Shown here in pieces: positions 1-51,058 of a DNA stretch of 51,058 nt; position 1 is the stretch's first letter; each line of letters begins with the position of its first letter. This stretch comes from an uncultured Meiothermus sp. (lineage in GTDB: Bacteria; Deinococcota; Deinococci; Deinococcales; Thermaceae): positions 1-51,058 of the forward strand of contig NZ_CALMCQ010000380.1 of the NCBI RefSeq assembly GCF_937863175.1. The letters run 5' to 3'. Under the pieces are notes generated by a model, which saw only the letters and a program-made list of their open reading frames with translations, made no database searches and was not told the origin of the DNA. Made by a program: the position numbers and the translations under genes.

Positions 1-314
1 GCGACATGGCGATCGACGGCGAACTCGCAAGCCGCCTCCACCACCGCCCCCAGCGCCCGCCGGGCCAGATAGCCCCCGTTGTAGATGTCCTGCCCAAGCA
101 TCCTGACCACCCCCGAGGTGGGGAAAGCCAGGCCGGTGAGCAGGCGAATCAGGGTGGTCTTGCCAGAGCCATTAGGCCCGGCCAGGGCGTAGACTTCGCC
201 CGGCTGTACAGCAAAGGTAATGTTCTCCAGCAGGGGTTTACGCCCGTACTTTTTACCTAAGTCCTGGGCCTCGAGGGCAGCCCCGGGGGTGCTGGTTGCC
301 ACAGCTTCACTCAT
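1..314 (-). CDS. ABC transporter ATP-binding protein, N-terminal part
   Basis: This is the first 104 codons of an ABC ATPase whose remainder lies beyond the left edge. ABC ATPases hydrolyse ATP in the cytoplasm to drive a membrane permease. A clear Walker A motif, GPNGSGKT, is visible at residues 46-53, followed by the usual LIRLLTGL helix and a segment ending in a Q-loop-like region. The residues just before it ([18 protein letters not shown]) match the A-loop, with an aromatic residue for stacking ATP. The ATG lies 7 bases after a perfect TATAAT box, so the transcript is probably leaderless. The style resembles drug or ABC-2 type exporters, but the substrate cannot be told from this fragment. 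Confidence 0.9.
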
Positions 315-321
315 GGGTGTG

Positions 322-327
322 ATTATA
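322..327 (-). promoter_or_regulatory. leaderless -10 box of the ABC ATPase gene
   Basis: TATAAT on the minus strand ends 7 bases before the ATG at 314, leaving no room for a ribosome binding site. I see no convincing -35 box. Confidence 0.6.
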
Positions 328-506
328 CGGAGGTAACGCGCCGGGACTTGTTCACGTCCGGCAGATGCGTGGCTGGAGTAACGAAATGACGGAAAAGGCG
401 AAAAGAACAGGTGTTCCCTATTCTCTATGCTCCTTCTGGCCGTGCTATAGCGCCTGTTATGCCCGCCACTCTTGTCTTTCGGATTCCCTGTGTTATCCTC
501 GAGGTC

Positions 507-609
507 GCGTCCTCGGTCTGACGCGGCGCGCCAGCGTGAACCGGGTCAGGGCCGGAAGGCAGCAGCCCTAAGCGCCCCGGAGCGGGTGCCGTCAGGAAGC
601 CGGGGACGC
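507..609 (+). ncRNA. ffs: signal recognition particle RNA, bacterial small type (4.5S-like)
   Basis: The conserved SRP domain loop is present around 544-570, with the GGTCAGG, CCGGAAGG and AGCAGCC blocks that bind Ffh protein. The ends pair: GCGTCCTCGG at 507-516 folds against CCGGGGACGC at 600-609, a 10 bp closing helix with one G-U pair. A run of six T follows at 610-615, so the closing helix doubles as a terminator. The length of about 103 nt fits the small bacterial SRP RNA, which joins Ffh to target ribosomes making membrane proteins. The exact ends are inferred from the helix. A weak promoter may lie at 472-498 (TTGTCT and TTATCC). Confidence 0.92.
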
Positions 610-674
610 TTTTTTGCGCGAGAATCGCGATAGCCGGATTAGCCTGGTGTAGAGGCTTTTGAAGCATCTGCCTG

Positions 675-702
675 AAAAGAGGGCACCGGCGTTCCGGTGC
701 CC
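675..702 (-). terminator. rho-independent terminator of the gene ending at 719
   Basis: GGGCACCGG at 681-689 pairs perfectly with CCGGTGCCC at 694-702 around a 4-base loop. On the minus strand the stem is followed by TCTTTT (675-680). It sits just after the stop codon of the minus-strand gene. Confidence 0.75.
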
Positions 703-718
703 CTGAGGTTGTTTTTAG

Positions 719-2824
719 CTATTTTTTCTTCTCGCGCAGACAGAACCCGACTGCTTTGGAACTGTGGTGGCCCACCGAAGCGCTGTTGACAATGGCGCGA
801 TCCGATACACTCACCACCATCACATAGCCGCATGGCTGCATCCCTGCGGTATTGAGCGACCAGGCATTGCCGGGGGCAGCAGCGGTCGGGGTGGTTCCGC
901 CCGAGGGAACCGGCTGCCCGGCAGGCGCCGCGAAGGGAAGGGTGCCCAGGCTGTAAGAACCAAAGTACGGGTCGCGGGCTACAAAGCGACCGGTAATCGT
1001 CACACCCTCGATAAAATCTTTGCAGTTGCCACCGGAGTCAATGCTAATGTCAGCTTCGGGCCAGGTGTTGTCGAGTTGTACCCGGTGGGTCTCCTCGGCC
1101 ACAATGGCGAGCTCGTTGGGGGCCGTCGCCCTTTGTATGCGGAGCTCCCACAGCGCATCCCCAGCGGTGTCCCACCAGGCCATGCGGTTATCAATGTCCG
1201 GGGCATAGGCAAAGAAGCCATTCATTACCTCAGCGTTGGTAAAGGGAACCAGGCTGGGGCTGACCAGCTTGAGGGTGGTGGTGACGTTGCCCCAGGACTC
1301 CCAGGCCAGGGTATCGGGGTTCTGCCGACGTACCTGCACCCGGTAGTACAGGCCGGGATAGGTAGGCCCGGTTACCACCACCCGGCCCGCAAACGGGCAG
1401 GGGCGGCCCAGGGCATCGGGGGCTATACCGTTTTCGAAAGTGGCACTGGGCAGGGTGAGGCCGCTCGATGCACTGATATCGGTCACCACGATCCCGCCAA
1501 TACGGTAGAGGTTGATGCCGGGCCGGCCAGACCGGATCACCACGTGGGCATCCATCCGATTGCCCCAGTAGGGTACCGCGTCAGGGTTGGTGGTGGAAGG
1601 GGGCGTATTCCAGGAGAGCACCGCCCGAATTCGCGAGGGTCGGGTTTTGTCGCAACTGCGCCGGTGCTGGTTCAGATCTACTTTGAGGATGGCCGCATAG
1701 TGCAAACCCCCGGCGGGAATGCTGGCAATATCGTGCACCTTGACCTGGGCCGTGCCCATGTAGGTCCATTCGCAGGTGTCGTGCCAGTCGGCCCAGAAGG
1801 CCACATACTCGGTGCTGCCCTTGCTGCACAAATCACCCGAATAGCCGTTTGGCCGCTTGATGGTAAAGGTCGCTACCATCCACTCACGATTGGTGTCCAG
1901 TGCCAGGCAGTCCAGCTCTTCGTAGCCAGTATTGCCCTTGGTTTTGCCAAGGGCCTCGATGGCCGAAACCCAGTCCAGCCCCAGCCCCTTCCACAAGGCT
2001 GCCTGCTCTTGAAGCAGGGCCGGGCTGACCTCTGCGGTAAGAGCCTGGTGCAGATGCTGGACGGCAAAGCGATGCGGCTCGACGCTTAGCTTGACTTCCT
2101 TGGCCTGCACGGCTGGCTTACCCCCATAGAGTTTGACCAGCTCGGGTAGTTCCAGCGGCGGGGGATCGGGGAGTGGGATGGGCAGGATGGTTTCTTTGGC
2201 CAGCTCGGGTACGACCTTGAATTTTTCCCAGATAACGGGCTGGATGGTGTCCAGCAAGCACCACCATTTGTTGAGGGGTTTGATCTGGATGTGATTCTCG
2301 AGCACACTACCCCAGACCGGTTTCCAGTTCTCGGCACCAGGGCCAGCCGGCGGTACCACCTCCCACGACAGGATGGCCCGCACCCTGGGCAGCAACGGGG
2401 TATCGCAACACCATCGCCTGGGATCAAGCTTGAGGCTGAGGGCGTAGGTGAGGGGTTTGTCGGGGTCTTTGGCGCAGTCGGCTGTGTTGGGGATATCGTG
2501 CACCTTGAAAGCCGTCAGGCCCTCGTTAACCCAGCCGCTGCCATAGTTCACCCAGAAACGTACATACTCGGTGGTGCCGGACTGACACAGGTTGCCACCG
2601 TAGCCAAAGGGCAGCTTGATCGCGACCACGGCCTCGAGCTGATCGAGGTCGGGGTTGTAGCCTGTACAGGTGATCTCCTCGTATTTGCTGCTGGAAAGAG
2701 GCAGAACTGCCTTGAGGGCACTGCTGGTTTCGTTGCCAAAATAGTTGGGGTTTTTGGCGATCAGCTCACGGAACTGTGAGCGTTCCTTTTCGATGCGCGG
2801 TAAGGCTGCTTTTTCTTTTGCCAT
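719..2824 (-). CDS. hypothetical protein with a duplicated cysteine-containing domain
   Basis: I do not recognise a named family with certainty. The protein has about 701 residues and no signal peptide or membrane segment. Two copies of one domain of about 150 residues are visible near 30-183 and 282-432. Each has a YEE start, a block of the type K-x-P-x-GY-x-G-x-LC-x-x-GxTEYV-x-FW, then KVHDI, a basic Cys-Asp patch and an IRAVLSW strand. Between them lies a proline-rich linker (PLPDPPPLELPEL). The last 270 residues look like beta-sandwich material with scattered cysteines, ending in a lysine tail. I chose the ATG at 2824 because GAGGTG lies 4 bases before it; the in-frame ATG at 2836 has no such site. 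The gene stands alone and is followed by a terminator. Confidence 0.75.
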   Translation of the reverse strand: MAKEKAALPRIEKERSQFRELIAKNPNYFGNETSSALKAVLPLSSSKYEEITCTGYNPDLDQLEAVVAIKLPFGYGGNLCQSGTTEYVRFWVNYGSGWVNEGLTAFKVHDIPNTADCAKDPDKPLTYALSLKLDPRRWCCDTPLLPRVRAILSWEVVPPAGPGAENWKPVWGSVLENHIQIKPLNKWWCLLDTIQPVIWEKFKVVPELAKETILPIPLPDPPPLELPELVKLYGGKPAVQAKEVKLSVEPHRFAVQHLHQALTAEVSPALLQEQAALWKGLGLDWVSAIEALGKTKGNTGYEELDCLALDTNREWMVATFTIKRPNGYSGDLCSKGSTEYVAFWADWHDTCEWTYMGTAQVKVHDIASIPAGGLHYAAILKVDLNQHRRSCDKTRPSRIRAVLSWNTPPSTTNPDAVPYWGNRMDAHVVIRSGRPGINLYRIGGIVVTDISASSGLTLPSATFENGIAPDALGRPCPFAGRVVVTGPTYPGLYYRVQVRRQNPDTLAWESWGNVTTTLKLVSPSLVPFTNAEVMNGFFAYAPDIDNRMAWWDTAGDALWELRIQRATAPNELAIVAEETHRVQLDNTWPEADISIDSGGNCKDFIEGVTITGRFVARDPYFGSYSLGTLPFAAPAGQPVPSGGTTPTAAAPGNAWSLNTAGMQPCGYVMVVSVSDRAIVNSASVGHHSSKAVGFCLREKKK

Positions 2825-3325
2825 GACCCACCTCATTAGTTCAGGTCAGGGTTGCCAGCACCCACCCCTGGCCTGATTTCGAAAAAAGCACCTCTGGCCC
2901 GAGGTATGCCGGTGTATGGCCCTGCATCGGTGGTCTTCACGCAGACACAACCCTTTGTGGCTCGGACTCCTGCAACAAAGGCTCTTATGAAGACCCTCTA
3001 GGGTGGAAAGACCGCTAAAGAATCAAGCTGGCGCCACCTCCCTTTCGCTTGATCACCCCATCAAGCCGGGCCTGGAGGCCAGTGTGGATTCACCAGCAAA
3101 TGCAGTGAAGGATGCAAAAGTCGAAGGGCCTCGAGTATTCACCCTAGCAAACCCAACGTTACATTCCCGTTACTGTCCTGGCCGACGTCACACAGTCAGA
3201 AAAGGCATACATCGGTCAAAAAATTATGGCGCCGACCCATGGGTTTCAGCATGAATGACGGGTGAAAAAAGCCTGATGCAGGGCTCGAGGTAGAACACTG
3301 TCTGGCCAGGCTGAATCCCAAATGG
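2825..3325. other. intergenic stretch without recognisable genes
   Basis: About 500 bases between divergent genes. Short open frames exist here, but none has a family signature, ribosome binding site or protein-like composition. No tRNA, repeat array or riboswitch was recognised. Confidence 0.5.
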
Positions 3326-3395
3326 TTCGAAACAATCGAGATTATGGCTATAGAGAGTCAAATTGACCGCTTCTCACCTGGCTGCATCTTATACT
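3326..3395 (+). promoter_or_regulatory. candidate promoters of the lpt operon
   Basis: Two candidates are visible. TTCGAA (3326-3331) and TATAGA (3349-3354) are separated by 17 bases. A second -10 box, TATACT (3390-3395), ends 7 bases before the lptF ATG, the leaderless spacing. TTGACC at 3363-3368 is 21 bases from TATACT, too far for a normal -35. Confidence 0.5.
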
Positions 3396-3402
3396 TCCTG
3401 GG

Positions 3403-4419
3403 ATGTTGCAGCGCTATCTATTACGCGAAACCCTATCGCTGTATCTGCTGGGTGTGCTGCTGTTCGTAGGTCTGATCACCTTCGACCTGCTGTCGTCACT
3501 CTCGGGGGCGTTTCTACGGGCCAAAACGCCGGTCGGAGAGATTCTTCTGATGGTTGGCTACCGGGTGCCCCACACCCTGGGCATTGCCCTGCCGCTAGGG
3601 CTGGTGTTTGCCCTGCTGGTGGCGCTGGCCCGCTGGATTCGGCTGTCCGAACTTAAGGCCGCCTATGCAGCCGGCGTGCCACCGCGCACCTTCATTGGTC
3701 CGGTGGTGGCGCTGGGGCTGGTGGTGGGGGCCCTCGTACTGGTCAACGAAGGCTGGGTCAAGCCCATCACCCAGGAGCGCTTCGAGGCTTTGCAATACAA
3801 AATTTACTATGGTTCGGAGCCCTCCGGTGTGCTCACCGAGCGCACCTACACCCCCCAGGGGCTGGGCGTGTACTATGCCCAGCGCATCTATCCGCCCCCC
3901 CAGGGCGAGGTGGGTTCTCGGCTGGAGGGCATTCGGGTGGTGGAGCCTGGCGGCTCCGTCTGGAGCGCTGAACGAGGGGTCTGGGTGAGTGGGGCCTGGC
4001 GGCTCGAAAACGCCTACCGGGTAGATCCTAGTGGCAAGATCTTCCAGGAGGCCGAACACCCCCTTCCCTTTCCCATCGGCGTACGGCCAAAGGCCATTTC
4101 CTACGAAGCCATGCGGATGACCGACCTCCACGCCACTGCCCTGGCCGACCCCGCGGCACAGTTTCCCCTGGCCCGGCGGTATGCCAATGCGGTCGCAACC
4201 GTGGTGCTGGCCTGGCTGGCTATCGTAATTGGCCTCTCCTTGCGCGAATCGGCCTGGGCCTTTATTGCCGTGGTGGGGCTGATTTTCGGCTACTATACCC
4301 TCTTCACCCTATCGGCACAGTTCGCCCGCTTCGACCTGCTTGGCGCTTATGGGGCCTGGCTGCCCAACCTGGTATATGGGGGACTGGCCCTTTTCGGAAC
4401 CTGGAGGCTGTTGCGATGA
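3403..4419 (+). CDS. lptF: LptF/YjgP-family permease
   Basis: This is a 338-residue inner-membrane protein of the LptF/LptG (YjgP/YjgQ) family. In Gram-negative bacteria LptF and LptG form the membrane part of the LptB2FG transporter, which lifts lipopolysaccharide from the inner membrane. The layout fits: two or three hydrophobic segments at the N-terminus (about 10-35, 48-75, 100-120), a periplasmic beta-rich domain (about 125-265), and three C-terminal membrane segments. The family motif SELKAAYAAG after the second segment is clear (LSELKA near residue 82). The start follows a TATACT box by 7 bases. It leads lptG and lptD in the same direction. In a Thermus-group organism the cargo may not be ordinary LPS. 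Confidence 0.88.
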   Translation: MLQRYLLRETLSLYLLGVLLFVGLITFDLLSSLSGAFLRAKTPVGEILLMVGYRVPHTLGIALPLGLVFALLVALARWIRLSELKAAYAAGVPPRTFIGPVVALGLVVGALVLVNEGWVKPITQERFEALQYKIYYGSEPSGVLTERTYTPQGLGVYYAQRIYPPPQGEVGSRLEGIRVVEPGGSVWSAERGVWVSGAWRLENAYRVDPSGKIFQEAEHPLPFPIGVRPKAISYEAMRMTDLHATALADPAAQFPLARRYANAVATVVLAWLAIVIGLSLRESAWAFIAVVGLIFGYYTLFTLSAQFARFDLLGAYGAWLPNLVYGGLALFGTWRLLR

Positions 4420-4636
4420 TGGGATCCGTCGCCTGGCGCCCAGAACCTGGTCGGCTCACTGCAACGCTGGTGAGATCCCCCCGCATTCCAGACCACCGCT
4501 ACGCACGGGTGGTGCGCGGGCGCACCCTACATCCGCTGCACGAATCCACCCTTTCGGTCAACGAAGGATCTTTAGAGCCCTCCCTTCCAGCCTTTCTTCC
4601 GCTTCCCTGCTCTCGCTTCCGCCCATGGAGGCGGCC

Positions 4637-5677
4637 ATGAACGCCCTTGACCGCTACCTGACCAGGGAAGTTGGCACCTATGTGCTGGGGGCGCTGGCAG
4701 TGGTGGTGCTGGCCCTTCTGGGCGGCGCTCTGTACGAGGTACTGGCCCCGCTGCTGGCAAGGGGGGCCGACCCCCTGGTGGTGAGCCAGTATCTGGCCTT
4801 CCGGGTGCCCGAGGCGCTGGTGCGGGGCATGCCGCTGGCTTTCTTGTTTGCGCTTCTGCTGGTGCTCTCCCGCATGGGCGAGGAGTCTGAACTTAAGGCC
4901 ATGCTGGCCGGTGGGGTTTCCAAGCTACGGGTGCTGTTCCCGCTGCTGCTGCTGGGTACTTTTTTGTTCGTAGTATGTCTGGCAGCGGCGGACAGTCTGG
5001 TGCCGCGTAGCCTCCAGCAGGGGCAGAATGTGCTGCGCGAGGCCGTCCTGCAAAAACCCAGAGCCTTGCTGCAGCCCGGCACCCGACTGGTGGATGCCTA
5101 CGGGCGGATCGTGTATGTGGGAGAGGTCGGTGTTACCGGTATCGGCGAGGTGCGGGTCATTACCGCCGACGAAATTCTGGTAGCTGAAAATGGCCGCTTT
5201 GAGCAGGGCTTGCTGGTGCTTTCCGAAGGGCTGAGGGTCACTTATGGGGGGGCCAGACCCCGCACCGTCGCACGTTTTGACCGGGCTACGGTTCCGCTGG
5301 TCGAGTTGTCTCTGGAACCACCGGGGGGGCTCTTTAGCCTCACGGTGGCCGAGTTGCGCCAGCGCATCGGCCAGTACCGCGCCCAGGGGCTGCCCTACCA
5401 TGCCGAACTGACCGCTCTGCACCGCAAATGGGCCGAGCCGGCAGCGGTATATTCGTTCGCCATCTTTGCGGTGGGGCTGGCTTTCTACCTGCTGGGCGGC
5501 AGCCGCAGCCTGGGCATGCTGGGGGTGGTGGTGCTGACCTTTATCTACTACGCCACCTGGAGCGTGGGCCGCATCCTGGGTGAGCAGGGGGTACTGCACC
5601 CCATCCTGGCCGCCTGGGGGCCGAATCTGCTGTACGCGATGGCTGGGCTGGCGCTGCTGCGACTGGGGAAGAGATGA
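4637..5677 (+). CDS. lptG: LptG/YjgQ-family permease
   Basis: This second LptF/LptG-family permease has 346 residues and is the expected partner of lptF. It has the same plan: N-terminal membrane segments with the motif ESELKAMLAGG, a periplasmic beta domain in the middle, and three closing membrane segments. The frame is open much further upstream, but I place the start at the ATG at 4637. A GGAGG site lies just before it, and the protein then begins MNALDRYLTREV, which is the normal family beginning. The 217 bases between lptF and this start hold no recognisable gene. The stop codon overlaps the lptD start by 4 bases (ATGA), so the two are probably translationally coupled. Confidence 0.88.
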   Translation: MNALDRYLTREVGTYVLGALAVVVLALLGGALYEVLAPLLARGADPLVVSQYLAFRVPEALVRGMPLAFLFALLLVLSRMGEESELKAMLAGGVSKLRVLFPLLLLGTFLFVVCLAAADSLVPRSLQQGQNVLREAVLQKPRALLQPGTRLVDAYGRIVYVGEVGVTGIGEVRVITADEILVAENGRFEQGLLVLSEGLRVTYGGARPRTVARFDRATVPLVELSLEPPGGLFSLTVAELRQRIGQYRAQGLPYHAELTALHRKWAEPAAVYSFAIFAVGLAFYLLGGSRSLGMLGVVVLTFIYYATWSVGRILGEQGVLHPILAAWGPNLLYAMAGLALLRLGKR

Positions 5678-8631
5678 GCAAGTGTGCTGGGGAGAGGGGG
5701 GGAGGGGGAGCAAAAGCAGTCTCTCCGCTGCCCCCTTGCTCCACTGCTCCCCTGCTCCTGCTACTCGCCCTGCTGCTCTTTGCACCCGCTTTGGCCCAGG
5801 GAACCGAGCAAACACCGACAACGGGGGGCAAACGGCTGAAAATCCTCGAGGCCGAACGTCTGGAACTCCGCAACGAAGCGGGCGAGGAACTCGTCATTCT
5901 GGTGGGCAGTCCGGTCAGGATGGATCGGGACGGCGAGCGCATCGAGGCCGAGCGGGTAATTTTCAACCGCACCCAGAAACGCCTGTTGCTGATGGGCGGG
6001 GTGCGTTACCAGGACAAACAAGGCCAGTTGATCGAGGCCGAGGAGCTTGAACTTTTCACCGACGACGAGAGCTTTGAAGCGATTGAGGTTCGGATCGAGT
6101 CGGGCGAGTTTTTTCTGAGTGGCCCCATCTGCCAGCGGGTCGCCGGGCAGATTTTGCTGCAAGAGGGTTACCTCACCCCCTGCCAGCGCTGCGAGCAGGA
6201 GGTGGCCGACTATGCCTTCCAGGCCCGCGAGGTGGTGCTCTATCCGGGCGACCGGATCATTGCGCGGGGGGTCTGGGTACTGTTGCGCGGGGAGCGGAAA
6301 TTGTATCTACCGGTACTGCTCTTGTTTCTCAACGACCGACGGCCCCGGCTCGAGTTCGGTCAGAGCGATGCCGACGGGGTTTTTGTGAGCACCGACCTGC
6401 CCTACGTCTCCGACTTTGGCATCGGCTTCACCCTGCTGCGCTACTTTGAGCGGCGGGGCTGGGGCTTCGGCTTCGACCATTTCGGGGTTGGGGCGGCAGC
6501 CGAGCGCTATCAGTTTTTGTATCTGCCTCCCCCGGCGGGACTGGTGCTGCCCGACAGCGACCCGCGCAAGGACGGCATTTACAAATACCGCTTCAGCTAC
6601 CGACTGGAAGAGTCCGACTGGCGTATCGAAGGGCTGGTGGTGCGAGACGACAGCTCGATCGTCGAACCGCGCTTTTTGCAGGGGGCTGGTGGCCAGCCCG
6701 ACTACACCACCTTCTTTATCGAAGGAGCCACCCGGCAGACCGCGACCTCCGCGGAGCCGCTTTACCGTCTGACCCTCGACGGGTACCTTGATCACAACCC
6801 CCTGGCCCTGCCCAATGAGCGCACCACCCCCAAACGGCTGCCCGAGGCCGAAATTAGTTTCCCCAGAGGTATTGAGGGCGAATTTCGGCTGACCGGACGG
6901 GTATTGCTGGGCTATTACGAGGCCCCCAGCAACCCCCTCAACCGCAGCGCCCGGCGGCTGGGGCCCTATATTGGTGCGGGGCGGCTCTGGGTAGAGCACC
7001 GCAGCAGCTACCGCCCCGCCGTCCCACCCTGGCCGGGCTTTAGCTTTAGCGTCGAGAACGTTTTTATTGGGCGCTATTACAGCACCCAGAACTTCGACCC
7101 GCAGGGCAGTCCCACCGAGTTTGAGCGGCTGATCCGCTGGGATACCCGCTCGAGTGTGGGACAGACCCTGGGGGCCTTCGGCGTGAACCTGAGCCTGAGC
7201 CGCAGTGCGGTGGAAGGCGAGACGCCTTTCCAGTTCGACTTCGAGCGGCCCCGAACGGACACCCGCCTAAACGGTTCATTCAGCTTTAGCCCCGACCCGA
7301 TTTTTTCTTTCACCGCACGGGCTGGCCGCGACCTCGAGCGCCGTATCTTCGACCCCCCCGCCGAGTTCACCCTCACCTCGCGCCCCTTCACCTGGCTAAA
7401 CCTCACCACCAGCGTGAGCCGCGACCTCGAGCTGGGCCGCTGGAGCATTCTGCGCACCAGTCTCGGCCTGGCTCCCGCCCCTTTTAGCCTCAACCTGAAC
7501 CACGAGCGCAACCTCGAGCTGGGGCTGGATCGGCTGCTAACCCTGAGTGCTGGCTACAACCCCCTGCCCTTCAACTTCTCGCTGCGCACCGGCTACCGCT
7601 ACTGGGACGTGCAGGACAAGGAAATCCGGCCACCCCCCCAGATTCCCCTGATCGCCCGCTACGACCCCCTCGAGCTCGCCGCCAGCTACAACCCCCCTGG
7701 CAACACCACCTCGTTCTTGCACAGCCGCGACCTGAACAATGGACAGGCTATCCGCACGGAAGTCAATGTGGTGCTGCAAGAAGCCCCCGACAGCTTCCGC
7801 CTGCGCCAGACCTTTAGCCACCTCTACGCTCCACTGCCCTCTGTCACCAATCCCATCCCCACCCCCACCGCTGCGCTGCTGGACGGGGTGGCCCAGCTGA
7901 CCCTGAGCCTGCATACCTTCGTTTTCGCCAACACCGTCGGTTTGAGCCCCGGCAGCGAAACCCGTTTCCGGCTGGGCTACCAGTACAGTTCCGACCTGCT
8001 ACAGGCCGACCTGCTCTGGAGCTTTCGCGATGGCATTTTGCGCAACCCCCGTCTGGCGGTGCGGGCAGCGGTGCGCGAACCCGAGCTGTTCATCAACGAA
8101 GTCTCGGCGGAATTCCACTTCCCTGAAATGGAAAACCCCCTCACCCTCGAGGACGACACCCAGGCTTTTCTGCGCTTTTTGCGCTTTAGCGGCGAGATGG
8201 AGATCCTTCCTGCGCCCCTGCGCATGGAAGACCCCCCCGGACTCTCGTTGCAGGGCTTCCTCAGCCTCGAGCGCCTGACCGACCAGACGGGACGTTTCCG
8301 CGTGACATTGCGTGAGTTTGGCCCCACCTTCAGCTTTATGGGCCTCGAGAGAACCCGCCTCTTTTACCGCATGGTATGGACAGCCCCCGAGACCGGCGGT
8401 CCCAACCCTCGCGAATTTTTCTTACCCAACCTCGAGGGCACCATCCTGCGCCCGCGTTTTGATCTGATTATTGACCGTTGCTGCTGGGCCTTCCGGGCCA
8501 GCCTCGATACCCTTAAGCAGGAGTTCAAATTTTCCTTTGCGCTGGGGGGTGATGCCGCCGAGTTCCTGTTTAGCCAGAACAGCATTGTCTTACCCGGTGG
8601 CATCCGGCTCCCCACCCCAGGAGGACGCTAG
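5674..8631 (+). CDS. lptD: LptD/OstA-like outer-membrane assembly protein
   Basis: This 985-residue protein has the architecture of LptD, the outer-membrane beta-barrel that inserts lipopolysaccharide into the surface leaflet. A hydrophobic signal segment runs over about 24-41, with likely cleavage after ALA. An OstA/LptA-like jelly-roll follows (about 55-200), with repeats such as IEAERV and IEAEELEL. The remaining 750 residues are alternating strands typical of a barrel. Cysteines near residues 152-172 (one in GPICQRV, then PCQRCEQE) may form disulphides, but they differ in placement from Escherichia coli LptD. The start overlaps the lptG stop by 4 bases, and the unusual glycine-rich stretch before the signal segment makes a later start possible. 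The C-terminus does not end in the classical aromatic residue. Confidence 0.85.
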   Translation: MSKCAGERGGGGAKAVSPLPPCSTAPLLLLLALLLFAPALAQGTEQTPTTGGKRLKILEAERLELRNEAGEELVILVGSPVRMDRDGERIEAERVIFNRTQKRLLLMGGVRYQDKQGQLIEAEELELFTDDESFEAIEVRIESGEFFLSGPICQRVAGQILLQEGYLTPCQRCEQEVADYAFQAREVVLYPGDRIIARGVWVLLRGERKLYLPVLLLFLNDRRPRLEFGQSDADGVFVSTDLPYVSDFGIGFTLLRYFERRGWGFGFDHFGVGAAAERYQFLYLPPPAGLVLPDSDPRKDGIYKYRFSYRLEESDWRIEGLVVRDDSSIVEPRFLQGAGGQPDYTTFFIEGATRQTATSAEPLYRLTLDGYLDHNPLALPNERTTPKRLPEAEISFPRGIEGEFRLTGRVLLGYYEAPSNPLNRSARRLGPYIGAGRLWVEHRSSYRPAVPPWPGFSFSVENVFIGRYYSTQNFDPQGSPTEFERLIRWDTRSSVGQTLGAFGVNLSLSRSAVEGETPFQFDFERPRTDTRLNGSFSFSPDPIFSFTARAGRDLERRIFDPPAEFTLTSRPFTWLNLTTSVSRDLELGRWSILRTSLGLAPAPFSLNLNHERNLELGLDRLLTLSAGYNPLPFNFSLRTGYRYWDVQDKEIRPPPQIPLIARYDPLELAASYNPPGNTTSFLHSRDLNNGQAIRTEVNVVLQEAPDSFRLRQTFSHLYAPLPSVTNPIPTPTAALLDGVAQLTLSLHTFVFANTVGLSPGSETRFRLGYQYSSDLLQADLLWSFRDGILRNPRLAVRAAVREPELFINEVSAEFHFPEMENPLTLEDDTQAFLRFLRFSGEMEILPAPLRMEDPPGLSLQGFLSLERLTDQTGRFRVTLREFGPTFSFMGLERTRLFYRMVWTAPETGGPNPREFFLPNLEGTILRPRFDLIIDRCCWAFRASLDTLKQEFKFSFALGGDAAEFLFSQNSIVLPGGIRLPTPGGR

Positions 8632-9771
8632 ATGAAGCGGCTTGCCCCAGCACTGACCACTGGCCTGCTTCTGGCTTTGCTTACCGCCTGCACCGGGAGC
8701 CGCGAGGAACCCACCCGTGCTTTGCTGGCCGTCGGCGTGGTCACCCCCAACGCCAGCACCCCTTCGCAAATTCGCTTTTTCCAGACCAGCACCCTCCAGC
8801 CTGGCAATTTCGACCCGCCTCGCCGGGTGGGCAGTTGGGATCTGGACGAGCCCATCGTAACCCTGCTCTACCGCCGCAGCCTCGAAGAAGGGGGCAACGA
8901 CCAGCTCTGGGTGCTCACCCCCGGCCGCCTGCGCCGCTACATCGCCAACCATCTCACGGTGGACGACGTGGGAACTCCCCTGCTCGACGGCGGCTTCGAC
9001 CAGGCCCTGAATGTAGACTGTGCCCGGGGCTATCTGCGCCAGGGGGAGGGCCGGGTTTTGCTGGTTTGTCCGCCCGCGCCCGCCACCCCCCCGCGCCCCA
9101 TCGAGGAGTACCACGCCTGGATCATCCCCTTTACCGCCACCGCCCTCCCGAGTCCCATTGATTTTCGGAATCCCAACCTGGTGCGCCTGACCGCTCCCGT
9201 GCGGCTAGCCCTGGGAGTAAACGACCAACTGCTCTACCTGACCCCGCGCGAGTTTGGGCGGTTCGATCTAGTCACCTCACCTGCCCAGCGAGTTCTGGAC
9301 TCCCGCTTTGCCACCTCGAGCCCCACCGACCTGATTCTGGTCGGAAGCCAGGGACTGGGCCTGCTGGACGACAACGACCCCACCACCACCGACACCACCC
9401 TGGTCACCTGGAACCTCGATGCGACCAGTGAGGTAGGGGTTTTCCCGGATGGCAACATTGCTGCACGGTTCTTTGCCAGGGGCGCACCCCCGGTTTTTGT
9501 GCTGGGCACCGGGCTGGCCCGCTTCGAGGGGGGCTTCCAGTTGCCTCGCGAAACAGAAAGCGGGCTTCGGCGCACACTCCCCTACCGTACAGCTACGGTA
9601 GGAATTGATCAGTTTTTATATACCGCCGCCGATCTGGACCCCCCCACCCTCCTGGTGATTGACTTAACGGTCAATATTTCCAACGCCCTCACCACTGCCG
9701 GGGTTCGTTTTTCCTCGCTGGGCAGCTTCCAGGAGCGCATCACCGGGCTGGCCTTCATCCCGGTCGAATAG
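8632..9771 (+). CDS. putative lipoprotein of the lpt operon
   Basis: The protein has 379 residues. It begins with a lipoprotein signal: a short basic start, a hydrophobic run and a lipobox LTAC with the acceptor cysteine at residue 20. It should therefore be anchored on the outer face of a membrane. The rest is beta-rich and shows repeated strand-turn units, compatible with a propeller (for example the segments around LLYRRSLEEGG, LLYLTPREFG and LILVGSQGLG). I recognise no named family. The ATG follows the lptD stop directly, and AGGAGG lies at the right distance inside the end of lptD, so it is the fourth gene of the operon. By context it could help the Lpt-like machinery, but no sequence motif proves this. 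Confidence 0.75.
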   Translation: MKRLAPALTTGLLLALLTACTGSREEPTRALLAVGVVTPNASTPSQIRFFQTSTLQPGNFDPPRRVGSWDLDEPIVTLLYRRSLEEGGNDQLWVLTPGRLRRYIANHLTVDDVGTPLLDGGFDQALNVDCARGYLRQGEGRVLLVCPPAPATPPRPIEEYHAWIIPFTATALPSPIDFRNPNLVRLTAPVRLALGVNDQLLYLTPREFGRFDLVTSPAQRVLDSRFATSSPTDLILVGSQGLGLLDDNDPTTTDTTLVTWNLDATSEVGVFPDGNIAARFFARGAPPVFVLGTGLARFEGGFQLPRETESGLRRTLPYRTATVGIDQFLYTAADLDPPTLLVIDLTVNISNALTTAGVRFSSLGSFQERITGLAFIPVE

Positions 9772-9889
9772 CTACTCTTATACCACCTCTGCGCGTCAGT
9801 GGAACTCTCCATATCGCTTTTGGGTCGCGGTGTACGCAGTCCTGGCATTACCCTTACGAATATCCCTGTCCCCCGAGGTGCAATTGGGG

Positions 9890-9895
9890 TAGTTT
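9890..9895 (+). promoter_or_regulatory. leaderless -10 box of the epimerase gene
   Basis: TAGTTT ends 6 bases before the ATG at 9902, with no ribosome binding site between. The -35 region is not recognisable. Confidence 0.45.
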
Positions 9896-9901
9896 GGGAA
9901 T

Positions 9902-10303
9902 ATGGAAATTCACCACATCGGCATCGCAGTGCAAGATTTGGAACCAGCCGCCCAGCCCTACCTGAAACTGGGGTATAGGCTCGAGGCCAAAGGCAGCGTA
10001 GAGAGCCAGGGGGTTGAGGTCTGGATGCTGGAAAGCGGGCACAGCCGGCTCGAGTTTTTGCGTGCCACCCGGCCCGATTCGGCCATCGCCAAATTCATCG
10101 AGAAACGGGGGCCGGGGATGCACCATATTGCCCTAGCCACCCCCAACCTCCAGGCCGAACTTCAGCGCCTGGCCGCAGAGGGCACGCCCCTGATTGACGC
10201 CACCCCGCGCCCAGGGTTTGGGGGCCATCTGGTAGCCTTTATTCATCCCAAATGGTCAGGCGGGGTGCTGGTCGAGCTGGTCGAGGCAGAGGGTCACCAG
10301 TAG
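9902..10303 (+). CDS. mce: methylmalonyl-CoA epimerase
   Basis: This 133-residue protein of the glyoxalase/VOC fold matches methylmalonyl-CoA epimerase, which interconverts the 2R and 2S forms of methylmalonyl-CoA in propionate and branched-chain amino acid breakdown. Family marks are the opening HHIGIAV (first metal histidine at 5), the central GMHHIAL with another metal histidine, and the closing VLVELVE with the metal glutamate. The length is typical. A TAGTTT box 6 bases before the ATG suggests leaderless transcription. No mutase gene is next to it in this window, so its partner enzymes must be elsewhere. A general VOC protein is the main alternative, but the HHIGIAV/HHIAL pair is characteristic. 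Confidence 0.85.
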   Translation: MEIHHIGIAVQDLEPAAQPYLKLGYRLEAKGSVESQGVEVWMLESGHSRLEFLRATRPDSAIAKFIEKRGPGMHHIALATPNLQAELQRLAAEGTPLIDATPRPGFGGHLVAFIHPKWSGGVLVELVEAEGHQ

Positions 10304-10378
10304 ACGGTTGTTCCGGTGTTTACACCATGCGTCGCAGAAACCACAACCGAAACTTCTACCGTGGGCGCACTTAGACCA

Positions 10379-10981
10379 CTACTTGGGAGCCGACCGGCGA
10401 AACCAGGGCAGGGTGTCCAGCGCGTAGGCCCGCCAGGCCGCCAGCACGATACCAAAGCCCACGCCAGCCAGCAAAATCAGGTATACGTAGCGCTCGAGGT
10501 GGGGAATTTTGGATCCCACGTAGTAGGCCACCAGGGTCAGGCCCTGTGTCCAGAGCAGGCTCCCCAGCAAGCTCAACAAAAAAAAGCGCCACCAGGGCAT
10601 CTTGAGCGTGCCGCACACAAAAGGTACCACGGCCCGGAACACCGGCACATACGGGCCAATCAGAATCGAAAGCGGGCCAAACCGCGCCATGAAGCGATGG
10701 GTGCGTTCTAAGTCTTCGTGCTTTACCCTGGCTTTGCGGAGCAGGGCCGGCCCGATTTTACGCCCTAGAAAATAGCCCAGGTTGTTGCCCAGCACCGAGC
10801 CCAAAAACAGCACCGACAAAGCTACGAACAGATGCAATTGGTTGGCGGCAGCCAACAACCCTACCGCAATTAGCAGGGAGTCGCCTGGCAGAAAAAACCC
10901 TACCAACAAGCCTGTTTCCACAAATACGGTGGCGAAAATACCCAGATACCCCGCTGCTTGCACATAGGCCGTTACTTCCAT
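10379..10981 (-). CDS. DedA family (SNARE-associated/VTT domain) membrane protein
   Basis: This 200-residue inner-membrane protein of the DedA family carries the family signature in the order ETGL, FFLPGDSLL, LGNNLGYFLGRKIG and an amphipathic region with GPYVPVFRAVVPFVCG. DedA proteins are proton-motive-force-dependent membrane proteins. Several family members flip undecaprenyl phosphate or phosphatidylethanolamine across the membrane; which lipid this one handles is unknown. I place the start at the ATG at 10981 rather than 42 bases earlier, because TAGGGT lies 7 bases upstream of it and the protein then begins MEVTAYVQ like its relatives. It converges on the epimerase gene. The short gap contains a nested inverted repeat (GGTGT/ACACC inside CGGTTGT/ACAACCG) but no T run. 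Confidence 0.9.
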   Translation of the reverse strand: MEVTAYVQAAGYLGIFATVFVETGLLVGFFLPGDSLLIAVGLLAAANQLHLFVALSVLFLGSVLGNNLGYFLGRKIGPALLRKARVKHEDLERTHRFMARFGPLSILIGPYVPVFRAVVPFVCGTLKMPWWRFFLLSLLGSLLWTQGLTLVAYYVGSKIPHLERYVYLILLAGVGFGIVLAAWRAYALDTLPWFRRSAPK

Positions 10982-10988
10982 GAACCAC

Positions 10989-10994
10989 ACCCTA
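10989..10994 (-). promoter_or_regulatory. leaderless -10 box of the dedA-like gene
   Basis: TAGGGT on the minus strand ends 7 bases before the ATG at 10981. A possible -35, TTGCCG, lies 18 bases further upstream. Confidence 0.5.
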
Positions 10995-11128
10995 ATGCAA
11001 AAGGCAAAGAACCGGCAAGCCAAACCGAACCATAACTCCGGGTTACGCCGGGGCTAACGGCCAGCGTACAAGGCCCAAAGCGGAAGGTCGAAGGCAAGGA
11101 AAAGAGGTTCGGTTCCAACGTTGGCTGT

Positions 11129-11830
11129 TCAGCGAGGCGGAAAAATCTGCAACTCCATCACCCGGCCTCTGGGGCTGCGGCTGGCCGCATAGACCAGGCT
11201 TTCGGCAATCTCGCCAGGGTCTACCCAGGCCATCGGGTCGGCATCGGGCATCTCTTTGCGGTTGGCCGGGGTATCCACCGCACCCATGGGATACACAATC
11301 GCCACCCGCACTGCCGTGCCCGCCAGCTCGGCGTCCAGCGAACGCAGGTAGGTCGCGACGGCTGCCTTAGCGGCTGCGTAGAGCGCCACTCCGGGCCCCG
11401 CCCCATTCCAGGCTGCGGCTGCCGAAATTCCGGCGATAAAGCCGTCTTTCTGGCCCAGCAACTCGGGAATAATGGCCCGGGTCATATAAAACAAGGTGCG
11501 CATGTTCAGATCGAACATCCGGTCGTAGAGGCTGGGATCGGTGTCTTTGATGGGCGCGTATGCGAAGCCCCCTACGGTGTGAACCAGGCCATCCACCCGC
11601 CCCATCTGCGCTTTCACCTGCCGAATCAACATCTCGGCATCGGGGTAGTGGGTCAGGTTGGCTACAAAAGCCCGCCCACCCAATTCCTGTGCCCGCTGCT
11701 GGATGGTTCCCTCGTGCGCATCCACCAGAGCCAGTCTGGCCCCGGCCTGGGTAAAGGAGCTGGCGATGGCCCCCGCAATGGCGCCCCCGCCTCCAGTCAG
11801 GATAAAGGCTTTTCCCTCGAGCGTCTGCAT
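11129..11830 (-). CDS. SDR family oxidoreductase
   Basis: This is a 233-residue short-chain dehydrogenase/reductase, an NAD(P)-dependent oxidoreductase of the cytoplasm. The glycine-rich cofactor loop is TGGGGAIAG (12-20), a variant of TGxxxGxG. The catalytic residues are in place: Asn109 (LNMRT), Ser136, Tyr151 and Lys155 (YAAAK). The acidic residue at the end of the second strand (VDAHE) suggests NAD rather than NADP. The C-terminus ends in a short strand without the GG...V motif usual for ketoacyl reductases, and no neighbour hints at the substrate. The gene reads in the same direction as the DedA gene, about 150 bases ahead of it. Confidence 0.85.
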   Translation of the reverse strand: MQTLEGKAFILTGGGGAIAGAIASSFTQAGARLALVDAHEGTIQQRAQELGGRAFVANLTHYPDAEMLIRQVKAQMGRVDGLVHTVGGFAYAPIKDTDPSLYDRMFDLNMRTLFYMTRAIIPELLGQKDGFIAGISAAAAWNGAGPGVALYAAAKAAVATYLRSLDAELAGTAVRVAIVYPMGAVDTPANRKEMPDADPMAWVDPGEIAESLVYAASRSPRGRVMELQIFPPR

Positions 11831-12125
11831 GGCCCAATTATTGGCCCCAAAGCCCCCAACCGCATGTCTTTACGCTTACATTCGGCCCTATTCTGCACAC
11901 ACGATGGGGTCACGCGATTTCGGAACCTCATCCGACCCGTTGGGTTGTTTATCTTGCTCCCGAGGCTACAGCGCACAATGTGAAGCAACCGGGTCATTCT
12001 GCCCCTGGGCCTGGGATATGATCGGAACCGGGTAGCTCTTCGGAGTGTCCCACTCAGCAAACTTGCAGATGCTGGAGCGGCGGTTCATGGCTGCGGTCAC
12101 TCAGAAGACCGCCCCCTGGAGGTTT

Positions 12126-12563
12126 ATGGCAACGAAAAAAGTGGTACTGCATCGCTTGGGCGGACATCGGTTTGTAGGCATCAACCAGCAGGGCGACCGG
12201 GTAATGGTGGACGGCGACCAGCCCTCTACCGGGATGCGCCCCATGGAACTACTGCTCGCGGCCCTGGCAGGCTGCACCGCCTATGATGTGGTGGACATCA
12301 TGGAGAAGAAGCGCCAGCCCCTGGCCAGCTACCGCGTGGAGGCAGTGGGCGAACGAGCGGAGACCCATCCCAAGCGTTTTACCCAGATCGTGGTAACCCA
12401 CTATGGCGCTGGCCCACACGTAACCAGGGAGGCCCTCGAGCGGGCCGTGGAACTCTCCCACACCAAATACTGCTCGGTCTCCGCTACCCTCAACACCCCC
12501 GTCGAGACCCGGGTGGTACTCGAGCCCTGGCAGGACGAAAAGCAGCTTCAACCACAACCGTAA
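12126..12563 (+). CDS. OsmC family protein
   Basis: This is a 145-residue OsmC/Ohr-family protein. The family includes thiol peroxidases that reduce organic hydroperoxides with two cysteines. Here Cys50 lies in the motif LAALAGCTAYDV and Cys116 in THTKYCSVSATL-type context (HTKYCS), both where the family has its redox pair. The block RPMELLLAALAGC is diagnostic. The frame is open from 12045, but I choose the ATG at 12126 because GGAGG lies 4 bases before it and the protein then has the normal family length. Compared with Ohr it is nearer the general OsmC/YhfA group, so peroxidase activity is an inference. It appears to be a single-gene unit. Confidence 0.85.
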   Translation: MATKKVVLHRLGGHRFVGINQQGDRVMVDGDQPSTGMRPMELLLAALAGCTAYDVVDIMEKKRQPLASYRVEAVGERAETHPKRFTQIVVTHYGAGPHVTREALERAVELSHTKYCSVSATLNTPVETRVVLEPWQDEKQLQPQP

Positions 12564-12608
12564 ATTTTTCTAGAGCAAACCCCCATGCACTCTCATGCAC
12601 GGCTCTGG

Positions 12609-12614
12609 TAGCGT
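12609..12614 (+). promoter_or_regulatory. leaderless -10 box of the gene at 12621
   Basis: TAGCGT ends 6 bases before the ATG at 12621, matching the leaderless layout seen elsewhere in the window. Confidence 0.45.
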
Positions 12615-12620
12615 TGCGGC

Positions 12621-13397
12621 ATGAGAGTGCTCATTTTGGCTGCTGCACTGGTTTTATCTGGTTTTACCCTGGCCCAGACTGCTTCTAATCCTGCGCCCAT
12701 AAGCTGGGGCCAGTACACCATTCGGCAGGAGGCGGGTTTACTGCGAATTATCCGTTCAGATCGTACTCAAGTAGAGATTAGGGGTGGCCGCTTCGAGGTC
12801 AAGCAGGTCGAACTGACCGGACGGGCACCCGTTGAGCTCTGGATTAACGAGATTTCGGGGCCAAACACCACCGCCTATTTCTTCACCCAGGAACAGGGTT
12901 TTCGCAACCTGCTGATCTACCGGGGTCGTACAGCGGGGGTGTTGGAAGTGCGCGATGTGAACAACGACAGGCGGGCCGAGATTATCGTAGGTACCGATGT
13001 GTTTGCCGATTTTGGCGGGTTGCCCAGGGAGGTTTATCCGCGCCTGACCTACATCCTGGCCTGGGATGGGGTGCGCTACGTGGATGCCACCGCCCGCTTC
13101 CCCACCCTGGGCTTTCGCACCCTCTCGTATTACCGCGAAGCCCTGAGAGACGCCTTGATTCAAAGAGACGATGTCAACGCCCGCAGCGCCGCGCTGGGCT
13201 ATTACGGGCGCGGGCTAATTACGGGTCAGGCCGAAGAGGCCAAAAAGTGGCTGATGGCCAACACACCCCAGGAAATCCGGCGCTGGCTGCTGGATCTGGA
13301 AGGCGAGGCCATCCGGGCTATCTATGCCGATTTTGCCTGCCGGGTCACGGTGAGCTACAGCCGGAACCTGCCCCCCAGGCCTGTTTGCAACGGGTAG
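12621..13397 (+). CDS. hypothetical exported protein
   Basis: The protein has 258 residues with a clear signal peptide (MRVLILAAALVLSGFTLAQ, cleavage near residue 19). The mature part has beta-rich repeats. One segment near residues 112-125, DVNNDRRAEIIVGT, resembles an FG-GAP or calcium-binding DxNxDxxxE loop of beta-propeller proteins. The C-terminal third looks helical (YYREALRDALIQRDD, AEEAKKWLMANTPQEIRRWLLDLEGEAIRA) and ends with two cysteines. I do not recognise a named family. The start is supported by a TAGCGT box 6 bases upstream. It stands alone between the osmC-like gene and the end of addA on the other strand. Confidence 0.75.
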   Translation: MRVLILAAALVLSGFTLAQTASNPAPISWGQYTIRQEAGLLRIIRSDRTQVEIRGGRFEVKQVELTGRAPVELWINEISGPNTTAYFFTQEQGFRNLLIYRGRTAGVLEVRDVNNDRRAEIIVGTDVFADFGGLPREVYPRLTYILAWDGVRYVDATARFPTLGFRTLSYYREALRDALIQRDDVNARSAALGYYGRGLITGQAEEAKKWLMANTPQEIRRWLLDLEGEAIRAIYADFACRVTVSYSRNLPPRPVCNG

Positions 13398-13446
13398 AGC
13401 CTTCCTCAAAAAGGTTCAATGGGTCGGCGTATCGAGAGCTGCACCG

Positions 13447-13474
13447 TAGAGCTTGCTCCATAGAGCTTGCTCCA
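13447..13474. repeat. perfect 14 bp tandem duplication
   Basis: TAGAGCTTGCTCCA occurs twice, head to tail, between two convergent genes. Each unit contains the inverted repeat GAGC-TT-GCTC. Confidence 0.8.
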
Positions 13475-13520
13475 GGATGGGAACAAGAATTTGGCAAAGG
13501 ATACATCTCGCGAATTGACA

Positions 13521-16280
13521 TTACAGCAGAACCTGCTTCTGGGAAGGGGCGATTCCGGCTAGAGCTGCTTCCAGTACGGTCTTATCCAGATTCACCACCT
13601 CGCCATAGCGCAGATACACCAGCCGCACCTCAGGCTCGAGCTCCCAGGCCTGGCGTAGGGCAGCCAGGTAGACCCCCAGTTGGAAGTAGTAGCGCTCGGG
13701 CTGCACCTCGAGGTCGGTCTTGTAATCTTCCAGATACCATTTTTCCCCCACCCGGTACAGGCGGTCTATAATCCCCTGCCAGACCGTGGAGCCGATGGGA
13801 AGGGCCATGGCAAACTCGGGATAGTCTTCGTCGCGCGGCCAGGGGAGTAGACCGCCCAGAAGCTGCTGGTAGTTTTGCAGCAGCACCTTCACCTCGGCCA
13901 TGATGCCTGCACGCTCGTCCGGGCCGAAAGGAAACATGACCTCCTGGGCCTCGAGGTTGGCCAGGTGCTCCGGGCTACCCCCCTGCCAGTTCTGCCCAAT
14001 AGCGTAGTGCACCAGGGTGCCGATGGCCCGCGCCCGGCCTGGAATTTCCTCGCCCTCTGCGGGGTCGGGCAGCGGCAGGGGTTCAGCATCCAGACGCTTG
14101 AAGGCCGAGGGGGAGAAGAGCGGCGGGAATGGCTCGGGGTCGAAGCGGGTCTCCAGCCAGGCCGAGGTCTCGGGCTGTTCAATCCGGTGCGCTATATGCA
14201 CCGGCTTTACCGGCTGGTAGGGCCAGGTTTTGTGCAGGTAGTCGCTGCGGTCAAAGGGTGGGCTTTCCGGCCCCAGTCCCATCTGGGCCAGTACCCTGGC
14301 CCAGCCCTCGAGCCTCCCTTCGCGAACGCTGCCGCTCAGGATCAGGGTATCCCTGGCCCGCGAGGCCGCAACGTAGAGCAGGCGGTAACTCTCGTCTTCT
14401 TCCCGCGCCCTCTGCTGCAGTTGAAACTCTTCAAACCGGGGTGTATCCGGCAGAGCTACCTGCTGCACCAGCCGCTCTTCGTTGCTGGCTCCGCTACCCA
14501 GATACAACGGCTGGGTCTGATGCACACCCTTCCGTCCCAGATCAAACACCGCCACCAGCGGCCACTCCAGCCCTTTGGCGCGGTGGATGGTCAGGATCTG
14601 CACCCCCTCGCCCGACTGCGGGACGTCGCCCGCGTCGGCCTGGCGGGAGAGCAGCTCGAGCCGCTCCAGTAAACCCTCCAGGCTCTGCGGTGGGCGCGGG
14701 GCAAAGTAGAAGAGCAGGGCATCTATGTTTTCCCGTGGACGGGGCTCGAGAAAATCGTGGTAGGCCTTGCCCGCCATCAAGGGCGCACGCACCAGGAATT
14801 TAAGCACGTCCAGCGGAGCCGAGACCCGCAGTTGGGCCTGAATTTTTTTCAGTCGGGTGTGCACCGAGGGAAAATTCAGGGCCAGGGCTTGGGGGGGGTT
14901 TTCCGAGCGCAGCACGGTCTCGATCTGGGCCAGCTCCATGGCCTGCAGCCCACCCCCTTCGACCTCGAGCTGTCCAAAAGGGCCCCGCAACCAGGCCGCC
15001 AGCGACAGGCCCCTGGGGTCGAGGGCAGCCCGCAGGGCGTGGTAAAGGTCACGTACCTCCTGCCGCTCGTAGTAGCCGCGCCCCTGCAACAATACATACG
15101 GAATCTGGGCCTGGGCAAAGGCTTTTTCCAGAAAGCCCACGCTGCTGTACGAGCGCACCAGCACCGCCATCTCCCTGTAGCTGGTCTGGTGCGACAGGGC
15201 CAGTAGCCGCTGGGCCAGCACAAAGGCCTCCTGCACCCGCAGCTCGTCCAGGGCCATCTCCCCATCCACCCAGTGAATTTCCAGCCGACCACGCACGTCC
15301 CGTACACCCTGCACCTCGGGCGCCTCGTCCACCCCAAAGCCCAGGCCTCGTTGGGCCAGGGTATCGGTCAGGCGGCTCAGAAAACGCACCAGGGTCTGGC
15401 TGTGCCGGTAGGTGCGGGCCAGCGGGGGTTCAAGCTGGCCTTCCCGCATGGCTTTTCGAAAGACCGCCACATCGGCATTGCGGAAGGCGTAAATGGACTG
15501 CTTGGGATCGCCTACGATCTCGATGGACAGCCCGGCCCGCTCGAGGGCCGCAAAAAAGGCCCCTTGCAAAGGGTTTACGTCCTGGTACTCGTCCACCAGC
15601 AACACCTGTACCCGCTCCAGAACACGCCCCACGGCGCGGGGGTGGCGGGTCAGCTCGAGGGCCCTGCGCTCCAGTTCCGACGGCGAGAGCCAGCGGGCCC
15701 CCAGCCGGGCTTCGTAAGCCGAAGACACCTCCTGATAGACCTGCAACAACACCTGGTTGGCCTGGCCCTCGGCAGGCTCGAAGGCTTCGGCCAGCGAGCG
15801 CCTGGAAAACAGGTGCAGGAGGGGTTCAGCAAGTTCGTCAGCGACAGGGCCGTGCAGCAGGTGGCCCGGATCGAGCGCCAGATAGCGCAGGGTCTTCCAC
15901 TCCTCTTCAAACCAGGCCTGTGCCTCCCAATCGCCCAGGATGGAAAAGTCGGGGTCGAGGTGCAGCAGCGGGGCCGCCAGCCGCAAGCACTGGCCCATAA
16001 AGCCGTGGATGGTGCTGAGAGTGGCCCCTGGAAGCTCACGGGCCGCCTCCTGGAAAACCCCCTGGGTTTGCCGCGGGGCTACGAAATCCAGATGCCGCCC
16101 GTGCTCCAGTACCTCTTCGATGGCCCAGCCGACCCGCACCCGCAGCTCGTCGGCGGCCTTACGGGTGAAGGTCACGCCCGCAATGCGGCGCAGGGGTGTG
16201 CCCGAAGCGATCAGCTCGAGGTAGCGCAAAACCAGACTGGCGGTCTTGCCGGTTCCGGCGGAGGCGACGCGGACTTTCAT
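13521..16280 (-). CDS. addA: AddA-like UvrD-family helicase-nuclease
   Basis: This 919-residue protein combines a superfamily 1A helicase with a C-terminal RecB-type nuclease, the plan of AddA in the AddAB helicase-nuclease that processes double-strand breaks for recombination. Helicase motifs seen in order are Walker A ASAGTGKT (6-13), TFTRKAADEL, the Walker B DEYQDVNPLQ, GDPKQSIYAFRNA and ILTIHRAKGLEW. The nuclease motif is intact: Asp839 in GIIDRLY, Asp852-Tyr-Lys854, then Q867-xxx-Y871. It is shorter than Bacillus AddA (about 1230). The likely partner AddB is encoded about 4 kb away in the same direction at 20161-22509. The first codon is 32 bases from a divergent toxin-antitoxin gene, with no ribosome binding site evident. 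Confidence 0.9.
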   Translation of the reverse strand: MKVRVASAGTGKTASLVLRYLELIASGTPLRRIAGVTFTRKAADELRVRVGWAIEEVLEHGRHLDFVAPRQTQGVFQEAARELPGATLSTIHGFMGQCLRLAAPLLHLDPDFSILGDWEAQAWFEEEWKTLRYLALDPGHLLHGPVADELAEPLLHLFSRRSLAEAFEPAEGQANQVLLQVYQEVSSAYEARLGARWLSPSELERRALELTRHPRAVGRVLERVQVLLVDEYQDVNPLQGAFFAALERAGLSIEIVGDPKQSIYAFRNADVAVFRKAMREGQLEPPLARTYRHSQTLVRFLSRLTDTLAQRGLGFGVDEAPEVQGVRDVRGRLEIHWVDGEMALDELRVQEAFVLAQRLLALSHQTSYREMAVLVRSYSSVGFLEKAFAQAQIPYVLLQGRGYYERQEVRDLYHALRAALDPRGLSLAAWLRGPFGQLEVEGGGLQAMELAQIETVLRSENPPQALALNFPSVHTRLKKIQAQLRVSAPLDVLKFLVRAPLMAGKAYHDFLEPRPRENIDALLFYFAPRPPQSLEGLLERLELLSRQADAGDVPQSGEGVQILTIHRAKGLEWPLVAVFDLGRKGVHQTQPLYLGSGASNEERLVQQVALPDTPRFEEFQLQQRAREEDESYRLLYVAASRARDTLILSGSVREGRLEGWARVLAQMGLGPESPPFDRSDYLHKTWPYQPVKPVHIAHRIEQPETSAWLETRFDPEPFPPLFSPSAFKRLDAEPLPLPDPAEGEEIPGRARAIGTLVHYAIGQNWQGGSPEHLANLEAQEVMFPFGPDERAGIMAEVKVLLQNYQQLLGGLLPWPRDEDYPEFAMALPIGSTVWQGIIDRLYRVGEKWYLEDYKTDLEVQPERYYFQLGVYLAALRQAWELEPEVRLVYLRYGEVVNLDKTVLEAALAGIAPSQKQVLL

Positions 16281-16312
16281 AGCTAGGTATATATTATGTT
16301 AGAATACTTGGT
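16281..16312. promoter_or_regulatory. shared divergent promoter region of addA and the antitoxin gene
   Basis: Only 32 AT-rich bases separate the two start codons. On the plus strand TAGAAT (16300-16305) ends 7 bases before the antitoxin ATG, with a weak TTCATA 18 bases upstream. The spaced ends GTAT and ATAC form a loose inverted repeat over 16287-16307. AbrB-type antitoxins commonly bind such AT-rich repeats, so autoregulation is likely by analogy. Confidence 0.5.
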
Positions 16313-16558
16313 ATGAAGCGTACCCTGTTGACTCTTGGGAATAGCACTGCTGTCACTTTACCACCCGACTTTCTAGAGCGATACAACCTCAAACCGGGGG
16401 ACTTAGTTGAGGTAGAGAACACCGAGCAAGGCATTTTGATTCGTCCGCAACATACCCTTGACCCCGCCTTCGAGCAAGCCTTGCGAAGCGTCGTAACCCG
16501 CTACCGCGGAACGCTAAAGCGTTTGGCTGAGCATGATCGGGGCCAGGACAATTCATGA
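16313..16558 (+). CDS. AbrB/MazE-type antitoxin
   Basis: This 81-residue protein has an N-terminal SpoVT/AbrB swapped-hairpin DNA-binding domain: the pattern LLTLGNSTAVTLPPDF, then LKPGDLVEVE, is typical of MazE-like antitoxins. The C-terminal half (FEQALRSVVTRYRGTLKRLAEHD) is a charged helix of the kind that binds and blocks a Doc toxin. The stop overlaps the next gene's ATG by 4 bases (ATGA), the usual toxin-antitoxin coupling. The start follows TAGAAT by 7 bases. Family knowledge suggests it neutralises the toxin and represses its own promoter; that promoter abuts addA, which may be affected too. Confidence 0.88.
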   Translation: MKRTLLTLGNSTAVTLPPDFLERYNLKPGDLVEVENTEQGILIRPQHTLDPAFEQALRSVVTRYRGTLKRLAEHDRGQDNS

Positions 16559-16929
16559 GCCGGTGGCTAACCCTGGAAGAGGTGCTGCTGATGCATGATC
16601 TGGCGCTGGAGCTGGATGGAGGTGATGCTGGCATTCTGGATTTGGGGAAACTAGAGTCAGCCCTGGCCCAGCCCCAGGCTGGCTTTGGCAACGAGCTGTT
16701 TCACCCAACCCTACAAACCCAGGCTGCCGCCTACCTATACCACATCACTCAGGCGCATGCGTTTGTGGATGGCAACAAGCGAACCGGGGTTCTGGCGGCC
16801 CTGACTTTTTTGCAGCTGAATGGGATTACGCCGACCATAAAAGAAGTTGAACTCTACGATCTAACCCTCGAGGTGGCCCGAGGCAATTTGACCAAGGCAG
16901 ATATTGCTGCAGAACTGACCAAGGAATAA
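16555..16929 (+). CDS. doc: Doc-type toxin (Fic/Doc family)
   Basis: This 124-residue protein matches the Doc toxin family. The Fic/Doc loop is HAFVDGNKRTG at residues 68-78, with the catalytic His68 and the Lys-Arg form that marks Doc kinases rather than AMP-transferring Fic enzymes. The Doc toxin of phage P1 phosphorylates elongation factor Tu and halts translation. The length, the leading SRWLTLEEVLLMHD segment and the TAAYLYHI-like helix before the loop all fit. It overlaps the antitoxin gene by 4 bases and appears intact, with no frameshift or missing key residue. It lies between addA and addB. Confidence 0.9.
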   Translation: MSRWLTLEEVLLMHDLALELDGGDAGILDLGKLESALAQPQAGFGNELFHPTLQTQAAAYLYHITQAHAFVDGNKRTGVLAALTFLQLNGITPTIKEVELYDLTLEVARGNLTKADIAAELTKE

Positions 16930-17181
16930 CGAGCCCTGATGAAATACGCTAGCATCAACGGAACCATGATAGCGAAGGCCCAGGTCTGAGGGTTTGGTGG
17001 TTCCGTGCCTCGCATGATCTAAAGACCTACCACTGAACCTGACGTGACTGGGGTATGTCGTGATAGAGAGATGTTGGCCCCTTCGCCAGGCCTGGGAGCG
17101 GCGGGACTGGCGGCTGCGGAGGCGGAATTTTGGCGGGTTTACCGAGCCGGATGACCGGGTGTGATTTTTTACCTGCAGAAA
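16930..17181. other. intergenic stretch without recognisable genes
   Basis: Between the doc stop and the hairpin at 17182 I see no open frame with protein character, no RNA signature and no repeat. Confidence 0.5.
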
Positions 17182-17218
17182 CCCCTCTCGTTGAAGCGCT
17201 TTACGCCAACGAGAGGGG
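17182..17218 (-). terminator. strong hairpin, probable terminator
   Basis: CCCCTCTCGTTG (17182-17193) pairs perfectly over 12 bp with CAACGAGAGGGG (17207-17218) around a 13-base loop. It lies 42 bases after the stop of the minus-strand gene at 17260 and is followed on that strand by TTTCTG, a weak T run. It may also stop transcripts from doc. Confidence 0.6.
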
Positions 17219-17259
17219 CTGGAGTGCGGGAAAAACTGTGGTTAAGGGCCTACTTATCT

Positions 17260-17820
17260 TTAGTCGTCATCTTCATCTGAGTCGCGGTCGTCGTCTTTGC
17301 TATCGTCATCCTTATCGTCCTGGTCGTCATCCGCCCGATTATCGTCGTCATCATCGTCATCATCGTCGTCACTGCGATCCCTGGCAACTTCGGCTTTTGC
17401 AATGGCCAGCGCCTCAGAGAGGCTCACGCCTTTTGCCTTTAGATCTATCACCCGGGCAGTGATGGTCGTAACCTCATCCAGACTGGGGTCGGCAACAATG
17501 GCTGACCTCAAGAGATTCATGGCCGTATCCCTTGCAACTCCAACCTCGACCAGATCCATCAGGGCTGCGGAAATATCCCTGAACTCTTTGCGAAATTTGC
17601 TCTTCTCCAGCTTGAACTCGGCCTGCAGGCCGATCACCGCTACTGCCGTGCTCTCACCCAGAACCACAACCAGCCTGGCGTAATCTGCGGGTTGCAGGCC
17701 TACCGCCTTAGCCAGCTCCGTCAGGGTCTGGTTAGGGGCTGGGGTGGACTGGGCCGGGGTGTTTGCAAGTGCCGCGCCAAGCGTGAACAGGGTTGCCAGG
17801 ATTATCAAGTATTTTTTCAT
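17260..17820 (-). CDS. exported protein with aspartate-rich C-terminal tail
   Basis: The protein has 186 residues. A signal peptide is clear (MKKYLIILATLFTLGAALA, cleavage near 19). A helical middle part follows (about 35-145), with regular LxxxA patterns, for example TLTELAKAVGLQPADYARL and SLSEALAIAKAEVARD. The last 38 residues are mostly aspartate, including a run of ten, with a few Lys, Arg, Ser, Asn and Gln. Such a tail could bind calcium or other cations, or mineral surfaces; this is inference. I choose the ATG at 17820 over an earlier in-frame one because GGAGG lies just before it and the signal peptide starts there. The acidic tail is coded by repeated GAC/GAT codons, which can expand or shrink by slippage. 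Confidence 0.8.
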   Translation of the reverse strand: MKKYLIILATLFTLGAALANTPAQSTPAPNQTLTELAKAVGLQPADYARLVVVLGESTAVAVIGLQAEFKLEKSKFRKEFRDISAALMDLVEVGVARDTAMNLLRSAIVADPSLDEVTTITARVIDLKAKGVSLSEALAIAKAEVARDRSDDDDDDDDDDNRADDDQDDKDDDSKDDDRDSDEDDD

Positions 17821-17905
17821 CTCTTTCCTCCGTTTACCTCTAACCGGGCCGGCCGGTTCGAAAGGCAATTTAGGCAATGCGCCTTAGCCCGGGTTTAGGC
17901 TGGTA

Positions 17906-17919
17906 TTAGATACATCTAA
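17906..17919. promoter_or_regulatory. palindrome upstream of the Asp-rich protein gene
   Basis: TTAGAT-AC-ATCTAA, a 6+2+6 palindrome, sits about 86 bases before the start at 17820. It could be an operator. No regulator is identified. Confidence 0.35.
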
Positions 17920-17920
17920 C

Positions 17921-18237
17921 ACTGCCCTCCTACCATCCCACTCGTGCCAGCCGCTGCACCACCCCCTGCTGGGAAGTTCCCTCGTTTCCGCTCAGTTATG
18001 TCTACCCTGGGAGCGGCAGGGCTTACGCCAGGTTCTTTTGGGCGTAAAAGATCGTCCAACCACCCTGCAGGGCCGGTGCCATTCCGAGCGGAGCGGTAGT
18101 GTTGTGAAGAATCTGATGCGCCGTGCTGCCCGATGCGTAATCGCCTCGGCAAAGGCGGAGAAGGACAGGTCTCTGTTAAGTTACTGACTGCGAGCCCTCC
18201 CTTTCTGGCATAGCCCATACCAGCGAGGAGGCTCCGG
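17921..18237. other. intergenic stretch without recognisable genes
   Basis: About 320 bases. A 137-codon minus-strand frame crosses it, but its composition is not protein-like and it runs into the aminotransferase gene. Nothing else was recognised. Confidence 0.45.
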
Positions 18238-18266
18238 TTGGAATCGCGAACTGCAAGGTATAAAAT
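18238..18266 (+). promoter_or_regulatory. promoter of the aminotransferase gene
   Basis: TTGGAA (18238-18243) and TAAAAT (18261-18266) are 17 bases apart. The -10 box ends 6 bases before the GTG start, so the message is probably leaderless. This is one of the two best-formed promoters in the window. Confidence 0.7.
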
Positions 18267-18272
18267 CAGCCT

Positions 18273-19118
18273 GTGCGCTTTGTAAGCCTGAATGGCAAGT
18301 TTGTACCCTACGACCAGGCCACCCTCCACATCTCAGACCTGGGCCTGCGGCGGGGCTATGGGGCCTTCGAGTTTTTTCGTATCTTGCAGGGAGTTCCAGT
18401 TTTTCTGGAAGACCACCTGAGCCGCTTTGAGAACACCGCCGGGATGCTGGAACTCGAGATTCCCTTTACCCGCAGCCAGCTCGAGGCCCTCATCTACGAG
18501 CTAATCAGGCTCAACGAACTAAAGCGGGCCGGCATCCAGCTGGTGCTGACCGGCGGCTACTCGCCCGACGCCTTTACCCCCAGCACCCCCAACCTGGTCA
18601 TGGCCCCCCTCGAGATCAAATCACACCCTGCGGTTTACTATCAGCAGGGAGCCAAAATCATCCTGCACCAGAACCTGCGCGAGATGCCGCTGGCCAAAAG
18701 CACCGACTACCTGGTCGCGGTCAGGCTCGGCAAGCGGGTACGGGCCGAAGGGGCCACCGAGGTGGTCTACCACAATGGCACCACGGTCTCGGAGGGAGGG
18801 CGCAGCAGTCTCTCCATCATCAAGAACGGGGTCTTGATTACCGACCTGGAAGGCGTACTGCCGGGCATCACCCGGATGCACCTGCTGCAAGTCGCCAAAC
18901 TTATCCTGCCCATCGAATTCCGTAGCATCATGCTACCCGAGCTTTTCTCAGCCGACGAGGTCATCCTGACCGGGGCCACCCGCGAGGTCATGCCCATCAC
19001 CCAGATTGAAGACCGACCGGTAGCCGATGGTAAGGTAGGGCCTTTCACCCAGACCCTGATGAAAGCCTTCCGCGAGCACCTGGAAGCCTACCTGGCAAGC
19101 CGCACCGTAGCTGGTTAA
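18273..19118 (+). CDS. class IV PLP-dependent aminotransferase (branched-chain or D-amino acid type)
   Basis: This 281-residue protein belongs to fold-type IV aminotransferases, the family of IlvE, D-amino acid transaminase and aminodeoxychorismate lyase. The likely PLP lysine is Lys142 in LAKSTDYL. Arg51 in HLSRF and Glu174 in TVSEGG match the phosphate and pyridine-nitrogen contacts. The fold signature DLGLRRGYGAFEFFR occurs near 22-36. Substrate choice cannot be decided from the sequence: IlvE usually has YGxGVFEG, while this FEFFR version is closer to the D-amino acid or less characterised branch. It starts with GTG, supported by a TAAAAT box 6 bases upstream. It appears to be a single-gene unit. 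Confidence 0.82.
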   Translation: MRFVSLNGKFVPYDQATLHISDLGLRRGYGAFEFFRILQGVPVFLEDHLSRFENTAGMLELEIPFTRSQLEALIYELIRLNELKRAGIQLVLTGGYSPDAFTPSTPNLVMAPLEIKSHPAVYYQQGAKIILHQNLREMPLAKSTDYLVAVRLGKRVRAEGATEVVYHNGTTVSEGGRSSLSIIKNGVLITDLEGVLPGITRMHLLQVAKLILPIEFRSIMLPELFSADEVILTGATREVMPITQIEDRPVADGKVGPFTQTLMKAFREHLEAYLASRTVAG

Positions 19119-19464
19119 GTTGCGCCAGGGCAGGTTTGACCAATGGGCGGAGAAGCGACCTCGGACTGAGTCGCCCCTGGCCGAGTACCCGAGGGGCTTT
19201 CGGCCTGTGCATGGTACAGATGTATCGTGTAACCACTTGTACCGGATTCCACCAGGTACCAAGACAACAGAAGTGAAACGTCAAAGGTCTCTTGCCGAGA
19301 GTCGAGGCGCTGCTCGTTGCTTTTGGCCTTCGGCCTTCAGCCCTCCGCCTGCCTGGGTCATGACTGACCTGTTCAACGGAAATCGGTGCTAGACCGAACA
19401 CAGCTAACGGCACCAAGCACGACGCTGCAGGGGCATTTGAACTTGCTGTTGCGGTTGGGCTGGC
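19119..19464. other. intergenic stretch with a possible weak terminator
   Basis: GCCCCT (19173-19178) and AGGGGC (19192-19197) followed by TTT form a weak terminator for the aminotransferase gene. GGCCGA and TCGGCC (19179-19184, 19200-19205) offer an alternative fold. The rest shows no gene. Confidence 0.4.
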
Positions 19465-19470
19465 TAGTAT
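19465..19470 (+). promoter_or_regulatory. leaderless -10 box of the lipoprotein gene
   Basis: TAGTAT ends 8 bases before the ATG at 19479, with TTGCTG 16 bases further upstream as a possible -35. Confidence 0.4.
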
Positions 19471-19478
19471 TAATCTGT

Positions 19479-20153
19479 ATGAAACCTTTATACATTATTT
19501 CGGCAGTACTGGCGGCTTTATCGTTGTCCTCCTGCGCCCCCTCCAACGTGGCCCCACCCGGAGCTATCGGGTATGGCAATAGTTTGGTACCCTTCGTGTC
19601 CACGCCCATGGCAGCCAGGGTACGGTCTGCCGACGGTACGGCGGCGTTGGGGTTGCGCACGGGGCCGGAAGGGTTCGGGTTTCAGTACACGGTGGGGGGT
19701 TGGGGGGCCGACCTGATTGTGGCCCCGCGAGGTGGGGCTTCGGCTTTTGCCCGTGGTTCTTATGTGCACGATGGCTTCACGGCGGCCCTTAGCGTGGCCT
19801 GGGAAACCTTTAACACCTTTCGCTACGACGGAACGAACTACCTTACCGAAACGGTAAACGGCGGCGGTGTAGGGCTGGATCTGGGGTATTTCTGGCCCAT
19901 TGCACTCGAGACCGGACAGGGCTACATTGGCCCCCGCCTGTATTCCTATGTGCAGTGCCTGAGCGTGGGCAACACCCCCCTGCGTTGCAGCGGGTTGCGC
20001 CTGAATCCGGGCTTCGGCATCGGAGTTAACCTCCCACTAGGCCGCTTTGCAGTGGCGCCGGAAATCTCGCTATTCCTGCTTCCGCCCGACGAGTTTTACG
20101 CCATGCCCCGCCTGGCCACGCCTTTTAGCCTTTCACTGTCATTCCGATTCTGA
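19479..20153 (+). CDS. putative outer-membrane-associated lipoprotein
   Basis: The protein has 224 residues. The lipoprotein signal MKPLYIISAVLAALSLSSC ends in an LSSC lipobox with the acceptor cysteine at 19. The mature part is rich in glycine and aromatic residues in alternating strands (for example ALSVAWETFNTFRY, VGLDLGYFWPIALE, FGIGVNLPLGRFAV) and ends FSLSLSFRF, a terminal aromatic pattern common in small beta-barrels. No named family was recognised. The frame is open from 19386, but the signal peptide and the TAGTAT box place the start at 19479. It ends 7 bases before addB on the opposite strand. Confidence 0.72.
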   Translation: MKPLYIISAVLAALSLSSCAPSNVAPPGAIGYGNSLVPFVSTPMAARVRSADGTAALGLRTGPEGFGFQYTVGGWGADLIVAPRGGASAFARGSYVHDGFTAALSVAWETFNTFRYDGTNYLTETVNGGGVGLDLGYFWPIALETGQGYIGPRLYSYVQCLSVGNTPLRCSGLRLNPGFGIGVNLPLGRFAVAPEISLFLLPPDEFYAMPRLATPFSLSLSFRF

Positions 20154-20160
20154 AGAAGAC

Positions 20161-22509
20161 CTACCCCGGCTTTCCTTCGCGGCACACATCTCTAACGCTA
20201 CAACTACGGCAGCGGAAGCCGGGGTTGGGCTCCACCACCCCGGCCTTATAGCGGCTGTGCACTTCCTGGGCCTTGCTCAGGAGGTTCGCCAGCACACCCC
20301 AGACCTTTTCGACGGGCTTGTCGTAGACCAGCACCGGATCGCCCAGAACCGGCCAGGACCAGAGGTACACTTTGTTGATGCGTCCGGCAAATTCAGAAAG
20401 CAGATAGCCCGCTGCCCAGCGCTCGCTCCAGCGGTGACGCACCTGCTGGCTGGCGTCTTCGGGATGGGTGTTGGGCGCTACAAAGCGGTAGAGGTGGGCC
20501 TCGGTTCCCTTGCGCAAGACCGCATCTAAGCGTACCTCCAAACCCTGGCCTTCCAGCCTGAATCCCAGGTTTAACTCGCTCAGGCTTTCCTGGTGATGGC
20601 GCATCCAGCCCTCGGCCTGGGGAAACTGCTGGGCCAGGGCCTGAAGCCGCGCCGGTACAAGTTTCTCGGCTTTGCGAAATTCACGCACCCACTGCCGCCA
20701 CCACTCCTGGGTGGGCTGGTGGTCAAACTGAAAGGCCCAGTACTGCAAACCACACTCGCTATAGCGCCGCAGGGCTTCCACCCGGGCTCTGCCCAAATTA
20801 ACCGGGCTGAGAGGGGCCTGGTAACCTTCGGAGCGAGCCATCTCCAGCAGGCTGGCCGGGGGCAGTCTGGGCGGGTAGGCCGGTTTTCCCGCGATCAATA
20901 CGGGCTCCGGTTCCAGCGGCCCCTCCTGGCTGGCCTCGGGGTAGGTGATGATCACCTCGTCCGCGCGGGTTTTGAGTTCTTCCAGGAGCAGGCGATCCCG
21001 CCCCAAAAAACGCCGGGGCAGCAAGCCCCCCACCCTGGTTTGAACCAGCCGCATGACCTGCTCTAACCCTGCCCGCAACTCCTCGGGGATAAAGTAGTCT
21101 TCCTGTTCATTGGAACTATAGGCCCCCTCCACCCCATAGGTCAGGTAGAGCTTTTTCCAGCGCTGCCCCGAGGCCAGGGTGGGGGTGAGCAGGGCCACCC
21201 CTCCCGGCGGACGGTGTGGCTGGTAGGTCTCGGCCAGCAGTGCCGCCCACCAGTGGCGAAAATCCGGGCCAATCGCAATTCGGTGGGCCTCGAGGGCCCG
21301 TTCCATCAGGGTGGCCCGGCGCGGGCTGTGGCGTACCTCGGGCAGTGAGTCCAGCAGTTCGTTGGCCCAGGCCAGCGAGGGGTGCAAAGCTGGGTTCTGT
21401 GGGCTTCCGGCAAACGAAGACCCTTCCTCACCAGGGAGCTTGAGACGGGAAAGCCAGGCCGTCCAGACCTCCTGCATTCCCAGCTCCAGGGCCAGCCGGG
21501 TAATGGCCTGGGGGCCTACCAGGCTGCGCTCGAGGGCCACCCGGCCCAGCGGGGCCAGATCCGGTACCGCCAGAAGGCGGGTCGGGGTGGGGTAGTCGGG
21601 CAGATCCAGCAGCTCGAGCAAGAGCCGTCCCTCGGGGGTCTCGGCGGCGGTGCTGGACAGTTGCGAAATGAGTGGCAGGCCGTACTCATCGGCCAGGGTT
21701 AGCAGTGCCGGAATCCGCGACTCCGGCGCAATCACCGCAATCTCTAAAGCCGGCATTCCCAGCGCCAGGTCGCGCTTGATCGAACGCAGCACCCAGCGAG
21801 CCTCGCTGACCGGGTTCGGGGCGCGGTAGGTCTGGGTGTGGATAAAGCTATGGCCAAGCACCTCGTCGGGTCTAAACCCCGGCGGCGCTTCGGGCAGACT
21901 GACCCAGACCGGAACTTCTCTGGACAAGGCTTGCAGGAGGCGCAGCTCGAGAACACCCAGCTCGCGGAAGCCATCCACCACCACCAGGTCGGCCTCGATC
22001 TGGGCCGTACCCCGCTCCAGCAAGTCCAGCGCCCCCGAACGAAAGTCGTCGTAATCCCAGCGACCCATGTGGTCTTTGAGTTCTTCGTAGCGCGCATAGA
22101 CCTGCTGCAAGCGCCGGGCTTCGGGACTAAGCTGGGGAATTTCGGCGGGCATTACTCCGTTGCGCTTGGCCTCGGCAATGGAGCGGGCAAACAGGCGGGC
22201 CTCACCCGGACTCGGCAAAGGGCTGTCGCCCGAGATGAGTGCTTCGCCTACCAGTGCCACCCGGCCTGGCCCGGTCAGGATGGGCTTGAGGCCAAAGCTG
22301 GCTGCCAGCAGGCGGTAGTAGAGCTGCTGGGAGGTGAGCACCTCCAGCCCCAGCACCGCACCCCCCTGGGTAGCCCGGCGGTAGACATAGGCTTTTTGTG
22401 CAGGCAAGCAGACCCACCAGACCCGCTTGCGCTTAAGCAAAAAGGACTGGGCGACCTCGAGCAAGCGGGTGGTCTTGCTCGAGGCCGGGGGGCCCACGAG
22501 GAGGTGCAC
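20161..22509 (-). CDS. addB: AddB-like subunit of the AddAB recombination helicase
   Basis: This is an AddB-type protein of 782 residues from the proposed GTG start. AddB is the partner of AddA in double-strand-break resection and recognises Chi-like sites. The N-terminus has a P-loop-like GPPASSKTT. The C-terminus has the AddB iron-sulphur pattern: one cysteine in YSECGLQYW (586), then C-x2-C-x5-C (CRSCSVRDVC, 767-776). The nuclease core looks dead: the first Asp is present in VRLDAVL (662), but the D-x-K expected 12-14 residues later reads YRF. The frame is open to a TTG at 22527, but TATAGT ends 6 bases before the GTG at 22509, where the protein then begins MHLLVGPPASSKT. It is short next to Bacillus AddB (about 1170). 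Confidence 0.85.
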   Translation of the reverse strand: MHLLVGPPASSKTTRLLEVAQSFLLKRKRVWWVCLPAQKAYVYRRATQGGAVLGLEVLTSQQLYYRLLAASFGLKPILTGPGRVALVGEALISGDSPLPSPGEARLFARSIAEAKRNGVMPAEIPQLSPEARRLQQVYARYEELKDHMGRWDYDDFRSGALDLLERGTAQIEADLVVVDGFRELGVLELRLLQALSREVPVWVSLPEAPPGFRPDEVLGHSFIHTQTYRAPNPVSEARWVLRSIKRDLALGMPALEIAVIAPESRIPALLTLADEYGLPLISQLSSTAAETPEGRLLLELLDLPDYPTPTRLLAVPDLAPLGRVALERSLVGPQAITRLALELGMQEVWTAWLSRLKLPGEEGSSFAGSPQNPALHPSLAWANELLDSLPEVRHSPRRATLMERALEAHRIAIGPDFRHWWAALLAETYQPHRPPGGVALLTPTLASGQRWKKLYLTYGVEGAYSSNEQEDYFIPEELRAGLEQVMRLVQTRVGGLLPRRFLGRDRLLLEELKTRADEVIITYPEASQEGPLEPEPVLIAGKPAYPPRLPPASLLEMARSEGYQAPLSPVNLGRARVEALRRYSECGLQYWAFQFDHQPTQEWWRQWVREFRKAEKLVPARLQALAQQFPQAEGWMRHHQESLSELNLGFRLEGQGLEVRLDAVLRKGTEAHLYRFVAPNTHPEDASQQVRHRWSERWAAGYLLSEFAGRINKVYLWSWPVLGDPVLVYDKPVEKVWGVLANLLSKAQEVHSRYKAGVVEPNPGFRCRSCSVRDVCREGKPG

Positions 22510-22515
22510 GGGGTA

Positions 22516-22521
22516 ACTATA
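22516..22521 (-). promoter_or_regulatory. leaderless -10 box deciding the addB start
   Basis: TATAGT on the minus strand ends 6 bases before GTG 22509. It overlaps the codons that would follow a TTG start at 22527, so the TTG is unlikely to be used. Confidence 0.55.
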
Positions 22522-22527
22522 ATCCAA

Positions 22528-23008
22528 CAGCCGTTGGTCTCTGCTACCTGCTGGCGTTTCCGGGCATACGCATGTTGCTCAGACACCCCCCTTGCTGAGG
22601 GAAGACCCTAAACCCAGCGGCGGCTAGACCTGGACGGTTCAGAGGGGGTGGAATAACCCACCCCTTTTCTCATAGAACCTCCTCCATGCGGCCAAAAGAT
22701 GACCGGTTAACGGTGGTTGAACGGGCGGGCATGGAGCATGATTCCGCCGCGCTCGAGGTAGTCGAGCCACCCCCGGCTTCAGATCAATCTGAAACACTCA
22801 GGCCAAAGGTTTTGTCACCCTTCGAAACTACTGCGGTTCTAGGCTGAACTTTAGCCCAACTGCCGGTGGGTCGGCCATTCGGTCTCCCGGCATTGGAAGG
22901 TGGGGTGCGGGGTAGCCAGTCCGTGATCGCCCCCATCGCTGTAGTCTTCATGGTGCAAATGCGCCTGGTTCCTTCGGTATGCGGAGGAGTTAAGCAAATC
23001 CAACCCAC
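22528..23008. other. intergenic stretch holding an orphan terminator
   Basis: About 480 bases between divergent minus-strand units. A 53-codon plus-strand frame begins at 22686 without a ribosome binding site or family signature. The only clear signal is the hairpin at 22645-22668. Confidence 0.45.
22645..22668 (+). terminator. orphan rho-independent terminator
   Basis: GGGGTGG (22645-22651) pairs with CCACCCC (22658-22664) around a 6-base loop and is followed by TTTT. No plus-strand gene ends nearby: the closest stops 2.5 kb upstream, beyond addB on the other strand. A short untranslated transcript from about 22540 is possible. Confidence 0.55.
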
Positions 23009-23545
23009 CTAGCGAGTCGCAGGCTCCACCGCCGGAAACCGCACCGGCGAACGCCGGTAGGCCTGAAGCCAGCGGGGGTCGGAGAGCGGCTCGAGGTTCG
23101 GATTCAGCCGGATGATCCCCACCACCCGGCCCTGGAAGGTCAGAAAGCAGCGGAAGCCCCGTGGCTCCACCACGTACCAGTTGCCCAGACTGATGTTTTG
23201 CAGCGCCCTATCAAAGTGTCGGGCCAGCATACCGCGCAGGCGCAGGGCATCTTGCACGGGCCGCTCGAGAACCAGTACGGCAATTTCCTCGAGGCCCAGT
23301 GGAACCGGGGTCAGGTCAATGTTCACCGTAATTCGCGACACCGGCAGACCATCGGCTCCCAGCACCAGACGCAAAAAGAAGCGCTGGGGTGCGGCCCGCT
23401 CGGCATAGGCAAGCTGGGGGCGTAGATTCTGGGAGATAGCCTGGCAGCGATCCAGCACGGGCGGGTCGCTCGGTTGGGCCCAGCCCAGGGCCGCAAGGCC
23501 CCAAGTCCAGATGGCTATTGTCGGCAAAATTGCCCCGCGCCACAC
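23009..23545 (-). CDS. hypothetical exported protein, third gene of the copper operon
   Basis: The protein has 178 residues with a signal peptide (MWRGAILPTIAIWTWGLAALGWAQ, cleavage near 23). The mature part has two cysteines (DRCQAI and FRCFLTF) that could pair, and a beta-rich core with RFFLRLVLG and RVVGIIRLNPN. I do not recognise the family. It starts with GTG just 10 bases after the stop of the monooxygenase gene, with a GGAGAGG-like site overlapping the gap, so it is very likely cotranscribed with it and with the SCO gene. Its role in that pathway is unknown. Confidence 0.72.
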   Translation of the reverse strand: MWRGAILPTIAIWTWGLAALGWAQPSDPPVLDRCQAISQNLRPQLAYAERAAPQRFFLRLVLGADGLPVSRITVNIDLTPVPLGLEEIAVLVLERPVQDALRLRGMLARHFDRALQNISLGNWYVVEPRGFRCFLTFQGRVVGIIRLNPNLEPLSDPRWLQAYRRSPVRFPAVEPATR

Positions 23546-23555
23546 GGCCTCTCCC

Positions 23556-24935
23556 CTACTCTCTCACCCCAAACAAGGAACCCAAACACATCTCATCGGT
23601 AGTACCTTCGCCCCAGGTCATGTAGCGGGGCTGGAGCGACTCGCCGCCAGGGCCAGGAATGGCCGACTTGTTGTCGTAGACACAGGTCACCCGCACCCGG
23701 TCGCCCTGGCGCAATCGGAAGGGGGTCTGGTACCAGTACTCACCCTGCCACTGAAAGTTCCACTGTGGAATGTTCAGAAGGGTTCTGGCACTGGGGCTGC
23801 CGGGGTTGACTTCAACTCTGAACTCCACCCCCCGCAGGTGCATGTGGGCGGTCACACCGTAGACTTCCATACTGCTCTGTGCCGTCCAGTCGCAGGAGGT
23901 GGCCTGCCGGCTGCCATCGCCCACCTCACGCCGAGCGTAAGCTTCGATGGAGGTGTTGCACAACAGGTGAATCCAGTCGGCAATGAAGCCCAGCTCGGTC
24001 TTGGCGCGGGCGTACTCGCGGGTGCACTGCTCGCCGGTCATGCCCGGTGGGCACTTAATTTCGACGGGTGCCGCCAGGGTCATGCCCACCAATCGCTTGA
24101 GCTGGGTGCCTTTGGGGGCTAGATATAAAGCCATCTGGGTAGCGTCGGGGTTGGCACCCGAAGAGGTGTTGTAGTGCACCTGCATAACCACCCGGCTACC
24201 CGCCCGCAAAAGCCGTCCGGTACCCTCCGGCAGCAGGGTTGCACCGCCGCCCGGCACCCAGAACCCCAAAATGCCCCCTATGTTGCGGGGGTCGCTGCTG
24301 AGGCCCGGCCCGCCAAAGCATTTCCAACCAGGGCCGGTCTCGGCCCGATCCTTGGCCTCGGCAGCCCCCACCATATCGGGGCCAATCAGGAACAAGATCA
24401 CGTGGTGTACGCTGCGTTTGTCGCCAGGAATAATTTTGTAACCGGTCATGTAGGTGTCGCTGTCGAAGGTGGCAGGCATCAGGAAGCAGCGGTAATCATC
24501 CAGCATCGCATCGTCGGGTGTGTAGGGTGGGTTGAGCCCTGCTACCAGATCGGGCTGAGGCAAGGGGGCCGCGGCTTTGGCAGCCACCGGCCCTGGATCG
24601 CCCAGCGGCGCGCCCGCCTCGGCCCAGGCTACCAACGCAGCCCTGGCACTTTCGGAAAGTTTGCGCTCGTGCTTGAGCGGCGGGGTACCCGGTCCGGGGG
24701 GCCAGGGCGGCATTCGGCCCTGCTTCACCGAATCCGCGATGGCAGCAGCCATATTCCTGGCCCAGCGGGCATCGTCCAGGGGAAAAGGGGCTATGCCCCC
24801 TTCGGTATGGCAAGCTGCACAATTGGCTTGCAGTATTTCGGCCACTTCCCCGTGGTAGGTGGGGGGGTGGGTAGGCCCAGCACCCATCAACCCCAGCGCG
24901 AAAAAGAATATAACCAGAACGGAAAGTTTCGGCAT
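23556..24935 (-). CDS. cytochrome c / copper type II monooxygenase fusion protein
   Basis: This 459-residue exported protein has a signal peptide (about 1-20), then a small cytochrome c domain with heme site C39-A-A-C42-H43 and probable axial Met75 (GRMPPWPP). The rest matches the copper type II ascorbate-dependent monooxygenase fold of peptidylglycine and dopamine hydroxylases. Both copper sites can be assigned: His177, His178 and His254 (SVHHVILF, QVHYN) for the electron-transfer copper, and His364, His366 and Met449 (AHMHLRG, DEMC) for the oxygen-binding copper. The animal enzymes take electrons from ascorbate; here the fused heme may deliver them, which is inference. The substrate is unknown. 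The ATG lies 2 bases after the SCO stop, with AGGT across the junction. Confidence 0.88.
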   Translation of the reverse strand: MPKLSVLVIFFFALGLMGAGPTHPPTYHGEVAEILQANCAACHTEGGIAPFPLDDARWARNMAAAIADSVKQGRMPPWPPGPGTPPLKHERKLSESARAALVAWAEAGAPLGDPGPVAAKAAAPLPQPDLVAGLNPPYTPDDAMLDDYRCFLMPATFDSDTYMTGYKIIPGDKRSVHHVILFLIGPDMVGAAEAKDRAETGPGWKCFGGPGLSSDPRNIGGILGFWVPGGGATLLPEGTGRLLRAGSRVVMQVHYNTSSGANPDATQMALYLAPKGTQLKRLVGMTLAAPVEIKCPPGMTGEQCTREYARAKTELGFIADWIHLLCNTSIEAYARREVGDGSRQATSCDWTAQSSMEVYGVTAHMHLRGVEFRVEVNPGSPSARTLLNIPQWNFQWQGEYWYQTPFRLRQGDRVRVTCVYDNKSAIPGPGGESLQPRYMTWGEGTTDEMCLGSLFGVRE

Positions 24936-24937
24936 GG

Positions 24938-25510
24938 TTACCTCAGCAAACGGGCTATTTCTTCTTTCAGTTTAGCGGTGGAAAGGCGGCTCACCCCATA
25001 CAACATGCGCACCAGACGCCCCTCGGAGTCCAGCAGGGCCATCGCATCGGTGTGAAAGATCAGCCGTCCCCCCGGAGCCGGGTTGTACTCAACCCTGGCA
25101 ACATCGGCAATTTGACGAATGGCTTCGGGCTTGCCCGTAAGTCCCTGGATCGGAGCAAAACCCCGCAGATATGTTTGCAGCGCCTGGGGGGTATCGCGCT
25201 CGTCCACGCTGAGCAGCATCAGTTGCAGGTCTGGGGGTGAGCCCAGGGCTTCGTAGGCTGGCAGCAGGCGGCCCAGCGTGAGGGGGCAAAGATCCGGGCA
25301 CCGGGTGTAGCCAAAGAGCACCACCGCGAGGCCTCTGGGGGGAAACATCACAGCCTTGTTTTGGTGGGAGCGAAGCTCAACGGTTGGCAGGGTTTTGGCA
25401 GGTTTGAAATCGGCGGCGCCCGGCCCCGAAGCGGGCAAATAATGTCCTCCGTGCGCCCATACCCAACCCGCACATAAGAAAAGGAGAAGGTTGCGTAGAA
25501 GTGGTTTCAT
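24938..25510 (-). CDS. SCO1/SenC family copper chaperone
   Basis: This 190-residue protein belongs to the SCO family, membrane-anchored or periplasmic thioredoxin-fold proteins that deliver copper, classically to the CuA site of cytochrome oxidase. The copper ligands are present: C71-PDL-C75 in FGYTRCPDLCP and His153 in IFHTD. A hydrophobic leader with a histidine patch (WAHGGHYLP) precedes the fold. It is the first gene of the operon with the copper monooxygenase, so here it may load copper onto that enzyme. I favour the ATG at 25510, where the signal peptide begins MKPLLRN. An in-frame ATG at 25522 is possible, and neither has a good ribosome binding site. Confidence 0.9.
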   Translation of the reverse strand: MKPLLRNLLLFLCAGWVWAHGGHYLPASGPGAADFKPAKTLPTVELRSHQNKAVMFPPRGLAVVLFGYTRCPDLCPLTLGRLLPAYEALGSPPDLQLMLLSVDERDTPQALQTYLRGFAPIQGLTGKPEAIRQIADVARVEYNPAPGGRLIFHTDAMALLDSEGRLVRMLYGVSRLSTAKLKEEIARLLR

Positions 25511-25544
25511 TTTCACTATCATGGCTGGAATTGCCCGGAAAGAA

Positions 25545-25556
25545 AACCGATCGGTT
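25545..25556. promoter_or_regulatory. perfect palindrome upstream of the SCO/monooxygenase operon
   Basis: AACCGATCGGTT, a perfect 12 bp palindrome, lies about 35 bases before the first start codon. It has the size and form of a TetR-type half-site pair. No regulator gene is adjacent. Confidence 0.45.
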
Positions 25557-25642
25557 GCACCCTACGTCATGAATAAGGGTCTTTCACTCTCCTCTGTAAA
25601 ATAGTCCCGCAGACTGAAATCAAGCTGAAGCCCACCCAAGCC

Positions 25643-28081
25643 TCATCCCACCACTTCCAGCCGGGCATAGCGCAGGGCCAGTCTGCGTACCCCATCGCCA
25701 AAGGCAATGGTGGCAACCCCCTCGTCCAGGCTAACTACCAGCCCGGTGCCAAACTGGGCGTGCCTGACTTTTTGTCCGGCAGTGAGGATGGCTTGACTGG
25801 AAGCCGTGAGGGGCTTGAAGATAAAGCGCTCGAGGTCCGCAAACTCGCCGTCGGTCCTTTCGCCGGGCTCGGCGTCGAAAGCTTCCCAAACGCCTCTGGC
25901 CTGGGGGGCCAGGCCCAGCGCTTCCGACCAGCGCTCCCGCTCGGCGAGGGCGAACAGCCGCAGAACCTTGGCAGCGATCTCGTGTGGCTGCTGGGAGTTC
26001 CACCACTGGAACAGATAGCGTTCCAGGCCCAGTTTGTATGCGCCATGGGCCAGGGCCAGGGTCTGGGCAGTGGAAAGTTCCTCGGCCTTCAGAACCAGTG
26101 CTTCCCCAACCCGCTCGACCGCACCCAGGACTTGCAGGTGCTCGGCTTCTTTGAGGAAGGGCGAGAGTGGCAGGCTAGACAGGGCATACAGATAGGTGTG
26201 CTGGGAGCTTCGGGTCAGGGCCACGTAGAACAGGCGGCGTTCTTCCTCGAGGTTCTCCGAGCCGCTGTAGGGCAGGGTACCCTCGTTGCAGTCGGGGATG
26301 AAGACCAGAGGCCACTCCAGCCCCTTGGCTCGGAAGATGGTCATCAGGCTAACCCGCTCGCGGGTGTCCTGTGCGGGGTCGTCGCCCAGGTGTTCCTGAG
26401 CCAGAAGCTCGATGTGCCGGAGCAATTCGTGCGCACTGCCCTTATCTCGGGCATACTCGAGAAAAGCCCGCACGCCTTCGGTCTTGCCCGCCCCCACCTC
26501 GTAGAAGCCCGAGGAACGCAGCAGGTGGTGGCGGTAGTCCAGGCGCGAGTCCAGCGCCTCCAGCACCGCGTGGGCCGAGCCTCGTTCCACCGCTCCCCCC
26601 AGCCACTCGAACAGTTCGGCCAGCTCGCGCAGCCGCCGGGCGACCCGCTCCTCTGCGCCCGCCATCGCCGCCTCGAGCGCTTCCACCAGCGAGGCGCCCT
26701 TTTCCACCTGCCGCCAGACCGAGTCGGCCAGGGCACGGGTCAGGTAGCGTTTTGGTGTGTTGTAGATTTGTAGCCAGAGGCGCTTGTAATCCCCCCACAA
26801 AACCTCAGCACTGGCCCCCTTACCAAGGGGGCTCCGCGCAGCGGTAGGGGACTGGGCCAGCCGCAGGTAGGCCAGCAAAACTTGAATTTCTGGGCGCTGG
26901 TAGAAGGGCACACTGCCTACCACCCGGTAGGGGATCTGCCGCTCGATCAGACACTGCTCGATATAGGGGGTCTGGGCGTAGAGCCGCACCAGCACCACCA
27001 TCTCGGTGGCCTTGCGGCCTTCGGCCAGCAGTCCTGCAATATCGCTGACCAGGCTCTGGGCCTGGGCAGGCATATGGGGCTCCAGGCGAATATGCACCCG
27101 GCCCCCAAAACCTTTGGTCAGGCTCAGGCGCTTGGGCTCACGGTTCTGGTTCTGCGCGATCACCCGGTCTGCTAGCGCGACCTGCGGCGCGGGACAGCGG
27201 AAGGTGTCGCGGATCAGGTATTTTTGTGCGTGGTAGCGTGGGGCAAACTCGAGGATGAAGCGCGGCGAGGCCCCACGCCATTCGTAGATGGTCTGGTCGT
27301 CGTCACCCACAGCCATATAGTTGCGGTGCGGCGCGGTGATCAAATCCAGCATCTCCGACTGGGCCAGGTTCACATCCTGAAACTCGTCCACCAGCACGGC
27401 CTGAAAGGCCTTTTGCACGGTTTGCAGAATGTCGGGATAGCGCACCAGCGCCTCCCAGCCGCTCATCAGCATGTCGTCGAAGGTAAGCAGGCCCTCCTCC
27501 TGCCGAACCTGCTCCATCAGCCTGTAAAGCTCGAGATACCACTCGAGTTCCTGGGGCGCACGGGCCTGCGAGGCCACTTTCAGGGCCTCGGGCGGCAGAC
27601 CGGCCCCCTTCAGATCGGCGTACTGCAGGTTTCCTTTGCAGGCTCCCACGTAGCTCAGAAAGTCTTCGGACTCGAGGTTTTCCAGTTCGGGCGCCCAGGG
27701 CAGTTTCAAGTCCCTGGCCCGCCGCAGGGTACGCTGCAACAGGGCCTGTTCGGAGCCCTCTTCCTTGACCTCGGCCAGCTTCACAAGCCCCTCCGAAGCC
27801 GCCTTGCGCACGATGCGGTAGCCCAGCGCGTGCAGTGTGGAAACCTGCACCCCCTGGGTGTGGGGCCAGCTCGAGAGCGAGCGCTTGAGGTCGTCCACCG
27901 CCAGGCGGCTGAAGGAGGTTGCCAACACCCGGCGCGGTTCAAAAACCCTCTCGCGTACCAGGCGTTCCAAACGATGCACCAGCGCCGTAGTCTTGCCCGC
28001 TCCCGCCACCGCAAACACCAGCGCAGGCCCCTCGTTATGGGCCACAATGGCTTGTTGTTCGTCGGTCAGGCGCAAAGACAC
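25643..28081 (-). CDS. UvrD/PcrA-like superfamily 1 DNA helicase
   Basis: This 812-residue helicase of the UvrD/PcrA/Rep group unwinds DNA 3' to 5' in repair and replication restart. Motifs seen in order: Q-motif LTDEQQAIVAH, Walker A AGAGKTT (26-32), TFDDML, Walker B DEFQDVN, GDDDQTIYEWRGA, TFRCP, YQRPEIQVLLAYLRL, MTIFRAKGLEWPLVF and FYVALTR. The last 45 residues (GQKVRHAQFGTG, VTIAFGDG-like) form the Tudor-type RNA polymerase-binding domain of UvrD/PcrA. A stretch of about 18 residues after YLRLAQSP has no counterpart in the family and is coded by a hairpin repeat. It starts with GTG and no ribosome binding site. Two other UvrD-class proteins (AddA, AddB) lie upstream in the window. Confidence 0.9.
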   Translation of the reverse strand: MSLRLTDEQQAIVAHNEGPALVFAVAGAGKTTALVHRLERLVRERVFEPRRVLATSFSRLAVDDLKRSLSSWPHTQGVQVSTLHALGYRIVRKAASEGLVKLAEVKEEGSEQALLQRTLRRARDLKLPWAPELENLESEDFLSYVGACKGNLQYADLKGAGLPPEALKVASQARAPQELEWYLELYRLMEQVRQEEGLLTFDDMLMSGWEALVRYPDILQTVQKAFQAVLVDEFQDVNLAQSEMLDLITAPHRNYMAVGDDDQTIYEWRGASPRFILEFAPRYHAQKYLIRDTFRCPAPQVALADRVIAQNQNREPKRLSLTKGFGGRVHIRLEPHMPAQAQSLVSDIAGLLAEGRKATEMVVLVRLYAQTPYIEQCLIERQIPYRVVGSVPFYQRPEIQVLLAYLRLAQSPTAARSPLGKGASAEVLWGDYKRLWLQIYNTPKRYLTRALADSVWRQVEKGASLVEALEAAMAGAEERVARRLRELAELFEWLGGAVERGSAHAVLEALDSRLDYRHHLLRSSGFYEVGAGKTEGVRAFLEYARDKGSAHELLRHIELLAQEHLGDDPAQDTRERVSLMTIFRAKGLEWPLVFIPDCNEGTLPYSGSENLEEERRLFYVALTRSSQHTYLYALSSLPLSPFLKEAEHLQVLGAVERVGEALVLKAEELSTAQTLALAHGAYKLGLERYLFQWWNSQQPHEIAAKVLRLFALAERERWSEALGLAPQARGVWEAFDAEPGERTDGEFADLERFIFKPLTASSQAILTAGQKVRHAQFGTGLVVSLDEGVATIAFGDGVRRLALRYARLEVVG
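26814..26832. repeat. REP-like hairpin inside the helicase gene
   Basis: GCCCCCTT-ACC-AAGGGGGC forms an 8 bp stem with a 3-base loop. Together with the flanking GCGCAGCGGTAGGGGACTGG it resembles dispersed intergenic repeats. It is read in frame as part of the helicase. Confidence 0.6.
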
Positions 28082-28151
28082 AGCCTGAACAGTCTACCCA
28101 AGAACAGGTTGTCCCCCAGGTATTCCAGCCTAGAGGGCGTTCGAGAAAGCT

Positions 28152-28172
28152 CCTCTCCCCTGGTGAGAGAGG
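28152..28172. repeat. REP-like hairpin after the broken hicB gene
   Basis: CCTCTC (28152-28157) pairs with GAGAGG (28167-28172). The sequence resembles the common CTCTCCCC...GAGAGG type of dispersed repeat. Confidence 0.4.
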
Positions 28173-28224
28173 CTGGTAGTTGAAAACGTATCTGCGTCAA
28201 GCAGAGGTTTTTGGGGCCGCGCCC

Positions 28225-28438
28225 TCAGGCAAACTGCAAGCGCCGCCCTTTGGGCCCGGGGATGGGGTCGCCAAATTCTTTGACCGTTCCAAATCCACAA
28301 CTCAATCGCTTGATGGGCATTGGCAAGGGCTTGTTCTGCGGTCTGTCCATGGGCTATACAACCGGGAAGTTCTGGCACTTCGGCAATAAAAGCATCGTCT
28401 TCCTGGCTCCAATAGATGATGATTTCGTACTTGTACAC
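28225..28438 (-). pseudogene. hicB: hicB-like antitoxin, broken by one frameshift
   Basis: The first 50 codons give a typical HicB N-terminal domain: YEIIIYWSQEDDAFIAEVPE, LPGC, then TAEQALANAHQAIELWI. After that the reading frame departs from the family, and the open frame drifts on to 28130. If one base is removed at the AA of GGAACGG (about 28287-28288), the expected ending returns: TVKEFGDPIPGPKGRRLQFA followed by a stop at 28225-28227. This is therefore a hicB gene with a single-base insertion. HicB proteins bind HicA toxins and repress their own operon. The start is a GTG with GGGGTGA upstream. The hicA gene just before it is broken as well. Confidence 0.8.
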
Positions 28439-28452
28439 TAGCTCTCACCCCC

Positions 28453-28648
28453 TTACTTGTAGCGCACTATCACTGGCTGCAAGTGGATGAGCTCCTCAAC
28501 CCCTTGTTTGCGAAACACGTGGTGGCTGCCTTTGATGCGCTCTTCAAACCCCAGACAAAGTAGCATTTGGCGCAGATCATCAGAAGGAAATACTGGCGTC
28601 GGACGTTCCGCGCAGAATTTTCAACAACAGCTTCTCGTAGCGCCCCAT
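28453..28648 (-). pseudogene. hicA: hicA-like mRNA interferase toxin, broken
   Basis: Two frames together spell a HicA (YcfA-type) toxin. The first frame runs from ATG 28648 as MGRYEKLLLKILRGTSDASI-SF, then meets TGA. One extra T near 28582 explains this, because the next frame continues DDLRQMLLCLGFEERIKGSH and HVFRKQGVEELIHLQP. HicA toxins are small RNA-cutting proteins with a catalytic histidine, which is present in GSHHVF. The end is also damaged: about 15 residues usually found between LQP and the final VIVRYK (the KPYQVRQVR block) are missing in frame. It lies between the kinase gene and hicB, in the usual hicA-hicB order. Confidence 0.78.
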
Positions 28649-28662
28649 CCAAGCCCGGTGTA

Positions 28663-30498
28663 TCAAGCAAATCTATATAGCTTACCCGCCAGCGTGGCCA
28701 CAAACAGCGCCCCCCGGTAGGGCAGGGGCGGCGCCTGGATGGGGCCAAGGCCCGTCGCCTCGAAGACCAGGCGGCCAGCACGGGTCTCCACCCCCAGCAC
28801 CCGCCCCTCCTCGGTGCCCAGATAGAGTACGCCATGGGCAGTCGAGAGCGCGGCGGTAACCTTGCCCACCTCGAGCTCCCATACCTCATCGCCGGTTTTC
28901 TGGTCGAGGGCATACAGCTTGCCGGCCCAACTGGCGGCATAGACCTGCTGGGCGTCCAGGGCGGGTGCACCCCAGAGTTCACCCTCGAGGTCGTAGCTCC
29001 ACCTCACCTCGCGGGTGAGCGGGTCGAAGGCGTGTATTTCTCCAGCCCAGGTGGGGATGAAAAGCAGACCCCCACGGGCCGGCATAGCGGTGTGGACGGC
29101 CCCCGCCTCCACCTTGTAGCGCAGGTGCCCGCTCAAGGGATCGAGGGCATAGAGCCAGCCGTTTTCACTGGCAACAAACAAGAGCCCCCGGTAGAGGGTA
29201 GGTGAGGCCGAAAGCTCGCTCCCGGCCTGGAAGCCCCAGCGCAGGGTGCCGCTGGCGTCGAGGGCGTAGAGAAAGCCGTCGCGCCCAGTCAGGTAGATGA
29301 GTTCGCCCACCAGGGGAGCGGCGGTAATCTCGGCACGGGTGGGAAAACTCAGGATGGGCCGTCCAGAGAGGGACATCCCGGTCAGGCGGCCATCCCAGGC
29401 GGCCACATAGATCCGCTCGTCGGTCACCACCGGCGGCGCCGTGACCTCGTCGCCCAGGCGCTGGCGGTAGACCGAGCCATCGGTCAGGTCGAGGCGGGCG
29501 ATGCCCTGTCCAGCCCCCACCCACAGGCTACCTTCGCGGGCCACCAGCTCGCCAGGCCAGGCCACCTCGCCCGAGAGGTCGTAGGTGCCACGCAGTTCCA
29601 GTTTTTCGGGCCGGGCCGGGCCGGTGGGGTAGTGCCCACTGCGGCTGGCCCCGGCCCTGGGGGTAGCCGAAAGGCTTTCTCGGTATTTGCGCAGGGTTTC
29701 TTCCAGCACTGCCTGGGCGGTCGCGGCACTGGCGGGGCGGTCGCTGGGGGCCTTCAACAGCAGCGACTGGATCAGACTGGACACCTCGGCAGGAATGGCC
29801 GGGTTGATGCTGTGGGGCGGCTTAGGTGTCTCGTAGACGTGCTGATAGAGTACCGACTGGTCGTTTTCGCCTTCGAACAGGGGCTTGCCGCTGAAAGTGC
29901 GGTAGAGTACTGCGCCAAAGCTGTAGAGATCGGCCTGCGGGGTGAGGGGCAGACCCTTGGCCTGCTCGGGGGCCATGTACTCCGGCGTGCCCACAGTGAT
30001 GCCGGTACGGGTAAAGTGGCGGCTTTCCTGCATCAGGTAGGCCAGGCCAAAGTCCATCACCTTGGGCTGACCCTCGGGCGTGACCAGGATGTTGCGAGGG
30101 GTCAGGTCGCGGTGGATCACGCCCCGGTGGTGCAGGTGTTCGAGGGCCTCGAGTACCTTCACCGAGGCCGTGAGCAGGCGCATCCCCTCCATACCATCCT
30201 CGAAGGGGCCGATACAGTCATAGCTGCCGCCATCCACCAGCTCCATCACAAAATAGGTGCGGCCCTGCTCCTCGCCCAGATCGAAGACCTGCACCACGCC
30301 GGGGTGCGAAAGTCGGGAAAGGGCCTTGACTTCCCGAAAGAAGCGGCTGCGCTCACTGGGATGAATATAGGTATGCAGAATTTTGACGGCCACCAGGCGA
30401 TCCATGCGCTCGTCGGTGGCCCGCCAGACCTCGGCCATCCCTCCTTCGCCCAGGGGGGCCTCGAGCCTGTAACGCCCGGCCAGCTTCACCTTATCCAT
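28663..30498 (-). CDS. serine/threonine protein kinase with C-terminal PQQ-type beta-propeller
   Basis: This is a 611-residue protein. The kinase domain (about 8-270) has the glycine loop GEGGMAEV (17-24), Lys39 (AVKI), Glu56, HRDLTPRN (129-136), DFG (149-151) and APE (176-178). Thr133 replaces the lysine usual in HRDLKxxN. After a short linker (270-310) come repeated PQQ-enzyme-like blades (about 315-611) with the pattern VYAAxWxGxLYALDxxTGxxxW. No hydrophobic segment separates the domains, so both should be cytoplasmic, unlike receptor kinases such as PknD whose propeller is outside. The propeller may bind a protein or ligand to control the kinase. The ATG at 30498 lacks a clear ribosome binding site. 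Confidence 0.9.
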   Translation of the reverse strand: MDKVKLAGRYRLEAPLGEGGMAEVWRATDERMDRLVAVKILHTYIHPSERSRFFREVKALSRLSHPGVVQVFDLGEEQGRTYFVMELVDGGSYDCIGPFEDGMEGMRLLTASVKVLEALEHLHHRGVIHRDLTPRNILVTPEGQPKVMDFGLAYLMQESRHFTRTGITVGTPEYMAPEQAKGLPLTPQADLYSFGAVLYRTFSGKPLFEGENDQSVLYQHVYETPKPPHSINPAIPAEVSSLIQSLLLKAPSDRPASAATAQAVLEETLRKYRESLSATPRAGASRSGHYPTGPARPEKLELRGTYDLSGEVAWPGELVAREGSLWVGAGQGIARLDLTDGSVYRQRLGDEVTAPPVVTDERIYVAAWDGRLTGMSLSGRPILSFPTRAEITAAPLVGELIYLTGRDGFLYALDASGTLRWGFQAGSELSASPTLYRGLLFVASENGWLYALDPLSGHLRYKVEAGAVHTAMPARGGLLFIPTWAGEIHAFDPLTREVRWSYDLEGELWGAPALDAQQVYAASWAGKLYALDQKTGDEVWELEVGKVTAALSTAHGVLYLGTEEGRVLGVETRAGRLVFEATGLGPIQAPPLPYRGALFVATLAGKLYRFA

Positions 30499-30667
30499 CG
30501 TACCCGTGGGCTATGCAACCAGGATGGGATAGGCTTCTTGCAGAAGTCGCCGAGAGCTGATAGCCCGTAGCGAATAACTACGCCGGGCATGGCGAATCTT
30601 ATGGCGCTGGGGAAATTTCGCATGAGGTCTAATTTATCCAGAAATTTCAAGCCGGGAGTTGTTGACC

Positions 30668-30716
30668 AAAAAAATCTCTCCAGGTCTGCGATTCTTTAGT
30701 ATCGCATATCCTGGAG
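30668..30716 (-). terminator. rho-independent terminator of the def-fmt unit
   Basis: Two nested stems, CTCCAGG/CCTGGAG (30678-30684, 30710-30716) and TGCGAT/ATCGCA (30687-30692, 30701-30706), are followed on the minus strand by seven T (30668-30674). It lies shortly after the fmt stop. Confidence 0.8.
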
Positions 30717-30743
30717 TCCGTGTATCCGCACCCCAGGCAGGCT

Positions 30744-31724
30744 TCATTGCAGCAGGTTGCCGGGTTGGATTCGGGCACCCCTGGCCCAGTCCAGCGCCGA
30801 CATTGGCTTTTTGCCCTCCGGCTGAACTTCAAGCAGGGCAAGGCACCCCTGCCCGGTGGCAACCGTCAGGCCATCCAGGATTTGCACAACAGATGAAGGC
30901 GCAGCAGGCTGGACGTTTACTGGGTTGTTGTCGCTGGGCTCCTGACCCGCCCCGCCGCCTCCTGCGGCTGGAGGCGAAGCCAGCTTCTCGACCCTGGACA
31001 TTCTGATGACCTTTACCCGCTTTCCCTGGTGTTCAAACCAGCTACCCGGCCAGGGCTGGACACCTCTATGGCGGTTGTAGATTTCGCTGGCAGTACGCTC
31101 CCAGACAATCTTCCCGTCGTCCTTTTCCAGCATCGGGGCATGGGTTCCGGCGCTGGGCTGGGGGGTGAGGTTGAGGGATTCCAAATTGCCGATGGCCTCT
31201 ATCAGCAGCTCAATTCCCTTGTCGCGCAAGCGGCCCGCAAGTTCCACCGCGGTCTCGTCCGGCTCGACGCTGGTGCGCCATTTAGCGACCACTGGGCCGG
31301 TATCCATCCCCAGATCGGTCTGCATGATGCAGACCGCAGTCTCGGCATCGCCGTTGATGAGCGTCCACTGCACCGGCGCGGGGCCACGGTACTTGGGCAG
31401 GTCGGAGGGGTGCAGGTTAAGGAAGCCAAACCGGGGAACTTCCAGCAAATCGGCGGGCAGGATTTTGCCATAGGCCGCCGTGACCGCCACATCCAGGTTC
31501 AGGGTTCTGCAAAGTGCCAAAAAGTCGGGGTTTTTGCGGAGTTTGGCGGGCTTCTCCACCCGCAAGCCCTGGGCCTCGGCCCACTGCGCTACCGGGCAAG
31601 GCGTGAGTTGCAAACCCCGGCCTGCTGGCTTGTCCGGCTGGGTCACGACCAGCACCACCTGGTGGTGCTGGTGCAGGGCCTGCAAAACCGGCACCGCCCA
31701 GGCCGGCGAGCCAAAGAAGGCCAC
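30744..31724 (-). CDS. fmt: methionyl-tRNA formyltransferase
   Basis: Fmt transfers a formyl group from 10-formyl-tetrahydrofolate to initiator Met-tRNA. The diagnostic motifs are present: VAFFGSPAWAVPVL at the start, LNLHPSDLPKYRGPAPVQW with the catalytic Asn and His, and TDLGMDTGPV with the aspartate. The C-terminal anticodon-arm domain is recognisable (IYNRHRGVQPWPG, GKRVKVIR) but carries an extra low-complexity stretch (SPPAAGGGGAGQEPSDNN). No ATG fits the family start: the codon where Met is expected reads CGC, and the nearest candidate is GTG 31724, giving 326 residues. A longer in-frame start (for example TTG near 31787) would translate the 14 bp tandem repeat just upstream. It follows def in the same direction. 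Confidence 0.88.
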   Translation of the reverse strand: MAFFGSPAWAVPVLQALHQHHQVVLVVTQPDKPAGRGLQLTPCPVAQWAEAQGLRVEKPAKLRKNPDFLALCRTLNLDVAVTAAYGKILPADLLEVPRFGFLNLHPSDLPKYRGPAPVQWTLINGDAETAVCIMQTDLGMDTGPVVAKWRTSVEPDETAVELAGRLRDKGIELLIEAIGNLESLNLTPQPSAGTHAPMLEKDDGKIVWERTASEIYNRHRGVQPWPGSWFEHQGKRVKVIRMSRVEKLASPPAAGGGGAGQEPSDNNPVNVQPAAPSSVVQILDGLTVATGQGCLALLEVQPEGKKPMSALDWARGARIQPGNLLQ

Positions 31725-31740
31725 CCCGCGTCGCTGATGG

Positions 31741-31768
31741 CTGATAGTGGATGGCTGATAGTGGATGG
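31741..31768. repeat. 14 bp tandem repeat at the fmt start
   Basis: CTGATAGTGGATGG occurs twice in perfect tandem, preceded by a partial copy (CTGATGG at 31734-31740). It lies between def and the start of fmt. Confidence 0.85.
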
Positions 31769-31806
31769 CTTTTATCCTTTCGATCAGTGATTCACCTTCA
31801 ACCAAA

Positions 31807-32418
31807 CTACCTTTGCTTCCCTGCCGCCTGACGCCCGACTTCCTCGCGCAGAAAAGCCCTGGCCTGGCGCTGGAAATCGGCCAGGTCTTCGCGGTGAAGG
31901 TCGAGGAATTTTTGTTTGTCGGCAAAGGACATGCGCTGGAAGAAGAGGATGCCGTCCAGGTGGTCTATCTCGTGCTGCACCACCACCGCCAGGTAGCCCT
32001 CGGCCTCGAGGGTTTTTTTCGCGCCTCCTTCATCCTGGTATTCGACCCGCACCTGCAGGTCGCGTTGCGCTCCTTCGGCATAGAGGCCCGGCAGCGAAAG
32101 GCAGCCCTCGGTGATGGACTGCTGGCCCGAGCGATGGGTGATGACCGGGTTGACCATCACATACAGTTGTTTGATGCGGGTTTTGAGGTCGGCCTCGGGG
32201 CCTTCTTCCGCTCCTTCATCATCGAGGTATTCGGCGGCCACGAAAAGCCGCTGGCCCAGGCCCACCTGGGGTGCCGCCAGACCCACCCCTCTGGCTTCGA
32301 ACATGGTCTCGAGCAGGTTCTCGGCAAGCTGCGGTATGCCGCTAAAGTCCTGCACCGGCTGGGCTTTTTTCTTCAGAATGGGGTCGCCGTAGAGGCGGAT
32401 GGGGAAAATCTCGGCCAT
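31807..32418 (-). CDS. def: peptide deformylase
   Basis: This 203-residue enzyme removes the N-formyl group from new proteins. All three family motifs are intact: GVGLAAPQ (44-51), EGCLSLP with metal Cys106 (104-110), and QHEIDHLDG with metal His149, catalytic Glu150 and metal His153. There is a modest acidic insertion (DDEGAEEGPEAD, 66-77), and the tail is longer than in E. coli (169 residues). The start at 32418 is only 6 bases after the stop of the EamA gene and has no clear ribosome binding site, so translation may be coupled. Fmt, which adds the formyl group, is next in the operon. Confidence 0.95.
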   Translation of the reverse strand: MAEIFPIRLYGDPILKKKAQPVQDFSGIPQLAENLLETMFEARGVGLAAPQVGLGQRLFVAAEYLDDEGAEEGPEADLKTRIKQLYVMVNPVITHRSGQQSITEGCLSLPGLYAEGAQRDLQVRVEYQDEGGAKKTLEAEGYLAVVVQHEIDHLDGILFFQRMSFADKQKFLDLHREDLADFQRQARAFLREEVGRQAAGKQR

Positions 32419-32424
32419 TGGTGT

Positions 32425-33336
32425 TTATTGTCTATGGTCAATAGCCGATTGTCTATCGTCCGTTCCATTCTGGATTACTTTCCCCAGGGTGTTTACGATG
32501 ATGACCCCCGCCAGGGCAATGCCCCCTCCCACCAGGGCCAGCACACCCGGCACTTCCCTCAGCCAAATATAGGCAATCAGAATGGCGAGGACGGGTGAAA
32601 TGTAGAGAAAACTGGTCACTTTGGAAGCAGACGCACGGCTCAGGGCGTAGTTCCAGGTCAGGTACGAGAGGCCACCCGGCAACACCCCCAGATAGACCAC
32701 GCTCCAGGTGGCCTGGGCCGAAGCGGCCTGCATCTCGGACACCAGCCCCGGCCAGAAGGCTAAGAGCGGCAGCGTCCCGGCCCAGATCGAGTAGGCCGTG
32801 AAATTGAGGGGGTTGTATTTTTTCACCAGGCTGCGCTGGAAAACAAAGTAAACCGAAGTCACGAAAGCCGAAAGCACAATTAGCAGCGCACCCGGCTCCA
32901 ATTGAAAGCTGCCAGGGTGGTTGCCCACCGCTATCAGAGCCACCCCCAAGAATGCCACCGCGATGCCCAGCCAGCCCCAAGTCGAGAAGCGCTCACGAAA
33001 AAAGTACAACGACATCAGCGCCACAAACACCGGCCCCACCGCAATCAGGAGTGCGGCTGGCCCCGCTTTCACCGTGACCTGACCAAAATTGAGGGCCGTG
33101 TGATAGACGGTGATCCCCAGAAAGCCCAGCATGAAGAGGCTGGGCCAATCCCTGCGCTCCGGCAGGGGCATCCGCGTCAGCAGGGCATAGCCCACCATCA
33201 CCGCCGAGGCCACCAAAAAGCGCAGCAGTGTGAGGTGGGCCGGGCTATAGTCCTGAAGCCCAGCACGAATCCCCGCAAAGGCCGAGGCCCAGGGCAGGAT
33301 GGTGAGGCCAATGGCGAGGAGGACTCGAGAATCCAC
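32425..33336 (-). CDS. EamA/DMT family transporter
   Basis: This 303-residue inner-membrane protein has ten predicted hydrophobic segments in two EamA repeats. Typical marks are the SAFAGIRAGL start, LTLLRFLVAS, the first-repeat end LIAVGPVFVALMSLYFFRERF, and in the second repeat SYLTWNYALSRASASKVTSF followed by YISPVLAILIAYIWLRE. The family exports amino acids, metabolites or drugs; the cargo cannot be told from sequence. The last dozen residues (DDRQSAIDHRQ) come from a short direct repeat, GAC-x-ATAGACAAT, present twice with one mismatch. It is the first gene ahead of def and fmt. Confidence 0.9.
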   Translation of the reverse strand: MDSRVLLAIGLTILPWASAFAGIRAGLQDYSPAHLTLLRFLVASAVMVGYALLTRMPLPERRDWPSLFMLGFLGITVYHTALNFGQVTVKAGPAALLIAVGPVFVALMSLYFFRERFSTWGWLGIAVAFLGVALIAVGNHPGSFQLEPGALLIVLSAFVTSVYFVFQRSLVKKYNPLNFTAYSIWAGTLPLLAFWPGLVSEMQAASAQATWSVVYLGVLPGGLSYLTWNYALSRASASKVTSFLYISPVLAILIAYIWLREVPGVLALVGGGIALAGVIIVNTLGKVIQNGTDDRQSAIDHRQ

Positions 33337-33486
33337 CGAAGGATTTTAGCCCACAGACTGGGGCCAGGGCAAAGTTGGGTGGATTGACCGGATGAGCTTC
33401 GGCTGATGGATGGGTGACGGGCAGCAAAAAAGAAGGCCAGGGCGGGATCAACCTTGTGCGAATCTCTGGTCGCTGCTCCCCTTGGG

Positions 33487-34392
33487 TTAAGGCGTCAATG
33501 GGATGCGGAAGCTGTAGTTCACAGTGTTTTCGCGGCGGACGCCAAGCCACAAAACCTCGAGGGTGCCGGGGAGAGTCAGCTCGAGGCGCACCGGCCCCGA
33601 GATGTTCTGCCAGAAGCGGGGCTGCGAACCCACCGCCAGGGTGAAGGCGCCTGCTGGAAGGTTGAAGACCACCTGCTTGCCGGGCACCTGGGTCTGCTCG
33701 AGGGTGCTTTCCAGTTGCAAACCGCGTTCGCCGTTACGGGTGGCCCACCAGGTTCTTCCATCAAAAACCGCGAAGCTCACCTCGGACCGGGGGGGAAGCT
33801 CGAGGCGTGTGCTAATGGGGGGGTTCACGCGGGCATAGAGGTTGTTGCCCACAAATATCCCTACCGTTCCGGAAGCCGTGCCGGAAAGCACCAGCACCGT
33901 GCGCTCGGCCCGCGCAGGGGTCAGGCGCACCTGGGGGTCAAAGGGCCGCCCGATGAACTTCTGCACCACCATAACCCGGCGGCCCTGGCGCACCAGCGCC
34001 ACCCCCAGATGGGTAAAGTCGGGCTTGAGCAGGTTGGCCCGGTGTCCAGGGCTATTCATCCAGCCCGATACCGAACGCTGGGGAATTTCCACGCTGGGGA
34101 AACCCTCGAAACTGGCCAGGTTTTCGCCGGTGGTCACTTCCAGCACACCGGCTGCCCGCATCCGCTCTGCGGCCCCCAGGCCGTCGGGGTTCTGGTGGGC
34201 AAAAAAGTTGCGCCGAAACATGTCCTGCGCATGACCCAGAGCGGCGTTATAGGCCAGCGGATCCCACTGCAAGGGCCCTAAACCGCGTTCGACCCGCGCT
34301 TGATTGGTGCGCTGGAGCACCTGCAATTCTAAAGCAGTCTGGGCCGTGGCCCCACCCCAAACCAAGGCAAACACCAGTAGCCACGCCTTCAT
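33487..34392 (-). CDS. exported CAP-domain (SCP/PR1, YkwD-like) protein
   Basis: The protein has 301 residues with a signal peptide (about 1-18, ending TAQT). A CAP domain follows (about 20-150), with family motifs RTNQARVERGLGPLQWD, AALGHAQDMFRRNFFAHQNP, GENLASF and VSGWMNSPGHRANLLKPDFT. This is the YkwD-like branch found in many bacteria, whose function is unknown; the fold usually presents a histidine pair in a surface cleft. The C-terminal half is beta-rich (FAVFDGRTWW, VVFNLPAGAFTLAVG), like a carbohydrate or lipid-binding sandwich, and has no clear assignment. TATCAT ends 8 bases before the ATG, and AAGGG lies directly before it, so the start mode is uncertain. Confidence 0.88.
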   Translation of the reverse strand: MKAWLLVFALVWGGATAQTALELQVLQRTNQARVERGLGPLQWDPLAYNAALGHAQDMFRRNFFAHQNPDGLGAAERMRAAGVLEVTTGENLASFEGFPSVEIPQRSVSGWMNSPGHRANLLKPDFTHLGVALVRQGRRVMVVQKFIGRPFDPQVRLTPARAERTVLVLSGTASGTVGIFVGNNLYARVNPPISTRLELPPRSEVSFAVFDGRTWWATRNGERGLQLESTLEQTQVPGKQVVFNLPAGAFTLAVGSQPRFWQNISGPVRLELTLPGTLEVLWLGVRRENTVNYSFRIPLTP

Positions 34393-34669
34393 CCCTTGGC
34401 ATGATAGAGCCCAGGCGCAGGAGGAACGTTTGTTTTCTCTGAGAGGAGGCTCGGTGGACTCAGGGCCAGGGTGCGTGACCCCTTAAGCCCTGGATTGCCA
34501 TGCTGGGACTTCTCGAGCGTTTCTTTCCCAGTGCCACTCGCCCTCGCCGACTTTGAGAATTTGCATTCAAACCGCATCTGGCGTGTCCTCGGGCAGCTTG
34601 GCAATCTCTTCCAGTGCTCGGTCTTTCTAGCAAACCTCGAGTAAAGATGAGCCGATTCTGCTCGAGTCT
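34393..34669. other. intergenic remnant region
   Basis: No intact gene. One minus-strand frame reads KDRALEEIAKLPEDTPDAV before a stop (about 34570-34625), which looks like the end of a small protein of toxin-antitoxin type. It has no start of its own and may be a relic. Confidence 0.3.
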
Positions 34670-34996
34670 TCACAATCCCAACCAAGCCTGTAATGATCGC
34701 CCAGGCCGCACCAAATCCCCTCGCTCAGACTGCCCGCTTTTTTGAGCACCAGGCTCGAGTCCAACGGAAAATCCCACGCTTTACGGCAGTCTCAACATTC
34801 AGGCCAGCCGCAGTCCAGTCACCCAACACGAACCCGCCACTCAGCAGACTACCCGTCCGGCTGGTCAGGGGCACCGTCAAAATGTCCCGAGACGAATGCG
34901 CGGCTTGGAACACCACAGCGGGCGGACTTTAGAACTCGAGCGGTCGGTGAATGGATAGCGCACCAGAACACCATCACCTTTGGAGTAACTCGGCAT
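34670..34996 (-). pseudogene. MazF/PemK-like mRNA interferase toxin, broken by three frameshifts
   Basis: Read across frames, this is a PemK/MazF-type toxin of about 110 codons. It begins at ATG 34996 (MPSYSKGDGVLVRYPFTD, then SSSKVRP), shifts frame, continues AVVFQAAHSSRDILTVPLTS and GDWTAAGLNVETAVKRGIF, shifts again into LDSSLVLKKAGSLSEG, and shifts once more into DLVRPGRSLQAWLGL before TGA at 34670-34672. Each break is explained by one missing base: in the C run at 34920-34922, near 34764-34766, and in the G run at 34717-34720. The shifts all go the same way and restore a 330-base gene. The start overlaps the antitoxin gene, as expected. The toxin should be inactive unless these are sequencing errors. 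Confidence 0.82.
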
Positions 34997-35180
34997 ACAC
35001 GTTGTCCTGGGAATGGTCCCAAGTCTTCTCCAGAGAAGTCTTGCTGACCCTGAGCCAGAACGGTTGCCCTGTAACGTCGGTCAATGCCGTCACCAGTACC
35101 TTGGTGCCCTCCGGAAGCTCGAGGGCCTCGTCGGGTTCAATCTTCCCTTTTCGTACCAGGGCCCAAACTGTGGTCGGCAT
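34974..35180 (-). CDS. small antitoxin-like protein of the toxin-antitoxin pair
   Basis: This 68-residue protein has the pattern VWALVRKGKIEPDEALELPE, GTKVLVTAL, then FWLRVSKTSLEKTWDHSQDN and VYAELL. It is a small AbrB-like or AF2212-like family that is common before PIN or PemK toxins and ends in WD(N)xxDDVYAEL. The first part would form the DNA-binding or dimer domain, and the acidic end the toxin-binding tail. It is intact, while the overlapping toxin gene is broken. It begins 21 bases after the M20 peptidase stop in the same direction and may ride on that transcript. I see no good ribosome binding site. Confidence 0.75.
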   Translation of the reverse strand: MPTTVWALVRKGKIEPDEALELPEGTKVLVTALTDVTGQPFWLRVSKTSLEKTWDHSQDNVYAELLQR

Positions 35181-35201
35181 ACTCGGGCATGGCCTCGAGG
35201 T

Positions 35202-36563
35202 CTACTGGGCCAGCCGACCCAGCAACATCGCGTAACCCTGCTTGCCCTTCTCGAAGCTCGAGAGCCGGAAGAACTCGTTGGGCGAGTGGATTAGCTCGTC
35301 TTCCAGACCAAAACCAAAGCTCACCGGGTCGTGGCCCAGCAGTTGCTTAAGGGTTGCGAGGATGGGCACTGAGCCCCCGAACATAACCTCGACCGGAGGA
35401 ACCCCGTAGAGCTCGGCCAGCACTTCCCTAGCGGCCACACAGCCCGGATGGTCGGCGCTCATGCGGAAGGCAAAAGCACCTGCTTCTTTGGTGCGCACTT
35501 GCAGGCGCACGCCCCTGGGCAGGTGCTGCTCGAGGTGGGCCCTCACCAGCGCCACCATCTTCTCGGGGTTCTGGTGGGGCACCAGACGGCAGGTAATCTT
35601 GGCGTGGGCGGTGGAGGGGATCACGGTCATGCCGCCGGGGCCGGTATAGCCACCCCACATCCCGTTGATCTCGAGGGTGGGCCTGCCGGTAGTGCGCTCC
35701 CAGTGGGCGTAGCCCGCCTCACCATAGAACTCTTGCAGGCCCAATTTCTTCAACTCCGCTGCCTCGTCCCAGGGGATTTGCCTGTACCATTCGCGAAGAG
35801 TCGGGCTCAGAGGCTCCACCTCGTCGTAGAAGCCCTTCACCGCCACACTGCCGTCTGGGTTGTGCAACGAGGCCACCAGCTCGGCCATGGCGTGCAGGGG
35901 GTTCTGAAGCCCACCGCCCCAGGTGCCAGAGTGCAGGTCGTGGCTGGGGCCTACGAGGTCGAACTCCAGAGCGCAAATCCCTCGCACGCCCAACCCCAAC
36001 AGCGGGGTGGTCTCGGAAAGCTGGCCGCTGTCGCCGTTGATGATCAGGTCGCAGCGGAGGCGCTCCTGGTTTTGCTGGATGAAGGCCGGCAGGCTGGGGC
36101 TGCTGATCTCCTCTTCCCCTTCGATGAGGGCCTTAAGGTTGAGGTTGAGGCTGTTGCTGGCAATCAGCGCCTCGGCGGCCAGCAGAAAAGCCATCACCTG
36201 ACCCTTCATGTCCGATGCGCCCCGCGCCACCACGCGCCCATCTACGAGGGTAGGTTCGAAGGGAGGGGAGTTCCAGCGCTCGGGGTTGTCGGCAGGCTGT
36301 ACATCGTAGTGGCCATAGAAAAGTACCGTGGGCCGGGCTGGGTAGGGGCAGTGTTCGGCGTAGACCACCGGATGCCCTGCCGTGGACAAAACCCCGCTCT
36401 GCCAGAACCCGGCCTGTTGGAACCGCGCTGCCAACCACTGCGCGGCCCGCTGTACATCTTCGCTGCGGGCAGGCTGGGCCGAGATGCTGGGGATGGCGAG
36501 GAAATCGCGGAACTGCGCCAGGTGGGCGGACTGGTGTTGCTCGAGGTAGGTTTTCCAGCTCAT
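35202..36563 (-). CDS. M20 family metallopeptidase (dipeptidase/acetylornithine deacetylase type)
   Basis: This 453-residue zinc peptidase of family M20 is of the type annotated as dipeptidase in many bacteria. Metal and catalytic motifs are in order: GHYDVQP (His and the following Asp), RGASDMKGQ with the bridging Asp, LIEGEEEISS with the catalytic and metal Glu, NGDSGQ, and a C-terminal LIHSPNEF with the last metal His. A lid domain lies between (about 200-310), with SHDLHSGTWGGG. The length is normal. Substrates are probably di- or tripeptides, by family only. TAGAAT lies 9 bases before the ATG. The small antitoxin gene follows after 21 bases. Confidence 0.92.
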   Translation of the reverse strand: MSWKTYLEQHQSAHLAQFRDFLAIPSISAQPARSEDVQRAAQWLAARFQQAGFWQSGVLSTAGHPVVYAEHCPYPARPTVLFYGHYDVQPADNPERWNSPPFEPTLVDGRVVARGASDMKGQVMAFLLAAEALIASNSLNLNLKALIEGEEEISSPSLPAFIQQNQERLRCDLIINGDSGQLSETTPLLGLGVRGICALEFDLVGPSHDLHSGTWGGGLQNPLHAMAELVASLHNPDGSVAVKGFYDEVEPLSPTLREWYRQIPWDEAAELKKLGLQEFYGEAGYAHWERTTGRPTLEINGMWGGYTGPGGMTVIPSTAHAKITCRLVPHQNPEKMVALVRAHLEQHLPRGVRLQVRTKEAGAFAFRMSADHPGCVAAREVLAELYGVPPVEVMFGGSVPILATLKQLLGHDPVSFGFGLEDELIHSPNEFFRLSSFEKGKQGYAMLLGRLAQ

Positions 36564-36605
36564 AGCATAGCGATTCTACCGCCCAAAGCGGTAAGGGCTA
36601 TGCGA

Positions 36606-37256
36606 TCAGCCTACATAAGCCCTTTCATCGGCGGGCCCTGCGTAGCCACACACCCCCATGCGCGGTGAGTTCACCACCGGCATCAGCATGGAGTCGTCGC
36701 CTCCGTGTTGTGTTTTGACATGCTGCTGGGCATGTCGGTCACAGAAGAAGAGACTGTCCATCTCATAGGCGCACACGGGGTCTATCTGGGTGGCCGGTTG
36801 GTCACAAGCATTGCACTGCCACTCCGGCAACTCGTTGCGGGCCAGCAGGCGCAAATCTTTGTCCAGGCGGCCTTCGCGCTGGCCCAACACCTTCAGCCGC
36901 AGCATGGTGGTAGAGCCGTAGTCGTATTCGTGGGTGAAGCTCGAGCCCACCGCCACCACCCCACCCAGCTTAGACCGCATGGATTTGGAGTCGTAATCAC
37001 CCCAGGAGGGGTCAATGTAGGCCTCGTACCGTGCACCCTCAATTTCAAACAGACTCAACTGGCCGCAGTACTCGAGCCAGATATCCCGCAAGAACTTATC
37101 CAGAGCCCGCAATGAGGCAGTCGCCTTGACCTCTACATCCAACCAGAAGGGCGAGGGCTGGTAGCCATCCTCCACCCGAATATGCAGCAACCGCACCGGT
37201 TTTCCACTGGTTCTGGCGGGATGTGCTTCCGCGCACTTGAGCAGATGCCTGGTCAT
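36606..37256 (-). CDS. pRiA4b ORF-3-like protein with cysteine clusters
   Basis: The 216-residue protein shows the pRiA4b ORF-3-like fold: LLHIRVEDGYQPSPFWLDVE, LDKFLRDIWLEYCG, and FTHEYDYGSTTMLRLKVLG. The family is widespread and its function is not established. After the fold there is a C-x2-C...C...C zinc-type cluster (CNACDQP, PVCAYE, FFCDRH). Directly before the ATG at 37256 the same frame codes CKLCGYRGTRAS, which with MTRHLLKCAEAH would make another C2HC zinc finger. The true start is therefore probably upstream, although no ATG, GTG or TTG is available there in frame. TATACT on the minus strand near 37330 may be the promoter. Confidence 0.75.
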   Translation of the reverse strand: MTRHLLKCAEAHPARTSGKPVRLLHIRVEDGYQPSPFWLDVEVKATASLRALDKFLRDIWLEYCGQLSLFEIEGARYEAYIDPSWGDYDSKSMRSKLGGVVAVGSSFTHEYDYGSTTMLRLKVLGQREGRLDKDLRLLARNELPEWQCNACDQPATQIDPVCAYEMDSLFFCDRHAQQHVKTQHGGDDSMLMPVVNSPRMGVCGYAGPADERAYVG

Positions 37257-37355
37257 GCTGGCCCTGGTACCCCGGTAGCCACACAGCTTGCAAACGGCAT
37301 AGGAGAGCCTGGCTCTTGCTATTCCTGAGTATACCGCCCCACCCGGAGCCAGGCT

Positions 37356-40013
<2,658 letters not shown>

Positions 40014-40068
40014 TCGACCCGTCCTCCTACGTGAAGCGGATGATGCCAGGTATTGCTTGGGTGTGACC

Positions 40069-40141
40069 GCAGGTGATGCAGATCATGGCTTCGCTTCCTT
40101 CCATGCGGCAGCAGGTGATGCAGATCATGGCTTCGCTTCCT
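40069..40141. repeat. 31 bp direct repeat with a 42 bp period
   Basis: GCAGGTGATGCAGATCATGG and the next 11 bases occur at 40069-40099 and identically at 40111-40141. This is a recent tandem duplication between yqeG and pilF. The second copy contains the yqeG stop codon. Confidence 0.95.
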
Positions 40142-40697
40142 CCTGGCCTTTGCTTATTGTGGGCTCTTGGCGGTACTCTTGTGGGTCAAATTCCTCACTG
40201 GCTCCTGCCGTCAGTCCAAAGGTGGGGTTCCGTAACACCCAGCGCTCGAGTTTTCGCACCAGCCGGGTATATCCCATTTCCTTCTTAGAAAGAGGAGGAA
40301 CCAGCACCGTATAGGCCCCAATCAGGTTGCCTCCCAGCACATCGGTAAAGAGCTGATCCCCCACCACCGCCACTTCGCGGGGGGTCAGGGCCAGTCGCCG
40401 CAGGGCTTTACGAAAACCAAACCAGGGCTTGCCCGCCGGGCCAAAACCAGGAATCTCCAGCTTCTCACGCCAGTAGTGCACCCGGCGACGGCTGCCGTTG
40501 GAAACCAATATGACCTGAACACCCGCCTCTTTCAAGGCCTGGAGCCACTCCAACAGCCCTTCAGGGGCCTCGCCCAGGGTTCTGTAGGGCACCAGGGTGT
40601 TGTCCAGATCCAACAAAACCGCCTTCAATCCCCGCTCCCGAAGCCACTGCGACGTGATCGCAGTTACCGATTTGAGTCTGGCCCTGGGCTTGAGCAC
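40125..40697 (-). CDS. yqeG: YqeG family HAD-type phosphatase
   Basis: This 190-residue phosphatase has a HAD (class IIIA) fold. The motifs are in order: LLDLDNTLV with the nucleophile Asp, VILVSNGS, a lysine in KPWFGF, and VAVVGDQLFTDVLGG. The family includes YqeG of Bacillus and yeast Gep4, a phosphatidylglycerophosphate phosphatase; which substrate applies here is open. The start is a GTG, 6 bases after TACACT on the minus strand, so the transcript should be leaderless. The last codons (EEAKP and stop) lie inside a 31 bp duplicated block, so the C-terminus may have been altered by that duplication. Confidence 0.88.
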   Translation of the reverse strand: MLKPRARLKSVTAITSQWLRERGLKAVLLDLDNTLVPYRTLGEAPEGLLEWLQALKEAGVQVILVSNGSRRRVHYWREKLEIPGFGPAGKPWFGFRKALRRLALTPREVAVVGDQLFTDVLGGNLIGAYTVLVPPLSKKEMGYTRLVRKLERWVLRNPTFGLTAGASEEFDPQEYRQEPTISKGQEEAKP

Positions 40698-40703
40698 CCC
40701 AAT

Positions 40704-40709
40704 AGTGTA
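40704..40709 (-). promoter_or_regulatory. leaderless -10 box of yqeG
   Basis: TACACT on the minus strand ends 6 bases before the GTG at 40697. Confidence 0.5.
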
Positions 40710-40868
40710 ACGATAACTTGTGTAAGACTACAGGTCATTTGCTCAACCGTCAGCTAAGTGTTTCCAAATGTATGTTTATCACAGTGCCAGGCTGGGCGCT
40801 CTGCCCAGGGCTCCGGTGATTCCTGCGTCCTGATGTTTTGTCCCCAACTCAAACCAATCCCCGCTGTC

Positions 40869-41642
40869 TTATGTCCTGCCGGGCAGCATAATTAGCCCCC
40901 ACATGCGTCCGGTCTGACCCTGATCGCGCCGGTGGGAGAAGAACACCGGATCGCTATAGGTACAGCGTCCCAGTGCCCAGTAGTGCTCGAGGGCAATTCC
41001 GGCCCGGAGAGCCTGTGTACGAATGGTCTGCTCCAGATCCAGCAGGTACTTGCCAGGATAAGCCGCGTCGGGGTGGTAAAAAGGCAGCCCAGCCCGCTCA
41101 AACTGCTCTACCACTTCCGCCCCAACCTGAAAATGAGGGCCGCTGATGCCGGGGCCAACCACAACCCGCACCTCTTCAAGTCGGCTGCCAAAATCAGAAC
41201 TCATCAATTCCAGCGCTCTGGGCAAAATGCCCGAAACCACCCCGCGCCAGCCTGCGTGCAAAGCCCCCACCACACCCTTTGCCGGGTCGTGCAGCAGAAT
41301 AGGATAACAATCGGCCACACTGACCCGGAGCAACAACCCCTGTGTGGCCGAAAGCAGACCATCCCCCTGCCACTCCCCTGCCCTCTCCACCAGGTGTATG
41401 GTACTGCCATGCACTTGACTTAACCCGGCCTGGGGCGGGTGGTTAAATCGGGCCAGTACCCGCCGACGATTCTCGAGCACATTCTCACGGCTGTCGGTGG
41501 TGGACAGCCCCAGGTTCAGGCTGTCGTAGGGAGCATGCGAGATACCGCCCTGGCGGGTGGTAAAGCCGTGAGGAACCGACAGTAGCGGGCTGGTCAACAC
41601 ACTCTCGTTATACCAGAACCCCTCTACCGCCATGGGCTGCAT
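40869..41642 (-). CDS. pgeF: peptidoglycan editing factor PgeF (laccase-domain, YfiH family)
   Basis: This is a 257-residue protein of the multicopper polyphenol oxidase-like YfiH family. PgeF is now known in E. coli to correct misincorporated residues in peptidoglycan precursors, and related proteins act on purine nucleosides. The metal motifs are present: SQVHGSTIH, VSVADCYPI, GALHAGWRG, then VVGPGISGPHF and a C-terminal YSDPVFFSHRRD. The length fits. Two in-frame ATGs occur (41642 and 41633), and neither has a clear ribosome binding site. The gene stands alone, divergent from pilD. Confidence 0.9.
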   Translation of the reverse strand: MQPMAVEGFWYNESVLTSPLLSVPHGFTTRQGGISHAPYDSLNLGLSTTDSRENVLENRRRVLARFNHPPQAGLSQVHGSTIHLVERAGEWQGDGLLSATQGLLLRVSVADCYPILLHDPAKGVVGALHAGWRGVVSGILPRALELMSSDFGSRLEEVRVVVGPGISGPHFQVGAEVVEQFERAGLPFYHPDAAYPGKYLLDLEQTIRTQALRAGIALEHYWALGRCTYSDPVFFSHRRDQGQTGRMWGLIMLPGRT

Positions 41643-41798
41643 CCAGCCTAATTGCCAGAACTATCAAGAAAATCCTGCGATTAATTGTCTCTACGCGAGG
41701 GTCTCTGATCGGGACGGACTAAGTATGCAGGCCAGGGGCATAGTTGCGAGCCAGGTCTCAGGACAGCCGATTTCACAAGCCATCCATCAACCAGCGCC

Positions 41799-41804
41799 TA
41801 CAAT
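41799..41804 (+). promoter_or_regulatory. leaderless -10 box of pilD
   Basis: TACAAT ends 6 bases before the GTG at 41811. GGAG lies too close to the start to serve as a ribosome binding site. Confidence 0.5.
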
Positions 41805-41810
41805 AACGGA

Positions 41811-42974
41811 GTGGATTTTTTCCCTTTGCCTTTGCTGGCGGTTTTGGCGTTTGTGCTCGGAAGCCTGATCGGCTCGTTTTTGAACGTGGTGATTTATCGG
41901 CTTCCCGCCGGGGTTTCGATTGTCTGGCCCCGCTCAAGCTGCCCCCAGTGCGGACATGTCCTCTCACCCCCAGAGCTTATTCCCATCCTTTCCTGGCTGG
42001 TACAGGGCGGCAGGTGCCGCCAGTGCAAGGCCCCTATCTCGGCTCGCTATCCGGCAGTGGAAGCCCTGACGGCGGTTTTGTTCACCCTGGCCGCCCTCTT
42101 GCGCCCGGTGTTTCCCGACCTGATCTTCATCTGGGCTTTTATAGCGCTCTTGATTGCACTCTCCTTCATTGACATTGACACCAAAACCCTGCCCAACTCC
42201 CTCAACTTCGCCGGGATTTTCCTGGGCCTGATGGGGGCGGGCCTGCTGGGCTTTCCACTGGCCTTTCCACCGGCCGTGGATGCAGGGTTGATGGGAGCGG
42301 GGCTGGTGGCGATGTTTGCTGGCTTTGGCGGCCTGCTTTACAACCGCTTCCGGGATGGCCCCCGCGAAGGCCCCTTCGGACTGCACCTGGTACATCTGGC
42401 CGCAATGGTGGGGGCCTGGGGTGGGATGTTTGGCACCGTGGGGGGGGTCTGGCTGGGTTCGCTGGGGCTGTTGGTTGGGGCCCTGGTGGCCTCACTCAAC
42501 CTCCGCACGGGCAAGGTTTTCACGCTGCACGACGGTCTGACCCTGGGGCTCGCGGCCCTGGCCCCGTTGCTGGCCTGGCTGCTGGGCCTCTATCCCCTCG
42601 AGAGCCTGCGCGGGATGCTGGTGAGTGCGGGGGGCATCGCACTGGCCGGAATGCTCTACTGGTGGATGCGCAACCCCTCCGACAAGGTCGAGCCCGAAAC
42701 CCAGGAAGAAACCTCGGGTGGCTACGTGACCGTGATGGGCTATGGCGACGTGGTGCTGGCGGGCTTTCTGGGGGTCTGGCTGGGTTTTGCCAACCTGCTG
42801 GTAGCGGTTTTTGTGGCGGTCTTTGCCGGTGCGATCCTTGGCCTGGTCATGCGCCGCTTGGGCGGCGACAACCAGATTCCATTTGGGCCGTATCTGGCCA
42901 TTGGCGGGCTGATTGCTTTCTTCTATGGCAGTGCAATTGTGCAGTGGTATCTGAGCTATATCGGAGTCTCGTAG
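41811..42974 (+). CDS. pilD: prepilin peptidase PilD
   Basis: This 387-residue inner-membrane aspartic protease cleaves and methylates type IV pilin precursors. The cytoplasmic tetracysteine zinc site is intact (C44-PQ-C47 and C69-RQ-C72), the first catalytic aspartate lies in SFIDIDTKTLPN (Asp121 or 123), and the second in the GYGD motif (Gly310-Asp313). Typical prepilin peptidases have about 250-290 residues. Here the two aspartates are separated by about 190 residues, with extra membrane segments and a short charged loop (about 150-300). The start is GTG with TACAAT 6 bases upstream. Together with pilF it marks a pilus and probable DNA-uptake locus. Confidence 0.92.
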   Translation: MDFFPLPLLAVLAFVLGSLIGSFLNVVIYRLPAGVSIVWPRSSCPQCGHVLSPPELIPILSWLVQGGRCRQCKAPISARYPAVEALTAVLFTLAALLRPVFPDLIFIWAFIALLIALSFIDIDTKTLPNSLNFAGIFLGLMGAGLLGFPLAFPPAVDAGLMGAGLVAMFAGFGGLLYNRFRDGPREGPFGLHLVHLAAMVGAWGGMFGTVGGVWLGSLGLLVGALVASLNLRTGKVFTLHDGLTLGLAALAPLLAWLLGLYPLESLRGMLVSAGGIALAGMLYWWMRNPSDKVEPETQEETSGGYVTVMGYGDVVLAGFLGVWLGFANLLVAVFVAVFAGAILGLVMRRLGGDNQIPFGPYLAIGGLIAFFYGSAIVQWYLSYIGVS

Positions 42975-43019
42975 GGCATTGGCAACCGGTCAGCAATCCG
43001 CTGCCCGGCTATACCTAAG

Positions 43020-43598
43020 TCAACGGTGCCACCAGCGGCCAGTAAGCACCAGAACGCCGCGCAGGGTCATCACACCGACCATGGCCAGCAGGGCGTAGAG
43101 CTCCTGGGGTTGGTCTCGCAAGGCGTATATGAGATATAGAGCAGCAACAATCGCCGCGAAGGGGATCGAGCCGATGCCTTGAAAGCGGTCTTTCTTAAAA
43201 ACCAGAAAATAAACCCCAAGCGCCAGACCAAAGGGGATTAAACCCCAGAGGCTCTCCACCGGAAAAGCCCAAAAGGCGAAACCCCCCGCTGCCCCAAGGC
43301 CGCCACCCCCACGAAAGCGAAACCAGATCGGCCAGATATGGCCTACCACCACCGCCAGCGCGCACAAAGGCAAAACCCAGAAGCTGGCAGAAAACCCTGC
43401 CAGCCAGGCGGCCAGCATCCCTTTGCCCACCTCGAGCAGCGCCACCCCCAGCCCCCAACCCACGCCCATTTGACGAAAAGTCCCGGAAGCACCGGCCAGG
43501 TCGCGCTGGCGGATGTCCCATCCCCGCAGACGCCCGGCCAGTATAGGAAAATTGATCGAGCCGACCAGGTAAGCCGCGACTACCAGCAGAATGTCCAT
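43020..43598 (-). CDS. PlsY-like membrane protein with altered motifs
   Basis: This 192-residue membrane protein follows the PlsY plan of glycerol-3-phosphate acyltransferases. It has LVGSINFPILAGRLRGWDIR at the start, a central GASGTFRQMG, and GHIWPIWFRFRGGGGLGAAGG. In true PlsY these blocks read GSxxxGxxxxxxxGxDxR, GNPGATNxxR and FxGGKGVAT; here the second block has lost the NPGATN core and the third has lysine replaced by glycine. It could be a divergent paralogue with other chemistry, or an inactive one. Five membrane segments are visible. It converges on pilD, with a short gap. Confidence 0.75.
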   Translation of the reverse strand: MDILLVVAAYLVGSINFPILAGRLRGWDIRQRDLAGASGTFRQMGVGWGLGVALLEVGKGMLAAWLAGFSASFWVLPLCALAVVVGHIWPIWFRFRGGGGLGAAGGFAFWAFPVESLWGLIPFGLALGVYFLVFKKDRFQGIGSIPFAAIVAALYLIYALRDQPQELYALLAMVGVMTLRGVLVLTGRWWHR

Positions 43599-43725
43599 AA
43601 ACCCCGTTCTGACTACACTCTAGCAAGCCTGTAGCCCACACGCAAATGGAGGGGTATAAACTGGGAGACGGTAGGGGTTTGCAAAACCCTGACAATAGGG
43701 CCTGACAGTGTCTACGGAGGACGAG

Positions 43726-44985
43726 ATGAAGCAGTGGATTGCCGGAATGTTTGTGTTGGTGGCTGGTCTGGGGCTAGCCCAACAGCGGGCTGAAGAAGTC
43801 ATCAAGACGCAGTGCGACAGGGCCGAGGTCGTTGCAGAGCTCTGGCACGGCTTTACTGGAGGGGCGCCCAAAGAAGCCCTGGACAATCTTGCAGTTGAGT
43901 TTAACCGCACCCAGGGAGGCCGGGTCTGTGTTCGCCCGGTTGGTCAGGGCAACTACCGCGACCTATCCACTAAAATTCGAGCTTCATTTGCTTCGGGTCA
44001 AATTCCGGCCATGGCACAGGCTTTTGCAAACAACATGGCCATGTACCTCGAGAGCGATGCTCTGTTGACCATGCCTGCCCTGGGGGTCGAACTTAAGGGG
44101 ATCAACCCGCTCTTTCTCAACGACGTCCGGCTTAATGGCCAGATTTACGGCGTACCCTTCAACAAGAGCATCCAGATTCTCTACGTCAACCGCGACCTCC
44201 TCAGGAAGCACAACGCTCAAATTCCTACCACCGTCACCGGGTTTGTCGAGACCTCGAGGCGGCTCTCTACCGCCGAAGGACATCCTGTCTACTGGTTCGT
44301 GCCCGATACCTCGACCTTCTCTTACTGGTTCTTCACCCTGGGCGGAAGCTACCTGAACAACAACCGGCTAGTGCTTAATTCGCCCAAAGCGGTAGAGACC
44401 CTCGAGTTCCTGGTACGGGGCGTACGCGAAGGATGGGCCAGGGCCATCACCAACGGCTTCATAAACCAGAACTTCGGCTCGGGGGTTTTTGGTTTCTCCA
44501 CCGACACCTCGGCAGGCTTTAGCTTCTACGCCAGAGCAGCCCGGTTTGATTTAGGAACTGCTACGCTGCCTGGACGCACCAACAACCAGCCCGGCTTTGG
44601 GCTGGTGCAGGGCACCAATCTGGTGGTGTTCAAGGGCGCCGACGAAAGGCAAAGAAGGGTAGCCGCCGACTTCTTGCGCTTTGTCATCACCCCCAGGGTT
44701 CAGGCCGTGTTTGGGGTGGCCGCCAACTATGTGCCGGTCAATCAGGGCTCGGCGGTAGACCCGGTGGTGACCCGCTTTGTGAAGGAAAATCCTGCGTTTG
44801 GCGTCGCCATTACCCAGGCCCGCTTTGCCCGCTTCGAGCCAGCCCTTTCGCAGTGGGAGCAGATCCGCTTCGATATTCTAGGACAGGCCATCCGAGAAGC
44901 CGTGTTGGGTCAGGCCACCCCCAGAGCCGCGCTGGACAAAGCCCAGAAAGCCGCAGAGGACTTACTGGCAGGCCGCACCCGATAG
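43726..44985 (+). CDS. ABC transporter substrate-binding protein, family 1 (sugar or glycerol-3-phosphate type)
   Basis: This 419-residue exported protein has a signal peptide (MKQWIAGMFVLVAGLGLAQ). The mature part follows the UgpB/MalE-like family 1 pattern: ELWHGFTGGAPKEALDNLAVEFNRTQ, then AFANNMAMYLESDALLTM, a hinge region GVPFNKSIQILYVNRDLL, FTLGGSYLNNNRLVLNS, and a C-terminal QWEQIRFDILGQAIREAVLG. The WHGFTGG motif is typical of glycerol-3-phosphate or sugar binders. It probably captures its ligand outside the membrane for an ABC importer, but no permease or ATPase gene is adjacent. I choose the ATG at 43726, since GGAGG lies 5 bases before it; the frame is open from 43708. Confidence 0.9.
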   Translation: MKQWIAGMFVLVAGLGLAQQRAEEVIKTQCDRAEVVAELWHGFTGGAPKEALDNLAVEFNRTQGGRVCVRPVGQGNYRDLSTKIRASFASGQIPAMAQAFANNMAMYLESDALLTMPALGVELKGINPLFLNDVRLNGQIYGVPFNKSIQILYVNRDLLRKHNAQIPTTVTGFVETSRRLSTAEGHPVYWFVPDTSTFSYWFFTLGGSYLNNNRLVLNSPKAVETLEFLVRGVREGWARAITNGFINQNFGSGVFGFSTDTSAGFSFYARAARFDLGTATLPGRTNNQPGFGLVQGTNLVVFKGADERQRRVAADFLRFVITPRVQAVFGVAANYVPVNQGSAVDPVVTRFVKENPAFGVAITQARFARFEPALSQWEQIRFDILGQAIREAVLGQATPRAALDKAQKAAEDLLAGRTR

Positions 44986-45112
44986 CAACAGCAGGACATC
45001 CTTCTCCGTCCGAAAAGCTACGGGCGGAGTATTCTTGTGGAGGGCGTCTCGGCAGGGTGGCGTTATAGTGTCCAGTGGAACGCGGATGCAGTCCAGCGTT
45101 TAGCCCAAATAG

Positions 45113-46114
<1,002 letters not shown>

Positions 46115-46120
46115 TCTATT

Positions 46121-46156
46121 CCCTCTCCCCTTGCGGGAGAGGGCTAGGGTGAGGGG
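46121..46156. repeat. REP-like hairpin between gap and pgk
   Basis: CCCTCTCCC (46121-46129) pairs perfectly with GGGAGAGGG (46135-46143), followed by CTAGGGTGAGGGG. This is the style of widely dispersed bacterial repeats. It may weaken read-through or protect the gap message. Confidence 0.6.
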
Positions 46157-46273
46157 TCGGAAGCGTTAGTTTTCGCAAATGCGCTTTAGTCCCATCTTTA
46201 TTCGCTGTGCTAATGCTCTCACCCCTGCCCTTCTTGCTTAGCTGGAAAAGGGGTTCGGGTTAGTGGGGTGATT

Positions 46274-47461
46274 ATGCGAACGCTCAAAGACTTCAACGCC
46301 GCCGGGAAACGCGTACTGGTACGGGTGGATTTCAACGTCCCCATCAAGGAGGGCAGGGTCAGAGACGAGACCAGGGTCAAGGCGGCCATTCCGACGCTGA
46401 AGCATCTATTGGAGCAGGGTGCGACGCTGGTTTTGTTCTCCCATCTGGGGCGGCCCAGGGGTGGTTACGAGCGCGATAGCAGCCTCGAGCCTGTGGCTCC
46501 GATTCTGGAGAAGCACCTGGGCAAGCCTGTCGCCTTTATCGGGGGTTCGGCGGAGCTGACCCCGGCCAGTGATGCTACGCTGCAGAAGGTAAAAGCGGCA
46601 TCTGCGGGCTCGGTGATTCTGCTGGACAACGTGCGCTTTGAAGCGGGCGAGGAAAAGAACGACGACACGCTCTCGCAGCAGTTCGCCCGGCTGGGCGAGG
46701 CCTTTGTACTGGATGCTTTCGGGTCGGCACACCGGGCGCACGCTTCGGTGACGGGGGTAACCAGGTATCGGCCCAGCTATGCAGGCTTCTTGATGGAAAA
46801 GGAAGTCAGCAGCATCGGCAAGGTTTTGCATCAGCCCGAGAAGCCCTACTGGGTGGTGCTGGGCGGGGCCAAGGTTTCGGACAAGATTGGGGTGATCGAG
46901 AACCTGCTGCCCAGGGTCACGGGCATGGTAATTGGCGGTGCGATGGCCTTTACCTTCATCAAGGCCCAGGGCGGCAGGGTAGGCAGGAGTCTGGTCGAGG
47001 ATGACAAGCTGGATCTGGCCCGTGACCTGCTGCAAAAAGCCGCCGATCTGGGGGTGAGGCTTCTACTGCCGACCGATGTTTTGGCCGCGCAAAAAATTGA
47101 GGCTGGAACGCCGTCCCGCATCATGCCTGCGAACGCAATTGAGGCCGAGTGGATGGGTCTGGATATCGGGCCAGACAGCGCCAGGGCTTTTGCCGATGCC
47201 TTGCAAGGGGCCAAAACCGTGCTGTGGAACGGCCCTATGGGGGTTTTTGAGGTGGACGACTTTGCCAGGGGGACCCTGGCGGTGGGTGAGGCCATTGCCA
47301 GGCTCCAGGGGGCCTTCACGGTGATTGGCGGCGGAGACTCAGTGGCGGCGGCCAACAAGCTGGGCCTGGCCGACGAGTTTAGCCATGTTTCTACGGGAGG
47401 TGGAGCCAGCCTCGAGCTCTTAGAGCTGGGCAGCCTGCCGGGCATCGAAGCCCTAAGCTAG
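46274..47461 (+). CDS. pgk: phosphoglycerate kinase
   Basis: This 395-residue enzyme makes ATP and 3-phosphoglycerate from 1,3-bisphosphoglycerate. Family marks are [12 protein letters not shown] near the start, [46 protein letters not shown], and [10 protein letters not shown] followed by [11 protein letters not shown]. The length is normal. I choose the ATG at 46274 over an in-frame GTG two codons earlier, because the protein then begins MRTLKDF and GGGGTGAT provides a ribosome binding site. It follows gap, the previous glycolytic step, across 159 bases with a REP-like hairpin. The broken acetyltransferase gene follows after 4 bases. Confidence 0.97.
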
Positions 47462-47465
47462 AGGT

Positions 47466-47925
47466 ATGCAGGTACGCATCCAGCCTGAGCGGCCCGACAG
47501 CGAGGTCGCCCGCCAACTGATCGCAGAACTCGACGCGGTACTAAACCTCCATTATCCGCCCGAGAGCCGCCACGGCTACAGTGTGGAAAAACTAATTCAG
47601 CAAGGGGTTGCCTTCTTTGTGGCTTACCTCGACAAGCTTCCTACGGGCTGTGGTGGGGTGCAAGTTTTCGGTGCTGAGTATGCCCTAGTTGAAGCGCATG
47701 TACGTGCGAACTCCGTTTCGCGGGCGGGGGTTGGGAAAGCGGCTGCTGGTTCACCTTTCAGAGTACGCCGCCGAACAGGGCATCCGGCTGCTCCGGCTCG
47801 AGACCGGGGTGGCCCAGACCGAGGCCATCGGTTTGTACGAGCGCGAAGGCTTCCAGCGCATCCCGCCCTTCGGCCCCTACTCCGAAGACCCCCTCAGCAT
47901 CTGCATGGAAAAGCAGCTTGCCTAG
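47466..47925 (+). pseudogene. GNAT family N-acetyltransferase, broken by one frameshift
   Basis: Two frames together give one GNAT protein of about 153 residues. The first frame (from ATG 47466) supplies the N-terminal strands (AVLNLHYPPESRHGYSVEKL, FFVAYLDKLPTGCGGVQVFG, EYALV). The second frame, from about 47692, supplies KRMYVRTPFRGRGLGKRLLV with the acetyl-CoA loop RGRGLG, then LRLETGVAQTEAIGLYEREG and ends at 47925. One extra base near 47689-47691 (GTTGAAG where GTGAAG is expected) accounts for the break. GNAT enzymes acetylate amines; the target here is unknown. The start is 4 bases after the pgk stop. It could be a sequencing error. Confidence 0.8.
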
Positions 47926-48036
47926 AGCGGCTCCCACGAATCCCCATCCCGTTGTCCAGGGTATTCAAGGAGGCAGCCTGGAACCGCGCGAACCTGCTTA
48001 TCTGCTGCCCACCCAGCGAGGCTTCGAAGGAACGTT

Positions 48037-48408
48037 TTATCCCCTGAGTTCCTGGTAGATCCGGATCGCTACCCCCGAGGGATCAAGTACCGTGAACTCG
48101 CGAGTACCCCAGGGCTTGTCCTCGAGTTTTCCGTTTGGATGCACGATACCGGCAGCCTCGCAGCCGACATACCACAAATCGGCCTCGTCTACTTGCAGCC
48201 GGAAAGCATAGTTCTGGCCGATCTGTGAACTGGGTTCGTGGTAAAAATGCAACCGCAGCCCATCCCGGCTCAGTCCGCCGTACTCCACCGGGTTTTCCCC
48301 GTCGCTAAAAGGTTCTCCGAAGCCCAGGTAAGCCTGATAGAAACGCAACGACTCTGCTACATCGCGACTGGGCACCACCGGAATAATCGCAGACACCATC
48401 ACCTTCAT
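48037..48408 (-). CDS. VOC family protein (bleomycin-resistance/glyoxalase-like)
   Basis: This 123-residue protein has the vicinal-oxygen-chelate fold, with the pattern IIPVVPSRDVAESLRFYQAY, LRLHFYHEP and EFTVLDPSGVAIRIYQ. The group includes bleomycin-binding and fosfomycin-modifying proteins, glyoxalases and dioxygenases; the sequence does not decide among them. Most proteins of this branch bind ligands without metal. I choose the ATG at 48408, because GAGGTG lies 4 bases before it; the frame opens with a TTG 12 bases earlier. It is followed by no clear terminator. Confidence 0.82.
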   Translation of the reverse strand: MKVMVSAIIPVVPSRDVAESLRFYQAYLGFGEPFSDGENPVEYGGLSRDGLRLHFYHEPSSQIGQNYAFRLQVDEADLWYVGCEAAGIVHPNGKLEDKPWGTREFTVLDPSGVAIRIYQELRG

Positions 48409-48475
48409 TATCCACCTCAAAAAGGAGGCGACCTCAACGATCGCCCTTACCTGGTAAAGCGCCGGTCGTGAAAAC

Positions 48476-49441
48476 TCAAGCGTAAGCCCTCTGCAGCTTG
48501 GCCAGCTCGAGCTTCTTCATCTGGAGGATAGCCTGCATAACCCTGGCCACCCGCCCCTGGTCGGGGTCTTGCATCATCCCATCCAGCGCCCTGGGAACGA
48601 TCTGCCAGCTCAGGCCATACCGGTCTTTCAACCAGCCGCACTGCTCAGCCTCGGGTACGGCAGAAAGCCTGGTCCAGTAATGGTCAATCTCCTCCTGCGA
48701 GTCGCAGTAGACCATGAACGAGATCGCCTCGTTGAAGGCAAACTCGTGTTTATAGCCGCTGTCCATCGCCGCAAACCACTGGCCCCCCAGCATAAACTCG
48801 CTGTACATCACGGTTCCCTCTTTATCGAACTCCATGCCTGCTGGGTAGCGATGGATACTGCCGGCCCCGGAGTGCTCGAACACGCTGGCATAGAAGGCCC
48901 CGGCTTCCTCGGCCTTGCCGCATACCTCACCCACAAACAGCAACGCAGGGGTGATGAAAGGGCGCTTATCGCCCGAGTCAGAAAGCATGAGCTGCCAGGA
49001 AACGCCATACCTGTCCTGCAGCCAGCCGTAAAGAGGGGCATGGGGGTACTGCTGCAGTGCCATCAGAACCTTGCCGCCCGGCAGCAGCTTCTCCCACAAG
49101 GCCTCGAGCGAAGACGAGGCGTCGTATCGGGCATCTCCTCGCGGTAACTTCAACCTGCCGCTCGCGCCTTCGGCCTCGAGGTCTTCCTTGGAACGACCTT
49201 TGGAAGGATCAAAGTTGAGGATAAACGAGGTTGAGGGGTTGAACTTGAACAAAGGCCCTGCGCTGAGGGCCATGAAGGGCTGACCTGCCAGCTGGAAAGA
49301 GATCAGTTCGCTGTCTCCCGAAGGCGTATCTCGCAAGATGACAGACTGGGTGATTTTGGAGTCGGGGAAAGCAGCGCAATAAAAATCTGCGGCTTCCCTG
49401 GCTTCTTTATCGAACCACAAGTGCGGAATAATTTTGCTCAT
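48476..49441 (-). CDS. PhnB-like tandem VOC protein
   Basis: This 321-residue protein has two PhnB-like (3-demethylubiquinone methyltransferase-like VOC) domains in tandem, about 1-155 and 160-300. The first shows IIPHLWFDKEAREAADFYCA and GWLQDRYGVSWQL; the second repeats FYASVFEHSG, EFMLGGQWFAAMDSG, FNEAISFMVYCDSQEEIDHY and GWLKDRYGLSWQIVP. These proteins have unknown function despite their database name. Many bacteria have single-domain versions, so the tandem is a fusion or duplication. I choose the ATG at 49441 with GGAGAG upstream; the frame opens 75 bases earlier. It lies in the same direction as the small VOC gene and may be cotranscribed with it. Confidence 0.85.
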   Translation of the reverse strand: MSKIIPHLWFDKEAREAADFYCAAFPDSKITQSVILRDTPSGDSELISFQLAGQPFMALSAGPLFKFNPSTSFILNFDPSKGRSKEDLEAEGASGRLKLPRGDARYDASSSLEALWEKLLPGGKVLMALQQYPHAPLYGWLQDRYGVSWQLMLSDSGDKRPFITPALLFVGEVCGKAEEAGAFYASVFEHSGAGSIHRYPAGMEFDKEGTVMYSEFMLGGQWFAAMDSGYKHEFAFNEAISFMVYCDSQEEIDHYWTRLSAVPEAEQCGWLKDRYGLSWQIVPRALDGMMQDPDQGRVARVMQAILQMKKLELAKLQRAYA

Positions 49442-49515
49442 CGCTATCTCTCCTATACCGACACCTTCAAAAGAATGGGTGGTGGCGCCTTTATGAAGAG
49501 TGCTTCTCCATACCA

Positions 49516-49896
49516 CTACGCAGCCAGTCGAACTGAAATTCGCTTGACCCCTGGCGTGGACTGCACCTCGGTCAGGAGGGACTGCAGTGCTTCAAAGTTG
49601 TGACGTTCTACTACCAGCACCGCCTCGGAAGCCCCCAGCAAGGCATCGGCTTTAACCACCCCTGGCAGACGGCTCAGCGCATGCACGATGCGTTTGGGTT
49701 GGGTACATGAAACGAAGACATAAGCAGATACCAGGCGGATATTTTCCACAACAGAAACCTGGGCTTGCTGGGCGAGTTGCATTATGCGGGCCTCCTGTAC
49801 AACTTTTGGAATAGTGGGGCCAATTCCCACGGTTTCCGCGATCAAACGTTGCTGCCTATCCCTGGCCTCTACTTCCCAAAATAGCGTTGAGAACAT
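49516..49896 (-). CDS. stand-alone Lrp/AsnC ligand-binding (RAM) domain protein
   Basis: The protein has 126 residues. The second half (about 55-124) matches the ligand-binding RAM domain of Lrp/AsnC regulators: VSAYVFVSCTQPKRIVHALS, LPGVVKADALLGASEAVLVV and LLTEVQSTPGVKRI. The first half has no helix-turn-helix; it reads TVGIGPTIPKVVQEARIMQL and may be a helical extension. Stand-alone RAM proteins form rings that bind amino acids. The role here is unknown. The ATG at 49896 has GGAGG 5 bases before it; the frame opens with a TTG 12 bases earlier. It lies upstream of the PhnB-like gene on the same strand. Confidence 0.78.
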   Translation of the reverse strand: MFSTLFWEVEARDRQQRLIAETVGIGPTIPKVVQEARIMQLAQQAQVSVVENIRLVSAYVFVSCTQPKRIVHALSRLPGVVKADALLGASEAVLVVERHNFEALQSLLTEVQSTPGVKRISVRLAA

Positions 49897-49948
49897 AATT
49901 GCCTCCAACCCTCACTATGCGGTTCCACCTCAAGGTTAACGTCAGGGC

Positions 49949-50257
49949 CTAACTGGCAATGGGAAGGGTTTTGGCTTCGGTTTGGGCATCGGCTCCCACC
50001 AGGCGGTTCCACAACCTGGTCAGGCGGGCTTCAGGGTAGTAGGTGGTGCGGTACTGGATGGTGGCCTCGAGCCAGGCTCTGGCGAGGGGCTGGGCCATCG
50101 GGCGAAGCAGGGGGATTTTCCCACGCAGTTCGTTTTCCAGGGCCCAGAGACCAATCTGGCCTTTGCGGTTGTCAAGCTCGATGAGGGTGTTCAGCACTTC
50201 ACTCGGGTGTACGGTTCCGCGTCCAATGGTTTTCCAAACATTTTCGTTGTTGTTCAT
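49949..50257 (-). CDS. hypothetical protein divergent from an XRE regulator
   Basis: The protein has 102 residues and I do not recognise it. It is mostly helical, with a patch [20 protein letters not shown] and a second part [20 protein letters not shown]. It has no signal peptide, cysteines or catalytic motif. I choose the ATG at 50257 because GGAGG lies 7 bases before it; the frame is open from 50323, but the earlier ATGs lack such a site. Upstream are TATTAT and, 18 bases earlier, TTGCGT, a plausible promoter near 50270-50310. The XRE regulator gene starts about 110 bases away on the other strand, and a palindrome lies between, so that regulator probably controls it. Confidence 0.65.
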
Positions 50258-50301
50258 GTGCTTGCCTCCCATTATGATAATAGCATAATCTATCTGCATA
50301 A

Positions 50302-50317
50302 CGCAATACCTATTGCG
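50302..50317. promoter_or_regulatory. candidate operator in the divergent XRE promoter region
   Basis: CGCAATA-CC-TATTGCG is a perfect 7+2+7 inverted repeat. It lies beside the promoter of the gene at 49949-50257 and 13 bases before the -35 box of the XRE gene. Confidence 0.6.
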
Positions 50318-50329
50318 GGACATTACGTC

Positions 50330-50358
50330 TTGACCGTAGAATGTTTTTATGCTACCGT
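50330..50358 (+). promoter_or_regulatory. promoter of the XRE regulator gene
   Basis: TTGACC (50330-50335) and TACCGT (50353-50358) are 17 bases apart. The -10 box ends 7 bases before the ATG at 50366, so the message is probably leaderless. Confidence 0.7.
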
Positions 50359-50365
50359 CAGAACC

Positions 50366-50758
50366 ATGACATTAGCCGAACGTCTCCGCGAACTGCGCAG
50401 CCAACAAAGCTGGCGCCTGAAGGATCTGGCCGACAAGAGCGGGCTTTCCGTGCCCTACCTGTCCGACCTCGAGCGAGGCCGCACCAATCCCTCCCTCGAC
50501 ACCCTGCAAACCCTGGCCGGCTCCTACAACGTCTCGGTCAACGATTTGCTGGCCCCCGTGGACTTCTACGGCCAGCGCACCGAGGCCTCGCTGCCCCGGG
50601 GACTGGCCGAGCTAATCGCCGACCCTATCCTGGGCGCTGAAATCACGCCCGAATGGCAGCAAACTCTGGCCCGCATCGAGCTTCGCGGCAGACGCCCCGA
50701 ATCCAAGCGCGACTGGTACGAAATCTTCCTGCACCTCAAGCGGGTGTTGGAAGGCTAG
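50366..50758 (+). CDS. XRE-family transcriptional regulator
   Basis: The 130-residue protein begins with an XRE/Cro-type helix-turn-helix (about 4-60): [20 protein letters not shown], then [20 protein letters not shown], with the recognition helix near 27-40, then [20 protein letters not shown]. The C-terminal part (about 70-130) is helical and ends [16 protein letters not shown] recognise no ligand domain. The frame is open much earlier, but the promoter TTGACC/TACCGT and the family start place the ATG at 50366. It is divergent from a small unknown gene and followed by a strong terminator. An inverted repeat between the genes is a likely binding site. Confidence 0.92.
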
Positions 50759-50777
50759 CCGAAAGCTGAAAACCGAA

Positions 50778-50811
50778 AGCCGATAGCAAAAAACGCGCTG
50801 TCGGCTTTTTT
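50778..50811 (+). terminator. rho-independent terminator of the XRE gene
   Basis: AGCCGATAGC (50778-50787) pairs with GCTGTCGGCT (50797-50806) over 10 bp with one G-T pair, followed by TTTTTT (50806-50811). It begins 20 bases after the stop. Confidence 0.88.
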
Positions 50812-50899
50812 GTGGAACGGTCTTCGGGCGAGTTTACCTGGGATGCCATGGCCCAGGTAAGCAACTGGCCAGCGCTGGGCACTCAGGGCCAAACCCCCA

Positions 50900-50905
50900 T
50901 AAGAT
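50900..50905 (+). promoter_or_regulatory. leaderless -10 box of the GyrI-like gene
   Basis: TAAGAT ends 7 bases before the ATG at 50913. Confidence 0.45.
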
Positions 50906-50912
50906 GATGGCT

Positions 50913-51058
50913 ATGGACAAGCCCGTTCGCTCTTCCGAATCCGGTTTTTTTGTGGCGGGGTACGAAATACGCACCAGCAATGCTGCTGAAATCAATCCCC
51001 AGACTGCCAGAATTCCGGCCTTGTGGGAAAAGATGGAACGGGGGGAATTGGAGGCTTT
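50913..51058 (+). CDS. GyrI-like/effector-binding domain protein, N-terminal part
   Basis: This is the first 48 codons of a protein cut by the right edge. The segment FFVAGYEIRTSNAAEINPQT and then ARIPALWEKM matches the start of stand-alone effector-binding (GyrI-like, AraC_E_bind) proteins, whose family pattern is GxExRTSNxxE followed by I-x-x-LW. Such proteins bind small ligands; some protect DNA gyrase or sense drugs. Three in-frame ATGs lie close together (50904, 50907, 50913); the last is chosen because TAAGAT ends 7 bases before it. The rest of the gene is not in the window. Confidence 0.75.
   Translation, partial: MDKPVRSSESGFFVAGYEIRTSNAAEINPQTARIPALWEKMERGELEA

Follow-up and report, generated by a model that had tools for sequence, protein, structure and literature searches.

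In PHM and DBH, the transfer of electrons between two copper sites that lie roughly 11 Angstrom apart has been studied intensively. In the chemistry described for these enzymes, CuH accepts electrons, while CuM binds O2 and the substrate (PMC6123673, PMC4846438). DBH also carries an N-terminal DOMON domain, which has a cytochrome-like fold without heme (PMC4846438). In a 2020 metalloprotein review, PHM and dopamine beta-monooxygenase appear solely among the cuproproteins of eukaryotes (PMC7435645). The PHM/DBH-type family is not new in bacteria, because Pfam models match bacterial members. Our literature search found no paper describing a bacterial heme-fused PHM, although this is not proof of absence.

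The window analyzed here, a stretch of 51,058 nucleotides from an uncultured Meiothermus sp., contains such a bacterial enzyme, and relatives with 87-91% identity were found in genomes of the same genus, the named ones being Meiothermus. Three co-directional genes lie on the minus strand: one for an exported SCO1/SenC-family protein of 194 aa (24938..25522; Pfam SCO1-SenC, 9e-20; PDB match 2k6v, 9.5e-18), one for an exported fusion of a cytochrome c and a PHM/DBH-type two-copper monooxygenase of 459 aa (23556..24935; assigned by Pfam, profile alignment, and an AlphaFold model), and a third for an exported protein of 178 aa (23009..23545). The SCO and monooxygenase genes are 2 bp apart and the monooxygenase and third genes 10 bp apart, spacing that makes a shared transcript plausible for all three. 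A promoter scan found no sigma-70-like site. The SCO gene had been bounded at 25510 in the preliminary description; this ORF is real but extends to 25522, the start adopted here, and 25510 is a later, internal in-frame ATG.

The flanking context, also on the minus strand, consists of an addB/RecB-like gene (20161..22527; recognized by weak UvrD/PDDEXK matches and synteny) and, bordering the SCO-monooxygenase pair on its SCO side, a UvrD/Rep-type helicase gene (25643..28081; Pfam UvrD-helicase, 8.8e-50). A spacer of 480 bp (22528-23008) separates the third gene from the addB-like gene; in several relatives, the corresponding spacer is just tens of bases long. The spacer in the window is single-copy in the genome, which rules out a repeat. 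With moderate confidence, we propose that the locus holds a two-gene exported module in which SCO would mature a heme-fed, O2-dependent CuH/CuM monooxygenase acting on a non-peptidylglycine substrate, the third gene being an addB-linked neighbor. The domains, ligands, fold, conservation, gene order, losses, and empty site on which this proposal draws were read from sequence.

Judged by its predicted copper sites and modeled fold, the fused enzyme is a member of the PHM/DBH superfamily. Pfam Cu2_monoox_C matched residues 346-451 (4.6e-6; 26.6 bits against a cut-off of 23), and the N-domain model Cu2_monooxygen matched residues 148-258 at 4e-4, with 20.9 bits, under its cut-off of 30. All six copper ligands were invariant in a 31-sequence bacterial family alignment and corresponded one-to-one with those of rat PHM by profile alignment. 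The CuH ligands are His177-His178 (24402..24407, minus strand; rat PHM H107/H108) and His254 in the motif QVHY (24174..24176, minus strand; H172), and the CuM ligands are His364 and His366 (23838..23846, minus strand; H242/H244) and Met449 in the motif DEMC (23589..23591, minus strand; M314). The complete set of ligands that the preliminary description saw for both copper sites thus holds up across the family, with neither site lost in any of the 31 sequences. Cysteines C150, C206, C418, and C450 were likewise invariant in this alignment.

Searches of solved structures gave the same assignment. The 31-sequence family profile matched rat PHM (1e-13) and human DBH (6e-10); PHM was absent from the PDB matches when the single monooxygenase sequence served as the query, but was recovered by the profile. 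Foldseek comparison of the AlphaFold model (pLDDT 88, pTM 0.85) returned DBH (2.8e-13) and PHM as the best PDB matches, with E values of 1e-12 to 1e-13 and a TM score of up to 0.69 on the PHM chain, and recovered the two-subdomain beta fold of the superfamily. The fused enzyme therefore resembles PHM (rat 1PHM/1OPM) in its two-domain fold, its six copper ligands, and its QVHY and DEMC motifs, and shares its catalytic core and ligands with DBH (4ZEL), the best PDB match of the model. Unlike PHM, it is fused to a cytochrome c, and unlike DBH, it is bacterial and has a c-type cytochrome where DBH has its N-terminal DOMON domain.

A further difference from PHM concerns the substrate. In rat PHM, R240 and N316 bind the peptide carboxylate. 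The profile alignment places T362 and the invariant L451 of the fused enzyme at these positions, and among the 31 sequences, position 362 is never Arg and position 451 is always Leu. Because both counterparts are replaced family-wide, the fused enzyme is probably not peptidylglycine- or peptide-amidating. Gene context was discarded as a guide to the substrate, since no common substrate gene emerged among the neighbors in different phyla, which are unrelated genes of housekeeping or lineage-specific type.

The heme domain was identified by a Pfam Cytochrome_CBB3 match to residues 31-80 of the fused enzyme (1.9e-7; 31.7 bits against a cut-off of 27). Its CXXCH heme-attachment motif, CAACH (residues 39-43; 24807..24821, minus strand), was conserved in 18 of the 18 heme-bearing sequences of the alignment, as was the predicted axial heme ligand Met75 (24711..24713, minus strand), which lies in MPPW here and in MPP[WY] across the set. 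These features bear out the heme site that had been proposed on the monooxygenase chain. In M. granaticius and some order-mates, two adjoining genes encode the cytochrome (about 122-139 aa) and the monooxygenase separately, so the two domains are linked even when unfused.

Other bacterial Cu2_monoox proteins, from Myxococcota, Actinomycetota, and Fraserbacteria, belong to the same family, share 31-47% identity with the fused enzyme, and are often heme-fused. They differ from it in that most have no SCO neighbor, and the actinobacterial ones often have no heme. In a tree of the copper domain, fused enzymes were scattered across Myxococcota, Deinococcota, and some Actinomycetota, split enzymes made up one clade, and two large actinobacterial groups were without heme; two long Acidobacteria rows were scored as heme-less in this tree, though both carry CXXCH. 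A heme-fused monooxygenase from a record titled as a Klebsiella pneumoniae MAG (L069, CAMAWH010000002.1) grouped near the Myxococcota forms, and the record is probably misnamed. Multi-copy expansions of the monooxygenase are seen in order-mates G052, G056, and G064 of family f5 (up to nine matching stretches, in G052) and in several genomes of the L086 family, with 5-6 matching stretches in some actinobacteria. A Fraserbacteria locus (L035, 5893-7885) encodes tandem monooxygenases, the first of 374 aa and the second a 266-aa copy without the CuH half.

No cytochrome-like ORF was found near the enzyme in 65 of 146 loci, a set in which loci partly overlap and flank lengths differ. Relatives in Nocardioides and Acidimicrobiia have no heme domain on the chain or nearby and keep all copper ligands, which indicates that some family members can dispense with heme. 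These relatives would also fit a different role for the heme (sensing, structure, or storage), with a small reductant acting as the donor to CuH as it does in animals. We consider this unlikely, given that the fusion is widespread in the copper-domain tree and that the cytochrome is still adjacent where the gene is split. The heme looks functional where it is present, yet the fold can apparently do without it, and electron flow to copper through the fused heme is plausible for the enzyme in the window.

The neighboring SCO protein carries the CxxxC motif CPDLC (C75 and C79; 25286..25300, minus strand) and a predicted third copper ligand, His157 in FHTDA (25052..25054, minus strand), both aligned with other SCOs. 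The CxxxC and distal His of SCO1/SenC proteins are therefore both present, while the thioredoxin fold is assigned by homology. The protein shares these residues, a signal peptide, and the Pfam match with known SCO1/SenC chaperones, and differs from them in that its partner is a monooxygenase, not an oxidase, and in having a conserved AHG[GT]HYLPASGPG N-terminus. After the predicted signal peptide, the protein starts with the HG[GT]HYLPASGPG part of this stretch in both genera (the window; L032, L095, L099, and L100), and the mature N-terminal His could form an extra copper site.

SCO proteins are the classical CuA assembly factors, and in Thermus thermophilus, CuA is assembled by an SCO and PCuAC pair (PMC6696091). 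The SCO in the window might accordingly serve cytochrome c oxidase, with its position beside the monooxygenase being accidental. Calidithermus is compatible with this view and indicates that SCO is not obligatory, since its genomes G018 and G022 encode the fused enzyme with no SCO of the module type beside it. However, the genome to which the window belongs has a separate SCO, 39% identical to the module SCO, that adjoins a PCuAC gene (L175). A strong SCO (145-158 bits) was present in 16/16 Meiothermus genomes, while a second kind (~70 bits) was confined to G000, G002, G003, G004, G005, G008, and G015, exactly the seven of the 16 that have the fused enzyme; it was also found in G020 and G023 of a sister genus. 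Two strong COX1 matches were detected in each of G000, G013, and G007, of which G013 and G007 have neither the module nor the ~70-bit SCO. The adjacency also recurs in another phylum: two actinobacterial genomes, L086 and L156, have a SCO1/SenC gene immediately upstream of one encoding a heme-less relative, though such a neighbor was present in only 2 of about 30 loci of the actinobacterial family searched. On this evidence, an SCO that serves only the oxidase is very unlikely. As the two genes are adjacent, the joint absence of SCO and enzyme may reflect only two deletion events. The distribution and gene order nevertheless favor the earlier suggestion that this SCO works for the monooxygenase rather than for cytochrome oxidase, and we conclude that it is probably dedicated to that enzyme as a copper/thiol maturation factor.

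What SCO would do for the enzyme is a separate question. It might be a thiol reductase or isomerase that does not metallate, and might either maintain reduced CXXCH cysteines so that heme can be attached or handle structural disulfides. The Sco of Thermus thermophilus reduces the cysteines of COX II instead of delivering copper (PMC6696091), and the four family-invariant cysteines of the fused enzyme are in line with such a role. We find it doubtful nonetheless, as the module SCO has retained the residues usual for copper binding, CxxxC and His. Moreover, the relatives that directly follow an SCO gene in L086 and L156 have no CXXCH, which means that SCO must do more there than assist heme attachment.

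The preliminary description had treated all three genes as one operon and the third protein as a component of the system. The ORFs are indeed co-directional and tightly spaced, all three products appear to be exported, and the three-gene order is kept in Meiothermus and in G018, G020, G022, and G023, as would be expected if the third protein were a partner of the monooxygenase. However, the third gene also occurs elsewhere without the enzyme: its homologues were found in 47 of 81 relatives, compared to 19 for the enzyme. It lies directly upstream of the addB-like gene in at least five enzyme-less Meiothermus genomes (G007, G010, G012, G013, and G016) and in two, G001 and G017, that have a split enzyme elsewhere. 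Weak homologues occupy the same position in several genomes of Thermus, which is without the enzyme. In G013 (L121), addB, the third gene, and the helicase gene follow one another with nothing between, leaving the SCO-monooxygenase site empty; over 18-26 bp, the sequence that follows the helicase stop is 92-100% identical to carrier DNA upstream of SCO.

In a tree of addB, the genomes without the pair were nested among carriers in two places, although some forks were modestly supported, and sister genera have the enzyme at the same locus. The simplest reading of this pattern is that the SCO-monooxygenase pair was lost at least twice. At each loss, SCO and the enzyme disappeared together and the third gene was retained, so by synteny and losses it is not co-inherited with them. 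We therefore rejected the third gene as a part of the module and judge it, from its genomic distribution, to be an addB-linked neighbor. A single three-gene functional operon is largely refuted by these comparisons, and we regard it as extremely unlikely. The third protein had no Pfam, NCBIfam, or fold match, and just one of five structure-prediction runs gave a good model of it. Its gene (23009-23545; homologues in L121-L133) represents an uncharacterized exported family that is constantly found beside the addB-like recombination nuclease gene in Thermaceae.

Within the proposed two-gene module, SCO would deliver copper to the enzyme encoded 2 bp downstream, or would maintain the proper redox state of its metal sites or cysteines. 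The N-terminal cytochrome c would accept electrons from respiratory-chain cytochromes located in the periplasm and pass them to CuH, replacing or supplementing ascorbate, and CuM would bind O2 and hydroxylate a substrate that is probably small and non-peptidylglycine. In this scheme, we infer SCO metallation, heme-to-CuH electron transfer, hydroxylase activity, and the class of substrate from the features described above. More tentatively, the locus could represent a heme-wired, ascorbate-independent class of bacterial PHM/DBH-type enzymes, with respiratory electrons entering through a cytochrome c that is fused or adjacent, a privately linked SCO metallating the enzyme, and a new, non-peptide substrate.

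In contrast to the eukaryote-only listing of PHM and dopamine beta-monooxygenase, members of the family occur in several bacterial phyla, with their copper sites intact and often with a heme of their own. The module would offer a case of an SCO protein serving something besides cytochrome oxidase. For the question of inter-copper electron transfer, the fused heme would serve as a spectroscopic reporter and as a defined point of electron entry, on a protein that, coming from a thermophile, is probably stable.
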